NCBI GenBank assembly: GCA_029261855.1
Contig: JAJDAN010000038.1
Location: 154,051 to 218,050 of the forward strand
Length of the DNA: 64,000 bases
Direction of reading: 5' to 3'
Source of the DNA: Deltaproteobacteria bacterium
Lineage (GTDB): Bacteria > Myxococcota_A > UBA9160 > UBA4427
Shown: positions 1 through 64,000 of the stretch, piece after piece
Layout: every line of letters begins with the position of its first letter
Numbering within the stretch: the first letter of the stretch is position 1
Program-made: the position numbers and the translations under genes
Notes under the pieces: generated by a model
The model's input: the letters and a program-made list of their open reading frames with translations, nothing else
Told to the model about the DNA's origin: nothing
Databases searched by the model: none

Positions 1-278
1 ATGGCCGAGAGCTTGAGCGAGCTGGGGTTGTCATCGACGATGCGTCGCAGGTCGTCTTCGTCGCAGAACTTCCAGTCCCCGCACTTGTCCTTGGCGAACA
101 GCTTCTTCGAGCCCTTGTAGCCGACCTCCATGTAGTCGATGCCGGCCTCGACGCAGGTGTCGTACACGCTGCGGACGAAGCCGTCGTCGAAGAGGTGGTC
201 GTTGATCAGTCCACCATCGCGGACGGTGCAGTCGAGCACCTTCAGTTCGGGGCGGTAGGTGATCCACGGTGCGGTCAT
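1..278 (-). CDS. HMGL/DRE-TIM aldolase-like protein (C-terminal part outside window)
   Basis: Only the first 92 codons are in the window; the rest lies to the left. The N-terminus reads LDCTVRDGGLINDH followed by EAGIDYMEVGYKGSKK. This matches the opening Asp-Cys-Thr-x-Arg-Asp-Gly strand of the HMG-CoA-lyase-like TIM barrel family (homocitrate/isopropylmalate synthases, 4-hydroxy-2-oxovalerate aldolases). The Arg-Asp pair binds metal and substrate in that family. The ATG at 278 has a GGAG ribosome site 7 nt upstream. A TAGACT hexamer at 326-321 could be its -10 box. Substrate cannot be told from this fragment; an aldolase of the hydroxy-oxovalerate type is the closest look. Confidence 0.75.
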   Translation of the reverse strand, partial: MTAPWITYRPELKVLDCTVRDGGLINDHLFDDGFVRSVYDTCVEAGIDYMEVGYKGSKKLFAKDKCGDWKFCDEDDLRRIVDDNPSSLKLSA

Positions 279-384
279 TTCAGGGCTCCAAACGGGGTTT
301 TGAGATATGAAGAGCGGGCCAGTCTAGACCGATCGGACGGGCTTGTCTCGCGGTTTGGCGCCGGGCACCGGGTCTGGCGGGCCG

Positions 385-1257
385 TCAAGCCGAAGGCAGG
401 TCTGTGCCCGTCAGGCGGACGCTCTCCTGCCACAGCCCGGCGGCGAGCGCCGGATCCGGCTGCTTGAGGGGCCGGTCGCGACGCTTCAGGGACCGCCAGT
501 AGCCGCCGGTGGAATCGGCGAGGGCGGGGTCCGTCGAGATCAGCAGGCAGGTGCGCGCCGCGCGCGCCGCGCTCGGGAACAGGTATCGGATCATCGGCTT
601 CGCGACCGTGTAGAGCAGGCCCGGGTTGTTGGCGGCGATGTTCGAGGCCACCGGGCCCGGGTCGACGGCGTTGGCGGTCACGCCACTGCCCTGGATCCGG
701 CGCGCGAGCTCGAGGGTGAAATGGACGATGGCGAGCTTCGACCGCGCATAGGCCTGGCTCACCGAGTAGTCCCGCTCGAGCTGCAGGTTGTCGAGCTCGA
801 GCTTCCCGATCTTGTAGGTGTCCGACGAGACGTTGACGACGCGAGCGGGCGCGGACTGCTGCAGGCGCTCGAAGAGCCGCAGGGTCAGCTGGAACATCGC
901 GAGATAGTTGACCGCGAAGGTCTGCTCGAGACCCTCTGCGTTGACCTGGCGGTGCAGGTTCACGAGGCCCGCGTTGTTGACGAGCAGGTGCAGGGGGCGC
1001 CCGCTTTCCAGGTAGTCGTCGGCGGCACGGTCCACGTCCGAGCGGTTCATCAGGTCGCAGAGCAGGATGTCCGGCTTGCGGCCCGTGCGCGCGGCGATCT
1101 CGGCCTGGACCCGCTCACACTTCTGCGGGTTGCGGCCCAGCAGCACCAGCTCGGCGCCTGCGTCCGCCAGGGAATCGGCCACCGCGCGACCGTGTCCATC
1201 CGTCGCGCCGGTCACGAGGCACACGCGCCCGGTCATGTCGTGAGTCGAGGTCGTCAT
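385..1257 (-). CDS. SDR-family NAD(P)-dependent oxidoreductase
   Basis: A 290-residue short-chain dehydrogenase/reductase, cytoplasmic. The cofactor motif TGATDGHG is at residues 16-23, NNAG at 94-97, the catalytic Ser in the VNVSS strand near 144, and the YxxxK pair as Y170/K174. The long C-terminal tail resembles retinol-dehydrogenase-like SDRs. The ATG at 1257 follows a GAAGGAAGG ribosome site, which rules out a longer in-frame extension to 1452. It is divergent from the glycosyltransferase at 1451, with about 190 bp between them. The family is sure; the substrate is unknown, and lipid or steroid alcohols are only a guess. Confidence 0.93.
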   Translation of the reverse strand: MTTSTHDMTGRVCLVTGATDGHGRAVADSLADAGAELVLLGRNPQKCERVQAEIAARTGRKPDILLCDLMNRSDVDRAADDYLESGRPLHLLVNNAGLVNLHRQVNAEGLEQTFAVNYLAMFQLTLRLFERLQQSAPARVVNVSSDTYKIGKLELDNLQLERDYSVSQAYARSKLAIVHFTLELARRIQGSGVTANAVDPGPVASNIAANNPGLLYTVAKPMIRYLFPSAARAARTCLLISTDPALADSTGGYWRSLKRRDRPLKQPDPALAAGLWQESVRLTGTDLPSA

Positions 1258-1450
1258 CTCGTTCGCTGCCTTCCTTCGAGGGGCGTCCGGCAGGCCACCT
1301 TCGGGGCCCGAAGTCGATCCCTTGTTTCGTCCGGTGAGCGACGTATACCAGAGGCGAGACTGCGCCAGCGAGTCCGTTTGGTCCAGGTTTCTTCTTCGCC
1401 TTCTCGTCACTTTCTCGTCACCTTCTCGCCTCGGCGACCGGATCGATCCC

Positions 1451-2704
1451 ATGCAGCCCCTCCTCAGACGAACGGACCACTGGAGCCTCGGACTCGCCGG
1501 TGTCGCGGTCGTCGCATTGGGTGTGCGACTCGCGCTGGCCCTGTCCCAATCCGACTTCGCACACTGGCCGGACGGTGAGTACTACCTCAGCATCGCGAAG
1601 AACCTGCTGCGCTACGGCGAGTACCGGAACGACGCCGGCCCCTTTCCACTCGCCCCGTTGCAGGCGGATGTCGGACCCACCTCGTTCTGGCTTCCGGGCT
1701 ACCCGTTCCTGCTGGCAGGAGTGTTCTCGGTCTTCGGTGTGAGCGCGAAGGCGCTCTTCGTGTCGCAGGCGGTGTTGGGAACCGGGACCGTGGTGCTGAC
1801 GGGTCTACTGGGACGTCGTCTCGGGGGCGGGCTCCTGGGCTCGATCGCCGCGGCGCTGGTGGCGATCAGTCCTCTTCAGCTCGCGCAGGTCACGCGAGTG
1901 GCCAGCGAGACCCTTGCTGCCTTCTTGTTCGTCCTGATCGTCTGGCTGTCGAGTCGAACCCTGGATCGGATACGCGATGGTTCGCCGGTCTCGCTGGACC
2001 TCGTCTTGCTGGGAGCCGCCATCGGACTCGGCGTTCTGACGCGATCCGCGTTCGTCCTCACGTCAGCACTCGCGTTCGGAGTCCTGGCCGTTGTCGCCCT
2101 TCGCCACGCGTCTACGCGTTCGGCGATCCGCGCGCTCGCGCTGGCGGGCAGCGTCGTGTGTCTCGTCGTGGCTCCCTGGCTCGCTCGCAACTGGGTGTTG
2201 TGGGACGAGGTCGTCTACCAGACCAAATCCGGCGTCAATCTCGCGATCGGCTTCAACGACCTCGCCGACGGTGGGTACCAGACGAGCGCGCTCCCGGATC
2301 TCGAGCAGGCGGGTCCAGACGAGCTCGTTCGGGATCGCACACTCTCGGCAGAAGCGAGGTCCTGGATCGTCGCCAACCCCGTATCGGCATCGGGACTGGC
2401 GATGAAGAAGCTCGCGATGTTCTGGAGCCCCTTCCATGACCGCCATCCGCTCTCGACTGCGGCGGGGTTGATCACATTCGCCTGGGCCGGCCCGCTGTTG
2501 ATCGCTTCTATCGTGGGGATCATCCCGATCGTCCGGTTGCGGCGTGCCGAATGGCTGCCGGCCCTGGTGCTGACTGTGGGATATGCGTCGACGCACGTCG
2601 CTGCCTTCTATGCGAACCGCTTCCGCGTGCCCGTGGAGCCGGTGCTCGCCCTGCTCGCGAGTTCCGCCCTCGTCGCCGGCTTGCGCCACTGGAGGCGGGC
2701 ATGA
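1451..2704 (+). CDS. GT39/PMT-like polytopic glycosyltransferase
   Basis: A 417-residue integral membrane protein with about ten hydrophobic helices. The first periplasmic loop carries the GT-C pattern: an acidic DGEYY near the end of helix 1, then YGEYRND and a GPTSFWLPGYPFLL segment. That arrangement is typical of ArnT/PMT-type enzymes that use polyprenyl-phosphate sugars. The start is the ATG directly before the first helix; a longer frame back to 1322 is Arg-rich and unlikely. Its stop overlaps the ATG of the SGNH protein (ATGA), so the two are probably co-translated and may act on the same envelope glycan. Acceptor and donor are unknown. Confidence 0.85.
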   Translation: MQPLLRRTDHWSLGLAGVAVVALGVRLALALSQSDFAHWPDGEYYLSIAKNLLRYGEYRNDAGPFPLAPLQADVGPTSFWLPGYPFLLAGVFSVFGVSAKALFVSQAVLGTGTVVLTGLLGRRLGGGLLGSIAAALVAISPLQLAQVTRVASETLAAFLFVLIVWLSSRTLDRIRDGSPVSLDLVLLGAAIGLGVLTRSAFVLTSALAFGVLAVVALRHASTRSAIRALALAGSVVCLVVAPWLARNWVLWDEVVYQTKSGVNLAIGFNDLADGGYQTSALPDLEQAGPDELVRDRTLSAEARSWIVANPVSASGLAMKKLAMFWSPFHDRHPLSTAAGLITFAWAGPLLIASIVGIIPIVRLRRAEWLPALVLTVGYASTHVAAFYANRFRVPVEPVLALLASSALVAGLRHWRRA

Positions 2705-3684
2705 GCGCGATGCGATCCCATGCGCTCTTGAAACGCTCGTCGATCGCCATCGCCAGCGGAGCCTTCTCGCTGCTACTTCTGCTTCTGGGCTTCGAAGGGG
2801 TCGAGTCGTATCGGTACGAGCAGTGGCGGTCGGAGTTCACGGGGTCGGCCGGTTGGTACGGGCGTCTCACCGTACCGTCGAGCAACCCCGTTCTGATGTG
2901 GGAGTACCGACCGAACGGAGAGTTCGTCGATCCGTCGTCGAGGATCTCCGTTCGCACCAACAGCGCGGGCTTCCGGGATCGCGAGTTCAGCGAGAGCGAC
3001 GAGGGCTCGCGTCGGATCGCCTTCATCGGGGACTCGGTCACCCTCGGCTATCGCACGCCGGAGGCTGCCGCCTTCGTCCGTCGTTTCGAGGCGCTTGCGA
3101 AGGATGCCGGCATGCCCGTTCGTGCCCTGAACTTCGGGATCGACGGCTACAACACGGTCCAGATCGCTGAACTCCTGCGCACGCGTGTGCTCGACTTTCA
3201 TCCCGAAGAGGTCGTCTACGTACTCTGCCTCAACGATTTCGACTTCGCGGACTCCTCGGGTCAGAAGATCCGTTACTTCCGTAGACCCGACAGCTTCACG
3301 CTGGCCCTGCTTCGCAAAGTTGCCCGCAAGCTGTCCGGGCTCGACTTCCACGAGTACCACTTCCGGCAGAACCAGGATCGGGTCTATCGGGAGATCGAGG
3401 ACATGCACACGCTGCTGACCGCGCGCGGCATCGCCTTCCGCGTCGCGGTGCTGCCGGTCTTCTTTCTGGAGAGCGAGAGTTTCGCAGACTATTCCCTGAC
3501 CCTGGTTCATGATGAGATCATCGCCGCGCTCGACGCGCGAGGGGTCGAGTCCGTGGATCTGCTGACCCGCTTCCAGGCCGCACGCGTTGCTCCCCGAGAC
3601 GTCGCCCGCGATGTCTGGCATCCGCTGCCGGCCGGTCACGACGTCATCGCGCACGCGATGCTGAACTTCGTCGCAGGTCAGTAG
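2701..3684 (+). CDS. Membrane-anchored SGNH/GDSL-like hydrolase
   Basis: A 327-residue protein with one N-terminal membrane segment (residues 14-30) and a periplasmic SGNH domain. The nucleophile block is IAFIGDSVTLGY (S112), an Asn-containing block is LNFGIDGYN, and the C-terminal DVWHPLPAGH supplies the Asp/His pair. Such proteins act as O-acyl esterases or acyltransferases on cell-surface glycans. The ATGA overlap with the upstream GT39-like enzyme suggests they modify the same polymer. A second SGNH protein of similar build lies at 40065-41099. Confidence 0.85.
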   Translation: MSAMRSHALLKRSSIAIASGAFSLLLLLLGFEGVESYRYEQWRSEFTGSAGWYGRLTVPSSNPVLMWEYRPNGEFVDPSSRISVRTNSAGFRDREFSESDEGSRRIAFIGDSVTLGYRTPEAAAFVRRFEALAKDAGMPVRALNFGIDGYNTVQIAELLRTRVLDFHPEEVVYVLCLNDFDFADSSGQKIRYFRRPDSFTLALLRKVARKLSGLDFHEYHFRQNQDRVYREIEDMHTLLTARGIAFRVAVLPVFFLESESFADYSLTLVHDEIIAALDARGVESVDLLTRFQAARVAPRDVARDVWHPLPAGHDVIAHAMLNFVAGQ

Positions 3685-3750
3685 CAGGCCAAACCGAGCG
3701 GGCCGCGCACGGATCCCTTGCTGTCCGTCGGACCCCGACGTAGCCTCCGA

Positions 3751-3795
3751 GACCTTCCCTCCCGAATCCTTCCCTCCTCAATCCTTCCCGGCCGG
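3751..3795. repeat. Short degenerate tandem repeat upstream of mscS
   Basis: Three imperfect copies of a pyrimidine-rich unit of about 15 bp, core (A)ATCCTTCCC, follow one another between the SGNH gene and the mscS start. They end about 34 bp before the ATG. They could be slippage products or a binding site; nothing more can be said from the sequence. Confidence 0.5.
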
Positions 3796-3828
3796 CGCAC
3801 GACGCCCGGGCTCTCGAGGTATCGCGGC

Positions 3829-4677
3829 ATGGATGAACTGATGACTCCCGGTATGGAAGCGCGGCTCGAACGCTACGGGGACACCTTCGTCCAGCTGTCG
3901 ATGAGCTACGGCCCCAAGCTGCTGCTCGCCATCGTGACCCTGTTCGTGGGTCTCTGGATGATCCGCCTGGTGCACAAGGGCGTCGATCGCGGCATGGACC
4001 GGGCGAAGGTCGAGCCCACCCTGCAGCGCTTCCTGCTCAGCCTGACCAGCGTGATCCTGAAGGGTCTTCTCTTCGTCAGCGTCATCACCATGATCGGCGT
4101 CGAGACGACCTCGGTCATCGCGATGCTCGGCGCCGCCGGACTCGCCATCGGCCTGGCACTCCAGGGCAGCCTCGGCAACTTCGCCGGTGGTGTGTTGATC
4201 CTGTTCTTCAAGCCCTTCAAGGTCGGGGACGTCATCGAAGCCCAGGGCCATCTCGGCCGGGTTCACGAGATCCAGATCTTCAACACGATCCTCAAGACCC
4301 TCGACAACCAACGGGTCGTGATCCCGAACGGCTTGCTTTCGAACGACTGCATCAAGAACGTCTTCGCCGAGCCGACCCGGCGCGTGGACCTGACCTTCGG
4401 CGTCAGCTACGAGGACGATGTCGCCAAGGTGCGGCGCGTGCTCGAAGAGGTCGTTGCAGCAGACCAGCGGATCCTCTCGGACCCGGTCCACGACATCTTC
4501 ATGTCCGCCCACGCGGACAGCTCGATCAACTTCCTGGTGCGCGTGTGGGTCGATACGAACGACTACTGGCCCGTCTACTTCGGCACCATCGAGGCCGTCA
4601 AGCTGGCCTTCGACCGCGAGGACATCACCATTCCGTTCCCGCAGCGGGACGTGCACTTCTTCCCCGCTCAGGCCTGA
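3829..4677 (+). CDS. MscS-type small-conductance mechanosensitive channel
   Basis: A 282-residue inner-membrane channel, the size of E. coli MscS (286). Three N-terminal helices are followed by the pore-lining TM3 signature LGAAGLAIGLALQGSLGN and the beta-domain segment KPFKVGDVIEAQGHLGRV. The Gly/Ala pattern of TM3 is intact. It releases osmolytes on hypo-osmotic shock. The ATG at 3829 has a GAGG site nine bases upstream; the extra in-frame 5' stretch to 3718 is Ser/Arg-rich and was rejected. It is a single gene, convergent with the sulfotransferase at 4707. Confidence 0.94.
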   Translation: MDELMTPGMEARLERYGDTFVQLSMSYGPKLLLAIVTLFVGLWMIRLVHKGVDRGMDRAKVEPTLQRFLLSLTSVILKGLLFVSVITMIGVETTSVIAMLGAAGLAIGLALQGSLGNFAGGVLILFFKPFKVGDVIEAQGHLGRVHEIQIFNTILKTLDNQRVVIPNGLLSNDCIKNVFAEPTRRVDLTFGVSYEDDVAKVRRVLEEVVAADQRILSDPVHDIFMSAHADSSINFLVRVWVDTNDYWPVYFGTIEAVKLAFDREDITIPFPQRDVHFFPAQA

Positions 4678-4706
4678 GCTTCGGGCAAGCGTGACGCGGA
4701 CCCGTT

Positions 4707-5972
4707 TCAGTCCTCGCGCGAGATGCCGTAGTGGTCGCGGTAGGCGGCGAAGTCGCGGTCGAGCTGGTCCCGGGTGAGGCCGAAGTCCGTCGGCCCGTAG
4801 CGGTGCGCGCCGCGCTTGTCCTTGGGGTTCTGGCGCAAGAAGGCCTCCATGGCAGAAACCGTCTCGTCGCAGAGCGGGTCCCCGAGGAAGTCGAAGATGC
4901 GCCGGATCTCCTTCATGGGGTCGGCCATCAGATCGGCGTAGTGGACGTCGATGAAGCTGTCGCCGGAAAGGTCGCGTCGCGCCTGCATCGCGTCGGTCAC
5001 GCCCCTTAGCTGCTTGGTGTGGAACTGTCTCCCGATATCCAGGAGATCGACGTCTTCGCTGAAGAGTCGACGGCCGTGGGCCATCATGCTGCAGAAGGAC
5101 GGCACGACCCGGGCCGGGTCACGGTGGGTGACGATCACCTTGGCGCCCGGAAAGACGTCGAGCAGGGCCGGCAGGTTCTCGAGGTGATGGGGGGTCTTGC
5201 CGAGATAGGTGCCCGGGCGCTGCCAGAGCAACAGCTGCACCAGCCCGCGGAAGTAGCGGTACATCGGGCGCTGATCGACTTCGTGCAGCCACGCGCTGTA
5301 GCGCGGCACGGGCAGGGTGGCGTCGACGGTGGGGCTCATGAAGCTGCCGTCCTGCAGCAGCACGTCCTCCTCGTAGCCGTCGGCCTCGACCGGGTGGATG
5401 GCGAAGAACTCCGGCGCCATGTAGCGGAGAGCGCGTTCCGCGAGCCGCGCGCGTCCGACGCGAGGGTCCGGTGCGCCGGCCGCGACGCTGCGTCCGCGCA
5501 AGGGAGCGGGAGTGAGCCCTTCCCAGGAAAGCAGGGGGCGCAGCCGCGGCTCGCAGCCGAGCAGGCGGTGCAGCAGGGTCGTCCCCGTCCGCGCGAGTCC
5601 GGCGATGAAGACCGGCGACTCGACGGGCATCGCCGGGATCTCCGGATGGTCCTTCGAAAGCTGCGTGAGCTCGAGGCGGGTGACGAGGGCGCCCACGAGG
5701 GTTCCGCGGATGACCGCCCTGCCGAAGGGGTGCAGCTGGGCCTCGTCCTCGACGGCGCCGAGCAGTCGCGCGAGTGCGTCCCGGGTGGTCGTCGTCTCGA
5801 AGTCGGGGCCCAGATCATCGAGCCCGGATTGGCGCTTCGCCGCACGAACGAGGGACTCGGCGGTCAGCTCGGGCTTCGCGATCCCGAGACCCTGTACGCC
5901 TCCCCAGATCGCATTCAACGCCCGGATCGGCATCCGGTTCGGGGGGACGCGAAACGCTCGCGGTTCACCCAA
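4707..5972 (-). CDS. Sulfotransferase family protein
   Basis: A 421-residue PAPS-dependent sulfotransferase-like enzyme. The 5'-phosphosulfate loop reads FIAGLARTGTTLLHRLL (about residues 122-138) and the 3'-phosphate-binding strand KVIVTHRDPARVVPSF. Such long bacterial members occur in lineages that also carry DUF1214 and SRPBCC genes, as here. The start is ambiguous. A TTG at 5972 overlaps the stop of the DUF1214 gene by 8 bp and fits translational coupling. An ATG at 5933 (39 nt further in) is the alternative; neither has a clear ribosome site. The acceptor is unknown. Confidence 0.9.
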   Translation of the reverse strand: MGEPRAFRVPPNRMPIRALNAIWGGVQGLGIAKPELTAESLVRAAKRQSGLDDLGPDFETTTTRDALARLLGAVEDEAQLHPFGRAVIRGTLVGALVTRLELTQLSKDHPEIPAMPVESPVFIAGLARTGTTLLHRLLGCEPRLRPLLSWEGLTPAPLRGRSVAAGAPDPRVGRARLAERALRYMAPEFFAIHPVEADGYEEDVLLQDGSFMSPTVDATLPVPRYSAWLHEVDQRPMYRYFRGLVQLLLWQRPGTYLGKTPHHLENLPALLDVFPGAKVIVTHRDPARVVPSFCSMMAHGRRLFSEDVDLLDIGRQFHTKQLRGVTDAMQARRDLSGDSFIDVHYADLMADPMKEIRRIFDFLGDPLCDETVSAMEAFLRQNPKDKRGAHRYGPTDFGLTRDQLDRDFAAYRDHYGISRED

Positions 5973-7062
5973 GCTCGGACACCTTCACGACGCGACAGCG
6001 CGGCTCCGGGTGCTCGTCGGCGCGGATCCACCGGAAGCACATGGTGCCCTGTGCGTGTCCGGCGGTCTCGATCCAGTTCGCGTGGCCGGGGTCGCGGTGT
6101 GCGACGACGATACGAACGGAACCGTCGGACTCGTAGGTCGCGGTGTGTTTGTTGATCGTCACCCGGTAGTAGCGGTAGTCGAGGGATTCCATCCAGTGGT
6201 TGTCGAGTTGGAAGTTCCACGAGCGACACGCGGGGGGCGTCACTTCGATGACGAGCGCCTCTTCGGGACCGAGCTGCCAGTAGCTGTGGTAGTAGCAGAT
6301 GTTCGGGTCGCCCCCGGCGCCCATGGACACGGAGTCGTCGAAGCGCGGAAGTGCGTTGCTATGCGCCTGGAAGCCCTTTGCCCAACTGGCGAAGAGATTC
6401 ACACAGCCGATGACGAGTCCCGCGGCCTGGCCGAGACCCCGGTCGACGAGTTCGGGGGTCACGGGCGCCGGCCGCTTCTCGCCACCGATGCGTTCGATGC
6501 GGAGATCGGCGGGCGTCTCGCTTTCGCGGTCGAGGTAGGTCTGGCGAACGATCAGTTGGGTGGTCTCGGGAACCATGCGCAGCCAGTTTCCGGGTTTCTC
6601 TTCGCACGACAGGATGATCTCGAAGGACCCGTCGTCGGCGATCTCGATGTCCTCCGCGTCGAGGTGGCCGCTCTGGCTGGAATCGCCGGTGCTCGCGACG
6701 CCGGCGGTCTGGGTCGCGAAGTCGAGATAGTGGATCGAGTTCCGCTGGCCGACGATGCGGTACTCGTAGGCGCCGCTGAGCTGGGCGTTCTGGTAGTAGT
6801 TGTCGGGGTTGTCGGCGCCGATCTTCGCCGTTTCGTGGATCGGTCGGTGGAGTTCCGGGGCGGCGGGGTCGGCGTACTCGAGGAAGGCTTCCAGCCCCGC
6901 GCGGGTCAGGCGACTGAGATAGCGGAAGCCTTCGGCGCGATTGAGTCCGTCGTCGGGTGCGCCCTCGGCGAGAATGGTCTGGCCCGCGGCCTTGAGCGTG
7001 TCGCAGAATTCGTCCCAGGACTTGCCGCTGTGGATGCGTTCGGCGGGGCTTTCTTCGCTCAT
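5965..7062 (-). CDS. DUF1214 domain protein
   Basis: A 365-residue soluble protein. The C-terminal third has the DUF1214 pattern: WNFQLDNHWMESLDYRYY, a DGSVRIVVAHRDPGHANW segment and a final FRWIRADE. The family is widespread but of unknown biochemical role; members sit beside sulfotransferases and lipid genes. The ATG at 7062 has a GGAAG site and overlaps the stop of the SRPBCC gene (ATGA), so the order SRPBCC, DUF1214, sulfotransferase is one operon. No signal peptide is seen. Confidence 0.88.
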   Translation of the reverse strand: MSEESPAERIHSGKSWDEFCDTLKAAGQTILAEGAPDDGLNRAEGFRYLSRLTRAGLEAFLEYADPAAPELHRPIHETAKIGADNPDNYYQNAQLSGAYEYRIVGQRNSIHYLDFATQTAGVASTGDSSQSGHLDAEDIEIADDGSFEIILSCEEKPGNWLRMVPETTQLIVRQTYLDRESETPADLRIERIGGEKRPAPVTPELVDRGLGQAAGLVIGCVNLFASWAKGFQAHSNALPRFDDSVSMGAGGDPNICYYHSYWQLGPEEALVIEVTPPACRSWNFQLDNHWMESLDYRYYRVTINKHTATYESDGSVRIVVAHRDPGHANWIETAGHAQGTMCFRWIRADEHPEPRCRVVKVSELG

Positions 7063-7538
7063 CGATCTTCCTTTCGTTCGTTTTCCGCGGCCTCTTTCAG
7101 TCCGAGCCCGCAGTCGAGAAAGCCGCGCTGCATGCTCCTGCCGAACAGGCCCAGCACCAGGGGTCGTAGCCAACCGGTGAAGCAATCCTCGGTCATGTAG
7201 TGCGTGCGGTGCTCGTCGATGGGGGTCAACACCTGGACGCGTTCGGCGTACAGCAGGAATCGCGCCCCCATCTTCATGTCCCAGCCCAGGGTATGCGGGG
7301 CGTTGCGCGTGACGGTTTCGACGCGATGCATCAGGCGCTCGCCCATTCCCCGGAAGGTCAGCAGACGGACGTGCAGGTGCACCGGGTCTCCGATCTCGAG
7401 GCTCGACTCTACCCGCGGCGTGAAGGGGTTCCACTGCGCGTAGCCCGGCAGGTCCGTCAGGATCTTCCAGACGCGATCGATCGGGGCGTCGATGTCGACT
7501 TCGGCGCGGACGCACTTCGCGTTCGGGAGGGTGGGCAT
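7059..7538 (-). CDS. SRPBCC / polyketide cyclase-like protein
   Basis: A 159-residue START-like fold protein. The opening AEVDIDAPIDRVWKILTDL and the following YAQWNPF are the classical SRPBCC start (beta strand, then a helix, then the W-N-P turn). Members bind hydrophobic ligands in a deep cavity; most lack known enzymatic activity. It is first gene of the SRPBCC-DUF1214-sulfotransferase operon, which suggests a shared lipid-like substrate (inference). Confidence 0.88.
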   Translation of the reverse strand: MPTLPNAKCVRAEVDIDAPIDRVWKILTDLPGYAQWNPFTPRVESSLEIGDPVHLHVRLLTFRGMGERLMHRVETVTRNAPHTLGWDMKMGARFLLYAERVQVLTPIDEHRTHYMTEDCFTGWLRPLVLGLFGRSMQRGFLDCGLGLKEAAENERKEDR

Positions 7539-7577
7539 CGGTGGAGGCTATCACCAGGCTTGGAGACGCACACGGGC

Positions 7578-7583
7578 TAGACT
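7578..7583 (+). promoter_or_regulatory. TAGACT -10-like hexamer, near-leaderless start
   Basis: TAGACT lies 12 nt before the ATG at 7596. A transcript starting 6-7 nt after the hexamer would have only a few untranslated bases. No -35 match was found. The same hexamer recurs before other genes in the window. Confidence 0.4.
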
Positions 7584-7595
7584 CGCGCGCGAGCG

Positions 7596-7826
7596 ATGCC
7601 GCGCACTCTTCTCGTAAGCGTTCTGCTCCCGGTCTTCATCTGGGGGAGCCTCGGGCTGTGGGGCCTCGCGCTCCACGCCCTGCTGGGGGCGCGACGCGGG
7701 CCCCTGCCGCTCACTCCGGCGCTGGTGTTCCGCGCCATGGCCTGCGGACCGCTCGCGTTCTTCCTGAACTGGCGGAAGATTGCCCGCAGCGACGCGACCC
7801 GCGCCCGCAAGCACGGCAGCGAGTAG
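7596..7826 (+). CDS. Small membrane protein, function unknown
   Basis: A 76-residue protein with a hydrophobic first helix (residues 4-30, LLVSVLLPVFIWGSLGLW) and a second amphipathic one. It ends in a charged tail, RARKHGSE. It has no recognisable domain. A TAGACT hexamer 12 nt upstream and its isolation between opposite-strand genes support a real gene, but there is no Shine-Dalgarno. Confidence rests mainly on the membrane-protein composition. Confidence 0.55.
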   Translation: MPRTLLVSVLLPVFIWGSLGLWGLALHALLGARRGPLPLTPALVFRAMACGPLAFFLNWRKIARSDATRARKHGSE

Positions 7827-7859
7827 TCGAAGCGGCGCGCCGGGAGGCGAAGGCGTCGA

Positions 7860-8360
7860 TCAGCTCTCGAGCGCCCGCGCGAAGCCGTCGGGGTCTTCCG
7901 GGCTCAGCACCAACGGGCGTCCGGATCGACGCTCGACCACCACCCAGGGGCCCAGGTTGGTGACGTAGACGTCGAGGCGCCCGGCGCGCGGATTCCACAG
8001 CCAGCCGAAGGTGCCCCACAGCCCGCCCGCCCCGATTCGAACCGTTTGACCGTACGCGGCGCGGAAGCCCGCGAGGTCCAGGATGCGCGCGGACGCGACG
8101 TCATGTCGCGGGATCGCCCGGCTCCGCATCGGCCAGATGATGCTGAGCTCGGCAGCTGTCACCTGGTAGCGGCTCGGCCGGAAGTAGACCCATATGCTGG
8201 CGTAGAGCAGGACGATGAACACGCCCGTCACGAGCAGGACGGTGCTGGTCGGCGACGGCGCGAAGAGGCCCAGCCCGAGGAACACCACGGGAAGGCACAG
8301 CAGCACGACCGTCAGCCCCAGGATCAGCGGGCTCATGCGCGCGATGGGGAAGACCTGCAT
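7860..8360 (-). CDS. PH-domain-like membrane protein
   Basis: A 166-residue protein with two N-terminal membrane helices (MSPLILGLTVVLLCLPVVFL and a second at LLVTGVFIVLLYASIWVYF). A bacterial PH-like beta domain follows, beginning RYQVTAAELSIIWP and ending VVVERRSGRPLVLSPEDPDGF. This is the two-helix plus bPH layout of a common uncharacterised family. The ATG at 8360 was chosen because the longer frame to 8474 runs into the neighbouring gene. A TAGTCT hexamer ends 7 nt upstream, so the transcript may be leaderless. Confidence 0.75.
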   Translation of the reverse strand: MQVFPIARMSPLILGLTVVLLCLPVVFLGLGLFAPSPTSTVLLVTGVFIVLLYASIWVYFRPSRYQVTAAELSIIWPMRSRAIPRHDVASARILDLAGFRAAYGQTVRIGAGGLWGTFGWLWNPRAGRLDVYVTNLGPWVVVERRSGRPLVLSPEDPDGFARALES

Positions 8361-8363
8361 CCC

Positions 8364-8376
8364 CGGTAGACTACCG
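8364..8376. promoter_or_regulatory. Palindromic bidirectional -10 element
   Basis: A perfect 13-bp palindrome, CGGTAG-A-CTACCG, sits midway between two divergent genes. It reads TAGACT on plus (8367-8372) and TAGTCT on minus (8373-8368). An in-frame GTG at 8380 and the ATG at 8360 each lie exactly 7 nt beyond the hexamer. The symmetry suggests one -10 box firing in both directions with little or no leader. Confidence 0.45.
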
Positions 8377-8439
8377 CCTGTGTCGCCCGCCGCGTACAAG
8401 CGCGTGGCGGATCGCAGCGAGTCGGCCAGGGAGAAGCGG

Positions 8440-9513
8440 GTGGGGCATCGCGTCATCCAGTGGAGCACCGGCAATGTCGGCTTCCACAGCCTCCGTCACA
8501 TCGTCCGCCATCCGGACCTCGAGCTCGTCGGCGTGCACGCGCACAGCCGCGACAAGGTCGGGCGGGATGCGGCGTCCCTCTGTGGGCTGCCGGGTGAGAC
8601 GGGGGTCGTCGCGACCGACGACGTCGACGCACTGCTGGCTCTGGACGCCGACGTGGTGGTGTACACGACGAAGGGCGAGACGCGTCCCCACGAAGTCGTG
8701 CCCGAGCTCGAGCGCATCCTGCGCGCCGGGAAGAACGTCGTGTCCACGGCGATGATCTTCCTCATCTACCCCCCTCATGCGGATCCGAAGCTGCGCGAGC
8801 CGCTGGAGAAGGCCTGCCACGAGGGCGGCACGACCCTGTACGTGAACGGGATCGATCCCGGCTTCTCGGGCGACGCGCTGCCGCTCACCGCGCTGCAGCT
8901 CGCCGATCGGGTCGACGAGCTGCGCGTGCAGGAGCTCGTCGACTACTCGACCTACCAGGACCCCGAGTTCACCGGCGTGAGCTTCGGCTTCGGGCGAGGC
9001 GCCGACTACACGCCGCCGCTCGCGCGTCCTGGCGTCCTGCGCTTCAGCTGGGGGGGCATGGTCGCCATGCTCGCCGACGCCCTGGGCGTGCAGCTCGACG
9101 AGGTGCGCGAGAGCTTCGAACGCAGCTACGCGAGCGAACCCTTCGTGACCCCCATGATGCGCGTCCCGGCCGGCGGCTGCGATGCCGTGCGCTTCCAGCT
9201 CGAGGGCATGGTCGGCGGCCGCCCCTTGATCGTCACCGAGCACGTCAACCGACTGCGCGACGAGGCCGCGCCGGACTGGCCGAGGCCACCGGCGGGCCGT
9301 CCCGGTGTGCACCGATGCATCGTGACGGGCAGTCCCGGAGTCCAGCTCGAGTGCTTCGTGACCGGCGAAGACGGCGATCACAACACGGGCGGCGTGCAGG
9401 CGACGGCCATGCGCGTCATCAATTCGATCCCCGCGGTCTGCGCCCATGCGCCCGGGCTGGTCAGCACCCTGGATCTCCCCACCATGCCCTCGCGCAACCT
9501 GCGGCGGGGCTGA
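8440..9513 (+). CDS. DapB-like NAD(P)-dependent oxidoreductase
   Basis: A 357-residue protein beginning VGHRVIQWSTGNVGFHSLR, the Rossmann opening of the dihydrodipicolinate-reductase-like or 2,4-diaminopentanoate-dehydrogenase-like family. Common members are not part of lysine synthesis. GTG at 8440 has a good AGGGAG site six bases upstream and matches where relatives begin. An in-frame GTG at 8380, 7 nt after a TAGACT hexamer, is a possible leaderless start adding 20 residues. It is followed by the orphan TrpF 16 bp downstream. Substrate unknown. Confidence 0.85.
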   Translation: MGHRVIQWSTGNVGFHSLRHIVRHPDLELVGVHAHSRDKVGRDAASLCGLPGETGVVATDDVDALLALDADVVVYTTKGETRPHEVVPELERILRAGKNVVSTAMIFLIYPPHADPKLREPLEKACHEGGTTLYVNGIDPGFSGDALPLTALQLADRVDELRVQELVDYSTYQDPEFTGVSFGFGRGADYTPPLARPGVLRFSWGGMVAMLADALGVQLDEVRESFERSYASEPFVTPMMRVPAGGCDAVRFQLEGMVGGRPLIVTEHVNRLRDEAAPDWPRPPAGRPGVHRCIVTGSPGVQLECFVTGEDGDHNTGGVQATAMRVINSIPAVCAHAPGLVSTLDLPTMPSRNLRRG

Positions 9514-9529
9514 CATCCGTCCGGGTGCC

Positions 9530-10213
9530 GTGCAGATTGCGGGCGTCCACGACGTCGACGAAGCCGAGCTGCTGATCGACTGCGGCGTAGATTTCGTCGG
9601 CTTGCCGATGGTCCTCGCGCATCATGCCGAGGACTGCAGCCGGGACGAGGCCGCGCGCATCGTCGAGGCGCTGAACGGCCGGGCAGAGAGCGTGCTGATC
9701 ACCTACCTCGACGAACCCGCCGCCATCCTGGCGCTGGTGTCGAGCGTGGGCTTCGGCTGGGTGCAGCTGCACGGCGACATCCCCGCGGCCCAGGTGGCGG
9801 AGCTGCGCCGGCGGGCTCCCGCACTGGGTCTCGCCAAGAGCCTGGTCGTGCGTGGGGACGACCTCGCGTCTCTCGCAAGCGCCGTCGACGCGTACGCGCC
9901 CCACGTCGACGCTTTCTTGACCGACAGCTTCGACCCGGAGACCGGGGCCGAGGGCGCCACCGGTCGAACCCACGACTGGTCGATCAGCAGCGCCTTGGCG
10001 GCGCGGTCGCCGCGTCCGCTCGTGCTCGCCGGAGGCCTCACGCCAGACAACGTCCGGGAGGCGATCCAGAACGTCCGACCCGCTGCCGTCGACGCACACA
10101 CCGGTGTCGAAGGGCCGGACGGGCGCAAGGACGCCGAACGAGTCCGGCGGTTCGTCGAAGAGGCACGTGCTGCCTTCTCGGAGACGAGGAAGGCTGAGCC
10201 GGCGAAGCCCTGA
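9530..10213 (+). CDS. trpF: Phosphoribosylanthranilate isomerase-like protein (TrpF)
   Basis: A 227-residue TIM barrel. It has VQIAGVHDVDEAELLIDCGVDFVG at the start in place of KICG, the phosphate-side FGWVQLHGD, the DSFDPETGAEGATGRTHDW loop with the general-acid Asp, and the C-terminal phosphate cradle VLAGGLTPDNV. The usual first-strand Cys of TrpF (K-I-C-G) is replaced by Ala here (QIAG), so activity on PRA is uncertain. No other trp gene is in the window. The start is taken as GTG 9530, just after the upstream stop; the ribosome site is weak. Confidence 0.8.
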   Translation: MQIAGVHDVDEAELLIDCGVDFVGLPMVLAHHAEDCSRDEAARIVEALNGRAESVLITYLDEPAAILALVSSVGFGWVQLHGDIPAAQVAELRRRAPALGLAKSLVVRGDDLASLASAVDAYAPHVDAFLTDSFDPETGAEGATGRTHDWSISSALAARSPRPLVLAGGLTPDNVREAIQNVRPAAVDAHTGVEGPDGRKDAERVRRFVEEARAAFSETRKAEPAKP

Positions 10214-10234
10214 CGCTCGCGCGCCGTCCCAGGG

Positions 10235-11110
10235 TCAGGCCCCGATCGCTTCGCCTTCGAGGGTGATGCGGTGCATGAGTCGCTGCTTGCCCGCGTAGTC
10301 GTTGAGCGCGTAGTGCCACGTCGCGCGGTTGTCCCAGAAAGCGATCGAGCCCGGCTCCCAGTGGAAGCGGTACGTGAACTCCGGACGACTCGCATGCTCG
10401 TAGAGGGTGCGGAGCAGTGGCGCGGATTCGGCGGTCGTCCAGCCCTCGAAGCGCAGGGTGAAGCCGGGGTTGACGTAGAGCGCCTTGCGCCCGGAAAGCG
10501 GGTGCGTGATGCCGACCGGGTGCACGGCGTCCTGGGTTGCCTGCTCGGCGTTGCCGATGCGGCCGCCGAGGTCCGCGACTGCCTTGTAGGCGGACGCAGC
10601 GCCGAAGACGTGTCGGCTCGAGTGGACCGCGCGCAGACCGGACAAGGTTTGCTTCAGGCCGTCGGACAGGGCGTCCCAGGCCGCACTCATGCTCGCGAAC
10701 AATGTGTCGCCGCCAGACTCCGGTACCTCGCGGGCATACAGGATCGAACCGAGGGCGGGGATCTGGTCGTAGGAATGGTCCGTGTGCCAGCCGCCACCGA
10801 TGTTCACCGTCTGATCGGGTTCCTTGCGGACCTCCGCGATCTGCGGGTAGCCGTCGACGGCCTGGAAGAAGCGATTGATGTTGATCTCGCCCCAGCGTTC
10901 GGCGAAGCGGATGTGCGCTTCCGGCGTCAGGTCCTGGTCGCGGAAGAAGATCACGCCGTACTGACCGAACGCGTTCTTCAGGTCCTTGAGCGTGGAGTCC
11001 GGGATCGGCTCGGACAGGTCCACGCCGCGGACCTCTGCGGCGAAGTGCCCACCGAGCTGTCGGACCTGGACGCTGCTCTTGGTCTCGTCACGCTTGTCAC
11101 TCTTGGCCAC
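10235..11110 (-). CDS. TauD/TfdA-family Fe(II)/2-oxoglutarate dioxygenase
   Basis: A 291-residue member of the taurine/2,4-D dioxygenase family. The metal triad is visible: WHTDHSYD (H109, D111) and the distal His in FWDNRATWHYA (H266). An Arg in QRLMHRITLEG binds 2-oxoglutarate. The start is GTG 11110, with a GGAGG ribosome site 7 nt upstream. The substrate (a sulfonate, an aryloxyalkanoate or another acid) cannot be inferred; there are no sulfonate transport genes nearby. Confidence 0.92.
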   Translation of the reverse strand: MAKSDKRDETKSSVQVRQLGGHFAAEVRGVDLSEPIPDSTLKDLKNAFGQYGVIFFRDQDLTPEAHIRFAERWGEININRFFQAVDGYPQIAEVRKEPDQTVNIGGGWHTDHSYDQIPALGSILYAREVPESGGDTLFASMSAAWDALSDGLKQTLSGLRAVHSSRHVFGAASAYKAVADLGGRIGNAEQATQDAVHPVGITHPLSGRKALYVNPGFTLRFEGWTTAESAPLLRTLYEHASRPEFTYRFHWEPGSIAFWDNRATWHYALNDYAGKQRLMHRITLEGEAIGA

Positions 11111-11157
11111 CGGGGAGCCTCCGATCGGCTGATTCCGTAGCCGGAAAGCGTAGGCGC

Positions 11158-12096
11158 CTACTTCCCGTCCGGCGAGGCTGCGAGGCCGCTGCCGAGGGCG
11201 CCCTCGTCCTGGAGCGCGTTCAGCTGGTCGAGATCGTGGCTGCTGACGATCCGCAGGCTGGGGTCGTCCAGCATTCCGTTCAGGGTCCGGTACTGGGCCA
11301 TCACCGCGCGGCGGTCCTCACCGAGCAGGAGATCGGTGACGAGTCGCGGGCGGTACGCGAGCTGGCGGATCCCATCCATGTGCCAGGCGACGTCGCCGAT
11401 GAACAGCCACGCGGGACCGTCGGCCATCTGCACGTAGACGAGCTGGCTGCCCGGGGTGTGGCCCGACGCGGGCAGGACGGCCATTCCGGGCGCAATGGCG
11501 TGTGCGCCGGTGTACGCCACCGGCTCCAGCGCCTTCATCAGTGCCGGCGAGAGGAGCTCGGGGGTCGCGGGGTTCTGGTACTGGGCCATCGGGACGAAGG
11601 TCCGGCTCGCCATGGCCGCGGGATCGTCGACCTCGGCGAGCCCCTGGATGTGGTCCAGGTGCTCGTGGGTGATGACCACGACGCGCGCATCGGGTAGGGC
11701 GCGCGTCAGCGCATCGAAGCTGGCGGCGTCGTATTCGGCTTCACCGCGTGCTGCCATCTGCTCGAACACATCGGGGCCGAAGCCCGCGTCGATGAGCGCA
11801 TAGCTGCCGTCGGGATACACCACCTGGTACGCACCGTGGACCATCGTGTGGGGCGAGAAGTCGAAGCCGGAAAACAGGGCCGCCCGCGGCATCGTCGCTT
11901 CCGCAACCTTCACGTGGTTGACGCGTACCGGCAGGTCTCCCGGGAGCGCGAGCGCGGCGCGTGCCAGAGCGGCCCGATCGATCGCGTAGTCGGACCGCTC
12001 GGGGACCGATGAGGGCCCCAGTAGGTAGAACGCTCCGCCGGCCAGGATGGCCAATAGGACCGCCAGTGCGAGCGCGATGGCGCGTAGGATCTTCAT
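11158..12096 (-). CDS. Exported MBL-fold metallo-hydrolase
   Basis: A 312-residue metallo-beta-lactamase-fold protein with an N-terminal hydrophobic signal/anchor (residues 5-27). The di-metal site is intact: THEHLDH (H144, H146, D148, H149), a SGHTPGSQ loop, FIGDVAWHMDG and a final SSHD. It probably acts outside the cytoplasm on a small ester or lactone. Its ATG overlaps the stop of the enoyl-CoA hydratase gene (ATGA), so the two are co-translated. Confidence 0.9.
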   Translation of the reverse strand: MKILRAIALALAVLLAILAGGAFYLLGPSSVPERSDYAIDRAALARAALALPGDLPVRVNHVKVAEATMPRAALFSGFDFSPHTMVHGAYQVVYPDGSYALIDAGFGPDVFEQMAARGEAEYDAASFDALTRALPDARVVVITHEHLDHIQGLAEVDDPAAMASRTFVPMAQYQNPATPELLSPALMKALEPVAYTGAHAIAPGMAVLPASGHTPGSQLVYVQMADGPAWLFIGDVAWHMDGIRQLAYRPRLVTDLLLGEDRRAVMAQYRTLNGMLDDPSLRIVSSHDLDQLNALQDEGALGSGLAASPDGK

Positions 12097-12926
12097 CGTT
12101 TGCCGGGCTTGTCGGTCCGGTAGTCACCGAACTGCGAATCGCGCTTGTCGAGCGCCTTGGTGACGCCCTCGGCGAACGACTTCAGGTATTCGCGTGTCGA
12201 ACGCGTGTGGAAGCCCAGGGTCTGGATCTCGGTTCCGGCGCGCAGCGCGGCGCGCATGCCCATGATCTCCATCGCGCGGTGGACGCTGCGCTTGTTCAAC
12301 TGCTGCAGGTCGCTGGGAATCTTCGCGACGCGCTCGGCCATGGCCAGGACGCCCGCCTCGAGCTCTGCCTCCGGGAAGCAGCGATTCGCGAAGCCCATCC
12401 GGACGGCTTCCTCTCCCGAGATCGCGTCGCCGGTGAGCATCAGCTCCATGGCATTCCGCATGCCCACCATCCAGGGATGGAACTGCATGTCCGGCGGGCT
12501 CATCAAGCGGACGGGCGGATAACCGATCTGCGCGTCGTCCGCGACGTAGACGAGGTCGCAGGACGTGGCGAGTTCGCTGCCGCCCGCGAGGCAGTACCCG
12601 TGCACCTGGGCGATCACCGGCTTCTGCAGGTCCCAGACGTGGAACCAACCCTCGGTCACGTGTCGCGACCAGTTCCCGTCGCCGCCGGACGTGTGATACG
12701 GCTGCCCCTTCGAGTTGTCCGCGCCCAGGTCGTAGCCCGCGGAGAAGCACTTGCCGGCGCCGCGCAGGATCGTGAGGCGCACCGCATCGTCACGGTCGGC
12801 ATCCTCGAGGGCCGAGAAGATCGCGCCGCGAAGCTCGTTGTTGAGCGCGTTTCGCTTGTCGGGGCGGTTCAGGGTGAGGCGGCGGACGTGGGGCGCGGGA
12901 TCGTCGACGAGCAGTACTTCGCTCAT
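12093..12926 (-). CDS. Enoyl-CoA hydratase/isomerase family protein
   Basis: A 277-residue crotonase-fold enzyme. It has the RPDKRNALN N-terminal signature, the oxyanion-hole strand GAGKCFSAGYDLGA and HGYCLAGGSELATSCDLVYVADD. The Glu of GGSELA lies at the catalytic position. The ATG at 12926 lies 11 nt after AAGGAG. A GTG four codons earlier falls inside that site and was rejected. The partner MBL hydrolase overlaps its end. Which acyl-CoA it takes is unknown. Confidence 0.92.
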   Translation of the reverse strand: MSEVLLVDDPAPHVRRLTLNRPDKRNALNNELRGAIFSALEDADRDDAVRLTILRGAGKCFSAGYDLGADNSKGQPYHTSGGDGNWSRHVTEGWFHVWDLQKPVIAQVHGYCLAGGSELATSCDLVYVADDAQIGYPPVRLMSPPDMQFHPWMVGMRNAMELMLTGDAISGEEAVRMGFANRCFPEAELEAGVLAMAERVAKIPSDLQQLNKRSVHRAMEIMGMRAALRAGTEIQTLGFHTRSTREYLKSFAEGVTKALDKRDSQFGDYRTDKPGKR

Positions 12927-12974
12927 GTCAGGTGGCACTCCTTCGAGGAGGACGGAGGAAGCTCGAGCAGACGC

Positions 12975-13385
12975 TCAGCGCGGGACGAGCTTGACGGGGA
13001 CCGACCCCGTGCCGTCGCGGCTGGCTGCGATCAAGGTCTCCGCCCAGCCGTATTTGGCGGCCATCAACGCGTGGATGCGGTCACGGGTCTCGGGGTCGCG
13101 CACGGGCTCGGCAACGTAGCTCGCCGTCTTGCCGTCCCGGGTGACTCGGACTTCCGGGTTCGCTTCGATGCGAACGAACCACCCGGACGTGGGCATGCCC
13201 GACCGCAACCAGGCATGCTCGTCGGCGTCGACGACCCACAGGCGGGTTTCCTGAGCCTGCCCACCGGCGTCGAGGGTCTCGAGCGTGACGATCTCGCCGC
13301 CCGCCTCGGAGACGCCAAAGATGAGCGCGATCAGGAAGGCTGCAGCTCCGACCAGCCCGCCGAGAAGGATCGCTACCCATCGCAT
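12975..13385 (-). CDS. DUF385/deazaflavin nitroreductase-like protein
   Basis: A 136-residue protein with an N-terminal membrane helix (residues 4-24) and a small split-barrel-like domain. Recognisable blocks are RLWVVDADEHAWLRSG, SGWFVRIEANPEVRVTRDG and AEPVRDPETRDRIHALMAAKYGW. This is the pattern of the DUF385/F420-binding nitroreductase-like family. Cofactor use is not proven here. A TACTCT hexamer ends 6 nt before the ATG, so the mRNA may be leaderless. Confidence 0.7.
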   Translation of the reverse strand: MRWVAILLGGLVGAAAFLIALIFGVSEAGGEIVTLETLDAGGQAQETRLWVVDADEHAWLRSGMPTSGWFVRIEANPEVRVTRDGKTASYVAEPVRDPETRDRIHALMAAKYGWAETLIAASRDGTGSVPVKLVPR

Positions 13386-13391
13386 GCGCGG

Positions 13392-13397
13392 AGAGTA
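13392..13397 (-). promoter_or_regulatory. TACTCT -10-like hexamer, leaderless start
   Basis: TACTCT on the minus strand is followed after 6 nt by the ATG at 13385. That is the spacing expected if transcription starts at or next to the start codon. No Shine-Dalgarno is present. Confidence 0.4.
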
Positions 13398-13428
13398 GGG
13401 CAGCTTGGGGTCTTGCGTCGCGAGCGGA

Positions 13429-14046
13429 CTACGCCCGGCGCACTCGCGAGCGCGCTACGAGCAGCCCCACCGCGAACAGCATGGCTGCCGTCGGCTCGGG
13501 GATCGGCACGCCGGATTCGGAGATGACCCAGCCGTTCTCCGGTCCGAACTTCCCGCGATACGACCACTCGGAGAGATCGAGGTCACCCGTCACGGTGAAG
13601 TGGGCAAAGATCTCGCCACCCATGGTGGCGTCCACGGCAGGATCGAGCTCGACGCACACCATGCCGGCGTTGGATCCAGGGCCCGTGACGCAGCCGCTGT
13701 TGTTGACGTTCGACGGGGAGAAGAGGTCGCCATCCGTCGCCGCAGTCCAGATGATCTCATCGAGGGTGACCACGGACATGCTCGTGAAGGCCTTGAAGGC
13801 GATGTTCGTGAGGTATTGGTGATCGGAACTCGATCCCGCGTACCCGGCGAAGTCCATCGACCACACCACGTCGAAGGTGCCCGTGCCCGCGTCGATGGGC
13901 CCGCTGATGGAAAGCTGGCCGCTCGTGCCGTGCAGGCTCGGATCGTCGGCTCCGCCGAAGCTCATGGTGAGCGCGCTAGCGCTGGAAGCGAAGGACGGAA
14001 TTGCGAGGGCGGTAGCGAGGACTGCGAGCCAGATGCGGGGGGCCAT
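13429..14046 (-). CDS. PEP-CTERM sorted exported protein
   Basis: A 205-residue secreted protein with a cleavable N-terminal signal peptide (IWLAVLATALAIPSFASSASA). The C-terminus carries the tripartite PEP-CTERM signal: PIPEPTA, a hydrophobic helix (AAMLFAVGLLVA) and an Arg-rich end (RSRVRRA). Such proteins are processed by exosortase and placed in the envelope or exopolysaccharide. The middle is a beta-rich, Ser/Thr/Asp-rich domain without a known catalytic motif. A GGAG site precedes the ATG, and a stable hairpin occupies the upstream leader (14068-14103). No exosortase gene is in the window. Confidence 0.88.
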   Translation of the reverse strand: MAPRIWLAVLATALAIPSFASSASALTMSFGGADDPSLHGTSGQLSISGPIDAGTGTFDVVWSMDFAGYAGSSSDHQYLTNIAFKAFTSMSVVTLDEIIWTAATDGDLFSPSNVNNSGCVTGPGSNAGMVCVELDPAVDATMGGEIFAHFTVTGDLDLSEWSYRGKFGPENGWVISESGVPIPEPTAAMLFAVGLLVARSRVRRA

Positions 14047-14067
14047 GGTGTTTCTCCGAATGCCGAG

Positions 14068-14103
14068 ATCGTGATGATGTCAGCGAACTGACGCTATCAC
14101 GAT
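14068..14103 (-). promoter_or_regulatory. Imperfect hairpin/dyad in the leader of the PEP-CTERM gene
   Basis: Outer arms ATCGTGAT/ATCACGAT and inner arms GTCAG/CTGAC pair around a 4-nt loop that reads TTCG on the gene's strand, with a 3x3 internal loop. The element ends 22 nt before the ATG. It could be an mRNA hairpin or a dimeric repressor site. Confidence 0.55.
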
Positions 14104-14157
14104 TCCAAGCATGAAATCTAGGGGTTTTCACTACACACCCAAATGTTCATGCCAAGC

Positions 14158-15927
14158 CTACCCCCGAGGGGGCCCTGCTTCTCGCAGGGCGGTGGCCTCC
14201 AGGAAGGCCTCCCGGGACGACCGGAAGGCGTCGCGTGCCGCCCGGTAGCTCTGTCGTTCGAGCTCGATCTCGCCGCCGACCAGGGCGCGCTTGCCTTCGC
14301 GCACGGCGGTCCGGTAGCCGGGCGCCTCGACGCTCGGCTCGAGGGCGATCTCCCGGGCCTGTAGTGCGGCGACGCGCGCCTCGTCCGCGAGCCGCGGCCA
14401 GGCGGCCTGCAGTTCCCGGGTCACCGCTGCGGCCGCAACCGATACCGCGCCAGCAGCGTGAATGCGCGCGAGCTGGGCGTCGGCGAGACCACAGCCGCCG
14501 AGACGCTCGTCCGGATCGGACAGGCCGGGCAGCAGCTCTTCCAGCTCCCCCCAGCCGCCGAGCCCTGCTTCCGCCGCGCCGTCGGCGCGCAGCTTCGCAA
14601 CCGCCTCCCGGGACGCGCGGGCCCGGGTGTCGGCGGTCGCCTGTAGATAGCCTTCGCTGAGCGCGGCGCAGGCGCGCTCGTAGTGGGGCTGCGCGTCGCG
14701 CAGGTAGGTGACGGCCGCCTGGTAGCCATGCACATCGCCCTGCGAGTCGGCGGCGTCGAAGTTCTGACGGCCGTCGTCCAGGTAGACGTCGGCGCGTTCT
14801 ATCCGACGTTCGACCCCGTCGAGTAGCTCGGGAGCCGGTGCGGGGCGCATGCCGCCGAGCGACCGGATGATCGCCTTCGCCGCGTCTGCGACGCGCAGCG
14901 TCTCTTCGAGGACGGCGGTCGCCTGTTCGCGTTCCCGGCCCGCCTCCACGCGCGGCTGCACGACGCCGAAGTAGATCCCCAGCACGGCGACGAGCGCCGC
15001 CAGGCCGGCACCCCCCGCAATCACCCACTTCATGGGAATGTGATCTGCTTTCGGGTGGCGTCGGTAGTCGTCGAGTGCCTCGCGCAGGGCGTCGCGCATT
15101 TCACGTGCGTCGGCGTAGCGGTCCTCGGCCCGCAGCCGGCACGCCTTGCGCAGGATGCGTTTCAGGCTGCGCGGCAGCGGGGGCTCGTCGGGGAACACCA
15201 GCTTGAACTCGGCATTGCGTTGCTGGTCCAGGCCGCCGATGTAGATCAGGACGTCCATCCCGCTGGTCGAGTCGACGCTGTCGACGTGGTCGTAGACCAC
15301 GTTGCCCGTCAACGCCTCGTAGAGGGTGAGCCCCACGGAGAATAGGTCGCTGCGGGTGTCGACGGGCCGACCGCGGGCTTGCTCCGGCGACATGTAGAGC
15401 GCGGTTCCGACGGCGGTGCCCGTTCGCGTCTTGCTGCGTTCGGTCTCGACGCGGGCGATGCCCAGGTCCGACAGTCTGGATCGTCCGTCCCGGCCGATCA
15501 GGACGTTGGCCGGCTTGATGTCCCGGTGGACGATGCGCTGGTCGTGCAGATGCGCCAGCCCGTCGAGCACCTCGATGGTGACTCGGCACGCGTCCTCGAC
15601 GGAGAGCGGCCCGCGCGCCAGGCGCTGGCGCAGGGTCTCGCCCTCGACGTAGGTCATCGTGTAGTAGAAGTTGCCGTGCTGTTCGTCCTTCCCGAAGTCG
15701 AAGATCGTGACGATGTTCGGGTGGTCGATGCCGGCGAGCAGTCGGGCTTCCGCCTCGAAGCGGCGGAACTCCTCGCCCGCGGCGGCTTCGGGCATCAGCA
15801 TCTTGAGGGCCAGTCGCCGGCCCGCGAACTTGGGGTCGACGACTTCGAACACCCACGCGAATGCACCCTCATCGATGTAGCGGGTGATCCGGTAGGGGCC
15901 GATCTGTGAGAGCGACCTGACGTCCAT
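14158..15927 (-). CDS. Transmembrane Ser/Thr protein kinase
   Basis: A 589-residue Hanks-type kinase. The kinase domain (about 11-290) has Lys42 in LALKML, HRDIKPAN (D136), DLG instead of DFG (D154) and MSPEQ. The glycine loop is degenerate: DEGAFAWVF has Asp where the first Gly is usual. A single membrane helix follows (301-323). The 260-residue extracytoplasmic part is Ala/Arg/Glu-rich and helical, with no named domain. It is last gene of the six-gene FHA/VWA/PP2C operon, 2 bp after the PP2C stop, so the phosphatase is its likely counter-enzyme. Confidence 0.94.
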   Translation of the reverse strand: MDVRSLSQIGPYRITRYIDEGAFAWVFEVVDPKFAGRRLALKMLMPEAAAGEEFRRFEAEARLLAGIDHPNIVTIFDFGKDEQHGNFYYTMTYVEGETLRQRLARGPLSVEDACRVTIEVLDGLAHLHDQRIVHRDIKPANVLIGRDGRSRLSDLGIARVETERSKTRTGTAVGTALYMSPEQARGRPVDTRSDLFSVGLTLYEALTGNVVYDHVDSVDSTSGMDVLIYIGGLDQQRNAEFKLVFPDEPPLPRSLKRILRKACRLRAEDRYADAREMRDALREALDDYRRHPKADHIPMKWVIAGGAGLAALVAVLGIYFGVVQPRVEAGREREQATAVLEETLRVADAAKAIIRSLGGMRPAPAPELLDGVERRIERADVYLDDGRQNFDAADSQGDVHGYQAAVTYLRDAQPHYERACAALSEGYLQATADTRARASREAVAKLRADGAAEAGLGGWGELEELLPGLSDPDERLGGCGLADAQLARIHAAGAVSVAAAAVTRELQAAWPRLADEARVAALQAREIALEPSVEAPGYRTAVREGKRALVGGEIELERQSYRAARDAFRSSREAFLEATALREAGPPRG

Positions 15928-15929
15928 GG

Positions 15930-16910
15930 CTACTGGAGTGTCAGCCACAGCACGCAGATCGCAAACAGGGCCGCGACGATGGCCACGACCGCAGCCGCAC
16001 GTCGTCGTCGTTGGTGCTTCGATGCCTCGCTTTGAAGGGCGGAGAGATCCTCTGCGAAGCCGGGCGCTCGTGGCCCGGTCCGCTCGTCCGAGGCCGGTTC
16101 TTGCGGGTCGAGCTTCGGCGCGCTTCGGTCCACTTCCGTGGTCGCGCCGCCGGGAACCGCCGTGATCATCACCGTCGCGTTGTCGCGACCACCGGCGGCG
16201 TTCGCTGCTTCCACGAGCATCGAGGCGGCGTCGCTCGGTCCCTCCCGCAAGAGGATCGCGCGGATTTCGTCCTCCGGGACCTGCCCCGACAACCCGTCGG
16301 AGCAGAGCAGGAAGCGATCGCCGGGCAAGACCTCGACGCGCGTGACTTCCGGGACGGTCTCGCTGCGGAAGCCGACGCATCGCACCAGCTCGTTCCGGCG
16401 CGGGTGGCTTTCGGCCGCGGCCGGGTCGAGGACGCCGCGCTGGATCATGGCGGCGACCACCGTGTGATCCTCGGTCAGGCGTCGCAGCACGCCGTCCCGC
16501 AGCAGGTAGGCGCGGCTGTCGCCCACGTGTGCCACCCACGCCTCGTCGCTGGGGGTGAGCAGCAGGAGCACGGCCGTCGTGCCCATCCCCGACAGTTCCG
16601 GGTCTGCCCCGGCTGCGTGGTGAACGCGCTCGTTCGCTGCTTCGAGGGCTTCGCGCAGCAGCAGATCGGGGGCTTCACTCGAGCGCCGGAAGACCTCGCC
16701 CACGCTCTCGACGCACAGGCGACTCGCGGTTGCACCGCCCTGGTGGCCGCCCATGCCGTCGGCGACCACCAACAGCCGATGACCCGACGGACGTTCGAAT
16801 TCGGCCAGGAAGTCTTCGTTCGCCTCGCGCAGCAGGCCGACGTCGGTGAACGCCGCTGTCATCGGGGTGCCGGTCGGTACCCCGTCCCGAGCCTCGTGCC
16901 CGGGGCTCAT
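15930..16910 (-). CDS. PP2C-family Ser/Thr phosphatase with C-terminal membrane anchor
   Basis: A 326-residue PPM phosphatase. Metal-binding motifs are complete: NEDF (residues 31-34), VADGMGGHQGG, VGDSRAYL, CSDGLSG and GGRDNATVM. After a Pro/Glu-rich linker, a basic patch (KHQRRRRAAA) and one C-terminal helix form a tail anchor. The catalytic domain is therefore cytoplasmic at the membrane, beside the kinase. The ATG overlaps the stop of the VWA-FHA gene (ATGA). Confidence 0.94.
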   Translation of the reverse strand: MSPGHEARDGVPTGTPMTAAFTDVGLLREANEDFLAEFERPSGHRLLVVADGMGGHQGGATASRLCVESVGEVFRRSSEAPDLLLREALEAANERVHHAAGADPELSGMGTTAVLLLLTPSDEAWVAHVGDSRAYLLRDGVLRRLTEDHTVVAAMIQRGVLDPAAAESHPRRNELVRCVGFRSETVPEVTRVEVLPGDRFLLCSDGLSGQVPEDEIRAILLREGPSDAASMLVEAANAAGGRDNATVMITAVPGGATTEVDRSAPKLDPQEPASDERTGPRAPGFAEDLSALQSEASKHQRRRRAAAVVAIVAALFAICVLWLTLQ

Positions 16911-18217
16911 CGCTCGTACACGAGATCGATATCGCCGATCCGGATCCGATCTCCCGGTTCGAGAGGGCAGCTCCGCACGTTGGTTCCGTTGACGAAGGTG
17001 CCGTTGCTCGAGCCCACGTCCTTGATCTCTACGTGTCGACCGCGGCACTGAAGCTGCGCGTGATAGCGGGAAACCGCGGCCGAAGGCACGACGATGTCGT
17101 TGTCCGGAAGTGCGCCAATGCTGAGCTGCGGCTTCGCCAGGGTCACCGACTCGCCCTTGCGGGCGCCTTCGAGGAAGATGAGACGCCCCGCCGTGGACGG
17201 ACGCCGCGCGTAGAGCGCGCCGGCTCCCGCAACGACGACGAGCAGCAGCAGCACGAGCCAGATGGCCTGCCCGCCGCCTCGCTTCGGGTAGACGACGCTC
17301 TGTGTGTCCGCCTGGTTGCCGATCCGGATCTCGATGCTGTGGTGGCCACCGTCGAGAGCTGCCGGGTAGCGGACCACGTAGCTGTGGAGCATCTGACGCC
17401 AGATCTCGTCGAAGTACGAGGCGACGAGCTCGGGTGACTGCGCGAAGAAGGCCTCGGCGGACGTCCCGCGCGAGAGCTTCAGCAACGACTTGAGGCTGCC
17501 GCCGCCGAAGCGGTCGAAGCCGATGGTGAAGACCGGAATGCGCGACTCGTCGCCGCCGCCCTCTGCAAGGTCGACCACCTCGTCGAGGGTGGCGCGACTT
17601 CCGTCGTCCTTACCGTCCGAAAAGAGCACGACGAAGCTGCGGTGCGGCAGGTCCTTTCCCCGGCGGATCATGTCCACGGCCTTGAAGGCGCCGTCGAAGA
17701 GCACGGTGGTCAGCGACTGTCGATCCACTTCGAGCTCGCGGACCCGTTGCCGCGCCTCGCCCTTTGTGGTCTTGAACGAAGCGACGACCTCGACCTTGTC
17801 CGAGAAGGCGAGTACCGCGAGCCGGTCGTGCGGGCCCATTCGATCGATGTATGCGAGTACGGCGCCCTTGGCCCGTTCGAAGGGCTCGCCCTTCATGGTG
17901 CGGCTGACGTCGAGGGCGATGGAAATGGTGGCGCCCCGTCCCGCGTCGTGAAGGCGGCCGATCACGATGCCGCCGGCGGAGATGAGGTCGCCGTTGTCCC
18001 GCACCTGGACGTCGCTGGCGGCGAGGTCTTCGACGGGCTCGCCGTAGCGGGTCTCCGCGCGCAGGTACAGCTCGACGTCGTCCTCCCCGTCTGGAGAAGG
18101 CACGACCTCGTCCAGATGCAGGCGCTCGACGAGAGCGGCCGAAGCGGCGTGGGCGGGGGAAGCGCCCGCGAACGAGACGAGCGCAAGAACGGCGAGAAGT
18201 CCGGGCGAAGCCCTCAC
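16907..18217 (-). CDS. Exported VWA domain - TM - cytoplasmic FHA protein
   Basis: A 436-residue protein. The order is signal peptide (1-24), a von Willebrand A domain with MIDAS ALDVSRT (DxSxT) and FSDGKDDG, one membrane helix (AIWLVLLLLVVVAGAGALY) and a C-terminal FHA domain with SRYHA and SSNGTFVNG. This places a metal-dependent ligand-binding module outside and a phosphothreonine reader inside. It could thus pass an envelope signal to the kinase. It starts with GTG in a GTGA overlap with the previous FHA gene. The architecture is the main evidence; ligand unknown. Confidence 0.9.
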   Translation of the reverse strand: MRASPGLLAVLALVSFAGASPAHAASAALVERLHLDEVVPSPDGEDDVELYLRAETRYGEPVEDLAASDVQVRDNGDLISAGGIVIGRLHDAGRGATISIALDVSRTMKGEPFERAKGAVLAYIDRMGPHDRLAVLAFSDKVEVVASFKTTKGEARQRVRELEVDRQSLTTVLFDGAFKAVDMIRRGKDLPHRSFVVLFSDGKDDGSRATLDEVVDLAEGGGDESRIPVFTIGFDRFGGGSLKSLLKLSRGTSAEAFFAQSPELVASYFDEIWRQMLHSYVVRYPAALDGGHHSIEIRIGNQADTQSVVYPKRGGGQAIWLVLLLLVVVAGAGALYARRPSTAGRLIFLEGARKGESVTLAKPQLSIGALPDNDIVVPSAAVSRYHAQLQCRGRHVEIKDVGSSNGTFVNGTNVRSCPLEPGDRIRIGDIDLVYER

Positions 18218-18837
18218 GATCCCTCGACGGACCGGAACCGGAAGGTGGTGCGCCCGAGCCGGACCGTGTCGCCGTCGGACATCTCGGCCCCGTCGACTTC
18301 GCGCTCGTTGACGTAGGTGCGGTTCTTGTCGCTGAGTGGGACGATCGCGAAGACGCCCTCCTGATGGACGATCATCGCGTGGTCGCGAGAGATCCACTTG
18401 CTGGAAAGAACGATCTCGCTCGAGTCCGATCGCCCGAGTCGGTTCTCTCCGTCGAAGAGCCCGAAGACCTCGCCTTTGAGCTCCCCGTCGATGGCAACGA
18501 GGACGCCGACCACCTCGTCCTTCTTGTAGGCCGCGGTCTGGTGGTACTGGGTGGGTGCATCCGCGGAAGCAGGCGCGTCGTCGCGCCCGGGCGGGACATG
18601 GACGGCGGCGGCCCCGATCGCGGGGGTCGGCTGCGAATACGGTCGGACCGGAGGTGCATCCATGCGGTTCTCCGGGGCCGTCACGGCGCGCGCACCCGCA
18701 GCCGGCGTCTCGAAGGCGTCGCGCTGTTCCTTGGGAAGCTGGATCGTCGGCTCCGACCGGGAGCGGGCCGGGCCCGGGTAGTGGCGCCGGCTGCTCTTGC
18801 GGCCGGTGATGCGATCGATCAGGTCCCTGAAGCTCAA
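18214..18837 (-). CDS. FHA domain protein with disordered N-terminus
   Basis: A 207-residue cytoplasmic protein. Residues 1-110 are basic then Pro/Ala-rich and probably disordered. The C-terminal FHA domain has NRLGRSDSSEIVL, WISRDHAMI and NRTYVNEREV; the usual SxNG turn is DKNRTYVN. FHA proteins bind phosphothreonine. The TTG at 18837 forms a TTGA overlap with the upstream gene, continuing the coupled run ATGA/GTGA/TTGA. Thr/Ser residues in the N-terminal tail could be kinase targets (inference). Confidence 0.85.
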   Translation of the reverse strand: MSFRDLIDRITGRKSSRRHYPGPARSRSEPTIQLPKEQRDAFETPAAGARAVTAPENRMDAPPVRPYSQPTPAIGAAAVHVPPGRDDAPASADAPTQYHQTAAYKKDEVVGVLVAIDGELKGEVFGLFDGENRLGRSDSSEIVLSSKWISRDHAMIVHQEGVFAIVPLSDKNRTYVNEREVDGAEMSDGDTVRLGRTTFRFRSVEGS

Positions 18838-19514
18838 AGCGGCTCTCCCTCGCCCCCGGCTTCTGGATTCCGGTCCCCCGAGGATTGCATGGGCGCGACC
18901 CCCTGCCAATCACGCCGCGGCGCCCGGAAATCCAGTGGGGATCCGATGTCTTGTCGGTCTGCGGGCAGGTCCTGGGGGGTGTCGGCCGGGAGCATGCCCG
19001 GGTGGGTGCCCGAGGCAGGCGTTTTGGGTCCGCTCGCCACGTTCCCGGGTCCCGGAGGCGTCAGGTCGTCGGCCGGGCCCTGGGGCGTCGTCAGGTACAG
19101 GCCGATCGAGGCGATCAGCAGCCCGACCATCGCGATGGCCGTCGCGATCCAGGGAGTGCTGCTCGCGAACGGCCCCTCCTCGTAGAGCAGGACGACAGCC
19201 TCGGTCAGCTCGATCACGTCGCCCGGGGCGAGGACGTGGGGCTTGCCGCCGAGCGCCGCGCCGTTCACCCGCAACCCGTTCGTGCTGCCGAGGTCCTGGA
19301 CGACGTTGCGGTCGCCCAACGGGCGCACCACGGCGTGATGCCGCGAGACGTTCGCGTAGTCGACGATCCAGTCACAGGTCGGATCGCGTCCGATTCGCAC
19401 AGGCTTCGACCCGAGGTTGCGCGTCGCCGTGCGACGGCGCTCCTCGAAACGCACGAGCCGCGCCGCGGGTCGTCGGTGGCGCGCTCGCGCCCTTCGTCGC
19501 TTCGGGATCACCAC
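18834..19514 (-). CDS. FHA - TM protein
   Basis: A 226-residue protein. A short Arg-rich start is followed by an FHA domain (VRIGRDPTCDWIV, NVSRHHAVV, GSTNGLRVNG) and one membrane helix (WIATAIAMVGLLIASIGLYL). A Pro-rich extracytoplasmic tail of about 90 residues ends the protein. The FHA side is cytoplasmic, opposite in layout to the VWA-FHA neighbour. It begins at GTG directly after the lipoprotein stop. It may serve as a membrane dock for phosphorylated partners. Confidence 0.86.
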   Translation of the reverse strand: MVIPKRRRARARHRRPAARLVRFEERRRTATRNLGSKPVRIGRDPTCDWIVDYANVSRHHAVVRPLGDRNVVQDLGSTNGLRVNGAALGGKPHVLAPGDVIELTEAVVLLYEEGPFASSTPWIATAIAMVGLLIASIGLYLTTPQGPADDLTPPGPGNVASGPKTPASGTHPGMLPADTPQDLPADRQDIGSPLDFRAPRRDWQGVAPMQSSGDRNPEAGGEGEPL

Positions 19515-20468
19515 TCACTTTCCGTTCTGCGGGATCTCCGGGGGGACGGGGATTCGCGACACCGTATCGAAGCTGACGGGCGCCGACAGGGGGCCGACGA
19601 TGCGCGCGCGGCTACCGCTCTTGTAGACGTCGACGATCTCGATCCGGCCGATCACGGTCTCGCCGTTGATCAGCTCACCTTGCATGCCCTCCTGTACGCC
19701 CTCGGGCACACCGGCCTCGATCATCACTGCCGACGGCTCGCCGCCAGACTCCTCGATGTCGAGCACCTCGGAGCGGATCCAGCGCGGGGCCGGGGTCGGC
19801 GTGTCTGCCGGGAGGTCGGGAACCACCGCCTGGTCGGGCTCACCGATGGCATCGAGCTCTTCCAGGTCCGGCTCGGGTTCATCGTCGTCCGCCGGCATCT
19901 TCGCCATGGGGATCTGGGGACGAGGCTGGGGACGGGTCTGGGGCACAGCGTCGGGCGCGCGGTCGGTCGGGACAGCCGGCTTCGCCGGCCGAGTGGGCGC
20001 CCCGGCTGCTTCCTGGCTGACCTGTGCAAAGACGTCGTAGTCGAAGCGGTCCTTGCTGCCGGCCGAGACGACGTGCAGGTAGTAGGTCGTGGGCTCGACG
20101 GTGTGCCGCAGGCGGCGCTGGGTTCGCACACGCCCGGTCCGCGCAGGTAGCGCGTCGCCCTCGGGCGTCTCGAGCCGCATCTCGCAGTCCGGCAGTGCAC
20201 TTCCCACTGGCGCGTAGAGATCGACCTTGAGAACCCCGTCCTCCTCGACGTGGAGCTCGTACCAGCGCTCGCAGCGACCCGCGGCGCAGTGCAGCTGGCC
20301 GGTCTTCCAGCTCCCGAGGGGGAGCGGTTCGGCGGCAGACTTGCGCGAGCCGCTTTCGGCTGGGGTTCCGGTCAGGGTTTCACACGAGACACACAACGCG
20401 AGCGCGACCCCGCACAAGGCGAGCACGAGCGGCCCGGGACCCTGCCCGGCTGGGCGCAGCTGTCGCAT
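19515..20468 (-). CDS. Putative lipoprotein with PPC-like domain, first gene of kinase/FHA operon
   Basis: A 317-residue exported protein. The signal peptide ends at CVSC (C29), a poor but possible lipobox. Residues about 50-145 resemble a bacterial pre-peptidase C-terminal (PPC) beta domain (VEEDGVLKVDLYAP ... TTYYLHVVS). A Pro/Glu-rich linker follows, then a C-terminal beta module with GMQGELINGETVIGRIEIVDVY. The ATG at 20468 has GAGG five bases upstream; GTG 20471 is an alternative. It likely sits in the envelope and could be what the VWA protein or kinase senses (inference). Confidence 0.75.
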   Translation of the reverse strand: MRQLRPAGQGPGPLVLALCGVALALCVSCETLTGTPAESGSRKSAAEPLPLGSWKTGQLHCAAGRCERWYELHVEEDGVLKVDLYAPVGSALPDCEMRLETPEGDALPARTGRVRTQRRLRHTVEPTTYYLHVVSAGSKDRFDYDVFAQVSQEAAGAPTRPAKPAVPTDRAPDAVPQTRPQPRPQIPMAKMPADDDEPEPDLEELDAIGEPDQAVVPDLPADTPTPAPRWIRSEVLDIEESGGEPSAVMIEAGVPEGVQEGMQGELINGETVIGRIEIVDVYKSGSRARIVGPLSAPVSFDTVSRIPVPPEIPQNGK

Positions 20469-20544
20469 CACGTCCTCGAGCCGCGAAACGCTCGCGACGC
20501 AACCGGGGGTTCCAATCCTGCAGCGGACGCCGCAGGAACGCGAT

Positions 20545-20733
20545 CTACATGAAGTCGCGGTCTAGGACCGTCTTCCGCCCGTCGTTCCGGGCGTTCTCGA
20601 TCGCCTGGCTGCAGAGGGCTCGAATCTTGTCGGAGAGGACTTCCAACACGGCTGTGGAGGTCTTCATGTCTCCGTTGGCCTTGATGTAGTTCTTGACCTT
20701 GGAAGCAACCACGAGAACTTCGTTGTCGGACAT
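20545..20733 (-). CDS. Minimal bacterial histone-fold protein
   Basis: A 62-residue protein. Helix 1 (VLVVASKVKNYIKAN), a loop, a long helix 2 (STAVLEVLSDKIRALCSQAI) and ending GRKTVLDRDF match the short histone-fold proteins of bacteria such as Bdellovibrio Bd0055. The GRKTV-x-x-x-D/F end mirrors the archaeal histone AGRKTV motif between helix 2 and helix 3. Lys/Arg residues could contact DNA. It starts at ATG 20733 with AAGGGG 14 nt upstream. The minus-strand kinase/FHA operon begins 76 bp downstream, so co-transcription is possible. Confidence 0.85.
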   Translation of the reverse strand: MSDNEVLVVASKVKNYIKANGDMKTSTAVLEVLSDKIRALCSQAIENARNDGRKTVLDRDFM

Positions 20734-20822
20734 CTCGACTCAGGCCCCTTCTGGATTGGGAGGATGCGGTGAGAATGCACTGATGGTCGCCGAAACGCAA
20801 CGTACGGACTATCACAGGCGCC

Positions 20823-22067
20823 ATGCTCCCGACGAAGATCGCGATTCGGAACGTGTCCCCGTGGGACGGCGTGTCGCCCCAGCGCACGGATCGTCCCCAC
20901 ACGATCCTGATCGAAAAGGGGCGCATCCAGGCCCTGGTTCCGATGAGCGAGGAGGGATCACTTGCATCAGATGCGAGGGTGTTTCACCTCGATGAGTCTG
21001 GGCCGGGAGCCTCGACCGTCTTGCCGGGCCTCATCGATGCCCACGTGCACATTACCCTCGACCCTTCGGTCTTCTCCCCTGACCAGCAGCTGGCGCTGAC
21101 CCGCGAGAAGGTCTGGGCGGGCATGCAGCAGCGGGCGCTGGCGATGGTGCAGGCGGGCATCACGACCGCCCGCGACCTCGGCGCCGGCGAGTGGATGGAG
21201 CTCGCTCTGCGCGACCGGATCGCCGCGGGCGAGCTTCCGGGACCCCGCCTGCTGTGTGTCGGCCAGCCGGTCACCACGCCCGCGGGCCACTGTCACTTCT
21301 GGGGCGGTGAAGCCCGTGGTGCCGACGCCGTGCGTTCGGTGATCGAGCGCCAGGTCGGCCACGGAGTGGACTGGATCAAGGTGATGGCGACGGGTGGTGT
21401 CTTCACCAAGGGCACGGACGTGAAGAAGCCCCAGTACGACGAGGCCGAGCTGCGCCAGATCGTCGGAATCGCGTCCGACCACGACCGCTTCGTGGCGGCG
21501 CATTGTCACGGGATCGCCGGGATCGAGAACGCATTCGCAGCGGGTATCCGGACGGTCGAGCATTGCTCCTTCGCAGGAGGCGACGGCTTCGGCTCCGACT
21601 TCGACGCGGACTTCGTGCCGAATATGGTGCGCGACGATGTCTGGGTGTCCCCCACGGTCAACGCGGGCTGGGGGAGGCGCGTCGAGAAGGACGGCAAGCC
21701 GACTCCGTTCTGGGAACGCATGACGACTTGCCTGCGCGCCATGCGCGAGCACGGCGTGCAGTTCGTGGCCTCGACGGACGCCGGCATCCCGGGTGTCCAG
21801 CACCATCAGTTGCCCGAGGCGCTGGCGGTGTTCGCGAAGTACGCGGAACTGTCGCCGGTCGATGCCCTGCGGACGGCGACCTCCGAGGCAGCCGCCGCCC
21901 TCGGCATCGCGGACGAGACAGGAGCGTTGCGCCCGGGTCTGGCCGCGGACCTGGTGGTGGTCGAGGGTGACCCCACGAAGGATCTCGCGGCGCTGCTACG
22001 CCCGAAGCTGGTGCTGGCGCGCGGGCGCGTAGTCTACGAGGCAGACTGGGACCGCGCCTCGAGATAG
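20823..22067 (+). CDS. Amidohydrolase-superfamily metal-dependent hydrolase
   Basis: A 414-residue enzyme of the imidazolonepropionase/Xaa-Pro-dipeptidase-like group. Metal ligands are visible: GLIDAHVHI (HxH), the carbamylated-Lys strand WIKVMATGG, AAHCHG, VEHCSF and the Asp in ASTDAGI. The C-terminus LGIADETGALRPGLAADLVVVEGDP is typical. It starts at ATG 20823; the region shared with the histone gene is 89 bp. Its last 34 bp overlap the convergent Nudix gene. Substrate unknown. Confidence 0.92.
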   Translation: MLPTKIAIRNVSPWDGVSPQRTDRPHTILIEKGRIQALVPMSEEGSLASDARVFHLDESGPGASTVLPGLIDAHVHITLDPSVFSPDQQLALTREKVWAGMQQRALAMVQAGITTARDLGAGEWMELALRDRIAAGELPGPRLLCVGQPVTTPAGHCHFWGGEARGADAVRSVIERQVGHGVDWIKVMATGGVFTKGTDVKKPQYDEAELRQIVGIASDHDRFVAAHCHGIAGIENAFAAGIRTVEHCSFAGGDGFGSDFDADFVPNMVRDDVWVSPTVNAGWGRRVEKDGKPTPFWERMTTCLRAMREHGVQFVASTDAGIPGVQHHQLPEALAVFAKYAELSPVDALRTATSEAAAALGIADETGALRPGLAADLVVVEGDPTKDLAALLRPKLVLARGRVVYEADWDRASR

Positions 22068-22519
22068 GCGCGGGTATGGGGCAGCAGCGGGCGGTGACCG
22101 AGCTCGACCACCGTGAGCCACTCCGTGTGGACGACCTCCCGGCCGTCTGCGACCGGGCGCGCGCCGGGCGGGGCCTGCCACTCGAAGAAGTGGGCGTGAT
22201 CGCGCTTGCCCTCGAAGTCCACGACGTAGACGCCCGCCGCGACGAGGTCTTCCGCGCGCGTGTGTAGGCCGACCTCTTCCCGTAGCTCGCGGGCGGCGGC
22301 GTCGACCGGGTGTTCGCCGCGGTGGATCGCACCGGCGGGCACGGATTCGCCGGCGCGGTACGAGTTGCGGACGACGAGCAGCTCATCGGGCTCCGTTCCC
22401 CGCCATACGGCGACGAACGCGCCATGTGCCTCCGGGCGCCTCAGCCACCACCACACCCGCAGGACGCGATAGGCGACCCGGAGCCCGATGCGCCACAGTG
22501 CGTTCGCGAGGCCCGTCAA
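22034..22519 (-). CDS. Nudix hydrolase
   Basis: A 161-residue protein with a complete Nudix box, GAIHRGEHPVDAAARELREE continuing VGL (GX5EX7REUXEEXGU). The N-terminal 30 residues form a Trp/Arg-rich amphipathic helix (RVLRVWWWLRRPE), as in other deltaproteobacterial relatives. The start is TTG 22519, only 13 bp from the divergent gluQ ATG. GTG 22456 is a shorter alternative. The 3' end overlaps the amidohydrolase coding end. Substrate, a nucleoside diphosphate linked to something, is unknown. Confidence 0.88.
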   Translation of the reverse strand: MTGLANALWRIGLRVAYRVLRVWWWLRRPEAHGAFVAVWRGTEPDELLVVRNSYRAGESVPAGAIHRGEHPVDAAARELREEVGLHTRAEDLVAAGVYVVDFEGKRDHAHFFEWQAPPGARPVADGREVVHTEWLTVVELGHRPLLPHTRAYLEARSQSAS

Positions 22520-22532
22520 GTAGAGGAAGCTA

Positions 22533-23444
22533 ATGGAAGTCGCCCGCTACGCCCCGTCGACGACTGGTCGCGCGCATCCGGGGACCTTGCTGGCGGCACT
22601 CCTGTGTTGGCTGGATGCGCGTTCGCGAGGTGCTCGGATCCTGTTGCGCCTCGAAGATCTGGACCGGGAGCGTTGCCGGCCGGAGTACGCGACTGCCATG
22701 CAGGACGATCTGGCCTGGCTGGGCCTCGACTTCGATGGCGTTTCACTTCAGAGCGAGGCGGCCACAGCCCACGAAGCGGCGCTGGCAACCCTGGCGGAGC
22801 ATGGGCTGCTCTATCCCTGTCGCTGCTCTCGCAGCGACCTTCGTGCGCGCGGCGAGCCCTCGCCGGACGGTGGCTTCCGCTATCCGAATACCTGCCGCGA
22901 TCGCGACCTGGCCAGCGTTGGGCCCGACGACACCTTGCGCGTGCGCATCGACGCGGGTGTCGTGGGGGTGCGCGACGAGGGCGGCGCGGATCTGTCCCAG
23001 GACGTGAGCGCCGCGTTCGGCGATCCCATCGTTCGCCGTCGAGATGGCGGCATCTCCTATCACCTGGCGAACGTGGTCGACGATGCGCGCGCGGGCGTCA
23101 CCCGCGTCGTCCGCGGTCGCGACCTGGCGACCACGACCGCCACCCAGGTGGCGCTGCGTCGCTGCCTCGGGGCGGGCGCGGACCCCGTCTACCACCACCA
23201 TCTGATACTGCTCGAGCGCCAGGGCGAGAAGCTCGCGAAGCTGCATGGCTCGGTGTCCGCGCAGGAGCTGCGCGCCGCATACGAGGGCCCCGCGCTCTGC
23301 GGTGTTCTCGCACATGCCGCGGGGCTCCAGTCCACCCCGGTACCGGTTCGCCCCGAAGGCCTCATCGCCGACTTCGATTGGCGTCGGGTAGGCGTCGAGG
23401 ATCGCCTGCTGGCGTGGAACGGGTCGCTACTGGATCTCGATTAG
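22533..23444 (+). CDS. gluQ: Glutamyl-Q tRNA(Asp) synthetase
   Basis: A 303-residue truncated glutamyl-tRNA synthetase paralogue lacking the anticodon domain. It charges glutamate onto queuosine of tRNA-Asp. The HIGH-like motif is [13 protein letters not shown], the KMSKS-like loop is EKLAKLHG. The zinc ligands of GluQ are present as CRC, then FRYPNTC. The ATG at 22533 follows GAGGAAG. The final 18 bp overlap the convergent FKBP gene. Confidence 0.95.
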
Positions 23445-23897
23445 CTCGACCTCGAAGTACAGGGTCGAGTTGGCGGGGATCTTGGGCGGCCGGCCGGCCG
23501 CGCCGTATGCGATTCCCGGCGGGCACGTCAGCTTGGCCTTGCCGCCCACCTTCATCATCTGCAGGCCTTCGGTCCAGCACGGGATGACGCGATTGAGGGG
23601 GAAGACGGCGGGCTGACCCCGCTGCACGCTGCTGTCGAAGACTCGGCCGTCCTCGAAGGTGCCGTGGTAGTGGACCTTGACCCGCGACGTGGCGCTGGGA
23701 GATGCGCCGGTGCCCTCGGTGATCTGCTCGATCACGAGCCCACTGGCGGCTTCCGTCTTGCCCGCGCTCTCGGCACTCGAATCGTCGGCTGCGCCGGTTT
23801 CCTGGGAGCATCCCAGAGCGAGCAGAAGGACCGTGCTGGCCAGGGCGATGGCCCAACCTGTTCGGCGATGGACGGACGCGGCGGATCGATACGGCAT
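23427..23897 (-). CDS. FKBP-type peptidyl-prolyl isomerase lipoprotein
   Basis: A 156-residue exported isomerase. The signal peptide ends with the lipobox LLALGC (C30). A single FKBP domain follows: [18 protein letters not shown], the [10 protein letters not shown] active-site strand, [20 protein letters not shown] and the final [10 protein letters not shown]. It is probably a periplasmic or outer-membrane folding factor. Confidence 0.94.
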
Positions 23898-23939
23898 GGG
23901 ATCTCCTGAATACGGGGGGCTCGCAGGGTCGCGCAGGAT

Positions 23940-25214
23940 CTAGCCGGGCACCACCTCCATCAGCGACGCCTCGCCGGGCACGCCGATGCGCAGCGGGAAG
24001 CCGTAGAAGCCGGTACCGCGGTGTACGTAGAGACGGCTCTTGCCGCGCGCGAAGAGCCCGTGGTCGGGCCAGCGGCTGCGAGTGAGCACCGTCCAGTCGA
24101 GGCCCAGGGAGACCAGTCCGACCTGACCGCCGTGGGTGTGCCCGGACAAGGTCAGGTCCACGTCTCCGTGCGGAACGTGACGGAAGGTGAGCGGGTCGTG
24201 GAGCAGCAGCAGTCGCACGTGTTCTTCGCGGCGGGGGATGCGGGCCAGCAGCTCTTCGATGTGCTCCTTCCGCTCGCGTCCCCGGTAGTCGGCGCCGATC
24301 AGCTGAAGCTTTCCGATGGGCGTGTCGAGTAGACGCTCCTCGTCCATCAGCAGCTCGATCCCGTTGACAGACAGGGCGTGGCGGACCTCGTCCGGGTCTT
24401 CGTGGTCGTGGTTCCCGAAGATCGCGTAGCAGCGGCCGGCGTAGCTGCGCAGCGGCTCGAATGCCTGTGCGAGGGCACCTGGAGAGCCCCGTCCCTCCAT
24501 CGTGAGGAAGTCGCCGGTGAGGAGCACCAGGTCCGGGCGCCGCGCCAGCAGGGATTCGATGGTGCGCTGCAGCTGGCGCACCGATTGCCAGGGGCCAAGG
24601 TGGGGATCGGTGATCTGCACCACGCGCAGGGTCTCGTGGGGCAGCGGCCGCGGCTCGCGGCGGCGGTGACGTTCCACGGGCACCCGGGCCAGCTCCTCGG
24701 GGCCGGCCTCGCCCAGTCGCACCCGGACGGTCTCGGGGACGAGCCGCAGGGACGTGGCGACCGAGCCGATGCACAGCGCCAGCGGTGCGAGCTCGAGCCA
24801 GGACAATGCGTTCAGCGCGAGCGACCACTCCAGCGCGCCGAACAGCAGCCGCAGCGGCAGCAACGCCAGCAGCCAGATGCCACCCAGGGCGCCCGCTGCG
24901 ATGAACGCCTGGCCCGGCACCGACACACCCCAACGGAACAGGGGGCCGCGCAGCTTCGCGTGCACCAGGTGCGCGAGCTGCACGGCTGTCGCCAGCATGA
25001 GCGCGACGAAGACGGCGGAGACCCAGGCCGCCCCCGCCTCGCCGACTCGTTCCGACACGCGCCATTCCAGCGCGATCGCGCCCGGAAGACTCATCGCCAG
25101 CAGGACCGCGCTGAAGATGCCGTAGGTGCGGCCGCGCTCCCGCCAGGCGTAGAGCGGGAGGCCCACGGCGGTGAGCCCGGCGAGGGTGTGGAACAGCCAG
25201 CTGAGATCGGGCAT
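23940..25214 (-). CDS. Membrane-bound metallophosphoesterase (YaeI/UDP-DAG pyrophosphatase-like fold)
   Basis: A 424-residue protein. The first 180 residues hold about five membrane helices. The calcineurin-like domain then has VQITDPHLG, LLTGDFL, IFGNHDHEDP, LLLHDP and LSGHTHGGQVG, so the di-metal site is complete. Proteins of this build are thought to hydrolyse phospholipid-type phosphodiesters. The start is ATG 25214; 164 bp separate it from the divergent aldo/keto reductase. Confidence 0.9.
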   Translation of the reverse strand: MPDLSWLFHTLAGLTAVGLPLYAWRERGRTYGIFSAVLLAMSLPGAIALEWRVSERVGEAGAAWVSAVFVALMLATAVQLAHLVHAKLRGPLFRWGVSVPGQAFIAAGALGGIWLLALLPLRLLFGALEWSLALNALSWLELAPLALCIGSVATSLRLVPETVRVRLGEAGPEELARVPVERHRRREPRPLPHETLRVVQITDPHLGPWQSVRQLQRTIESLLARRPDLVLLTGDFLTMEGRGSPGALAQAFEPLRSYAGRCYAIFGNHDHEDPDEVRHALSVNGIELLMDEERLLDTPIGKLQLIGADYRGRERKEHIEELLARIPRREEHVRLLLLHDPLTFRHVPHGDVDLTLSGHTHGGQVGLVSLGLDWTVLTRSRWPDHGLFARGKSRLYVHRGTGFYGFPLRIGVPGEASLMEVVPG

Positions 25215-25378
25215 CGATGGGCCTGAGAGGGGGCGCGGTGGAGTCGGGTCCGCAGCGGTCGCGGAAGGGCGCCGAGCATAGCGCCCGGCTTGGAAGGCGA
25301 GGACGACACCCTGCTGCGTTTGGGGCTGCGGTTCGCGGCCGTTAACCTGCCAGGGGACCCGCTCGAGTAGGGACGCCG

Positions 25379-26638
25379 ATGACGACATCATGGACGAGAC
25401 GAGATTTTCTGCGCGAGTCGCTGCTGCGGGGAGGTGCCGCGGTCGGACTGGGCGCGAGCCTGGGCGTTGCCGCCTCGGCGGGCGCCGCTTCCGGAGTCGC
25501 CCCGCAGATCGCGCGGCGCGTGACCCTGGGACGGACGGGGATCGTGGTCCCGGACATCAGCTTCGGCAGCTTCAGTCTCGAGAGCGATGAGCGCCTGGTC
25601 GACTACGCGCTCGACCGGGGCGTCACGCATTTCGACACGGCCGAGAGCTACACGAAGGGGCGCGCCGAAGAGGTGCTCGGTCGCGCCCTGCGCGGCAAGC
25701 GCGATCAGGTGACGCTGACGTCGAAGTTCTGGGCCGAGCCCGACGACAGCGCCGCGCACCAGATGGAGGTGCTCGAAGAGAGTCTCCGGCGTTTGCAGAC
25801 CGACTACGTCGACATCTATCTGAATCACGCGGTGAACGACATCGCGCGGTTGCAGAGCGAGGAATGGCAGACCTTCGCCGAACGCGCGAAGACCCAGGGG
25901 AAGATCCGCGCCATCGGCATGTCCGGCCACTCGAGTCGCCTGACCGAGTGCCTCGACTACGCACTCGACGAGAAGCTCGTGGATGTCGTCCTGGTCGCGT
26001 ACAACTTTTCCCAGGAGCCGAGCTTCCGCGAGAAGGCCATGCGCTATTTCAAGGACGCCGTCGCCAGCTTCGACCTCATCACCGCCCAGGCACAGCTTCC
26101 GGAGACCCTCGCCCGTGCACATGCCCAGGGCGTCGGCGTGATGGTCATGAAGACGCTGAAGGGCGCGCGACGGAACGACATGCGGCCCTACGAGGGGCCG
26201 GGTCGAACCTTCGCGCAGTCCGCCTTCCGCTGGGTGCTGTCGAACCCGAACGTCGATGGCCTGGTGGTCACCATGACCAGCCCCGAGATGGTCGACGAGT
26301 ATGTCGAGGCGTCTGGCGCCGGTCCGCCGGACAAGGAAGATCTCGCGCTGCTGTCACGCTACGAGCAGCTCGGCGCCGGTCGCACCTGCCAGATCGGCTG
26401 CGCAGACTGCGTGCCAGCCTGTCCGCTGCAGGTGCCGGTCCCCGACATCATGCGCATGCGGATGTACGACCGGGACTACGGACTGCCGGCGGTGGCCGCC
26501 ACCGAGTACGCGGGCCTGGCCACGAATGCCGCGGCCTGCCTCAGCTGCGACGGGACGCCCTGCGCGACCGCCTGCCCCCACGGCGTCCCGATCCCGGAAT
26601 GGAACAGGGACACACACCGGCGCCTGGGTCGCGACTAG
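25379..26638 (+). CDS. Tat-exported aldo/keto reductase with C-terminal 4Fe-4S motifs
   Basis: A 419-residue protein. The N-terminus has a twin-arginine signal (RRDFLRESLLRGGAAVGLG). The AKR barrel retains the catalytic set: THFDTAESYTKG (Asp, Tyr), TSKFWAEP (Lys) and YLNHAVND (His). Two Cys clusters follow, CQIGCADCVPACP and CLSCDGTPCATACP, as in ferredoxin domains. It probably exchanges electrons with an iron-sulfur partner outside the cytoplasm. ATG 25379 has AGGGA 7 nt upstream. It converges with the cupin gene; their stop codons share CTAG. Confidence 0.92.
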   Translation: MTTSWTRRDFLRESLLRGGAAVGLGASLGVAASAGAASGVAPQIARRVTLGRTGIVVPDISFGSFSLESDERLVDYALDRGVTHFDTAESYTKGRAEEVLGRALRGKRDQVTLTSKFWAEPDDSAAHQMEVLEESLRRLQTDYVDIYLNHAVNDIARLQSEEWQTFAERAKTQGKIRAIGMSGHSSRLTECLDYALDEKLVDVVLVAYNFSQEPSFREKAMRYFKDAVASFDLITAQAQLPETLARAHAQGVGVMVMKTLKGARRNDMRPYEGPGRTFAQSAFRWVLSNPNVDGLVVTMTSPEMVDEYVEASGAGPPDKEDLALLSRYEQLGAGRTCQIGCADCVPACPLQVPVPDIMRMRMYDRDYGLPAVAATEYAGLATNAAACLSCDGTPCATACPHGVPIPEWNRDTHRRLGRD

Positions 26639-26991
26639 CCCGAGAGTAGGTCCACTTCGCGGACCGATTCTTCGTGCTCCGCTTCCCAGGCAGGTGCCGT
26701 CACACAGACCTGCTTGAGCTGTCCCCGGTAGTGGAAGCGCTTCCCGGGCGGGACGATGATCACGTCCGTCGCCGCGACGGGGAACACTTCGTCCTCGATG
26801 ATCCACTCGCCCGAGCCTTCGATCACGTAGAAGACGAACGCGCTCTTGTGGTGCCGGAACTCTTCGGAATGCCCGACGGCCGTCTCCTGGTAGACCACGG
26901 CCGCGTGCTCGTGGTCGTCCTTCCCGTTGTAGATCCACATGTCGACGTCGTGCTTCGACGTGTGGAAGGCGTCGTCTCTCCGGAAGATCAT
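26635..26991 (-). CDS. Cupin-domain protein
   Basis: A 118-residue single-domain cupin. The central block has EEFRHHKSAFVFYVIEGSGE, with the metal-type H-x-H-like pair, and VIIVPPGKRFHYR as the second motif. Substrate and metal are unknown. It follows ahcY by 26 bp on the same strand and is likely its operon partner. Confidence 0.85.
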   Translation of the reverse strand: MIFRRDDAFHTSKHDVDMWIYNGKDDHEHAAVVYQETAVGHSEEFRHHKSAFVFYVIEGSGEWIIEDEVFPVAATDVIIVPPGKRFHYRGQLKQVCVTAPAWEAEHEESVREVDLLSG

Positions 26992-27017
26992 GTCGTCCCG
27001 CCTCGGGGCGCCCGGGG

Positions 27018-28460
27018 CTAGTAGCGGTAGGTGTCGGGCTTGTAGGGGCCTTCCACGTCCACCCCGATGTAGTCCGCTTGTTCCTCGGTCAGGGTGCTGA
27101 GGTGCGCGTCCAGGTGGTCGAGGTGCAGGCGCGCCACTTCTTCGTCGAGCTTCTTGGGAAGCACGTACACCTTGTTTGCGTATGTGTTCGCATTCTGGTG
27201 CAGCTCGAGCTGGGCGAGCACCTGGTTGGTGAACGAGGCCGACATCACGAAGCTCGGGTGGCCCGTCGCGCAGCCCAGGTTCAGCAGACGGCCTTCGGCG
27301 AGCACCATCACGCTGTGACCGTCCGGGAAGCGCCACTCGTCGTACTGGGGCTTGATATTGATGCGTTCGATGCCCTTGACCTTCTTGAGGCCGGCCATGT
27401 CGATCTCGTTGTCGAAGTGACCGATGTTGCCGACGATCGCCTTGTCCTTCATCTGCGCCATGCGCTCGGCGGTGATGATGTTGAAGTTGCCCGTCGTGGT
27501 AACGAAGATGTCGGCCTGGCCGACGATTTCGTCGAGGGTGCGGACCTGGTAGCCCTCCATGGCCGCTTGCAGCGCACAGATCGGATCGATCTCGACGATG
27601 ACCACACGCGCGCCCTGGCCCTTCATGGCCTGGGCGCAGCCCTTGCCCACGTCGCCGTAACCGCACACGACGACCATCTTGCCGCCGATCAGCACGTCCG
27701 ACGCGCGCATGATGCCGTCGGGCAGCGAGTGCCGACAACCGTAGACGTTGTCGAACTTGCTCTTCGTGACCGAGTCGTTGACGTTGATGGCCGGGAACAG
27801 CAGCTCGCCGCGCTCGGCGAGCTGGTTCAGGCGCAGCACGCCCGTGGTCGTCTCCTCGGAGACGCCGCGCATCCCCTCGGCGATGTCGGTGAACTGGGTC
27901 GGATGCTCCTTCTGCAGCTTCGCGAGCAGCTCGAGCACCACGGCCCATTCTTCGGAGTCGTTCTCCGTGGCCTCGGGCACCTTGCCTGCCTGCTCGAACT
28001 CGCGTCCCTTGTGGATCAGCATCGTGGCGTCACCGCCGTCGTCGACGATCAGATCCGGGCCGCTTCCGTCGGGCCACACGATCGCCTCGTTGGTGCACCA
28101 CCAGTACTCCTCGAGGGTCTCACCCTTCCAGGCGAAGACGGCGATGCCCTTGGGATCCTCGGTTGTCCCGTCCCGGCCGACGGCAATGGCGGCGGCGGCG
28201 TGGTCCTGGGTCGAGAAGATGTTGCAGGAAACCCAGCGCACGTCGGCGCCGAGCTCGACGAGGGTCTCGATCAGGACACCCGTCTGGATGGTCATGTGGA
28301 GACTGCCCATGACCTTCGCGCCCTGGAGCGGCTTGGTGCTGCCGTAGCGCTCGCGGAGGGCCATCAGGCCGGGCATCTCCTGCTCGGCGAGCCGCAGCTC
28401 CTTGCGACCGAAGTCGGCCAGGTTGATGTCGGCGACCTTGAAGGCGGGGCGAGTACTCAT
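27018..28460 (-). CDS. ahcY: Adenosylhomocysteinase
   Basis: A 480-residue S-adenosylhomocysteine hydrolase. It splits SAH into adenosine and homocysteine, completing the activated-methyl cycle. Family features are the [13 protein letters not shown] substrate region, [13 protein letters not shown] and the NAD site [13 protein letters not shown] (267-274). The C-terminus KPDTYRY, with its conserved Lys and Tyr, closes the partner's NAD site. ATG 28460 has GGAG eight bases upstream. A clear sigma-70 promoter and a dyad lie upstream (28517-28566). Confidence 0.98.
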
Positions 28461-28516
28461 GACGCTCTCCAGATGCGGTAGATCGGGGTGGGTAGGATCG
28501 GAACGAAGACGGGTCT

Positions 28517-28532
28517 ATCCGTTCATGCGGAT
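28517..28532. promoter_or_regulatory. Candidate operator at the ahcY transcription start
   Basis: Inverted arms ATCCG and CGGAT with a 6-bp spacer overlap the predicted start site of ahcY. The location fits a repressor. A SahR-like ArsR regulator, known to control SAH genes in some Proteobacteria, is a guess only. Confidence 0.45.
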
Positions 28533-28537
28533 GCAGG

Positions 28538-28566
28538 GATATACCGCTCATCCCAAGTAGTGTCAA
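28538..28566 (-). promoter_or_regulatory. ahcY: Sigma-70-type promoter of ahcY
   Basis: On the minus strand a perfect TTGACA (28566-28561) is followed after exactly 17 bp by TATATC (28543-28538). The start is expected near 28531, giving a leader of about 70 nt with a GGAG ribosome site. This is the best consensus promoter in the window. Confidence 0.7.
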
Positions 28567-28580
28567 ACGGCCCCGCGGGG
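28567..28580. terminator. GCCCCGCGGGGC palindrome upstream of ahcY promoter
   Basis: A 12-bp GC palindrome flanked by AAA and TTT lies directly before the ahcY -35 box. It could end transcripts from the upstream coiled-coil gene, but there is no loop and only a short T run. Confidence 0.25.
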
Positions 28581-28694
28581 CTTTCCGGGACCGGGCTGAC
28601 CAGGCGAGCGGAACGGGACAGACGGATTGCGGGGAGAGGCCCGGCGGGTGCTGGCCCGGGCCGCGCACGCTCCTCGGCAACCGGTTTCGGACGG

Positions 28695-29321
28695 CTAGCG
28701 GAGCGCGAGCACGATGGCGGCGAGTCCGGCTACGGCGGCGGTGCCTGCCAGGAAGGTCAGAAGCGAGAGCCGGCGCGCGAGACCGCGTAGTCGGCCATCG
28801 ATGCGCCCCTGGCGTTCCTGCAGGTCGGTCAGCATGTCGCGAAGCTCCATCAGGCGCGACAGCTGCTCTTCGACCTGCCAGACCTCCGAGATGTGATCGT
28901 CGAGCTGGCGGAGGCGGTCGCCGATCTGCTCCTCGGACGTTTCGATGCGCGACGCGATGGAGTCGAGGCGCGCGATGAGTCGGTCGTCCCCGGTGGCGCG
29001 GTCGAGCACCGAGCGTCCGCGACCCAGCCGAATGCGTTGCCAGAACGACGTCTTCTGGCTCTCGTGCCGAACGGGGCTGACCGGAACGACGGCGCTGGAT
29101 TCGGCCGCAGAAGCGGCTGTAGAAGCGGCTGCCGGGTCAGAAAGCGGAGCCGTCCCAAGTGCTGCCTCGGGGCCAGGCGCTGTCTCGGAGGCAGGCGCCT
29201 CCTCGGGGACAGCGGCTGCGCCGGCTTCCGGCGCGCCGGCGTTCTGCTCTCCGGTTGCGCCCGTGTTCGGGTCTTCGGGGTCGGCAGTGCGAGATTCGGT
29301 CGGAAGTGTGGGGGCGGACAT
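28695..29321 (-). CDS. Tail-anchored coiled-coil protein, function unknown
   Basis: A 208-residue protein. The first 90 residues are Ala/Glu/Pro-rich and disordered. Residues about 110-185 form a coiled coil (heptad-like RLDSIASRIETSEEQIGDRL and onward). One C-terminal helix (LLTFLAGTAAVAGLAAIVLAL) anchors it in the membrane with the bulk in the cytoplasm. I do not recognise a family. The ATG at 29321 lacks a good ribosome site, so the start is uncertain. Confidence 0.65.
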   Translation of the reverse strand: MSAPTLPTESRTADPEDPNTGATGEQNAGAPEAGAAAVPEEAPASETAPGPEAALGTAPLSDPAAASTAASAAESSAVVPVSPVRHESQKTSFWQRIRLGRGRSVLDRATGDDRLIARLDSIASRIETSEEQIGDRLRQLDDHISEVWQVEEQLSRLMELRDMLTDLQERQGRIDGRLRGLARRLSLLTFLAGTAAVAGLAAIVLALR

Positions 29322-29382
29322 TGGGACGGAGTCTAGCGCCTGACGCCACGCCCGCGCCGCGCAGTGCAACGGATCCCGCTGC

Positions 29383-29388
29383 TAGACT
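29383..29388 (+). promoter_or_regulatory. Extended -10 (TGCTAGACT), near-leaderless
   Basis: TAGACT preceded by TGC lies 10 nt before the ATG at 29399. No Shine-Dalgarno is seen, so transcription may begin within a few bases of the start codon. Confidence 0.45.
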
Positions 29389-29398
29389 GCCGCGCCCC

Positions 29399-30142
29399 AT
29401 GGAACGCCTCATCGACCTCGAAGGCTGTCTCAACTTCCGGGACCTCGGGGGCTACCCGACCGCCGATGGGCGCAGCCTGAGATGGCGTCGCGTCTTTCGC
29501 AGCGACGGGCTGCATCATCTGACGGCCGGCGACGTGGCGACCTTGCGGGACGAGCTCGAGATCACGGATCTCATCGACCTGCGCTCGTCGGCCGAGCTGC
29601 GCCTGGACGGGCGGGGTCGCCTCGAAGCCGAGCCCATGGCGTTCCATCACCTACCGCTCTTCGACGGGGAGCGACCGTCCAGCTTCGATCCGAAGATGCA
29701 GGCGGCCATGGACCAGATGAGCCTGGCCGACCGCTACTTCAGTCTCGCCGAGATGGCGAAGGAGCCGATCGCGCGCGTGGTCCGCGTCCTCGCGGACTCG
29801 CGTGGCGGGTCCGTGTACCACTGCGCCGCTGGCAAGGACCGTACCGGCGTGATCTCGGCGATCCTGCTGTCGGCGGTGGGTGTCGCCGACGAGCTGATCG
29901 TCGCCGACTACGCGCTCACCCAGCAGAACCTGGACGCGATCATCGCGCGCCTGAACGCGAGCGAAGGCTACAAGGACATGTTCGAGGCCTTGCCGCCGGA
30001 CACGCTGCACGCGGAGCCCGAGACGATGGTGTCGCTGCTCGCCAAGTTCGTAGAGCGCTACGGCGCGGTGACCGGTTATCTCGAGTCCGCGGGCGTCGGC
30101 GAAGATGTCGTGGAGAGGCTGCGCGCGAACGTGCTGGAGTGA
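29399..30142 (+). CDS. Tyrosine phosphatase-like protein (PTP/DSP fold)
   Basis: A 247-residue protein of the bacterial DUF/Tyr-phosphatase group typified by LipA/MptpB. It opens with LNFRDLGGYPTADG and has the P-loop YHCAAGKDRTG (CX5R: C142, R148, with the extra Lys of this group). Those enzymes can act on phosphotyrosine and phosphoinositides. It is divergent from the coiled-coil gene and converges with hslO. Confidence 0.92.
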   Translation: MERLIDLEGCLNFRDLGGYPTADGRSLRWRRVFRSDGLHHLTAGDVATLRDELEITDLIDLRSSAELRLDGRGRLEAEPMAFHHLPLFDGERPSSFDPKMQAAMDQMSLADRYFSLAEMAKEPIARVVRVLADSRGGSVYHCAAGKDRTGVISAILLSAVGVADELIVADYALTQQNLDAIIARLNASEGYKDMFEALPPDTLHAEPETMVSLLAKFVERYGAVTGYLESAGVGEDVVERLRANVLE

Positions 30143-30150
30143 GCCACTAG

Positions 30151-30215
30151 CCGTCGACAGGCTCCGTCTTCCTACCCGTCGACAGGCTCCGCCTTCTTAC
30201 CCGTCGACAGGCTCC
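30151..30215. repeat. 25-bp tandem repeat at the hslO 3' end (two full copies plus part)
   Basis: Units start at 30151, 30176 and 30201, each opening CCGTCGACAGGCTCC. The third unit is the coding end of hslO (LEPVDG, stop). The other two lie just beyond the stop and are 2 bases different from each other. The array looks like a duplication of the gene's last codons into the intergenic space. Confidence 0.85.
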
Positions 30216-31099
30216 AGCAGGGTCGCGACCTCTCGGGTCGAGAGGTCGTAGCGGAGCCCGCAGAACTGGCAGCAGACCTCTTGCCCGGATCCGCTCTCGA
30301 TGATCTCGCCGATTTCGTCCGGGCCGAGAAGCTGCAGGGTGCGGAGGGCGCGGTCTCGCGTGCAGGGGCAGTAGAAGACGGGTGTCGAGCGGTGCCGCGT
30401 GCCGCCGCCGAAGCCGGCCAACAGCAGGTCGGCGAGGCCATCGGCGTCGACACCGTCCTGCAGGAGTGCCGTCGTGTTGGGAAGACCGACGACGTTCTTC
30501 TCCATGCGCGCGATTGCGTCCTCGCTGGCCCCGGGCAACGTCTGGACCAGGAAGCCACCGGCGGCGGATACCCGCCCGTCCGAGCCGAGGGCCACCCCCA
30601 GCCCCACGGCGGACGGCGTCTGCTCGCTCTCGGTCAGGTACAGGGTGATGTCCTTGGCGATCTCTCCGGAAACCAGGGGCACGGTGCCCGTGTAGGGCTC
30701 GCGCCAGCTGGGTCGGCTCCGCACGACGGCCAGCAGGCCCATCCCGATGGCTTTGGCGACATCGGGATGGCCGTCCCGCAGGGGCAGGTCGACCTGGGGA
30801 TTCGACGCCGTGCCGCGGACGCGACCGGTGCTGTCACAGATGGCCACCATCATGCCGAGCGGGCCATCGCCCCGGAACTGCAGCTGAACCGATTCGCCGT
30901 CCTTCTGGCCGGTGCCGAGCAGGACGGCGCCGACCAGGACACGGCCGAGAGCGGACAGGGCAGTGGGGGCGAGGGGACGGCGTTCTGCCGCTTCCGCAAC
31001 GACGTTGCGGGCGACGACAGTGCGCACAGAGAGGCTGCCGTCGGCAGAGACGGTGCGAACGAGCTCGTCGTCGCGGTACTCGGTTGCGGGGGTCGACAT
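30197..31099 (-). CDS. hslO: Redox-regulated chaperone Hsp33
   Basis: A 300-residue protein (E. coli: 292). It is a cytoplasmic holdase activated when its zinc cysteines oxidise. The C-terminal zinc site is intact: CPCTRDRA and CCQFCG, giving CXC and CXXC. The N-terminal domain has VQLQFRGDGPLGMMVAICD and ATLSPQ-like GTASNPQVDLPLRDG. TAGACT lies 8 nt before the ATG, suggesting a leaderless mRNA. Only 31 bp separate it from the divergent yhaO-like gene. Confidence 0.96.
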   Translation of the reverse strand: MSTPATEYRDDELVRTVSADGSLSVRTVVARNVVAEAAERRPLAPTALSALGRVLVGAVLLGTGQKDGESVQLQFRGDGPLGMMVAICDSTGRVRGTASNPQVDLPLRDGHPDVAKAIGMGLLAVVRSRPSWREPYTGTVPLVSGEIAKDITLYLTESEQTPSAVGLGVALGSDGRVSAAGGFLVQTLPGASEDAIARMEKNVVGLPNTTALLQDGVDADGLADLLLAGFGGGTRHRSTPVFYCPCTRDRALRTLQLLGPDEIGEIIESGSGQEVCCQFCGLRYDLSTREVATLLEPVDG

Positions 31100-31107
31100 C
31101 GTGCGGG

Positions 31108-31113
31108 AGTCTA
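31108..31113 (-). promoter_or_regulatory. TAGACT -10-like hexamer for hslO
   Basis: On the minus strand TAGACT ends 8 nt before the hslO ATG. It is inside the 31-bp divergent gap, so the opposite gene's promoter must overlap it. Confidence 0.45.
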
Positions 31114-31130
31114 GCTCCGGGGGGTGACGG

Positions 31131-32519
31131 GTGACGAAGGGCCAGCGGTTCCGCTTCGTACATGCCGCCGATCTCCACCTGGACACGCCCTTCGAAGGGC
31201 TCCGGGAGGTGGCACCCGACGTGGCTCGCGCGCTGCGCGAGGCGTCTCTCGACGCCTTCGACGCGCTCGTCGACCTGTGTCTCGACCGCGCCGCCGCCTT
31301 CCTGCTCATCGCGGGAGACGTCTACGACGGGGCCGAGCGCGGGTTGCGCGCCCAGCTGCGTTTCCGCCAGGGGCTCGAACGGCTCGCCGAAGCGGGCGTT
31401 CAGGTGCTGGTGGTTCACGGCAATCACGATCCCAGCGAAGAAGGCTGGTCTGCACTCCGCGAATGGCCCGAAGGGACGCGCGTGTTCGGTTCCGAGCGTG
31501 TCGAGTCCGTCGCGATCGAACGGGACGGCGAGCGTCTCGCGACGGTTCACGGCATCAGCTACGGACGACGCGACGTCACCGAGAACCTGTCCCTGGCGTT
31601 TCCGCGTGGTCGAGGGTCCGGTCCGTCGAACACGGTCGCCGACCCTGCATCGACGGCCGGACTGCGGATCGGGCTGCTGCACTGCAACGCGGGCGGCAAT
31701 TCGGAACACGCCCCCTACGCGGCGTGCAGTGTCGGCGATCTCGCCGGCGCCAACATCGACTACTGGGCGCTGGGGCACGTGCATGCGCGGCGCACCCTCA
31801 GCGAGGCGCCCTGGATCGTCTATCCAGGAAATCTCCAGGGACGCAGCCCCCGCCCCAGCGAGCAGGGACCGAAGGGGGCGGTAGTCGTCGAGGTAGAGGC
31901 CGGGCCCGGGACCTCCCGGGTCGTGGACGTCTCGTTCGAGGCGCTCGATCGCGTGCGCTTCCTGTCGCTGGAAGTCGACGTCTCCGGCAGCGTCGACCTG
32001 GCGGAGGTCGAGCGCTCCCTGCAGACCCGGGCGGACGACCTGCGCGCCGAGCATCCCGGAAGGGGCCTCGTCCTCAGCGCTCGGCTCACCGGCTGCAGCG
32101 ACGTGCAACGCGACCTCGCGCGACCGGAAAGCCCAGCCGAGCTGCTCGAGTCCCTGCGCGACGGTCGCCGGAACGACTCGCCCTTCGTGTGGTGGGGATC
32201 GCTGGCGTCGGAGGTGAGTCGCCCGATCGATCGCGAGGGGCTGCGGGCGCGGGACGACTTCTGTGCCGAAATCCTGAACCTTGCGGACGAACTCGCTGCG
32301 ACACCCGAAGCGCTGCAACGTTTCCGGCGCGACGCATTCGCCGATCTGTCCGAGACCTTGGGGAACGTCCCGCTGCCCGCACTGGACGACGGCCCCGCTG
32401 CGACGCTGCGCCTGCTGCGGAGCGCGGAGCAGGAAGCGCTCGAACGGGTCGGCGCGGACGCGCCTTCTGTCGGTGGCGGCCTCGGTCGTGCGCCGGACCT
32501 GCCCGGAGCCGACTCGTGA
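31131..32519 (+). CDS. SbcD/YhaO-like DNA-repair metallophosphoesterase
   Basis: A 462-residue nuclease-type phosphoesterase. Metal motifs are FVHAADLHLDTPF, LLIAGDVYDG, VVHGNHDPSEEGW, LLHCN and ALGHVHARR. It is the partner of the AAA ATPase that follows (GTGA overlap), as in the YhaO-YhaN or SbcDC pairs. Start GTG 31131 has GGGGGG upstream. Product acts on DNA ends in the cytoplasm, by analogy. Confidence 0.93.
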   Translation: MTKGQRFRFVHAADLHLDTPFEGLREVAPDVARALREASLDAFDALVDLCLDRAAAFLLIAGDVYDGAERGLRAQLRFRQGLERLAEAGVQVLVVHGNHDPSEEGWSALREWPEGTRVFGSERVESVAIERDGERLATVHGISYGRRDVTENLSLAFPRGRGSGPSNTVADPASTAGLRIGLLHCNAGGNSEHAPYAACSVGDLAGANIDYWALGHVHARRTLSEAPWIVYPGNLQGRSPRPSEQGPKGAVVVEVEAGPGTSRVVDVSFEALDRVRFLSLEVDVSGSVDLAEVERSLQTRADDLRAEHPGRGLVLSARLTGCSDVQRDLARPESPAELLESLRDGRRNDSPFVWWGSLASEVSRPIDREGLRARDDFCAEILNLADELAATPEALQRFRRDAFADLSETLGNVPLPALDDGPAATLRLLRSAEQEALERVGADAPSVGGGLGRAPDLPGADS

Positions 32520-35500
32520 GGATCCGCGGCTGGCACGTCGACGGCTTCGGGATCCATCGCGACTGGTCGGTCGACGAGCTGTCGCAAGGGCTCAACGTCT
32601 TCTATGGCCCGAACGAAGCGGGCAAGTCGACCTTGCTCGCTTTCCTGCGCGGCGTGCTCTTCGGCTATCCCGACGGACGATCGAGCGAGGCCAAGTACCT
32701 GCCGAAGGGAGGTGGCGTCCACGGCGGAAGGGTGTTGCTGCGCGGCGCGTCCGGGGACGTCGTCGTCGAGCGCTTTGCGGGTCGCGGGCAGAAGGTGTCC
32801 GTCACCCTCGAAGACGGTCGCGCCGGTGACGTGGCGGCGCTGGCCGAACGTCTCGGCCACGCGGACGCGCGGCTGTTCCGCACGGTCTTCGCGTTCGGGC
32901 TGCCCGAGCTGCAGAAGCTCGGCTCCCTGGGCGAAGCCGGCATCCAGGACCACATCCTCGCGGCGGGCGTCACCGGCGGCGGGCGATCCGCCCGGGAGGC
33001 CGTGCAGGAGCTGCGCGAATCGGCGCGCGACCTGTTCGACGGACCGAAGGGCCGCAAGAAGAACGATCGCGCGCGCGTGCTGGTTCGCGAGATCGCCGAG
33101 CTGAACAGCGAGCTCTTCGTGCGCCAGGAAGCGGCAGAGCGCTACCCGGACCTGTGCGACGTCGAGCAGGCCCTGGCGGCCCGCATGCTCGGGCTCGAGG
33201 CGGAAGCCGATGCCGAGCGAGCCGTCGGCCGGCGTGCGCGCCGGCTCGTCGAGCTGTGGAGTGAGGTCTGGAGCCCGTTGGCCGAAGCCCGGGAGCAGGC
33301 GGCGAAGCTCGCCCCGTCGGTTCCGGAAGCGTTGCCGGTGGACGCTCGCGAACGACTCGAAGCTTCACTGCAGCAAGTGCAGCGGGACGAGGAGCGACTC
33401 GAGGTGCTGCGCGCCGAGCGGGCGGCGGTGGCCGAGCAGCTGTCGGAGCTGCGGCTCGACGAAGCGGCGCGGGCGGTCGCGCTCCGGGTCGACGGGTTGC
33501 AGGACCGGTTGGCGCTGCACCGCAACCAGTGTGCGCGTCTGGATGAGCTGGACGTGCAGGTCGCGGCCTGCGCGGACCGCCTGGAAGCCGCGCTGGCGCG
33601 GCTCTTTCCGGGGGCTCCCGGCGACGAGGCCGAGACGCGTCTGCTTGCGGTGCAGTCCTCCGCGCTGCGCCGCGAAGAGCTGCGGGAATGGAAGACCCGC
33701 GTCGACGAGGTGGTGGCCCATGTCCGCGACGCCGAGGCCGTGGTGCGATCCCTGGCCGAGCAGCGCGAGGAGCCACTGGCACGGGTACGCGCCCTCGACG
33801 AGGCGCTGGCCGGCGAGGCCGCCATCGACCGGGACGGCATAGCCCGGCGCGTGGAAGCCGTGCGCTCTCTTCGTTCGCTGTCGCCGAAGCTGCGCGAGCG
33901 CGAGGCCGACGTGGCACTTCGCACCGGGGCGCTGGCCGCCCACGCGAGCGGGCAGGGGTTGCTGCCGGGCGCGGGTGTCCCGATCGTGCTGGCGGTGGTG
34001 CTCACCATCGTGGCCGGGGTCGCCGGTGTGCTGGCCCAACGGACGGAGCTGGCTGCGATCGCCGGTATCCTCTGCGGCGCCCTGGCCGTCGTGTCAGTCG
34101 GCTTCGGTGTGTTCCGCACGCGCCGGCTTCGCCGCGCGTCCGAGGCCGATCGGGAGGCGCTCGAGCAAGCGGCACTCGCCGCCGGCAGCCGCGTCGAAGA
34201 CGTGCGCACCGAGGCGGCGCCTCAGCTCGCGGTGCTCGGGCTGGATCTCTGGGACGAGGAAGGCTTGTCCCGGGTCGAGAGTCGCCTCGAGGACGAGCGC
34301 GCCCAGGCCGAAGCGATCGGCCGCAAGCGCGACGAGCTTCGCGAAGCGCGCAGCCAGCTCTCGCGTCTCGAGGGACAGCAGACCGCAGAGCTCGATCGCG
34401 TCCGGCGCGCGCAGCAGCGAAGGGACGCAATCGATGCCGACTTCGCCGGCTGGAAGGCGCAGGTCGCGCTGCCCGCCGCCCTCGGCGTCGAGGCCGCGGC
34501 GGAGTTCCTGGAAGAGGCGCGGCGTGGTCGCGACGCACTCGACGAACGAGACCGCCTGACCGCCGAGCGCCAGCGCGTGACGGCCGAGATCGCGACCTGG
34601 CGGGCAGACGTCGACCTGGTGCTGGCGGAGGCCCGCGTGTCTGCTTCCGTGTCGGAGATGCCAACTGGTGAAGGCGGCGACGCCGAAGCCGGGCGGGTCG
34701 CGGCTCTCGCCGCGTTGGCCGCGCGTTGTCGCGCGGATCGCGCCGCCCGGGAGGGGCGTGAGCCTCTGGAGCGCCGGGCCACGGACCTGCGAGATCGCTT
34801 CGCGATGGTGGAGGGCGAGCTGCTGGTGTCCCGGGGCGCCCTCGACGCGCTGCTGCGCGAAGCGGGGTCCGCGGATGTCGCGGAGCTGCAGCGAGCGATC
34901 GGCGTCGCAGACGAGGCGAAGGCTCTCGAGCGTCGGGCCGCAAGCGGCGAGGACGAGCTACGGCGTCGCCTCGCCGCCGTCGGCGAGGCCGAAGCCGATG
35001 CCCTGCGCGAAGAACTCCCGGCCGGCGCGGTCGACGCCTGGCACGAACGCGCGGCCGAGGCCGAGGCGCGGGTGGCGCGAATCCGGGCCGAGCGCGACGG
35101 GGTGCTGCGCGAGCACCAGGATCGCGCGCGCGATCGCGAACGCCTGGAAGAATCGACGGACGTCATGGATCTCGAGCTGCGCAAGAGCGCGCTCGAGGAA
35201 GAACTGAGGGGCGTACTCGAAGAATGGCGCCGGCTGCGACTCGCGGCGGAGCTTCTCGAAGAAGCGCTGCGACGCTTCGAAGAAGCCCACCAGCCGGGAG
35301 TCCTGCGCGACGCTTCGACGCTCTTCGCGCAGGTGACGGGCGGGCGCTATCCGCGCATCGTGCAGAGCGATAGCGACGGCTTTGCGGTGGTGGCTGCGGA
35401 CGGCACCCACCGGGGCCCGGGCGAGCTGAGTCAAGGGACCACCGAGCAGCTGTACCTGTGCATCCGTCTCGGGTTGGTGGCCGAGCTGGCGCGCAACGAC

Positions 35501-35695
35501 CGGGCCCTCCCGGTCGTGATGGACGACGTGCTCGTCAACTTCGACGACGACCGCGCTCGGGCCATGGCCGGGGTGCTCGCGGTCTTCGCGAGCGAGCATC
35601 AGCTTCTCTTCTTCACGTGCAGCTCGCGCACCCGCGATCTGCTGGCGGCGGCCGCGCCCGATGCGGCCGTGCGCGCGATCGGGTCGACGGTCTAG
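32516..35695 (+). CDS. YhaN/SbcC-like AAA ATPase with coiled coils
   Basis: A 1059-residue SMC/Rad50-type ATPase. Walker A is FYGPNEAGKST (31-39). The C-terminal lobe has the ABC signature GELSQGTTEQLYL, with SQG for the usual SGG, and Walker B LPVVMDDVLVNFDDDRA. Long Ala/Glu/Arg coiled coils span the middle. Two hydrophobic helices near residues 485-530 (VPIVLAVVLTIVAGVAGVL and GILCGALAVVSVGFGVF) are a feature of the YhaN subgroup. It starts at GTG 32516 overlapping the nuclease stop. A decayed copy of its 3' end lies at 38164-38312. Confidence 0.95.
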   Translation: MRIRGWHVDGFGIHRDWSVDELSQGLNVFYGPNEAGKSTLLAFLRGVLFGYPDGRSSEAKYLPKGGGVHGGRVLLRGASGDVVVERFAGRGQKVSVTLEDGRAGDVAALAERLGHADARLFRTVFAFGLPELQKLGSLGEAGIQDHILAAGVTGGGRSAREAVQELRESARDLFDGPKGRKKNDRARVLVREIAELNSELFVRQEAAERYPDLCDVEQALAARMLGLEAEADAERAVGRRARRLVELWSEVWSPLAEAREQAAKLAPSVPEALPVDARERLEASLQQVQRDEERLEVLRAERAAVAEQLSELRLDEAARAVALRVDGLQDRLALHRNQCARLDELDVQVAACADRLEAALARLFPGAPGDEAETRLLAVQSSALRREELREWKTRVDEVVAHVRDAEAVVRSLAEQREEPLARVRALDEALAGEAAIDRDGIARRVEAVRSLRSLSPKLREREADVALRTGALAAHASGQGLLPGAGVPIVLAVVLTIVAGVAGVLAQRTELAAIAGILCGALAVVSVGFGVFRTRRLRRASEADREALEQAALAAGSRVEDVRTEAAPQLAVLGLDLWDEEGLSRVESRLEDERAQAEAIGRKRDELREARSQLSRLEGQQTAELDRVRRAQQRRDAIDADFAGWKAQVALPAALGVEAAAEFLEEARRGRDALDERDRLTAERQRVTAEIATWRADVDLVLAEARVSASVSEMPTGEGGDAEAGRVAALAALAARCRADRAAREGREPLERRATDLRDRFAMVEGELLVSRGALDALLREAGSADVAELQRAIGVADEAKALERRAASGEDELRRRLAAVGEAEADALREELPAGAVDAWHERAAEAEARVARIRAERDGVLREHQDRARDRERLEESTDVMDLELRKSALEEELRGVLEEWRRLRLAAELLEEALRRFEEAHQPGVLRDASTLFAQVTGGRYPRIVQSDSDGFAVVAADGTHRGPGELSQGTTEQLYLCIRLGLVAELARNDRALPVVMDDVLVNFDDDRARAMAGVLAVFASEHQLLFFTCSSRTRDLLAAAAPDAAVRAIGSTV

Positions 35696-35763
35696 CCCGG
35701 GCCCCGTCACGCGATCGTCGAGCCGTTCTTGGCCGAGCTTCGTCCGAGTGGTGGTGTTATGTC

Positions 35764-35779
35764 AAACCCCGTGGGGTTT
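35764..35779. terminator. Possible terminator after the YhaN-like gene
   Basis: AAACCCC-GT-GGGGTTT is a perfect 7-bp inverted repeat about 70 bp after the stop. A short TTT follows the right arm. It may end the yhaO-yhaN transcript. Confidence 0.4.
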
Positions 35780-35828
35780 CGGGACTTCGAGCCAGGCACG
35801 ATTCACGAGGCACTCACACCGCACGTGT

Positions 35829-35837
35829 TGATAGAAT
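35829..35837 (+). promoter_or_regulatory. Extended -10 promoter TGATAGAAT
   Basis: TAGAAT (35832-35837) preceded by TGA matches an extended -10 and differs from TATAAT at one base. GTG 35844 begins 6 nt later, so the M48 lipoprotein mRNA is probably leaderless. Confidence 0.5.
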
Positions 35838-35843
35838 CGCCGT

Positions 35844-36863
35844 GTGGCGAACACGTGCGCCGCCCATTCATCACACGTTCCCGGGATGGCAGTCTTGGCC
35901 ACGGAACTCTCCCGTGGTTCCCGTGGCCGCATCGCCGTCGCCGCGACTCTCCTGCTGTTCGGTGTGGTGGCGAGTGGATGCGTTCAGCAGCCCGGGGTGG
36001 ATGAGACCCCCCGCCCCCTGACTCCAAGCGCGCTGGAAGCCCGACGCCTGACAGAGATGTCGCTCGATCTCTGGGAGGCCCGCACGGTTCGACTCCAGCG
36101 CATCTCTCAGCGCCTTCGTGTCGCGGGCCGTGACGTCTGTGTGGGCGCGGTTGCCCCGGTTCTCAGAGCTGCGGTCCAGGACATCAGCGCGCTACCCGAC
36201 GCGCTCGGAGACGTCGCGCGCGACCGCTACGGCACCGATGAGGGGCTCGTCGTCCTCGAGTCGTTCGAAGCGGCGCCCGAGGGAACCGACGGGCTTCGAT
36301 CTGGTGACATCATCGTTGCACTCGGGGGACGAGCCACCGACGCGATCCCCGATCTCAATCGCTCGCTGGGCTCGCCCGTTCGAATCGATCTGCGGCGCGG
36401 TGGGGAACCTCTGACGATCGAGATGGACCTCGCGCAGGGCTGTCGATTCCCAGCGCTCCTGATGCGCCAGGACTACGTCAACGCTTTTGCGGACGGAGAG
36501 GCCACTCGAGCGACCACGGCACTGATGCGCGAGTTCAAGGATGACACCCTCCTTGCCATGATCATCGGGCACGAGATGGCTCACAACCTGCTCGGTGACG
36601 TTCGGGCCCGGAAGGGTATCTCGGGACCTCGGCGCGAATCCCGCGCGGACCATGTCGGGATCTATCTGGCTGTCCTGGGTGGCTTCGAGGTCCCGGAGAG
36701 CTTCGACCTCTACATCCAGCTTCAGAGCGACCTGGACTTGATCGAGAAGCGCAACCGCAGTCATCCGGCGACCGTGACCCGAGCCGCCCGCTATCGCAAG
36801 ACAGTCCAGCAGATCCAGGAAAAGCGGGAGGCCGGGGAGCCTCTGCTGCCGGAGCCCGAATGA
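35844..36863 (+). CDS. M48-like zinc metallopeptidase lipoprotein with PDZ domain
   Basis: A 339-residue protein from GTG 35844; ATG 35886 is an alternative that keeps the signal peptide (ATLLLFGVVASGC, lipobox VASGC). A PDZ-like segment (LVVLESFEAAPEGTDGLRSGDIIVA, read with the GD turn) precedes the peptidase site IIGHEMAHNLLGD (HExxH, H243/E244/H247). The third ligand is in ESRADHVG. It is likely a periplasmic quality-control protease. GTG is preferred because of the -10 box 6 nt upstream and the absence of any Shine-Dalgarno. Overlaps the next paralogue (ATGA). Confidence 0.88.
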   Translation: MANTCAAHSSHVPGMAVLATELSRGSRGRIAVAATLLLFGVVASGCVQQPGVDETPRPLTPSALEARRLTEMSLDLWEARTVRLQRISQRLRVAGRDVCVGAVAPVLRAAVQDISALPDALGDVARDRYGTDEGLVVLESFEAAPEGTDGLRSGDIIVALGGRATDAIPDLNRSLGSPVRIDLRRGGEPLTIEMDLAQGCRFPALLMRQDYVNAFADGEATRATTALMREFKDDTLLAMIIGHEMAHNLLGDVRARKGISGPRRESRADHVGIYLAVLGGFEVPESFDLYIQLQSDLDLIEKRNRSHPATVTRAARYRKTVQQIQEKREAGEPLLPEPE

Positions 36864-37903
36864 CCCGATCCTATCTGTCGAAGGCTCAGTCCGAACGGAC
36901 GCTCGGTCTGGCCATGTTCCCGGCGATCGCGGTCGCATGGATCCTGTGGGGGTGCGCGTCACCGAGCGCGCTCGACGCGCCCGTCGTCTCTTCAGAGGAA
37001 CGAGAAGCCGCCGTCGAGGCCATGACATCGGACATTCTGAAGAGCCGCGTCGAGTACAGGAAGCGGATGCTCGACATCGAATATCGCCTGGCCAAGCTGG
37101 TTGCGTCGCGATGCGGCGAAATGCGTCGTCCGCACCCAGGCGTCCTGCTCACGACTCTCGAGGGCTTCGGTGCAAAGGACGCAGGCGGGCTCGCTCTGGA
37201 CCGGCTCGAGGACTCTCCCGAGCCCTTGACGATCGTATACGTCGTACCCGGTGGCTCGTTCGATCGCGGGGGCTTGCGCAAGGGCGACCAGATCCTCGCG
37301 ATCGACGATGTTTCAGTGAGCTCTCCGGAGGACGTCTCGAAGCTGATGCTCTCTAGTGCGGATAGGCGATCCGCTCGGGTCAAGATCCGGCGAACTGGCT
37401 TTCCTGCGTTCGAGGCGTGGGTACCGCTCGTGTCGACCTGTCCGATTCGACTGCTGTTGACAGCAGATGCGCTGATCCTATCGTGGCAGACAGAACGGCT
37501 CGTCTTGTCGATACCGATCGGCCTCGTTCGTCATGTCTCGGATGACGCGACTCTGGCCGTCGTCATCGCACACCAGTTTGCGCACACGCTCTTCGACCAG
37601 CCCACAGACGACGCCCTCACTGCCGAGATGCGCGCCGACCGGATCGGATTGAAGATGGCAGCCGCAGCGGGGTACGAGATCGGTGGCGCGGTGGACTACT
37701 GGGAGGCCGTCGCGATGGAGTACCCGAGTCTGATCGGAGAAGCACCGTCCCAGTGGCGACCGCTAGCGTGGAGCCAGGACGACGGTTGGATCCAGATCTC
37801 GAGGTCACACCCGGAGATTGCCCGCCGATTGCAAGCGATCCGCTCGATCGTGAATGGCGAAAGTCCGGAGACCCAAGCGCGTACGAAAGCCCCAGAGCTC
37901 TAG
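36860..37903 (+). CDS. M48-like paralogue with HQFAH in place of HExxH (predicted inactive)
   Basis: A 347-residue tandem paralogue of the preceding gene. It keeps the signal/lipobox-like WGCASP, the PDZ domain (VPGGSFDRGGLRKGDQILAID) and the AEMRADRIG third-ligand region. The zinc motif reads AHQFAHTLF: H238 and H242 are kept but the catalytic Glu is Gln239. The protein should bind zinc yet not hydrolyse peptides, so it may be a pseudo-enzyme, chaperone or regulator of its neighbour. Base use here is somewhat less GC-biased than in adjacent operons. Confidence 0.88.
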   Translation: MTRSYLSKAQSERTLGLAMFPAIAVAWILWGCASPSALDAPVVSSEEREAAVEAMTSDILKSRVEYRKRMLDIEYRLAKLVASRCGEMRRPHPGVLLTTLEGFGAKDAGGLALDRLEDSPEPLTIVYVVPGGSFDRGGLRKGDQILAIDDVSVSSPEDVSKLMLSSADRRSARVKIRRTGFPAFEAWVPLVSTCPIRLLLTADALILSWQTERLVLSIPIGLVRHVSDDATLAVVIAHQFAHTLFDQPTDDALTAEMRADRIGLKMAAAAGYEIGGAVDYWEAVAMEYPSLIGEAPSQWRPLAWSQDDGWIQISRSHPEIARRLQAIRSIVNGESPETQARTKAPEL

Positions 37904-38310
37904 CCCGAACTACTCATGAGCGCCCTACTGCGAACGCCGAAAGCACCGAATCTCCACGACCTTCTCCTTCCAGCCGTCCTCGACGTACTGCCAGTACGCC
38001 TCCGGCGGCTTCCAGTCCGAGGGCCGCGGATCTTCGGCACTTTCCGCGTTCTCGCGACGGGCTTCATGAATAATCCGGGCTAGACGGAGCGAGCGTCTCC
38101 TCGACCGGCCGGCTGACGGTTCACGCCAGAAGCACGCGCTGCCCGGGCCACCGGCCAGTTCACCGCGGTCCGGGACAGCTGAGTCAGGGAACCACCGAGC
38201 AGCTGTACCTGTCCATCCGCCTGGGGCGGGTGCCCGAGCTGGCGCGCAACGACCGGGCCCCGGGCCGCCGCCGCCCCCGCTGCCGCCGTGCGCGGGATCG
38301 GGTCGGCCTC
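37904..38310. other. Gene-free stretch holding decayed gene fragments
   Basis: About 400 bp without an intact gene lie between the M48 pair and the L,D-transpeptidase. The left part reads on minus as a C-terminal protein fragment. A short motif, CATGAATAATCCGGGCTAGA, follows and recurs near 41636. The right part is a damaged relic of a YhaN-like 3' end. Confidence 0.7.
37922..38080 (-). pseudogene. Possible orphan C-terminal protein fragment
   Basis: An open minus-strand reading with no plausible start codon encodes an Asp/Glu/Trp-rich tail (PSDWKPPEAYWQYVEDGWKE then KVVEIRCFRRSQ, stop). Its composition looks protein-like rather than random. It is probably the remains of a larger gene; no family is assigned. 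Confidence 0.35.
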
Positions 38311-38312
38311 TC
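38164..38312 (+). pseudogene. Relic of a YhaN-like ATPase 3' end
   Basis: The DNA matches 35412-35520 at about 80 percent, reading GQLSQGTTEQLYLSIRLG and ELARNDRA. It then jumps to sequence like the gene's last codons (AAVRGIGS versus AVRAIGSTV). Roughly 130 bp holding Walker B are missing. It is a truncated, internally deleted copy, diverged enough to be old. It ends against the L,D-transpeptidase stop. Confidence 0.75.
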
Positions 38313-38805
38313 AGGGTTCGCCCTCGACGATCTCGACCGGGCAGCCGACCTCCACGCGGTCATAGACTTCGATGACGTCGGTGTTTCGCATGCGGATGCA
38401 GCCGTGGGACCCGGGGACGCCGAGGGGCAGGGCGTCGGGGCAGCCGTGGATGTAGATGTAGCGCGCTTGGGTGTCGACGGATCCGCCCTGATTGCGGCCG
38501 GGCTCGCAGCCACCCAGCCACAGGATGCGCGTCAGGATCCAGTCCCGTTCCGGCTCGGCGTCGTAGCACGCGGCCGTACAGATCTCGCCGGTGGCTACGC
38601 GGCCCGCGAAGACCGCGCCCGCCTCGGCGTCGTCGCCGATCTTCTGCTCGATCCGGTGTCTTCCCCGCGGCGTGCACTCGCTGCCGTCCCGCTCGCCGGC
38701 TCCGTTCTTCGCGGTGGACACCGGATAGCTTCGCAGCAGGCTGCCGCCCTCGTGGAGCTCGAGGCATTGGGTCGCGAGATCGATTCGGATGCTGCGCTCC
38801 GCCAT
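38311..38805 (-). CDS. L,D-transpeptidase-like (YkuD) protein without signal peptide
   Basis: A 164-residue YkuD-domain protein. The active site reads IYIHGCPDALP (H120) and GSHGCIRMRN (C136), the canonical H...SHGCIR pattern. Family members cross-link peptidoglycan or attach lipoproteins in the periplasm. Here no signal peptide or anchor is seen before the first strand SIRIDLATQCLEL, and only 11 bp separate the ATG from the divergent dgkA start. It may start elsewhere, use another export route or act inside the cell. Confidence 0.87.
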   Translation of the reverse strand: MAERSIRIDLATQCLELHEGGSLLRSYPVSTAKNGAGERDGSECTPRGRHRIEQKIGDDAEAGAVFAGRVATGEICTAACYDAEPERDWILTRILWLGGCEPGRNQGGSVDTQARYIYIHGCPDALPLGVPGSHGCIRMRNTDVIEVYDRVEVGCPVEIVEGEP

Positions 38806-38816
38806 CTGCGAGCGGA

Positions 38817-39212
38817 GTGTACAGTTGGGCGGACGTGTCTCGCTTCAGCTGGAAGGACCGTGCGAAGAGCTTCGGCTACGCGGCCAGCGGCCTGCGGGTC
38901 ATGCTGCGGACGCAGCACAACGCCTGGATCCACGTGTCGTTCAGCGTGCTCGCCGTGGGGCTCGGCTTCGCCCTCGGCATTTCCGTCCTCGAGTGGTGCG
39001 CGATCGCAGGTGTGATCGCTCTGGTGTGGATCGCCGAAGCCCTCAATACTGCGCTCGAGGCGCTCGCCGACGCGCTGATGCCGGAGCGCCACCCGAAGAT
39101 CGCCGTGGCCAAGGACGCCGCCGCGGGCGCCGTGCTCGTGGCCGCGGTCGCGGCCGTGGTGGTGGGCGGTCTCGTCTTCGGTCCGCGGCTGCTGGCGGGA
39201 CTGTTCGGGTGA
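38817..39212 (+). CDS. dgkA: Diacylglycerol/undecaprenol kinase family protein (DgkA)
   Basis: A 131-residue small membrane kinase. Its signature EALNTALEALADALMPERHP followed by KIAVAKDAAAGAVL is the DgkA active-site helix. Three membrane helices are visible. It phosphorylates diacylglycerol or undecaprenol. GTG 38817 is taken as start; GTG 38835 is equally possible and leaves more room for a promoter. dapF overlaps the stop (GTGA). Confidence 0.92.
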   Translation: MYSWADVSRFSWKDRAKSFGYAASGLRVMLRTQHNAWIHVSFSVLAVGLGFALGISVLEWCAIAGVIALVWIAEALNTALEALADALMPERHPKIAVAKDAAAGAVLVAAVAAVVVGGLVFGPRLLAGLFG

Positions 39213-40030
39213 CGGTCGGGATCGCGTTCGAGAAGTACCACGGCCTCGGCAACGACTACCTGGTGGTCGACGACCGACCCGGCCTCGCGTTCGGCCCCGA
39301 GGTGGTCCGCAGGATCTGTGATCGCAGTCTCGGCGTGGGCAGCGACGGCGTCCTGTTGTGCAAGCGCGACGAACGCGGCAGCTCGGGCAGCTTCGGGCTG
39401 CGCATCCTGAACCCCGACGGGTCTGAGGCCGAGAAGAGCGGCAACGGCCTGCGGATCGTCGCGCGCTATCTGTTCGATCGCGGCGAGGTTGGCGACGCGC
39501 CCTTCCCGGTGCAGACGCCCGGGGGCGAGGTCGTCTGCCGGGTCCTCGACGCGGGACGCGCGGTGCGGGTCGAGATGGGGCAGGTGAGCTTCGGCGAGCT
39601 GCGCGAGACGCTCACGGTCGACGGCGAAACCCTCACCTTCAGCTCGGCGTCGATCGGCAACCCTCACTGCGTGGTGTTACGCGACACCCTGAAGGAAGAG
39701 GACATCCTGCGCTTCGGCCCCCTGCTCGAGAACGCGCCGCGTTTTCCGAATCGCACGAACGTCCAGTTCGCGCAGGTGCTCGACCGCAGTCGCCTCGCGA
39801 TCGAGATCTGGGAGCGCGGCGCCGGCCACACCCTGGCGTCGGGATCGAGCAGCTGCGCGGCGGCAGCCGTCGCCCATCGCCTGGGGCTGTGCGACGCCGC
39901 CGTCACCGTCGTGATGCGCGGCGGCGAGCTGGCCGTCGAGATCGGCCCGGACGACTCGGTCGTGCAGCAGGGGCCGGTGGTGCACGTGGCCTCGGGGGTG
40001 TTCCACGAAGAGGCCCTGGTTTCCCCCTGA
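39209..40030 (+). CDS. dapF: DapF-like racemase with both catalytic cysteines replaced by serine
   Basis: A 273-residue diaminopimelate-epimerase fold protein. It has YHGLGNDYLVVDD at the start, LGVGSDGVLL, NPDGSEAEKSGNGLRI, SIGNPHCVV and ERGAGHTLASGSSSCAAAA. In true DapF the first motif is CGNG and the second ACGTG/ACGSG. Here these are S77 and S211, and the Glu of GAGET is His. Many genomes annotate this form as DapF, but the two-base chemistry cannot run the usual way. It may be a divergent isomerase or hydrolase, or DapF with another mechanism. It overlaps dgkA by GTGA. Confidence 0.85.
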   Translation: MTVGIAFEKYHGLGNDYLVVDDRPGLAFGPEVVRRICDRSLGVGSDGVLLCKRDERGSSGSFGLRILNPDGSEAEKSGNGLRIVARYLFDRGEVGDAPFPVQTPGGEVVCRVLDAGRAVRVEMGQVSFGELRETLTVDGETLTFSSASIGNPHCVVLRDTLKEEDILRFGPLLENAPRFPNRTNVQFAQVLDRSRLAIEIWERGAGHTLASGSSSCAAAAVAHRLGLCDAAVTVVMRGGELAVEIGPDDSVVQQGPVVHVASGVFHEEALVSP

Positions 40031-40064
40031 ATGGCCCCGCGCGTGCGCGAGTCGCGCGGACGCT

Positions 40065-41099
40065 TCAGCGCGTCCAGCAATCTCGGGGCAGCGCGACGAG
40101 ATCTCGCGTCAGCCGTTCGGCGAGCAGCGCGTGGCCTGCGGCATTCGGGTGCGGGTCGACGGCGCTGACCCACAGCGATCTCGGCGTGCGTCCTTCGAAC
40201 GCGGGGAAGGGCTCGGTGACGGTCAGGCCGCGGGCCCGGGCGGCCTCCGCGACGCGCGTGTACAGCGGCAGGAAGGGGTGTTCGTCGTCGAGGGTCGAGA
40301 GCTGGGTGTGCAGCAGCAGGTGGGCGCAGACGCCGGCCTTCGCCGCGAGCGCCGCGTAGCGGTCGAGGCCACGCTCGATTCGCGCCCAGGCCGCCGGGTT
40401 CTCGAGGTAGTTGCGGCGCAGCTCTCGCGGGTAGCGCGCTTCTGCCGGCGCGCTCAGGCCTTCCAGGGTGAAGAGCTGCCACGTGACGAATTCGATCAGC
40501 TTCGAGGGTTGTCCGGCTGCCCAGGAGAGCCAGGCGCGGCTGCGCTCGTCTTCGGCGGCCAGCTCGTAGTGTCGCCCCTCGATGTCGTTCAGGGTCAGCC
40601 CGTAGACGTAGAGATCGGGGTCGTAGGCGTCGATGGCCGTCTCGAGTCGGCGCAGCACGGCTGCGATATTCGCACCGGAGAGGCCCGCGTTGATGACTTC
40701 GTACTCGGCCTCGGGCCGGGCGGCCGCAAGCTCTTGGGCGAGGCGGCTCGCGTACGCGTCCTCCTCCTCGACCCCTGCACCGAAGGTGAACGAGTCTCCG
40801 GTCATGACGATCCGCACCACGCCGGGCGCCGGCGTGGCGTCGCGTGGCGGGCCGCGAAAGCCGTGCTCGTCGGTGCGGACCAGCACGCCCTTGTGCACGC
40901 CCCGAATGTTCCGGCGGCCTGTCTCGGCGCCGGTCAGCTCGCGGAGGGGACCCTCGGCTCGTTCGAGTGCGGCGCGGGCCTCCCGCACTTCGCTCCGGTT
41001 GTGCGCGGTCGCCCAACGAACCGCCAGCTCACCCACCGCGAACACGAGCAGCAGGCTCGAGGTCACCAGGGCAAGGCGTACGCCAAAGCGACGGATCAC
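40065..41099 (-). CDS. Membrane-anchored SGNH/GDSL-like protein
   Basis: A 344-residue protein with an N-terminal helix (LALVTSSLLLVFAVGELAV). The SGNH motifs are VMTGDSFTFGAG (nucleophile), VINAGLSGANI and LTLNDIEG, with SAVDPHPNAAGH as the Asp/His block. It resembles the SGNH at 2701, including the HGFRGP lead-in. It overlaps folA (GTGA), so it is the third gene of thyA-folA-SGNH. Confidence 0.85.
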   Translation of the reverse strand: MIRRFGVRLALVTSSLLLVFAVGELAVRWATAHNRSEVREARAALERAEGPLRELTGAETGRRNIRGVHKGVLVRTDEHGFRGPPRDATPAPGVVRIVMTGDSFTFGAGVEEEDAYASRLAQELAAARPEAEYEVINAGLSGANIAAVLRRLETAIDAYDPDLYVYGLTLNDIEGRHYELAAEDERSRAWLSWAAGQPSKLIEFVTWQLFTLEGLSAPAEARYPRELRRNYLENPAAWARIERGLDRYAALAAKAGVCAHLLLHTQLSTLDDEHPFLPLYTRVAEAARARGLTVTEPFPAFEGRTPRSLWVSAVDPHPNAAGHALLAERLTRDLVALPRDCWTR

Positions 41100-41608
41100 G
41101 AGGGTCGGCTGCGCTCGTAGCGCCGGGTCGTGAACGCGTACTCGTTGCGATCGTCGGCGGGGTGGTACGTCTCGGCTTCGAGCACCCAGGCGCCGTCGTG
41201 CTCGTCGAAGGCCGGGAAGAACGCGTCTCCCTCGACCTGGGCGTGCACGGTGGTCAGGTAGAGGGTGTCGGCTCGCTCGAGCGCCAGGGCGTAGACGGCT
41301 TCCCCGCCGAACGCGAAGGCCTCGTCGTCGCCGCGCTGTTCGGCGAGGGCGAGGGCCGCGTCGAAGTCGCGAGCCACGAGCACGTCGTCGTGTTGCGAGC
41401 GGAAGTCCGGGTTCCGGGTCAGGACGATGGACGTGCGGCCGGGCAGGGGACGGCGGATGGTGTCCCAGGTCTTGCGACCCATGATCAGGCAGTGCCCCAT
41501 GGTGAGCGCGCGCACCGCCTTCTGGTCGTCCCGGACGCGCCAGGGGATCTCGGGCCCGGAGCCGATCACCCGGTTCTCGGACATCGCCGCAACGATGGAC
41601 AGCTTCAT
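41096..41608 (-). CDS. folA: Dihydrofolate reductase
   Basis: A 170-residue DHFR (E. coli 159). It reduces dihydrofolate regenerated from the thymidylate synthase reaction. It has MKLSIVAAMSENRVIG, PWRVRDDQK in place of PWHLP..., TMGHCLIMGRKTWDTI and FAFGGEAVY (the Gly-Gly NADPH site). The Asp/Glu proton donor is in RDDQ. ATG 41608 is the family start; an in-frame ATG at 41644 adds 12 residues. It follows thyA by 41 bp. Confidence 0.95.
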   Translation of the reverse strand: MKLSIVAAMSENRVIGSGPEIPWRVRDDQKAVRALTMGHCLIMGRKTWDTIRRPLPGRTSIVLTRNPDFRSQHDDVLVARDFDAALALAEQRGDDEAFAFGGEAVYALALERADTLYLTTVHAQVEGDAFFPAFDEHDGAWVLEAETYHPADDRNEYAFTTRRYERSRPS

Positions 41609-41635
41609 CGCAGTGGTGTCCGCAGTAGGGCGCTC

Positions 41636-41660
41636 ATGAATCATCCGGGCTAGACGGCGA
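41636..41660. repeat. Second copy of CATGAATMATCCGGGCTAGACGG motif
   Basis: The sequence between thyA and folA, running into the thyA stop, matches 38064-38087 except for a few bases. Two copies 3.6 kb apart are too long to expect by chance. It may be a small repeat element or a trace of rearrangement. Confidence 0.55.
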
Positions 41661-42471
41661 TCGGCGCCTTGATGCCCTTGTGCGGGTCGTAGCCCTCGAG
41701 CTTCACGTGGTCGGCTCGGAACGCGAACAGGGACTTCACCGAGGGATCCAGGCGCAGCGTGGGGAGCTCGCGGGGTTCGCGCGCGAGCTGACGTCGCACC
41801 TGTTCGAAGTGGTTCTGATAGACGTGCGCGTCCCCGAGCGAGATCACCAGCTCGCCGGCCGCCAGGCCCGTCACCTGGGCGACCATGCGCGTGAGCAGGG
41901 CGTAGGACGCGATGTTGAACGGCAGGCCCAGGAACAGGTCGCAGCTGCGCTGGTAGACGCCGCAAGAAAGCTCGCCGTCCGCGACGTAGAACTGGAAGAG
42001 CAGGTGGCAGGGCGGTAGCGCCATCTGCGGCAGCTCCGCCGGGTTCCACGCGGATACGAGCAGGCGCCGCGAGTCCGGGTCGTCCTGGATCTTCTGGATG
42101 ACGTCTGCCAGCTGGTCGATGGACCCGGCCGTGCCCGCTTCCAGTCCGCTGGGGTCGGCCGGCAGCGGCCAGCTGCGCCACTGCTTGCCGTAGACCGGCC
42201 CGAGGTCGCCGTCCTCGTCGGCCCACTCGTCCCAGATCGTGACGCCGTTCTCCTGCAGATAGCGGACGTTGGTCTCACCGGAGATGAACCACAGCAGCTC
42301 GTGCACGATCGACTTGAAGTGCACGCGCTTGGTGGTGAGGAGCGGGAAGCGGTGTCGCAGATCGAAGCGCACCTGCTCGCCGAACAGGCTGACGGTGCCG
42401 GTGCCCGTGCGGTCGCCCTTGACCTTGCCGTGCTCGAGCACGCGTTCGAGGAGGTCGAGATACTGTCTCAT
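41650..42471 (-). CDS. thyA: Thymidylate synthase
   Basis: A 273-residue ThyA making dTMP from dUMP with methylene-tetrahydrofolate. The active-site Cys is in [13 protein letters not shown], the folate site in [13 protein letters not shown] and the dUMP phosphate site in [18 protein letters not shown]. First gene of an operon with folA, the classical pairing. Confidence 0.98.
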
Positions 42472-42497
42472 CGTGGGTCGCCCCCGATGCTAACGCA

Positions 42498-43712
42498 TCA
42501 CCCGAACAGGTTCCGAACGATCTCGATGCCGCCGACCCAGGTTCCGATCACGCTGCCGAGGGTGGTGAGGATGAAGACCAGGAAGATCTTCAGCAAGCGG
42601 TTCTGCCACCACGCCGAGACCCGGGACATGTCGGTGCCGACGGTCTGGAACTCCGTCACCTTGGGCGGTTGCACATAGGCTTGAACGAAGGCCGCCACGT
42701 AGCCGGCGCCGATCAAGGGTGTGAGGGACGTGAAGGGTGCGGCGAAGAAGGCCGCCAGGATGGTCGCCGGGTGGGCCAGGGCGAGGACGCCCCCGATGCC
42801 ACTCGGGATGGCGTTGGCGACGAACCAGAACCAGGCATTCTCGCCCGCGGCGACGCTTCCCTGGGTGACTCCGATCCAGGCGATCGAGCCGAGGATCAGG
42901 GCGGGGATCGCCCAGCCGACCCACTTCCAGACGGGCGATACGGGAGGCACCACGTTGATGGCGTCGAGGTCGACGACCTGATTCGCGGCGATGGCTGCGA
43001 GCATGCCCTTGACGTGGCCTGCGCCGACGACCGCCACGATGTGCTCGCCCTCGGCTTCGAGGATCTTCTGGGCGAGGTACGCGTCGCGCTCGTCGATCAG
43101 GACGCGCTTGAGCGCGGGCATGTGCTCGCCCAGCTCCGCCATCAGCTCGGACAGCACGTCCTGCTGGCGGATCCTTCGCAGCTCCTCTTCGGAAAGCTCG
43201 GGGCTGTCGAAGGCGCTGGCGACGAAGGTCGAGGCCAGCATCATTTTTCGCCACAGGGACAGGGAGTTCCACGACCGCCTCAGGGTGACGCGGATGTCGC
43301 GGTCGCAGAGCGCGATGGGGATGTCGAGCTGTTCTGCCGTGCGGCCCGCCTCGAGCAGTTCGCTGCCCGGGGTCACACCCAGCTGTTGACCCAGGCGTTT
43401 CTGATACGAGGCGAGGATCAGGTTCGCCATCAGGGTGGCGAGGTGCCGTTCGCGGATGATCTGGCGCAGGTCGAGGTCTTCCCAGCGTTGCTCCTGGGAC
43501 AGCGCGTCGTAGCGCTGGGCGTCCAGTTCGAGGCAGACACAGTCGGGCTTCTCGCCCTCGATCACCTGCCGTACGAGGTCGACGGACTCGCGGGAGATGT
43601 GCGCGGTGCCGACGATGGTGAAGCGACGCCCTCCCACCTCCACGCGATGGACGTCTCTCTGGGAGAAGGCTTCGGGATCTTCGGATGCTTCGGAGTCGCC
43701 GGGCTCGGTCAT
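42498..43712 (-). CDS. TraB/PrgY-family membrane protein
   Basis: A 404-residue protein. The N-terminal TraB domain has IVGTAHISRESVDLV, CVCLELDAQRYDALS and ALCDRDIRVTLRRSW, with the conserved GTAH and Glu/Arg sites. Three or four C-terminal membrane helices follow (WVGWAIPALILGSIAWIGV and later). Enterococcal TraB dampens pheromone activity, but the bacterial family's biochemical function is unsettled. It is divergent from the polytopic protein at 43776 across a 63-bp gap with a perfect inverted repeat. Confidence 0.9.
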   Translation of the reverse strand: MTEPGDSEASEDPEAFSQRDVHRVEVGGRRFTIVGTAHISRESVDLVRQVIEGEKPDCVCLELDAQRYDALSQEQRWEDLDLRQIIRERHLATLMANLILASYQKRLGQQLGVTPGSELLEAGRTAEQLDIPIALCDRDIRVTLRRSWNSLSLWRKMMLASTFVASAFDSPELSEEELRRIRQQDVLSELMAELGEHMPALKRVLIDERDAYLAQKILEAEGEHIVAVVGAGHVKGMLAAIAANQVVDLDAINVVPPVSPVWKWVGWAIPALILGSIAWIGVTQGSVAAGENAWFWFVANAIPSGIGGVLALAHPATILAAFFAAPFTSLTPLIGAGYVAAFVQAYVQPPKVTEFQTVGTDMSRVSAWWQNRLLKIFLVFILTTLGSVIGTWVGGIEIVRNLFG

Positions 43713-43730
43713 GGGCGGCACAGGGTGACC

Positions 43731-43749
43731 TGCCCGGGTGCCCCGGGCA
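43731..43749. promoter_or_regulatory. Perfect inverted repeat in the traB divergent gap
   Basis: TGCCCGGG-TGC-CCCGGGCA is a perfect 8-bp dyad in the 63-bp gap between TraB and the polytopic protein. It ends 14 bp before a TATCCT hexamer, so it covers the -35 region. It is a candidate operator. Confidence 0.5.
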
Positions 43750-43763
43750 AGCTTCGGGCGTCC

Positions 43764-43769
43764 TATCCT
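43764..43769 (+). promoter_or_regulatory. TATCCT -10-like hexamer, leaderless start
   Basis: TATCCT ends 6 nt before the ATG at 43776 and there is no Shine-Dalgarno. The transcript would begin at or beside the start codon. Confidence 0.45.
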
Positions 43770-43775
43770 CGCGCG

Positions 43776-45542
43776 ATGCTGCGCGGCTCGCGGGTGCGAT
43801 GGATCGTCTGGGCGTCCTGTTGCCTGTGGCTTGCCGCCTGCGTGCCGTCCGCGGTGAGCGCCGAGGCCGAGTCGGCCGTCGAGGCGCCCGTGGTGGGGTT
43901 GCGGACTGCGGCGGCAGGGGTGGGCCAGGCGAGCGCCGTCTACGCTTCGCGAGCCGACACCCGCAGGCCCGGCGAGACGCGCTTTCGGGGACTCAGCCTG
44001 ACGCGCGCCGGCATCGCGGGGCTCGGCGTCGGCGTCTATGGGCTCGGAGTCTGGCTGCGACGTCGCGGCCTGCGCGACGACTGGTTCGGTCTGCGCCAGG
44101 CCACCCTCGCGTTGCTCGCCGTGGCGGCTTTCGCCGGTTACTACAACTTCCTCCAGCTCCACCATCCCGGCGGCTTCAAGGGCGCGGACGTCTTCCACTA
44201 TTACATGGGCTCGAAGTACTTCGACGAGCTCGGCTACTTCGACCTGTATCCCTGCGCCCTGGCCGCTCTCGTCGCCGACGGACTGCAGGACATCGAAGGG
44301 CTCCCGGAAGTCCGCAACCAGCGGACCCTGCGCATGCAGTCGGACGCCGAGACCCGCGCCGACATGCAGCGCTGCCCGGGTCGCTTCGACGCTGGGCGCT
44401 GGGACGCCTTTCGCAGCGACGTGGCCTTCTTCCGACCGCGCATCCAGGGCGGCAGCTGGACGCATCTGTTCGAGGACCATGGCTACAACCCGACGCCGGT
44501 CTGGAGCTTCGTCGGCGGTCTCGTGTCCGGACGCGTGCCCGCGACGGCGGATTCGCTGCCGGTCCTGATCCGGATCGACCGCGTTCTCATCGTCCTGATG
44601 GGAGCGTTGATCGCGTGGGTGTTCGGCTTCGAGGCGGCCGCGCTCGCGGCCATCGTGTGGGGTACCAGCCCGCTGTGGTCCTACAACTGGACGGGAGATG
44701 CCTTCCTGCGACATCTCTGGCTCTTTTCCAGCGTGGCCGGCTTGTGTCTGCTCGAACGTGGGCGCCACTTCGCTTCCGGGCTCTGGCTGTCGCTGGCAGC
44801 GTTGTTGCGGATCTTCCCGGGCATCTTCGCGTTCGGGTATCTCGTTCACGCGGTCCGGCGCTTCCGTTCGGACGGAGTCCCGCGTCCGACCCGGCGCTTC
44901 GTCGCCGGCCTCGCCCTGGGCGGAGTCGTGCTGCTCGCCGCAGGCGCCTTCGCGACCTCCCACGGTGTTGGCGCCTATGTGGAATTCCGCTCGAAGATGT
45001 CCGGCGTGGTCGCGCAGCCGGGAGTCAACAAGGTGGGTCTGTCGGCGTTGGCCACGGAGATCGTCTACCGCGCGACGACACTGGAAGTCACGACACCCGA
45101 CGGGCGCGTGCTGAAGGTTCCCGAACCCGCCCCGGTCACCGTCATCGCGGTGCGCGTCCTGCAGGCGGCAGTCGTGATCGTCGGGCTACTCGCGTTCTGG
45201 CGCGCCGCTTCTCGGGTCGAGGGCTTCGAGGCTGCGGCACTGGGCTTCGCGCTGATTCCGTTGCTGACGAGCCCGACGAACTACTACTACCCGTTCGTGA
45301 TCGCCGCGGCGATGTTGTCGGCGAGGCGCGCCTGGGTGGGCGTCGCGCTCGCGACGACGCTGATCGGCTGGATCTGCGCGGACCAGATCTGGTTCCTGGA
45401 CCCGGTGCGCTACATCGCCTTCGACGTCATCGCCGTGGCCTTCGCGCTGACCGTCCTGCTCGGGATGGGCTTCAGCCGGCGACCCGGTCCGGCGAGCGCT
45501 GGGGAGATCGCCGCCGCGCCTGGAATCGCCACCACAGCCTGA
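43776..45542 (+). CDS. Polytopic membrane protein, possible GT-C glycosyltransferase
   Basis: A 588-residue protein with about ten membrane helices. The first large loop, HHPGGFKGADVFHYYMGSKY followed by FDELGYFDLY, resembles the acidic/Tyr-rich periplasmic loop of GT87/GT39 mannosyltransferases. The catalytic residue is not proven. Oddly, the N-terminus also has a lipobox-like LAAC (C22) after a short hydrophobic run, unusual in a polytopic protein. Its last 71 bp overlap the convergent msrQ. Confidence 0.7.
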   Translation: MLRGSRVRWIVWASCCLWLAACVPSAVSAEAESAVEAPVVGLRTAAAGVGQASAVYASRADTRRPGETRFRGLSLTRAGIAGLGVGVYGLGVWLRRRGLRDDWFGLRQATLALLAVAAFAGYYNFLQLHHPGGFKGADVFHYYMGSKYFDELGYFDLYPCALAALVADGLQDIEGLPEVRNQRTLRMQSDAETRADMQRCPGRFDAGRWDAFRSDVAFFRPRIQGGSWTHLFEDHGYNPTPVWSFVGGLVSGRVPATADSLPVLIRIDRVLIVLMGALIAWVFGFEAAALAAIVWGTSPLWSYNWTGDAFLRHLWLFSSVAGLCLLERGRHFASGLWLSLAALLRIFPGIFAFGYLVHAVRRFRSDGVPRPTRRFVAGLALGGVVLLAAGAFATSHGVGAYVEFRSKMSGVVAQPGVNKVGLSALATEIVYRATTLEVTTPDGRVLKVPEPAPVTVIAVRVLQAAVVIVGLLAFWRAASRVEGFEAAALGFALIPLLTSPTNYYYPFVIAAAMLSARRAWVGVALATTLIGWICADQIWFLDPVRYIAFDVIAVAFALTVLLGMGFSRRPGPASAGEIAAAPGIATTA

Positions 45543-46113
45543 TTCCGAGCAGGCTCGCGAGGATCGCGGCATAGATCAGCGGCTCGCGGGTGTCGGCCTT
45601 CACCAGCCACAGGAAGTGCACCACCGCGCCGATGCCTGCGAGATAGACGAGCCGGTGCAAAGGCTTCCAACGCCGCCCCAGACGCCGTGCGGCGGCGCGC
45701 GTCGACGTCGCGGCGAGAGCGCCCAGGATCAAGAAGGTGGCGAAGCCGACGGTGATGTAGGGCCGCTCGGAGATGTCCTCGCCCAGGGATCCGAGCTCGA
45801 AGCCGAGGTCGAGCCCGAGGTAGGTCGAGAAGTGCAGGCACGCGTAGAAGAACGCGAACAGCCCCAAGGTGCGCCGTTCGAGGGTGAGGTTGCGCCAGCC
45901 CGTGAGGCGACGAAGCGGGGTCACGAGCAGGCTCCCCATCAAGAAGCGGATCGCCCAGGCGCCGGTCTCGTGGGTAATCTTCTCGACCGGATTCGCACCC
46001 AGTCCGTCTGTGAACGCTGCGTGTACCAGCCAGACCGCGGGCAGGCAGCCAAGCGTCAGGGTCGCGGCGCGCAGGGCGCGCCGGCGCGTCCTCGGTGATT
46101 CGAGAAGCGCCAC
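45472..46113 (-). CDS. msrQ: Methionine sulfoxide reductase heme subunit MsrQ
   Basis: A 213-residue inner-membrane heme protein that passes quinol electrons to MsrP. It has six helices and the expected heme His residues: ITHETGAW, CLHFSTYLGLD, KPLHRLVYLAGIGAVVHFLW. The start is GTG 46113, two bases after the msrP stop. The coding end overlaps the convergent membrane-protein gene by 71 bp. Confidence 0.94.
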   Translation of the reverse strand: MALLESPRTRRRALRAATLTLGCLPAVWLVHAAFTDGLGANPVEKITHETGAWAIRFLMGSLLVTPLRRLTGWRNLTLERRTLGLFAFFYACLHFSTYLGLDLGFELGSLGEDISERPYITVGFATFLILGALAATSTRAAARRLGRRWKPLHRLVYLAGIGAVVHFLWLVKADTREPLIYAAILASLLGIRLWWRFQARRRSPQRSPDRVAG

Positions 46114-46115
46114 GC

Positions 46116-47102
46116 TCAGAATTGCTTTCGGAGGTCCATTCCGGAATAGAGGCTTGCGACCTGGTCCGCGTAGCCGTTGAACATCAGCGTGGGCCGCTTT
46201 CGAAGATCCCCGATCCGACGTTCCCGGGCCTGGCTCCAGCGCGGATGGTCGACCTCCGGATTCACGTTGGCGTAGAAACCGTACTCGCGTGATGCGCTGA
46301 TGTTCCACGACGTGGCGGGCTGGTCTTCCTGCAGGCGGATCTTCACGATCGACTTGATGCTCTTGAAGCCGTACTTCCAGGGCACCATCAGCCGCAAGGG
46401 CGCTCCGTTCTGGTTCGGCAGGACCTTGCCGTACATGCCGACGACCAGGATTGCGAGGGGATGCATTGCCTCGTCGATTCGCAGGCCTTCGCGATAGGGC
46501 CAGTCGAGCACCCGGCGCCGTTGGCCGGGCATCTGGTCCGGGTCCAGCAGGGTCTCGAAGGCCACGTACTTGGCTCGCGAGGTCGGCTGCATGCGCGCGA
46601 TCACGTCGCCGAGGGGGATGCCGACCCAGGGAATGACCATCGACCACGCCTCGACGCAGCGCAGGCGGTAGATGCGTTCCTGCAAGGGGTGGGGCTTCAG
46701 GAGGTCTTCGAGGGGAACCCGCCCGGGTTTGGCAACTTCGCCCTCGACGACGACGGACCACGGCTCGGGCCGCAGGCTGCCGGCGTAGCGCGCGGGATCG
46801 GTCTTGTCGGTGCCGAACTCGTAGAAGTTGTTGTAGCGGGTGGCGTCCTCGTAGCGCGTCCGCTCTTCGTCCGTCGCGAGCGCCGGGGGTCCGGGGACAG
46901 TCGGCAGCAGCTTCGTCGGGAGTGTTGCCTGGCTTCCCGCGCTGGCTTCTCCAGGGCCGCAACCCGTCAGGAAGGCGCTGCCGAAAGCCGCGGCGCCGAG
47001 GCCGGCGGAGACGCTGGTCGTCAGGAACTCCCGCCGCCGCAGGTACACGGCTTCGGGGGTGACGTCGTTCTCTCTCGGCTCGTGGCCGCGTCGGATCAGC
47101 AC
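46116..47102 (-). CDS. msrP: Periplasmic methionine sulfoxide reductase MsrP
   Basis: A 328-residue molybdopterin enzyme (E. coli 334). A Tat signal ([16 protein letters not shown]) leads it to the periplasm, where it repairs oxidised methionines in proteins. The molybdenum Cys is in [15 protein letters not shown] (C149). GTG 47102 has GGGAG six bases upstream. It sits with msrQ as in other Proteobacteria. Confidence 0.95.
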
Positions 47103-47149
47103 GTCCCGCTCCCTTCCTTTTCGCTCGCTCCGTTGTGGCTCGCTGGCCG

Positions 47150-47172
47150 ATGATACGTGGCACCGCAGCCCT
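47150..47172 (-). promoter_or_regulatory. Candidate msrP promoter
   Basis: TATCAT (47155-47150) on the minus strand differs from TATAAT at one base. A weak TTACCG lies 17 bp upstream. The start would be near 47143, giving a leader of about 40 nt. Confidence 0.35.
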
Positions 47173-47300
47173 CGGTAACACGGGGAGGGCGGACAGAACG
47201 ATTCCAGTGGCATGCGAGCCCCTACGCGGCCGCCGCGACCGGAAACACCCCTCCCGGGCCGCGGCTCCAGCCTAAGCTGCCGCCTGCCGATCAGGACCGC

Positions 47301-48590
47301 ATGCCCCAGTCTGGACAGTTCCAGTCCCTCTTCTCACAGAAGCTCGACCGCGCCGTCTTCGGCACCTATTTCCTGGGCTCGGTCGTCCCGACCGCGTTCC
47401 TCGCGGCGGTGCTCCACCAGTATGTGTTGCCGGGTTTCGGACAGGACGGCCTCGCGACCACGGGCCTGATCGGCATGCTGCTCGGTGTCGGCGTGCTGTC
47501 TCTCGCGTCCTTCTTCGCCTTGCGTCGCCTGGTGGACACGGCCTTGAAACGGATGAAGGCAGACAATCGCCGGCTCGAGACCATCTTGACGGCATCGCGC
47601 GATCTGTCGGGCGCGCTGCACACTCATTCCGTCGCGGACACCGCGGCACAGTGCGCGATCGCCCTGACCGACGTCGGCGCCGCCTACGTGCTGCTGCAGG
47701 CTGGCCGCGGCAAGCCGTTGCTGGTCTGCGAGTCCGCAGGGCAGGACCCGGCTCCGCTCTATCAAGCCAACCAGGAGACCATCGGCGAGGTACTCGACGC
47801 GGCCGTGGCGAGCGGCACGCCGTCCTTTCTCGAGACAGGCGACGCGACGGGCCGCGGCCCCTCGGCAATCGCCGTGATCCCGCTGGCGGTCGCGGGTGGC
47901 TTGCGCGGCGCCTTCGTTCTCCTGCATACGGAGCCGGGCGCGGGCTTTGCGCCCGAGCAGGTCGACGCGGTGACGTCCCTCGCGGGCTTCGTGTCCGTGG
48001 CCTTCCAGAGCGCCGATCTCCAGAATTCCCAGCGCAACTTCTTCTCGCGCGTGACAGAGATCCTGGTGACGGCCCTCGATGCCCAGCTCGACCAGGGAGA
48101 CGCTCGCGCCGGCCATCCCAACCGGATCGCCGCAGTCGCGAACAGCATCGGGCGCGAGCTGGGGCTCGCCGAGGAGCCGCTCCAGCGGCTGCACTTCGCA
48201 TCCCTGCTCCACGACATCGGGTACCTGAAGATCGACCGCGCATTGCACTTCGACCCCTCTCAGTGCAAGGCGCATCCGCTGCTGGGCTTCCGGATGTTGA
48301 GCCCGATTCGGCTATGGCAGGACGTAGCGCCCGTCGTTCTGCATCACCACGAATGGTTCGACGGGTCGGGCTACCCGGAAGGCCGTGCCGGGTCCGACAT
48401 CCCCCTCGAGTCCCGCATCCTGCTGGTGGCGGACGTGTTCGACAAGCTCACCCACGAGGACTTCGAGTGTCCGGCCGTGGGCGTCTCCGAAGCCCTCGAC
48501 CAGATCCGCGCGGGAACCGGACGGCAGTTCGACCCGCGCGTCGTGGACGCGTTGGCCGCAATCGCGAGTCGGGGCGAGCTCGTCGCCTGA
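47301..48590 (+). CDS. GAF/HD-GYP domain membrane protein
   Basis: A 429-residue signalling protein. Two helices near residues 20-75 anchor it, a GAF-like domain spans about 100-270, and the HD-GYP domain has [11 protein letters not shown] (HD) and [14 protein letters not shown] (GYP). HD-GYP enzymes degrade cyclic di-GMP. ATG 47301 follows AGGA. Sensing through GAF is inferred. Confidence 0.92.
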
Positions 48591-48610
48591 CTGACACCCG
48601 GCCGGGGTGG

Positions 48611-48616
48611 TATCTT
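48611..48616 (+). promoter_or_regulatory. TATCTT -10-like hexamer
   Basis: TATCTT ends 8 nt before the ATG at 48625 with no ribosome site. Its position fits leaderless transcription. Confidence 0.4.
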
Positions 48617-48624
48617 CCGCTTCC

Positions 48625-49323
48625 ATGTGCGGCCGCGTGACCCTGACCAGCTCTGCGCGAGAGCTCGCGGAGCAGTTCGATCTGGAAGGCGAGATCGACG
48701 TCTCTGGCCTCAGCCCCCGCTACAACATCGCGCCGTCCCAGGACATCGCGACGGTGCGGCAGGGCCGGGACGGACGGCGCGCCCTGACCTTCGAACGCTG
48801 GGGGCTGGTCCCCCACTGGGCGAAGGACCCCTCCGTCGGCAACCGGCTGATCAACGCCCGGGCCGAGACCGTCGCCACCAAGCCGGCCTTTCGCGACGCC
48901 CTGAAGAGCCGGCGCTGCGTGGTGCCCGTGGACGGCTTCTACGAGTGGAGCGGCACGGGTGCGGAACGCAGGCCCTATGTCTTCCGCCGACCGGACGGGC
49001 GCATGTTCGGCATCGCCGGGCTCTACGAGCGCTGGCTGGGCGAGGGCGGGGAGGTCGTGGATTCCTGCACGCTGATCACGACGGAAGCCAACGGCACCCT
49101 GGCACCGTTCCACGACCGCATGCCCGTGATCCTGGCTCCGGGCGACTATGATCGTTGGCTCGATCGGGAGGCTCAGGAAGCGGAGGCGGTCCAGTCGCTG
49201 CTCGCTCCCTGTCCGGCGGACTGGCTGTCCGCGAGCCCCGTCAGCTCCCGCATCAACAACGTCCGCAATGACGACCCCGCGTGTCTTGTCCCGGACCCTG
49301 TAACCGGCAACTTGTTCGGTTAG
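48625..49323 (+). CDS. SRAP/HMCES-like (YedK) abasic-site protein
   Basis: A 232-residue SOS-response-associated peptidase family protein. Cys2 of MCGRV forms the DNA-protein cross-link to abasic sites. Other conserved sites are NARAETVA, VDGFYEW (Glu) and PFHDRMPVIL (His). ATG 48625 is fixed by Cys2. It shields abasic sites in single-stranded DNA. Confidence 0.95.
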   Translation: MCGRVTLTSSARELAEQFDLEGEIDVSGLSPRYNIAPSQDIATVRQGRDGRRALTFERWGLVPHWAKDPSVGNRLINARAETVATKPAFRDALKSRRCVVPVDGFYEWSGTGAERRPYVFRRPDGRMFGIAGLYERWLGEGGEVVDSCTLITTEANGTLAPFHDRMPVILAPGDYDRWLDREAQEAEAVQSLLAPCPADWLSASPVSSRINNVRNDDPACLVPDPVTGNLFG

Positions 49324-49427
49324 CGCTTCGCCGAAGAACGATTTCCGGGTGTGCGGTGCGTCACACAGCCGTGTCGGCGTGTGGGGCAACCCCGTCAAGT
49401 CCGGGGGTCGAAATCCGATACGACAGT

Positions 49428-50945
49428 ATGCCCAGCGGGATCCACATCGTCTGGACGACCGTCGTCAGTTGCGGGCTGGCCGTCTTGCTTTCGGCGCCTC
49501 CGGCGCTCTCGGCCGGAATCTCGCCCGGCGCGAAGCTGCTGGCCGCGCGCAGCGCGAGCAGTGCCAGCAAGGCCAGCGTGAACGCGACGCAGAGCAACTC
49601 GCGCCGCTACCGCCGCAAGAAGGAGCGGGAAGCAGACGAGACCGCGGACAAGATCCGCAAGCTCGGCAAGAAGTCCCGCTACTACACCCCGCGGCAACCC
49701 GGCGGCTACTGCATGTACGACACCGCCGGCAACGTGATCCTTCGGCCGGAAGGCGTCGAGTGCGAGGACCAGAAGGGCGACTACATGCAGGCGACGGGCG
49801 GGACGACGTCGGCGCCGGCCAGCGTCGCCCCCGGGCAGTCGGGCTGCGTCGACGGCGACTGTCGCAACGGCGAGGGCGTCTATCTGTGGTCGAGCGGCAC
49901 CCAGTACATCGGCAGCTTCAAGAAGGGACGCCAGCACGGTGAAGGCCTGCTCGTGATGCCCGACGGTGCCACCTGGGAAGGGATGTGGCGCCTCGGCAAG
50001 AAGCACGGTGCCGGCGTTGCGACGTACTCGGACGGTCGCGTCCAGAAGGGCACCTGGAAGGAAAATCGCTACGTCGGAAGCACACGGGCACGGGTGCGGA
50101 AGATCCGCTGGCCGGACCTGTCGAAGGCTCCGCCCCGGGAGATCGGAGGTGGCGAGCGCGATGCGGCCGTGATCGTCGGCATCACGCGCTACGCCCACGT
50201 GGCAGAGGTCGGCGGCGCCGCCGCGAACGCCACGGACTGGTACAGCTACCTCGTGAACACGCGCGGTGTACCCCTCGGCCGCGTGACGCTGCTGCTCGAC
50301 GAGGACGCGACGGTCGAGGAGATGCGCTTCGCCGTGAAGGAAGCCGCCCGCCGCGTCAAGAAGAAGGGCACCCTGTGGTTCGTGTTCGTTGGACACGGGG
50401 CCCCCGCGCGCGACGGCGCCGACGGGCTGCTCGTCGGCTTCGACGCCCAGCAGAAGGCGCGCAGCATCGAAGCGCGCAGCCTTCGTCGCAGCGAACTGGT
50501 TGCGACGCTCCAGGACAGCAAGGCCAAGCAGGTACAGGTCCTTCTCGACGCGTGCTTCTCGGGCAAGACGCCCGCGGGTCGCCAGCTCGTCGCCGGTCTG
50601 CAGCCGTTGGTGGTGGAGGCGCCGGCGGCGAACGCCGACCCGCGCACCACGCTCCTGACGGCAGCCGGAAGCGACGAGTATGCGGGCCCGCTACCCGGCG
50701 CGGATCGCCCTGCCTTCAGCTATCTCGCCCTGGGCGGGTTGCGGGGCTGGGCGGACGGCGACGGGGACGGTCGAATCACCTCGGGCGAGCTGCACGGCTA
50801 CGTGACGCAGACCATGCGCGCCCTGGTTCGAGACCGGCGTCAACGCCCCACCCTGGTGGGGAGCGACGATCTCCGCATCGTCGAGTCGAGCCGGGAGGAC
50901 GGGCCCGACATCGCGAAGTACGTGGTCCAGTCGTCGCGACGCTAG
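49428..50945 (+). CDS. Exported MORN-caspase-EF-hand protein (bacterial metacaspase-like)
   Basis: A 505-residue protein. A signal-like helix (IHIVWTTVVSCGLAVLLS) is followed by a basic helical stretch. Then come about three MORN repeats at 147-215 (GEGVYLWSSGTQYIGSFKKG, GEGLLVMPDGATWEG, GAGVATYSDG), a caspase-fold domain, and an EF-hand. The caspase dyad is His323 in VFVGHGAP and Cys376 in LLDACFSG. The EF-hand loop DGDGDGRITSGE spans 443-454 with all the acidic ligands. Such a layout suggests calcium-gated proteolysis at the envelope, by analogy with metacaspases. No toxin or immunity partner is next to it. Start ATG 49428 was chosen for the signal peptide. Confidence 0.9.
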   Translation: MPSGIHIVWTTVVSCGLAVLLSAPPALSAGISPGAKLLAARSASSASKASVNATQSNSRRYRRKKEREADETADKIRKLGKKSRYYTPRQPGGYCMYDTAGNVILRPEGVECEDQKGDYMQATGGTTSAPASVAPGQSGCVDGDCRNGEGVYLWSSGTQYIGSFKKGRQHGEGLLVMPDGATWEGMWRLGKKHGAGVATYSDGRVQKGTWKENRYVGSTRARVRKIRWPDLSKAPPREIGGGERDAAVIVGITRYAHVAEVGGAAANATDWYSYLVNTRGVPLGRVTLLLDEDATVEEMRFAVKEAARRVKKKGTLWFVFVGHGAPARDGADGLLVGFDAQQKARSIEARSLRRSELVATLQDSKAKQVQVLLDACFSGKTPAGRQLVAGLQPLVVEAPAANADPRTTLLTAAGSDEYAGPLPGADRPAFSYLALGGLRGWADGDGDGRITSGELHGYVTQTMRALVRDRRQRPTLVGSDDLRIVESSREDGPDIAKYVVQSSRR

Positions 50946-50963
50946 TGCAGGCGATGGACTGAC

Positions 50964-52460
50964 TCAGTCCTTGCGGCGCGCGCGGGTTCGCACCGTGAAC
51001 ACACTGTCGCCGCTGAGTACGCCGCCCCGTCCGAAGAGGCGGCCGTTCTGCCAGTTCGAAAGCCCCAGCTCCGGGCGCTTGAGGGCCTTCTGGCCGTCCA
51101 CCCAACGCGTCTGGCCGTCTCCGACGAAGGGCGCGTTGATGCGGCGGTAGAAGCGATCGTCTTCCGCCTCGTCTTCGGAGATCAGGCTGGCCACGAACTG
51201 CGGGCTGTAGCGATTGAACAGATCGATGCCCTGGTCGAGATCGTCGACGATCTTGAGTGTCACCTCGGGCGTCTGCTCCCATTCCCACTCGGTGGCGAGA
51301 ACGCTCTCGGGCACGCTGTCCACCCGGGGCTCGTCCACGACGCCTTCGGCGCGGGTGACGGGCACGCGATCTTCGAAGAGCTTCTCGGGCAGCGACGCTT
51401 CGTCGCCTGCCACGACGTGCAGCCGGTACGGCTGCGCCAGGGCGTCTCCCGCCCGGGTGAGCGCGTCGAGAAAGACGGGCACCAGCTCGTCCGCCCGCGC
51501 CCGGGGAATGCAGCACACGTTCAGCGTGTTGCAGACCTTGCGATCGAGGGACTCGGTCACCGCCGTCGCGAAGTCCTCGGCCTTTGCCGTCTCGCTCGCG
51601 AAGATCCAGGCGCCCCCGGTTCCGTGCAGGCTCACCGGGACGCCGGACTGTTGGGCCAGTGCGCCGAGGGTCGCGACCGCCTCGCCGGAACCGCGCGCCA
51701 CGGCCAGGGACAGGCGCCGGTCGCAGAAGAGCGCCCAGCCCGCCGCGTGGGCAGCGCTCTCCACCAGCACCGCGGCACCCCCGGGCAGCCCGGCGGCTTT
51801 GATCGCCGGGTCGAGGGCCAGCTCCATCATGCAACGCGCCGTGCCGAGTGCGTCGCTGCCGATGCGGAAGACGACGGTGTTGCCCCCGCGCAGGACGCCC
51901 GTCGCGTCGGCGAGCACGTTCGGGCGTCCTTCGAACACGAACGCGACCACGCCCAGCTCGGATGCCACCAGCTGGGCCTGCCAGCCCGGGTGGTCGACCT
52001 GCTCGATCACCCGGTCGCGCTGGGACTCCATCGTGATCCAACCGCGCAATCCGTCGATCATCTCGCGTCGCAGGCTGTCGCTGGCCACCAGCCGCGTCGT
52101 CGACCGTCCCCGTTCCCGGGCGGACGCGATGTCCTGGGCGTTGGCCTCGGAGATGCGTCCCCAGATGTCCTCGGATTCGAGTCGCGAGGCGAACTCTTCA
52201 TAGAAGCGAGAGATCTGCTCGTCGCTCACTTCGCCCATGGCCTGGAAGGCGCCGTACGCCCGGCCGACGGCTTCGGCTGCGATCTCGGCCTCTCGCGCGG
52301 GGATGTGCAGCAGCTCACCCGTGGCTTCGACGACCCGGATCTGGTCCCCCGGCTGGAAGGCAGCCGCGAGCGCTTCGGAGACCCGCACGACGCGGTTCCC
52401 GCCGAACAGGATCTCCTGGCCCGCCACCAGGCGGTCGAGCGTGTGGGTGTCGGTCTTCAT
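50964..52460 (-). CDS. ProA-like aldehyde dehydrogenase-fold enzyme with N-terminal extension
   Basis: A 498-residue protein. After a 60-residue extra N-terminal beta-rich segment the fold follows glutamate-5-semialdehyde dehydrogenase. It has ASELGVVAFVFEGRPNVLAD, GGNTVVFRIGSDA and the catalytic-Cys strand RKVCNTLNVCCIP (C310). The partners of proline synthesis are not nearby. It may act on another acyl phosphate or aldehyde. Confidence 0.82.
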   Translation of the reverse strand: MKTDTHTLDRLVAGQEILFGGNRVVRVSEALAAAFQPGDQIRVVEATGELLHIPAREAEIAAEAVGRAYGAFQAMGEVSDEQISRFYEEFASRLESEDIWGRISEANAQDIASARERGRSTTRLVASDSLRREMIDGLRGWITMESQRDRVIEQVDHPGWQAQLVASELGVVAFVFEGRPNVLADATGVLRGGNTVVFRIGSDALGTARCMMELALDPAIKAAGLPGGAAVLVESAAHAAGWALFCDRRLSLAVARGSGEAVATLGALAQQSGVPVSLHGTGGAWIFASETAKAEDFATAVTESLDRKVCNTLNVCCIPRARADELVPVFLDALTRAGDALAQPYRLHVVAGDEASLPEKLFEDRVPVTRAEGVVDEPRVDSVPESVLATEWEWEQTPEVTLKIVDDLDQGIDLFNRYSPQFVASLISEDEAEDDRFYRRINAPFVGDGQTRWVDGQKALKRPELGLSNWQNGRLFGRGGVLSGDSVFTVRTRARRKD

Positions 52461-52610
52461 GGGGGCGGGAAGTTAGCCCACGCGCGAAATCGGCGACGCT
52501 GACGGCGAGGATTGCGATCCACTTGTTCTCGCCCGACAGGCGGGTGACTGTTCCTGTACAAAGAAGATGGGCAAGGAAACTGGGCAGGGAAGGTGATAGA
52601 GGAAGGATGC

Positions 52611-53612
52611 ATGCAGCTGCTCCAGATCCACGGTCCCGGGAAGATCTCTCTCGACGAGGTCTCGACGCCCGAGCCCGGCCCCCGGGATGCCATCGTTCGT
52701 GTGCAGGCGTGCGGCATCTGCGGCAGCGATCTCGGCTACATCGCCCTCGGCGGCGTGGCGGGACCCCGCCCCGAGCCCACGCCCATTGGTCACGAATTCT
52801 CGGCAGTCGTCGATCGGGTCGGCGCCGAAGTGACCCGCTTCGTCCCCGGGCAGCGGGTGGTGGTGAACCCGCTCGCCGGCGGCAACATCGGCAACGGCGG
52901 GGAGGGTGGGGCATTCGCGCGGGAGGTCCGGGTCAGCGACGTCGACACGGGCCGCGCGCTGTTCCCCATCCCCGACGACCTGCCCTTCGACCGGGCAGCC
53001 CTCGCCGAGCCCCTGGGCGTCGGCATGCAGGCCGTGAATCGCGCGGAGCTCGACGCGGGCGATCGGGTCGCCATCTTCGGTGCAGGGCCCATCGGCCTGA
53101 TGGCCCTCGCCACCCTTCGCTATCGCGGCTTCGGGGACGTCGCGATCGTCGATCTGTCGGATTACCGGCTCGGCCTCGCCCGGGAGCTGGGCGCGACGCG
53201 CACGCTGCATGCCGAGCGTGACGACGTCTGGGCCGCGCTGCGCGAGCTGCACGGGCACGAGCTCTTCATGGACCTCGTCCCCAACGTCGGGACCGACGCC
53301 TTCATCGAGGCATCCGGCGCGCCGGGCGTCATTCCCGCGATGCTCGTCCAGGCGAAGACTGGCGCGCGGATCTCCGTCGTCGCGCTCCACCGCACGCCGC
53401 AGCAAGTGGACTTCATGTGGGTGATGGCGAAGCAGCTCTCGATCCGCGGCTCGATGGCCTACCCGGACGACTACAGCGAGATGGTGCGCATGTTGGCGGA
53501 GGTCGATCTGTCGGCGGTCATCAGCCATCGCTTCCCGCTGTCCCAGGCAGAGGAAGCGATCGCCGTGGCTCGGGACGCAGCCGTATCGGGAAAGGTGATC
53601 ATCGAGCCCTGA
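52611..53612 (+). CDS. Zinc-dependent alcohol dehydrogenase lacking structural-zinc cysteines
   Basis: A 333-residue MDR enzyme. The catalytic zinc Cys is in ACGICGSD, followed by GHE (H61, E62). The Rossmann motif is VAIFGAGPIGLMAL. Where most ADHs have four structural Cys, the loop reads NPLAGGNIGNGGEGGAF with none. ATG 52611 follows AGGAAGG five bases upstream; a GTG at 52593 was rejected. Substrate unknown. Confidence 0.9.
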   Translation: MQLLQIHGPGKISLDEVSTPEPGPRDAIVRVQACGICGSDLGYIALGGVAGPRPEPTPIGHEFSAVVDRVGAEVTRFVPGQRVVVNPLAGGNIGNGGEGGAFAREVRVSDVDTGRALFPIPDDLPFDRAALAEPLGVGMQAVNRAELDAGDRVAIFGAGPIGLMALATLRYRGFGDVAIVDLSDYRLGLARELGATRTLHAERDDVWAALRELHGHELFMDLVPNVGTDAFIEASGAPGVIPAMLVQAKTGARISVVALHRTPQQVDFMWVMAKQLSIRGSMAYPDDYSEMVRMLAEVDLSAVISHRFPLSQAEEAIAVARDAAVSGKVIIEP

Positions 53613-53627
53613 CGGGCCCGGCCCCGG

Positions 53628-54680
53628 CTACTCGACGGTCACCGTGAAGACCTGACTGCTGCGGTGGCCCTCGGAATCCCGCACCTCGATCTCGACGGTG
53701 TGGCGGCCTTCCGGCAGCTCGGACTCCGCCACGTCGATCTGGGTGCCATCGATGTAGGCTCGCACCTTGTCGGTGATGTCGATGCCCCAGGCCACCTTGT
53801 ACTCGAACTTGAGGGTCTCCATGTCCACGGCGTGGCCGGCGGGGCTGTCGAGGAAGGCCACCTTGATGGGGAACGGACCGGCGTAGGTGGCGCCGTTCTG
53901 CGGACTCTCGATCTGGATCACCGGGCCGTCCGGGTCGGGCTCGCTGCGGCCCCAGGCGACGGGCGTGTCCCTCGGCATGGCGTCGAGCTCGGCCTGGGTG
54001 ACGAGCACCAGGGGTGCCGCGGCTACCTGCGTGTCCCGGCCTGCACTCTCGGCGGGGGCTGCGGGGGCGGCGGCGGCTGGGGCTGGCGCGGGGCCGTCGA
54101 ATTCCTTCGCGGCCTCGTCTGCGACATGCGCCCGCACGGACTCCGACAGGTTCTTCATCTTCCAGACGGCGCCCTGGAACTTCTCGAGGTCCAGGACCAT
54201 CAGCGCGTAGATGACGCCCGAAGGTGAGATCCACATGTCACGGCGCTCGGCGCCCGTCAGGCTGCCATTCGTGAGCTGCTTGCTGACGTCGACGATGTGT
54301 TGCTCGTCGGACGCCGCCGTGCCGAACTCCTCGCCGCCCGTGGTCGTCGCCTGGTAGTCCTTCAGCATGGCCTGCACCTGGGTGCCCAGACTGCGCGCGA
54401 TGGCCGTCCGGCCGCGCCCCTCGGCCGCGCTGATGCTGAGCGAGATGTTGCGACTGCCACTGGCGCTGCCGACGCCGCAGACTCCCTTCTCGGGTGCATC
54501 GGCCCAGTAGGCGGCGCAGCCCCGGGCGATCCAGTCCGGTGCTCCGGCGAGGTCGCTCTGCGCCGTCGACTGGACCTTGGGCGTGGGCTTCTTCTCCGGT
54601 GCCGAGGCGCAGCCCAGCGCGATGAGCAGCGCCCCCGACGATGCGAGGAGGATGCGAACGTGCGAGCGAAAGTTGGACAT
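53628..54680 (-). CDS. LPP20-family lipoprotein with C-terminal Ig-like domain
   Basis: A 350-residue lipoprotein. The lipobox is LIALGCASA (C24). An LPP20 domain follows (GAPDWIARGCAAYWAD ... ASGSRNISLSISAAEGRGRT). After an Ala/Pro linker a C-terminal Ig-like module ends with GRHTVEIEVRDSEGHRSS. LPP20 relatives include Helicobacter Lpp20 and Vibrio FlgP. Divergent from the LpoB-like operon across a 200-bp gap with a 42-bp dyad. Confidence 0.86.
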   Translation of the reverse strand: MSNFRSHVRILLASSGALLIALGCASAPEKKPTPKVQSTAQSDLAGAPDWIARGCAAYWADAPEKGVCGVGSASGSRNISLSISAAEGRGRTAIARSLGTQVQAMLKDYQATTTGGEEFGTAASDEQHIVDVSKQLTNGSLTGAERRDMWISPSGVIYALMVLDLEKFQGAVWKMKNLSESVRAHVADEAAKEFDGPAPAPAAAAPAAPAESAGRDTQVAAAPLVLVTQAELDAMPRDTPVAWGRSEPDPDGPVIQIESPQNGATYAGPFPIKVAFLDSPAGHAVDMETLKFEYKVAWGIDITDKVRAYIDGTQIDVAESELPEGRHTVEIEVRDSEGHRSSQVFTVTVE

Positions 54681-54773
54681 GCCTGGGTTCCTCGTCTGCC
54701 GGTGTCGTCACGATGTTCTGCGAGACCCGCAGCCTGACCCGGAAAGAGTGCCTCGCAGATTACGGAATGTTCC

Positions 54774-54815
54774 GCCCTCGAGGGAGTGAGCCGATCGGCT
54801 CATTTCACCGAGGGC
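54774..54815. promoter_or_regulatory. Nested 42-bp dyad between divergent envelope operons
   Basis: A 16-bp perfect palindrome TGAGCCGATCGGCTCA (54787-54802) is flanked by arms GCCCTCG (54774-54780) and CGAGGGC (54809-54815). Both dyads share the same centre. The location between two divergent envelope operons suggests a shared regulator. Confidence 0.6.
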
Positions 54816-54880
54816 GCTGTGGGCACGCAGTCGGCTTGCGGCATTGACCCGGGGGGTGTGCCCGCCCATGATTCGGGCCC

Positions 54881-55516
54881 ATGATCTGCCGCATGTCTTC
54901 CGGGCGGTCGCGCCGTCGTCGTCTCGCGTGGCTTCCGCTGCTGGCCCTTGCGCTGTCGGTGCCGGGTTGTTCGTCGGCACCGATCGTCGCGCGACGCGAC
55001 GCCGACGAAGCCATCGATCTCAGCGGCTACTGGAACGACACCGATTCGCGCCTGGTGTCCGACGAGATGGTGGAGGACGCCCTGTCGAGCCCCTGGTCGG
55101 CCCGCGCGGCCGACGCCCTCGGGCGCCCCCCGCGCGTCATCGTCGGCCGCGTGCGAAACCGCAGCCAGGAACACCTGGACACCCGCACCTTCGTCAAGGA
55201 CCTCGAACGGGCCTTCGTCTCTTCCGGGCAGGTGGACGTGGTGGCCGCTCCTGACGAGCGCGACGATCTGCGAGCCGAGCGCGAGGACCAGCAGACCCAC
55301 GCCAGCATCGATAGCGCCAAGAGCATGGGCAAGGAGCTCGGCGCCGACTTCATGCTGCAAGGACAGATCCACTCGATCCTCGATGCCGCCGACAACCAGC
55401 AGCTGCGCTTCTACCAGGTGGAGCTCGAGCTCATCGATCTCGAGAGCAACCGCAAGGTGTGGATCGGACAGAAGAAGCTCAAGAAGACCGTGACCTACAA
55501 GAAGGTGCGGTTCTAG
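54881..55516 (+). CDS. LpoB-like penicillin-binding protein activator lipoprotein
   Basis: A 211-residue lipoprotein. The lipobox VPGC (C30) follows an Arg-rich n-region. The domain has IDLSGYWNDTDSRLV, a VGRVRNRSQEHLD strand and FMLQGQIHSILDAAD, as in E. coli LpoB, which activates PBP1B from the outer membrane. Start ATG 54881; ATG 54893 is an alternative. First gene of an operon with the TPR lipoprotein and an LPP20 protein. Confidence 0.88.
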   Translation: MICRMSSGRSRRRRLAWLPLLALALSVPGCSSAPIVARRDADEAIDLSGYWNDTDSRLVSDEMVEDALSSPWSARAADALGRPPRVIVGRVRNRSQEHLDTRTFVKDLERAFVSSGQVDVVAAPDERDDLRAEREDQQTHASIDSAKSMGKELGADFMLQGQIHSILDAADNQQLRFYQVELELIDLESNRKVWIGQKKLKKTVTYKKVRF

Positions 55517-55523
55517 TCGGGCG

Positions 55524-56987
55524 ATGACGGACCCGGCCGCGCGAAGGGCTCCGCGCCGGAGCGGGCGCTCCGCGCCCGCGTGGGCCATGGCGATGCTGCT
55601 CGCCTCGGCACTGGCATGTGCGAGCCCCGCCGACGTCAATCAGCAGATGCTGCCGCACCTGCAGACCCGGGATCACGACGCGGCACTCGACGTCCTCGAG
55701 GACGCCGAGGACGACTACGGCGACCGCAACCGGGTCCTCTACTTCCTCGAGCGCGGCATGCTGCAGCACTACGCCGGTGCCTTCCGCGAGAGCAACGAGA
55801 GCTTCGAGGTCGCGAAGCGCGAAGCCGAACGGCACTACACCAAGAGCATCACCGCCGAGGCCTCGACCTTTCTCGCCAACAACAACACGCGTCCGTACTA
55901 CGGCGAGAACTTCGAGCGCGCGCTGATCCACGTGTTCGCGGCGATCAACTATCAAGCGCTGGGTCAGGACGAGGAGGCACTCGTCGAGATCCGGCAGCTC
56001 AACTTCTTCCTGCGCCAGCTCATCGTCGACGACGGGCAGGACAACAGCTATCGCGACGACGCCTTCGCCCACTACCTGGCGGGCATCTTCTTCGAGCAGG
56101 ACGGCGACCCGGACGAGGCGCTGATCGCATATCGGAAGGCGGCGGACGCCTACGCGTCGTACGCGGCGATCTACGGGACGCCCGTCCCGGAGAGCCTCGG
56201 TCGCGATAGCGAGCGGCTTGCGGCGAAGACGGGCGCCGGAGGCGAGGCTGGTTCGGTTTCGCAGGCGCGTCTCTACGGCAAGCAGCTCTTCGCGCCGGAC
56301 GACGGCCGTCGCGGACGGGTGCTCGTCGTCCACTACAACGGCCGCGCTCCCTACAAGATCGACACCTTCATCGACGTCGCCTTCATCCAGGGCTGGCCGC
56401 TGGTCTACAAGATCGACGTCGAGGGGGAAGCCGAACGGGACATTGCGCGGGCGGGGCAGATCGCGACATCCCTGCTCGCAAACGACGTCGTGCGAGTGGC
56501 GTTTCCCGAGTACCGGCGGGTGCCCCGCCGGATCCGGCGCGTCGAGGTCCAGCCGGCGGGCTGGAGTCGCGCGGTGAGCGCCGAGCTCGTTGCAGACGTC
56601 GGAGCCATCGCGGAACAGGACCTGGCGGATCGTATCCATCGGGTCCGTGCGAAGGCGATCGCGCGAGCGCTGGTCAAGTATGCGTTGGCCCGCGTCGCCG
56701 AAGAGGCCGCGCGGGAGGCCGGCGGCGACGAGTACGGCGAACTCGCCGGCGCTCTCGTTTCTGTAACCTCTGCCCTGGCACGCACCGCGTCCGAGGTGGC
56801 CGACAAGCGCGCCTGGTTCACTGTGCCCGACCAGATCTGGCTGGCGAGCTTCGAGCTCGAAGAGGGCACGCACGAGCTGAAGCTCCGCTACCGGGACGAG
56901 CAAGGGGGGGTCGTGCGGGAGGAGACGAAGCCAGTGCAGGCCCGCGCCGGAGAGCTGACCTTCGTGATCCTGAGGACCGTGCGCTGA
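55524..56987 (+). CDS. COG3014-like TPR lipoprotein
   Basis: A 487-residue protein. The signal ends with a lipobox-like LACAS. TPR-like helices span 45-210 (VLYFLERGMLQHYAGAFRES). The C-terminal half has the conserved GRRGRVLVVHYNGRAPYKID block found in COG3014 proteins. That family is often beside LpoB and LPP20 genes. It follows lpoB-like by 7 bp. Confidence 0.85.
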   Translation: MTDPAARRAPRRSGRSAPAWAMAMLLASALACASPADVNQQMLPHLQTRDHDAALDVLEDAEDDYGDRNRVLYFLERGMLQHYAGAFRESNESFEVAKREAERHYTKSITAEASTFLANNNTRPYYGENFERALIHVFAAINYQALGQDEEALVEIRQLNFFLRQLIVDDGQDNSYRDDAFAHYLAGIFFEQDGDPDEALIAYRKAADAYASYAAIYGTPVPESLGRDSERLAAKTGAGGEAGSVSQARLYGKQLFAPDDGRRGRVLVVHYNGRAPYKIDTFIDVAFIQGWPLVYKIDVEGEAERDIARAGQIATSLLANDVVRVAFPEYRRVPRRIRRVEVQPAGWSRAVSAELVADVGAIAEQDLADRIHRVRAKAIARALVKYALARVAEEAAREAGGDEYGELAGALVSVTSALARTASEVADKRAWFTVPDQIWLASFELEEGTHELKLRYRDEQGGVVREETKPVQARAGELTFVILRTVR

Positions 56988-58048
56988 TGCGGCTCGCCGC
57001 GCTCCTCACGTGCTCGTTCCTCGTGTGCCTGGCCTGCGCGGGGCCCGGGGGCGTCGCGCGTCCGGACTGGGTCACGGGCAGCTCCGCCGCGCACCCGGAC
57101 GCGGCCTGGGTGACGGCATCGGCTTCCGGCAGCAGCGAGGGCTCGGCCCGCGGCAACGCGCGCGCGGAACTCTCACGCGTCTTCCATTCCCGGGTGGAGA
57201 GCGAGGTGCGCGACCGGTCCGCCTCGACGCTGACGTCGAGTGCGTCGGGGCGGAAGACCGAAGAGCTGGTCGAGAGCATCGAGGTCGACACCACGGTCCG
57301 GAGCGAAGGCGCCTTCGAAGGCGTCCGCATCGCCGAGATCTGGCGGGATCCGCACGGGGGCCTGTGGCATGCGCTGGCGGTGGTCGACAAGGCCGAGCTG
57401 CGTGCCGCGCTGGCCGTCGAGACCGCCGAGGCGACGCGCCGGGTGGCCGGCGATCTCGCCCGGGCCGACGCGGCACCGACGCCGCTCGGGGCCGCCCGTG
57501 CGCTGCTCGACGCGGTGCGCAGCAGTCGTGAGCGGGACGTGCTGGTCGCCCGCGCGCGCGTGGTCGGCGCGCCGCGCGACGACGGGCGACCCACCCGCGC
57601 CGAAATCGAGCGACGCCTGGACACGGTCCTCTGGGGCACGCGATTTCAGGTCCGGGCCCTGGAGGTCGATTCATCCGGGGGGACGCGCGGGGACCTGCCG
57701 CAGCTGCGGGAGGCGTTCGAGAAGCGCATCACCCGGATCGGGTTTCGCATCGTCCGAGACGGACCCGGAGACGGTCATGAGGCAGATCTGGTGCTGACAG
57801 CCCGAATGTTGCTGGAAAAGGTGCCGCGGGAGTTCGACGGCCACTTCGTGCGCTGGCAGGGCGCGTACGAGGTGACGGGCCCCCCTCCCGGCGGAGTCGT
57901 CGTGCTGTCCTCACAGGGGTCCGGAGGGGAGAGCTACTCCACTCTGGATATCGCCAGGACGCGGGCGCTCACCAAGGGTGCGCAGCAGCTGGCAAATGAC
58001 CTGCAACAACAGATTTCGCGGTACCTCCAGGACCGCGAGGACCACTAA
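56987..58048 (+). CDS. LPP20-domain lipoprotein
   Basis: A 353-residue lipoprotein. The signal has CLACAG (C17) as lipobox. An LPP20-type region begins RPDWVTGSSAAHPDAAWVTA. The second half is a beta-rich module with FEGVRIAEIW, SRVESEVRDRS and later LLTARMLLEKVP. ATG 56987 overlaps the previous stop (TGATG). Third gene of the LpoB operon. Confidence 0.83.
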   Translation: MRLAALLTCSFLVCLACAGPGGVARPDWVTGSSAAHPDAAWVTASASGSSEGSARGNARAELSRVFHSRVESEVRDRSASTLTSSASGRKTEELVESIEVDTTVRSEGAFEGVRIAEIWRDPHGGLWHALAVVDKAELRAALAVETAEATRRVAGDLARADAAPTPLGAARALLDAVRSSRERDVLVARARVVGAPRDDGRPTRAEIERRLDTVLWGTRFQVRALEVDSSGGTRGDLPQLREAFEKRITRIGFRIVRDGPGDGHEADLVLTARMLLEKVPREFDGHFVRWQGAYEVTGPPPGGVVVLSSQGSGGESYSTLDIARTRALTKGAQQLANDLQQQISRYLQDREDH

Positions 58049-58132
58049 GCTCCACCAACCGCCACGGCCGGCGCGGGCAACCCGCGGGGTCGCGGCCGTC
58101 GCGTGCGCGGCGAGACAGACAGGGGTGACACG

Positions 58133-59224
58133 ATGAGACGGAAGCAGTCGATCTTCTCTGGTATCGCAGCGACCGCAGCGGTCGTTGCGCTGCTCGGCCT
58201 GGCGACGAGCGCGCAGGCGAGCTTCTCCGCCGCGGACGTCTACCGAAACGCGTCGCCGTCCGTGGTCGTGATCTACGGCTTCGACTCCTCGAAGAGCGGC
58301 GCCTCGGGCACCGGGTCGCTGGTGCGCGCCGACGGCATGGTCCTCACGAACAATCACGTCGTGATGAATCCCAAGACCAAGAAGCCCTACTCGAGCATCC
58401 GCGTCTTCTTCAAGCCCGCGCGCATCACCGGCGACGTGGCGATCGACCTGCGCGAGTCGTATCCCGTGCGGGTCGTGGCCCGGGACGAAGCGCTGGACCT
58501 GGCACTCATCCAGGTGCAGGGCGGGCCCGGCAACATCCCCGTCATGCCCCTGGGCGATTCCGAGCAGGTGGACGTCGGATCGTCGGTGGCGGCCATCGGC
58601 CACCCGGGTGGCGGGGGTCTCTGGACACTCACGACGGGGACGATCTCGAGTCGGCGCAGGGACGGCGATCGCGACATCTTCCAGACCGATGCGGCCATCA
58701 ACCCGGGCAATTCCGGCGGCCCGTTGCTCGATTCCAGCGCGCACCTGATCGGCGTCAATACCTTCGTACGCCGGGTCAACACCCAGGGACTGCCCCTCGA
58801 AGGCCTGAACTATTCGCTGCGCAGCAGCTTCGTGCGCCAATGGCTGGGCCAGAACGGCGTGCGCGTCGCCTATACGCAGCCGGTCCACCAGGAGGGAAGA
58901 CCCGCGGCGCCCCAGACCAGCCCCGAGCCGCCGATGGCAGCACCCGAAGCGCGCCCCGCCGAGCCCGCGCCGACGCCGGCGCCCGTCGAGCCGGAGCCGC
59001 AACCGGCACCCGTGCAGCCCCAGCCGCGAACGCAGCCTGCCCCGAGCGCGCCGACTCAGCCCGGACCCGATGCGCCCCGCGCCTTCAAGGGCCCGAACGG
59101 CGAGGAGATGTACGGCGTCCCCCAGCGGGACTTCAGCCTGATGGGCGCCGCCGCCGAGGTCTATCAGGAGTCGTTCGAGAACGCGAACAAGGCCTTCGAT
59201 TCGCTGGACGCCGAGTTCGACTGA
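58133..59224 (+). CDS. Trypsin-like (HtrA-type) serine protease with Pro-rich tail
   Basis: A 363-residue exported protease. The signal peptide ends TSAQA. The triad is LTNNHVV (H75), EALDLALIQV (D122) and NPGNSGGPLL (S194). No PDZ domain follows; instead a Pro/Ala/Glu linker of 70 residues and a short C-terminal helix. The start is ATG 58133 with AGGGGTGA upstream. It probably acts in the periplasm. Confidence 0.93.
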   Translation: MRRKQSIFSGIAATAAVVALLGLATSAQASFSAADVYRNASPSVVVIYGFDSSKSGASGTGSLVRADGMVLTNNHVVMNPKTKKPYSSIRVFFKPARITGDVAIDLRESYPVRVVARDEALDLALIQVQGGPGNIPVMPLGDSEQVDVGSSVAAIGHPGGGGLWTLTTGTISSRRRDGDRDIFQTDAAINPGNSGGPLLDSSAHLIGVNTFVRRVNTQGLPLEGLNYSLRSSFVRQWLGQNGVRVAYTQPVHQEGRPAAPQTSPEPPMAAPEARPAEPAPTPAPVEPEPQPAPVQPQPRTQPAPSAPTQPGPDAPRAFKGPNGEEMYGVPQRDFSLMGAAAEVYQESFENANKAFDSLDAEFD

Positions 59225-59253
59225 GTTCGATCCGGCTGCACCGAAGCGTCGCT

Positions 59254-60510
59254 TCAGAAGATCTCGGGGCACCAGGGCGTGAGATCGCTCGGGAAGAGCG
59301 TGTCCGCTCGGCGCAGGGCTTCGGGGGTGCCGTTTGCGCGGCCGGCTCGCGCGAGGGTCTGGAAGCGCACGCCGCCGAGATAGGCGGCGCCGAGGTCGGC
59401 CACGTCGAGGGCGACGTCCGCGTCGCTGTTGGCGACGCGTTTGCAGCTGGCCCGCCCGTCCTCGCATTCGAGGGAGTAGACGCCCTCGTTTTCCGGCAGG
59501 AATGCGTCCCGGACGCCGAGCAGGAGCTGGCCACTGCCCGCGTAGCGGCGCGCTGTGAGCGCCTCCGGGATCTGCATCAGACGCACCCAGAGCGCGTCGT
59601 GGACCTCGCGCTCGAGACGTCGGGGGCTCGCGAGCAATAGCGAGAGCGGGCTGTCCACTGGCTGATTCCAGAAGGTCACATCGGCGACCAGGTCGATGTT
59701 GCACGCGAGACGGTAGAGGGCTCGCTCGGCGTCGCCGTCTGCGGCGACCAGCTCGATGACGAGCGCGTGCATGTTCGTGCGCTCGTTGCGCGTGCGATAG
59801 AGCAGGTAGCCGTAGGCTACGCCCTCGCGTTCGTAGATGACGCGGCGCAGGGGCGTACCGCCGTTCCGGGACCAGACGGCGTCCTTCAGGACGCGGGACT
59901 CCCACCAGTCTTCACTGCGCGCCATCATGCCGGGTCGCTGCAGCCGGGCTCGGTCGTAGGCGCCCGGCAGCAGACGCTGGGCCTCGTCCTTGTCGATCAT
60001 GCGGCACTGGCCCCCGGCCGGCGCCTCGACGTCGAGCAGTGCCGTGTGCGCGCGGTCGATCTTGTCGCTGCTCCTGCCGGCGGCCTCGCCGTAGCCGAAG
60101 CGTCGGTAGATGCCGCTGTCGCTCGCCCACAGCGCCGAGAGCGGCTCGCCGCGTTCGCGGACCTCGTCGAAGTGCGCGGTCATCAGGCGGCGCAGCAGGC
60201 CGCGGCGGCGATGGGTGGGGCGGACCGCGATGGCCGTGGTGCCGGCGGTGGGGACGGCGGCGCCGCCGGGAACCGTCATCTGCAGGCTGTAGACACCGAC
60301 GGTTCCCACCACGGTGTCACCGTCGAACGCGCAGCGCGTGCGATCGGTCTCGTAGAGGGCGTCGAAGTCGGCGTCGGGCCCCGCGTCGAGGTGGCCTTCG
60401 TCCCAACCGAAAGCGAACGCGTGACCCAGTCGCAGCTCGTTGCGCCGCGCAAAGGGCAACGGCCGAATCGGCAGCTGCGAGCGCGAGTCGCTGGGAGGCT
60501 CCGAGGACAC
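59254..60510 (-). CDS. Eis-like GNAT acetyltransferase
   Basis: A 418-residue acetyltransferase of the Eis type. The GNAT CoA loop is VRPTHRRRGLLRRLM, followed by ASDSGIYRRFGYGEAA. The Eis C-terminal sterol-carrier-like domain ends PWCPEIF, whose terminal carboxylate is catalytic in mycobacterial Eis. GTG 60510 starts it. Minus-strand operon with the OmpA and kinase genes. Confidence 0.92.
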   Translation of the reverse strand: MSSEPPSDSRSQLPIRPLPFARRNELRLGHAFAFGWDEGHLDAGPDADFDALYETDRTRCAFDGDTVVGTVGVYSLQMTVPGGAAVPTAGTTAIAVRPTHRRRGLLRRLMTAHFDEVRERGEPLSALWASDSGIYRRFGYGEAAGRSSDKIDRAHTALLDVEAPAGGQCRMIDKDEAQRLLPGAYDRARLQRPGMMARSEDWWESRVLKDAVWSRNGGTPLRRVIYEREGVAYGYLLYRTRNERTNMHALVIELVAADGDAERALYRLACNIDLVADVTFWNQPVDSPLSLLLASPRRLEREVHDALWVRLMQIPEALTARRYAGSGQLLLGVRDAFLPENEGVYSLECEDGRASCKRVANSDADVALDVADLGAAYLGGVRFQTLARAGRANGTPEALRRADTLFPSDLTPWCPEIF

Positions 60511-60537
60511 GCCTACCAGCGTAGTGCGTGGAGCCCG

Positions 60538-61146
60538 CTATTCCACCATCTCGAGGGCGACTCGCCGGTTTCGCTGTCGCGCCTCGGGCGTGTTGCCCGT
60601 CTCCTTGGGGTGCTCGGACCCGAAGCCCGCCGTCTCGAGTCGCTCGGCGGAGATGCCGTACTGCTCCATCAGGTAGCGCTTGGCAGATTCGGCGCGCTCC
60701 TTGGAAAGGGTGCGGTTGTAGTTCGGGTCGCCGATGTCGTCGGTGTGCCCCGACAGCATGAAGCGGTGATTCTGCAGGGCCGGGTCGTTCAGCGCCTGGC
60801 CGGCGGTGTCGAGCTGCTGGATGCCGTCGCTGCTGAGCTCGGCGGAGTCGAACTCGAACTTGATGTCGAGGTCCACGTGGCGTCGCCGCGCCGCCACCGT
60901 CGTGTCCTCGACGGTCTCCTCGGTGAAGTAGGCGACCATGGCGTCCGGCGACGCCGCAGGGTCGTTCCCCTTCTGGAGGATCGACTGCTCGGAGCCGGGC
61001 ATGTCCGCAGGCGCGTTCTGCTGGGCGAAGTGCCGGCGCGCCGCGTCGCCTGCGGGATCACCGTCTGCGGTTGCGACGGCGGCGAGCGCGAAGCTCGCGG
61101 CCAGGCCGCTGAGCAGTGCTGCGTGAATGAGTCGGGGGAGTCTCAT
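60538..61146 (-). CDS. OmpA/MotB C-terminal domain protein
   Basis: A 202-residue exported protein with a signal peptide (IHAALLSGLAASFALAAVATA). The peptidoglycan-binding OmpA domain has IKFEFDSAELSSDG, LSGHTDDIGDPNYNRTLSKE and TAGFGSEHPKETGNT, with the Asp and Arg that bind diaminopimelate. It lies 41 bp after the kinase-FGE gene. Confidence 0.93.
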   Translation of the reverse strand: MRLPRLIHAALLSGLAASFALAAVATADGDPAGDAARRHFAQQNAPADMPGSEQSILQKGNDPAASPDAMVAYFTEETVEDTTVAARRRHVDLDIKFEFDSAELSSDGIQQLDTAGQALNDPALQNHRFMLSGHTDDIGDPNYNRTLSKERAESAKRYLMEQYGISAERLETAGFGSEHPKETGNTPEARQRNRRVALEMVE

Positions 61147-61187
61147 GGTGTTCTCCTGATTCTCTTCGCTCGAGTCGGCTTCGCTGG

Positions 61188-63092
61188 CTATAGATCGCGA
61201 ACGCAGCGGAAGCCGACGTCGGCACTGGTGTCACTGGGCATCGTTCGCATGTGCATCGCACCTCGCAGCTTGGCGGGGTCCCGATCCGCGAATCCGCCTC
61301 CCTTCACGAATACCTCTCCGCTGTCTCCGGGCGCCGCAGTGGACGTCCACTCCCATACGTTGCCTGCGAGGTCCGCGACGCCCGCGTCCGTGGATCCTTC
61401 GGGCTTCGAGCCCACGGGCCGGGTCTCGTCGCTGGCGAAGACCGCACGCTCGCTGGACCAATCGTTGCCCCAGGGAAAGGTACTCCTCGAATCGCCTCGT
61501 GCCCCGTATTCCCACTCGGCCTCCGTTGGGAGCCGTTTGCCCTGGGCTTCGCAGTAGGCGGCGGCATCCTGCTGACTGACGTGGACCACGGGGTGGTCGA
61601 GGCGCGACCGAAACCCCGTATCGGGAGTGGGTGCCCTCCAGCTCAATCCGGTTCCTTTGGCGAGGACCCCACCTGCCACGGGCGAGAAGCTGAAGCCCTG
61701 GCGCTCTGCGGTGGTCAGATAGCGTCCCCCGGAGGCGAAGTCCGCGAATTGCCGGTTGGTGATCTCGTGCCGGTCGAGCTCGATGGGGCCGATCGTCTCG
61801 ACGCGAACCGTCTCGTCCGAGTAGTCGGTAGCGCTACAGGCAGATCCCAATACCTGCTCACAGAGTGCGTACGCGGCGCGCTGCTCGGCCGCGGTGCTGC
61901 CGACCGTGAACTCGATCCGGGTCCCCGCGATCGGCCTGGCGTCGGCCACCCGGGTCTCCCCGATCGGTTCTTCGCCTAGCGGTGACGTGGCCGGGTTTCC
62001 CAGCAGCCACCACGCGGCGCCCGCGAGTGCGGCGACGACGATCGCGGCGAGGGCAAGCCACGGCATGCTCGATTTCTTCTCATGGACGCTGACGTCGACC
62101 ACCACCGTGCCGGATTCCGGCCTGGCCGCTGCCGTCTCCGCGGGCCCCGGAGCGGCGGCGATCGCGCTGCCGAAGGCCTTGGTGAACGCCCGGGACGACT
62201 CGAAGCGCTTCCCGGGGTCTTTCGAAAGCGCCCTCATCACGGAGGTTGCGAGGCCCGTCGGAAGCTCGGGTGCCCTTTCCGCGAGAGGCGTCGGCGGTTG
62301 GGTGTTCTTCGCCACCAGCATCGCCTCGGACGATCCGCGCGGAAACGGGACGTCCCCGCAGAGCGCTTCGTACACCACGACGGCGAGGCTGTACTGGTCG
62401 TAGGCGTGGTTGAGCTCGCGCGAGATGGATTCGGGCGGCGCGTAGGTGGCGGCACCGACGAAGCCGCCGGGCTTCGTGAGGTTGTTGTATTCCTGCGCGG
62501 TCGCGTCCGGGTCGTCGGCGTTGACCGCCGTCGCGATGCCGAAGTCCGACAGATGGGCGTGGCCGAACTCGTCGAAGATGATGTTGCCCGGGCTCACGTC
62601 CCGGTGGACCCAGCCGCGCTCGTGCACGAAGTCGAGGGTCTCGGCGATGCGCGGCAGCCATTCCATGATCTGGTCCGGGGTGAGCTTTCCCCCGGCGGTC
62701 TTGACGCGGTCGCTGAGGTCGCCGCCGCCCAGGAAGCGGGTCACCGCGAAGGGGATCTGGTCGTGCTCCCCGACGTCGTAGATCGGGATGATGTTCGGAT
62801 GCTCGAGCCGTGAGAGGCTCAGATTTTCCTTCGCGAAGCGCTTGCGGAAGCCCGGGTCCACCAGCAGTGCGGCGTGCGGCACCTTGATGACGACCTGCCG
62901 ATCGAGGGATTCGTCGATCGCGCGGTAGACAGTCGCCATGCCGCCGGCGCCGAGCCGCGACTGCACGCGGTAGCGCCCCGCGAGCACCTTCCCGGTGAGT
63001 CCCAACGCACCAGAGCTCTCGTCCTGCCCCGACGAGACGTCGGGCGAGGCGTTCTGGGCAGCGCCGGTCGCTTCAGTTTCTTTGGACGCCAC
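61188..63092 (-). CDS. Ser/Thr kinase - TM - FGE/sulfatase-modifying-factor-like fusion
   Basis: A 634-residue protein. The kinase has RLGAGGMATVYRA, K70, HRDVSPGN (D165) and SDFGIA (D183). One membrane helix (about 344-363) leads to an extracytoplasmic FGE/SUMF1-like domain: EITNRQFADFASGG, HPVVHVSQQDAAAYCEAQGK, LPTEAEWEYGARG and FPWGNDW, ending VGFRCVRDL. Most such domains fused to kinases lack FGE oxidase activity and bind ligands. GTG 63092 has GGGGGGG upstream; a TAGACT -10 sits 25 nt before it. Confidence 0.93.
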   Translation of the reverse strand: MASKETEATGAAQNASPDVSSGQDESSGALGLTGKVLAGRYRVQSRLGAGGMATVYRAIDESLDRQVVIKVPHAALLVDPGFRKRFAKENLSLSRLEHPNIIPIYDVGEHDQIPFAVTRFLGGGDLSDRVKTAGGKLTPDQIMEWLPRIAETLDFVHERGWVHRDVSPGNIIFDEFGHAHLSDFGIATAVNADDPDATAQEYNNLTKPGGFVGAATYAPPESISRELNHAYDQYSLAVVVYEALCGDVPFPRGSSEAMLVAKNTQPPTPLAERAPELPTGLATSVMRALSKDPGKRFESSRAFTKAFGSAIAAAPGPAETAAARPESGTVVVDVSVHEKKSSMPWLALAAIVVAALAGAAWWLLGNPATSPLGEEPIGETRVADARPIAGTRIEFTVGSTAAEQRAAYALCEQVLGSACSATDYSDETVRVETIGPIELDRHEITNRQFADFASGGRYLTTAERQGFSFSPVAGGVLAKGTGLSWRAPTPDTGFRSRLDHPVVHVSQQDAAAYCEAQGKRLPTEAEWEYGARGDSRSTFPWGNDWSSERAVFASDETRPVGSKPEGSTDAGVADLAGNVWEWTSTAAPGDSGEVFVKGGGFADRDPAKLRGAMHMRTMPSDTSADVGFRCVRDL

Positions 63093-63117
63093 GTCCCCCC
63101 CGCGGCAGGCTGGCGGG

Positions 63118-63123
63118 AGTCTA
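63118..63123 (-). promoter_or_regulatory. Extended -10 (TGGTAGACT) of kinase-FGE operon
   Basis: TAGACT with TGG before it lies 25 nt upstream of GTG 63092. The transcript would have a leader of about 20 nt carrying the G-rich ribosome site, unlike the leaderless cases. Confidence 0.4.
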
Positions 63124-63144
63124 CCAGCTCGCTTCGCGCGTGTT

Positions 63145-63169
63145 CCCCGATTCGCCGCTGGCATCGGGG
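63145..63169. terminator. CCCCGAT...ATCGGGG hairpin
   Basis: Seven-base-pair arms with an 11-nt loop lie between the LPP20-type gene and the kinase-FGE gene. There is no T run, so termination is only possible. Confidence 0.3.
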
Positions 63170-63221
63170 CCTCGTCTACTGGTCGAACGATCGGCCGTCC
63201 GGGTTGAGCGGCCTCACACCC

Positions 63222-64000
63222 TTACAGGGGCACGCAGATCAGGCCATACAGGACGCCTTTCAGCGCCAGCGGACCGTCCCCCTCCTGATCGCTCCACAGA
63301 TCGTCGAACTCGGATACCGCCTCGGCCCGAGCGAGTGCCCGTTCGGTGGTGGCCAGCTCTGACGCCACGCGGGGGTTCGCCGCGCCGGTGTCGATGATGA
63401 TCTGGTGGAGTCGGCTTTCGAGTGCCTGGGCCAGGGCGCGGCGCGCGTCGCGCAGGGTGCCCGGCTCCTGGTCGCGGGGGTCGTAGGTGGGCCCGCCGGC
63501 GCCGATGGCGCAGATCTCCCCGTCCCGCTCGGGGGCATTCAACAGCCAGCCGGGAAACGCCGGGGCGCTCAGCTCGGGCGGCTCGGCGCCTTCGCGGCAG
63601 GCCATGGCGTAGACGTGCCGGACCTTCGTCTGCGATCGCGGGTCTCGGGTGCGTTCGGCCCAGAGGGCCACGATCCGGCTGTCGCGGACGCTTCCCTGGA
63701 TGTCCTGGCGGGTGAACTCGCCGCCGCGCCTCTGGCTCGAGCCTGTGACGTACAGCTCGCTCTCGACGTGCACCTGGGCGTCCGCGGCACCGGAGGCGAG
63801 CTGCCGCAGCGCCGCCTGGCGCGCGTAACGGATGGCGTCGCCCGGGTCGAGGGTGGGGCCCGAGAAGCCGATCGCGCAGCCTCTCGGCGCCGTCTGGAGC
63901 CAGCTGGGCGCCGGCCCGTTGCCTTCATCGCCATCGTTCGGGAGCGAGCCAGAGGCACAAGCAAGCACGGCGCTGACGAGAGTCAGCGCCGTGCACGACT
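63222..64000 (-). CDS. Lipoprotein with two LPP20-like units (5' end outside window)
   Basis: The frame is open to the window edge. It reads SCTALTLVSAVLACASGS, a signal peptide with lipobox VLAC, so the start codon lies to the right. The mature part has two similar units, PSWLQTAPRGCAIGFSGPTL and PGWLLNAPERDGEICAIGAG, each followed by a helix of the LPP20 kind (DAIRYARQAALRQLA; LRDARRALAQALE). It is an internal duplication. GTG 63968 is not the true start, being inside the signal. Confidence 0.8.
   Translation of the reverse strand, partial: SCTALTLVSAVLACASGSLPNDGDEGNGPAPSWLQTAPRGCAIGFSGPTLDPGDAIRYARQAALRQLASGAADAQVHVESELYVTGSSQRRGGEFTRQDIQGSVRDSRIVALWAERTRDPRSQTKVRHVYAMACREGAEPPELSAPAFPGWLLNAPERDGEICAIGAGGPTYDPRDQEPGTLRDARRALAQALESRLHQIIIDTGAANPRVASELATTERALARAEAVSEFDDLWSDQEGDGPLALKGVLYGLICVPL
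63965..63994. repeat. Perfect 13-bp inverted repeat within a signal-peptide coding region
   Basis: Arms GCACGGCGCTGAC and GTCAGCGCCGTGC pair around GAGA. They lie inside the codons for the LPP20-type signal peptide. Confidence 0.7.

Follow-up and report, generated by a model that had tools for sequence, protein, structure and literature searches.

The window analysed here, a stretch of 64,000 nucleotides from an uncultured member of the Myxococcota, carries a short minus-strand gene (Table 1) that very probably encodes a stand-alone 'bacterial dimer histone' of the alpha3 histones, the same kind of protein as Bd0055/HBb of Bdellovibrio bacteriovorus, which would act as a homodimer that bends DNA as a nucleoid protein; we put the probability of this reading at roughly 0.88. 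An earlier note had read the product as a short bacterial histone-fold protein, and both the sequence match to HBb and the predicted fold support that reading. The protein is a further member of a known family, real and unsurprising, and leaves the picture of bacterial histones unchanged; it is a well-supported addition to a histone group for which experimental knowledge comes mainly from one predator, and it belongs to an uncultured family of Myxococcota in which nearly every genome has the singlet.

The histone gene

The 62-residue reading frame and the GRKTV pattern described in the earlier note are present in the sequence at the positions it gave, on the minus strand, which it had not specified. 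The product, read from the ATG, is MSDNEVLVVASKVKNYIKANGDMKTSTAVLEVLSDKIRALCSQAIENARNDGRKTVLDRDFM, with the GRKTV motif at G52-V56. An in-frame TGA lies two codons 5' of the ATG (codons GCC TGA GTC GAG ATG), and this ATG is therefore the sole usable start. The 89 bp that separate it from the divergent amidohydrolase gene are presumed to be the promoter region; a scan of these 89 bp found no sigma-70 consensus, and the ATG is preceded, at 11 nt, by the purine-rich AGAAGGGG, which may serve as ribosome-binding site. On the 3' side, the distance to the next same-strand gene is 76 bp, as the earlier note had it, if that gene starts at ATG 20468, and 73 bp if it starts at GTG 20471. A scan of this gap found no terminator-like site, and its RNA fold is no better than that of shuffled sequences (z -1.1).

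Table 1. Features of the histone locus, numbered from the first nucleotide of the window
Feature	Position	Strand	Evidence
Probable bacterial dimer-type alpha3 histone gene, 62 aa	20545..20733	-	phmmer, AF2, Foldseek/VIA, 27-sequence alignment
Histone start codon, ATG	20733-20731	-	
Histone stop codon, TAG	20547-20545	-	
Loop 2 codons R53-K54-T55 (KT motif, putative DNA contact; R53 and D60 form the RD clamp)	20569..20577	-	Aligned to HBb R51/K52/T53 and D58
Divergent intergenic region between histone and amidohydrolase genes, 89 bp	20734..20822	.	Sequence
Amidohydrolase gene, divergent; best conserved of the neighbours	20823..22067	+	PF01979, E 1e-38
Downstream cluster: lipoprotein-like, two FHA, vWA-FHA, PP2C phosphatase, Ser/Thr kinase	14158..20471	-	Pfam

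The frame is not a chance one, given that 27 full-length sequences (window included) align with it, at a mean column identity of 81%, and that pN is far below pS. The residues invariant in this alignment are E5, V8-K12, K14, I17, M23, T25-S26, V29-L30, L33-S34, R38, C41, A44, A48, G52-T55 and D58-D60. Compared with a genome of the same genus, the histone has 95% protein identity, pN 0.042 and pS 0.26; the same two genomes give pN 0.18 and pS 0.52 for the amidohydrolase and pN 0.29 and pS 0.51 for the lipoprotein-like gene (partial), lower values of both measures indicating that the histone is under more constraint than either neighbour. It is under strong purifying selection, and a pS of 0.26 against about 0.5 in the neighbours fits high expression.

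Sequence match and predicted structure

A phmmer search against the PDB placed Bd0055/HBb first (E 1.4e-13, 53 bits, ungapped over residues 5-61), followed by HLp of Leptospira (8e-7, 32 bits) and then HTkC (2e-5); with a family profile built from 52 sequences the HBb match improved to 1e-22. The earlier note had proposed a profile search and a structure comparison with Bd0055. The profile and sequence searches matched solely histones and histone-fold proteins, with no unrelated helical protein as best match, and the structure prediction, run on a single chain, gave a histone fold whose nearest solved structure is Bd0055/HBb. The curated models fall short of their cut-offs on this protein (Pfam histone model PF00808, 15.8 versus 21.4 bits; NCBIfam archaeal histone model NF043032, 24.9 versus 50 bits), so routine annotation might leave the gene hypothetical.

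The AF2 model, computed from the 52-sequence alignment, has a pLDDT of 90.3 and helices at residues 8-21, 28-50 and 58-61, that is, the short alpha2 and one-turn alpha3 by which alpha3 histones are recognised; the 27 close sequences alone had given a poor model (pLDDT 67) without Foldseek matches, and the larger alignment mended both. Foldseek ranks 1-5 are all HBb chains (TM about 0.8, rmsd 1.7 A), and VIA-align superposes 59 residues on HBb at 2.0 A (Z 6.8). HLp and HTkC score 6.5-6.7 in VIA-align, tied with HBb, and nucleosomal histones at most 5.7; because of this tie the fold alone cannot select the histone subgroup.

The product also has RKTVLDRD at residues 53-60 and the alpha1 lysines K12, K14 and K18, corresponding to the RKTxxxD motif and conserved lysines of bacterial dimer histones. 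Residue numbers in the window protein equal those of HBb plus 2. The HBb residues that contact DNA are T8, S9, K10, K12, T23, S24, A25, K52, T53 and R57 (PMC11317129), equivalent to A10, S11, K12, K14, T25, S26, T27, K54, T55 and R59, so that eight of the ten are identical, the differences being T8 to Ala and A25 to Thr. The RD clamp is retained (HBb R51/D58 and D49 are R53/D60 and D51 here), and across 52 relatives the loop 2 residues R53-K54-T55 are either invariant or conserved to at least 90%; in the dimer core V13, L33, I37 and L40 are retained, and I59 is replaced by Phe. By a rough calculation the net charge is about +0.5 at pH 7, HBb being more basic, and with so low a charge the DNA affinity could be lower.

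Proposed function

HBb is reported to bind and bend DNA as a homodimer (PMC11317129), although its published picture is not fully settled, since PMC10627809 proposes edge-on binding in a filament instead. By analogy with HBb, the window histone most likely folds as a homodimer in which the alpha2 helices run antiparallel. The L1/L2 edge of each dimer and the N-terminus of helix 1 would bind double-stranded DNA irrespective of its sequence; K14, T25-S26, K54-T55 and R59 would grip the minor-groove backbone, with S11-K12 of helix 1 as a second contact. Binding would bend the DNA, and the histone would act alongside HU/IHF as an abundant nucleoid-associated protein and may, like HBb, matter for growth. 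Two HU/IHF-family proteins are present in the genome, indicating that the histone supplements rather than replaces the standard bacterial chromatin proteins.

Distribution and paralogues

Histones occur in 1.86% of bacterial genomes (PMC10627809), and the earlier note's description of them as rare holds for bacteria overall but not for this clade: 50 of the 61 near genomes have a relative, as do 138 of the 379 genomes of a phylum sample. In GTDB contigs, where 298 candidate histone stretches were confirmed, the closest group comes from uncultured Myxococcota/'Deltaproteobacteria' MAGs, followed by Gammaproteobacteria, Bdellovibrionota and Spirochaetota. Names among these MAGs, UBA4427 for example, would point to the GTDB class UBA9160 and so to Myxococcota_A. 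Nearly every genome of the same family has the singlet (67-95% identity) and most have a second copy (about 45-60%); in the rest of the order the one match mostly has 49-57% identity and lies in a longer frame. At G044:C86:2016-2402 and at G159:C291:1956-2321, two histone-domain matches stand in tandem within one frame (282 and 254 codons), perhaps as fused double histones of the bacterial-dimer type.

The second histone of the window's own genome (L002:1486-2058, minus strand; G000:C89:346027-346200) has 190 residues and is 61% identical over the histone domain. A long linker joins its N-terminal domain, a Cys/His domain resembling a zinc finger, to the histone domain at the C-terminus, and its pattern CxxC...CxxxxC...FCxxxCW..H...H is that of the ZZ histone type; the Pfam ZZ model was not seen in it at E values up to 1. 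Longer copies resembling it occur through most of the order. In a tree of 85 histone domains, which has few columns and many open forks, the window protein falls in a supported clade of singlets (26 rows including the window, 100/97), apart from this paralogue. We considered a recent truncation of the ZZ paralogue as the origin of the singlet and rejected it on this separation, few as the columns are. Genomes that combine a singlet histone with a ZZ histone and two HU/IHF proteins allow one to ask how bacteria share out chromatin work.

Gene neighbourhood

We read synteny by tblastn of the window's own proteins, since neighbour clustering of all ORFs was swamped by spurious high-GC ORFs. Of the 23 other family loci whose flanks are long enough, 19 share with the window the divergent amidohydrolase gene upstream of the histone, and most loci have GluQRS further out on that side. 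The earlier note had placed the gene beside a kinase/FHA operon. By Pfam this comprises two FHA genes, a vWA-FHA gene, a PP2C phosphatase and, at 14158-15909, a Ser/Thr kinase; the gene directly after the histone is instead a fast-evolving, lipoprotein-like one without a Pfam family match. Counting the window, 12 of 21 family loci (11 of 20 without it) have a same-strand PP2C or FHA gene after the histone, and the locus of one of the most diverged singlets (L087, 67% identity) retains the order lipoprotein-like, FHA, vWA-FHA, PP2C. The other nine loci are without the cluster, and we conclude that the linkage is old but dispensable; it may be mere ancestral gene order.

A different linkage was seen elsewhere. 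At 16 loci, nearly all from Bdellovibrionota (L055, L060, L061, L063, L072, L074, L077, L078, L081, L085, L086, L089, L092, L097, L100 and L103), a singlet histone gene lies directly 3' of a same-strand gene for an FKBP-type prolyl isomerase, with gaps of a few bases to about 120. Alpha3 histones have been described as single-gene operons (PMC11390915); FKBP is unmentioned in PMC11390915 and PMC10627809, a literature search on histone-FKBP returned nothing relevant, and the conserved isomerase-histone pair may be unreported. Such a linkage was rejected for the window, in which the FKBP gene (23427-23897) is 2.7 kb away and is not kept in family members.

Alternative readings

The small size of the product and the missed Pfam cut-off would suit an unrelated short helical protein that resembles a histone by accident, a reading made barely credible by the ungapped, full-length match to a solved histone that is also the best match by fold. 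It is unlikely, though less so, that the protein is a face-to-face (FtF) histone, in which two dimers form a closed tetramer wrapping about 60 bp of DNA, like HLp of Leptospira. FtF histones are also known in Myxococcota (PMC11390915), and HLp (9qt0) and archaeal HTkC (9f2c) are next best by sequence and by fold, with VIA scores tied with that of HBb; the sequence is nonetheless much closer to HBb (by the bit scores given above), and the interface residues differ. The HLp Arg/Asn at the alpha2 end and loop 2, which we equate with FtF interface residues R48/N52 on our reading of the numbering, align with N47 and D51, similar to HBb (Ser and Asp); among relatives position 47 is N, S or T, or R in one, with no conserved Arg, and position 51 is Asp or Glu. 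Archaeal tetramerisation requires a histidine at the position where HBb has A48 (PMC10627809), and the window protein has N50 there. With both this histidine and the FtF Arg/Asn missing, we assign the protein to the bacterial dimer histones, which have been listed from Bdellovibrionota, Elusimicrobiota, Spirochaetota, Planctomycetota, Myxococcota_A and Chlamydiota (Schwab 2024, PMC11390915).

The downstream cluster raises the question of a signalling role. The proximity pointed out in the earlier note is that of a partly conserved neighbourhood, kept in the 12 loci above, but a functional tie is unsupported. As a rule, FHA/kinase operons act in the regulation of their own members. We regard it as improbable that the Ser/Thr kinase-FHA-PP2C module controls the histone, or that the histone reports to the module, as a chromatin protein regulated by reversible phosphorylation; slightly less probable again is a recruitment of the histone fold away from packaging, with the protein serving that module as regulator or phospho-substrate. 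The recurrence of the cluster, its retained order in the diverged locus and the failure to find a terminator-like site before the next gene would favour such a recruitment, but the histone is conserved in the nine loci without the cluster, its conserved DNA-contact surface favours DNA binding, and its neighbours evolve much faster than it does.

Comparison with known histones

The closest known system to this probable dimer histone is Bd0055/HBb (PDB 8CMP, 8FVX, 8FW7, 9EZZ, 9F0E; PMC10627809, PMC11317129), with which it has in common its length, an ungapped alignment, the short alpha2, the one-turn alpha3, the RD clamp, the KT motif, the S-K motif opening helix 1, eight of ten DNA contacts and the lack of the archaeal tetramer histidine. 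About half of the aligned residues differ (among them T8 to Ala, A25 to Thr and I59 to Phe), and the window protein is less basic. ZZ histones (PMC11390915) have a histone domain of the same type but carry an N-terminal ZZ-type zinc finger (C4 and C2H2 sites), which the window protein, having no upstream coding extension, is without. HLp (Leptospira perolatii) and HTkC (Thermococcus kodakarensis) share the alpha3-histone fold, but their aligned tetramer-interface Arg/Asn are absent here. The archaeal nucleosomal histones HMf/HTk share the histone fold and the RKT...D motif; compared with them, the window protein has an alpha2 about one turn shorter, a truncated alpha3 and N50 in place of the tetramerising histidine.
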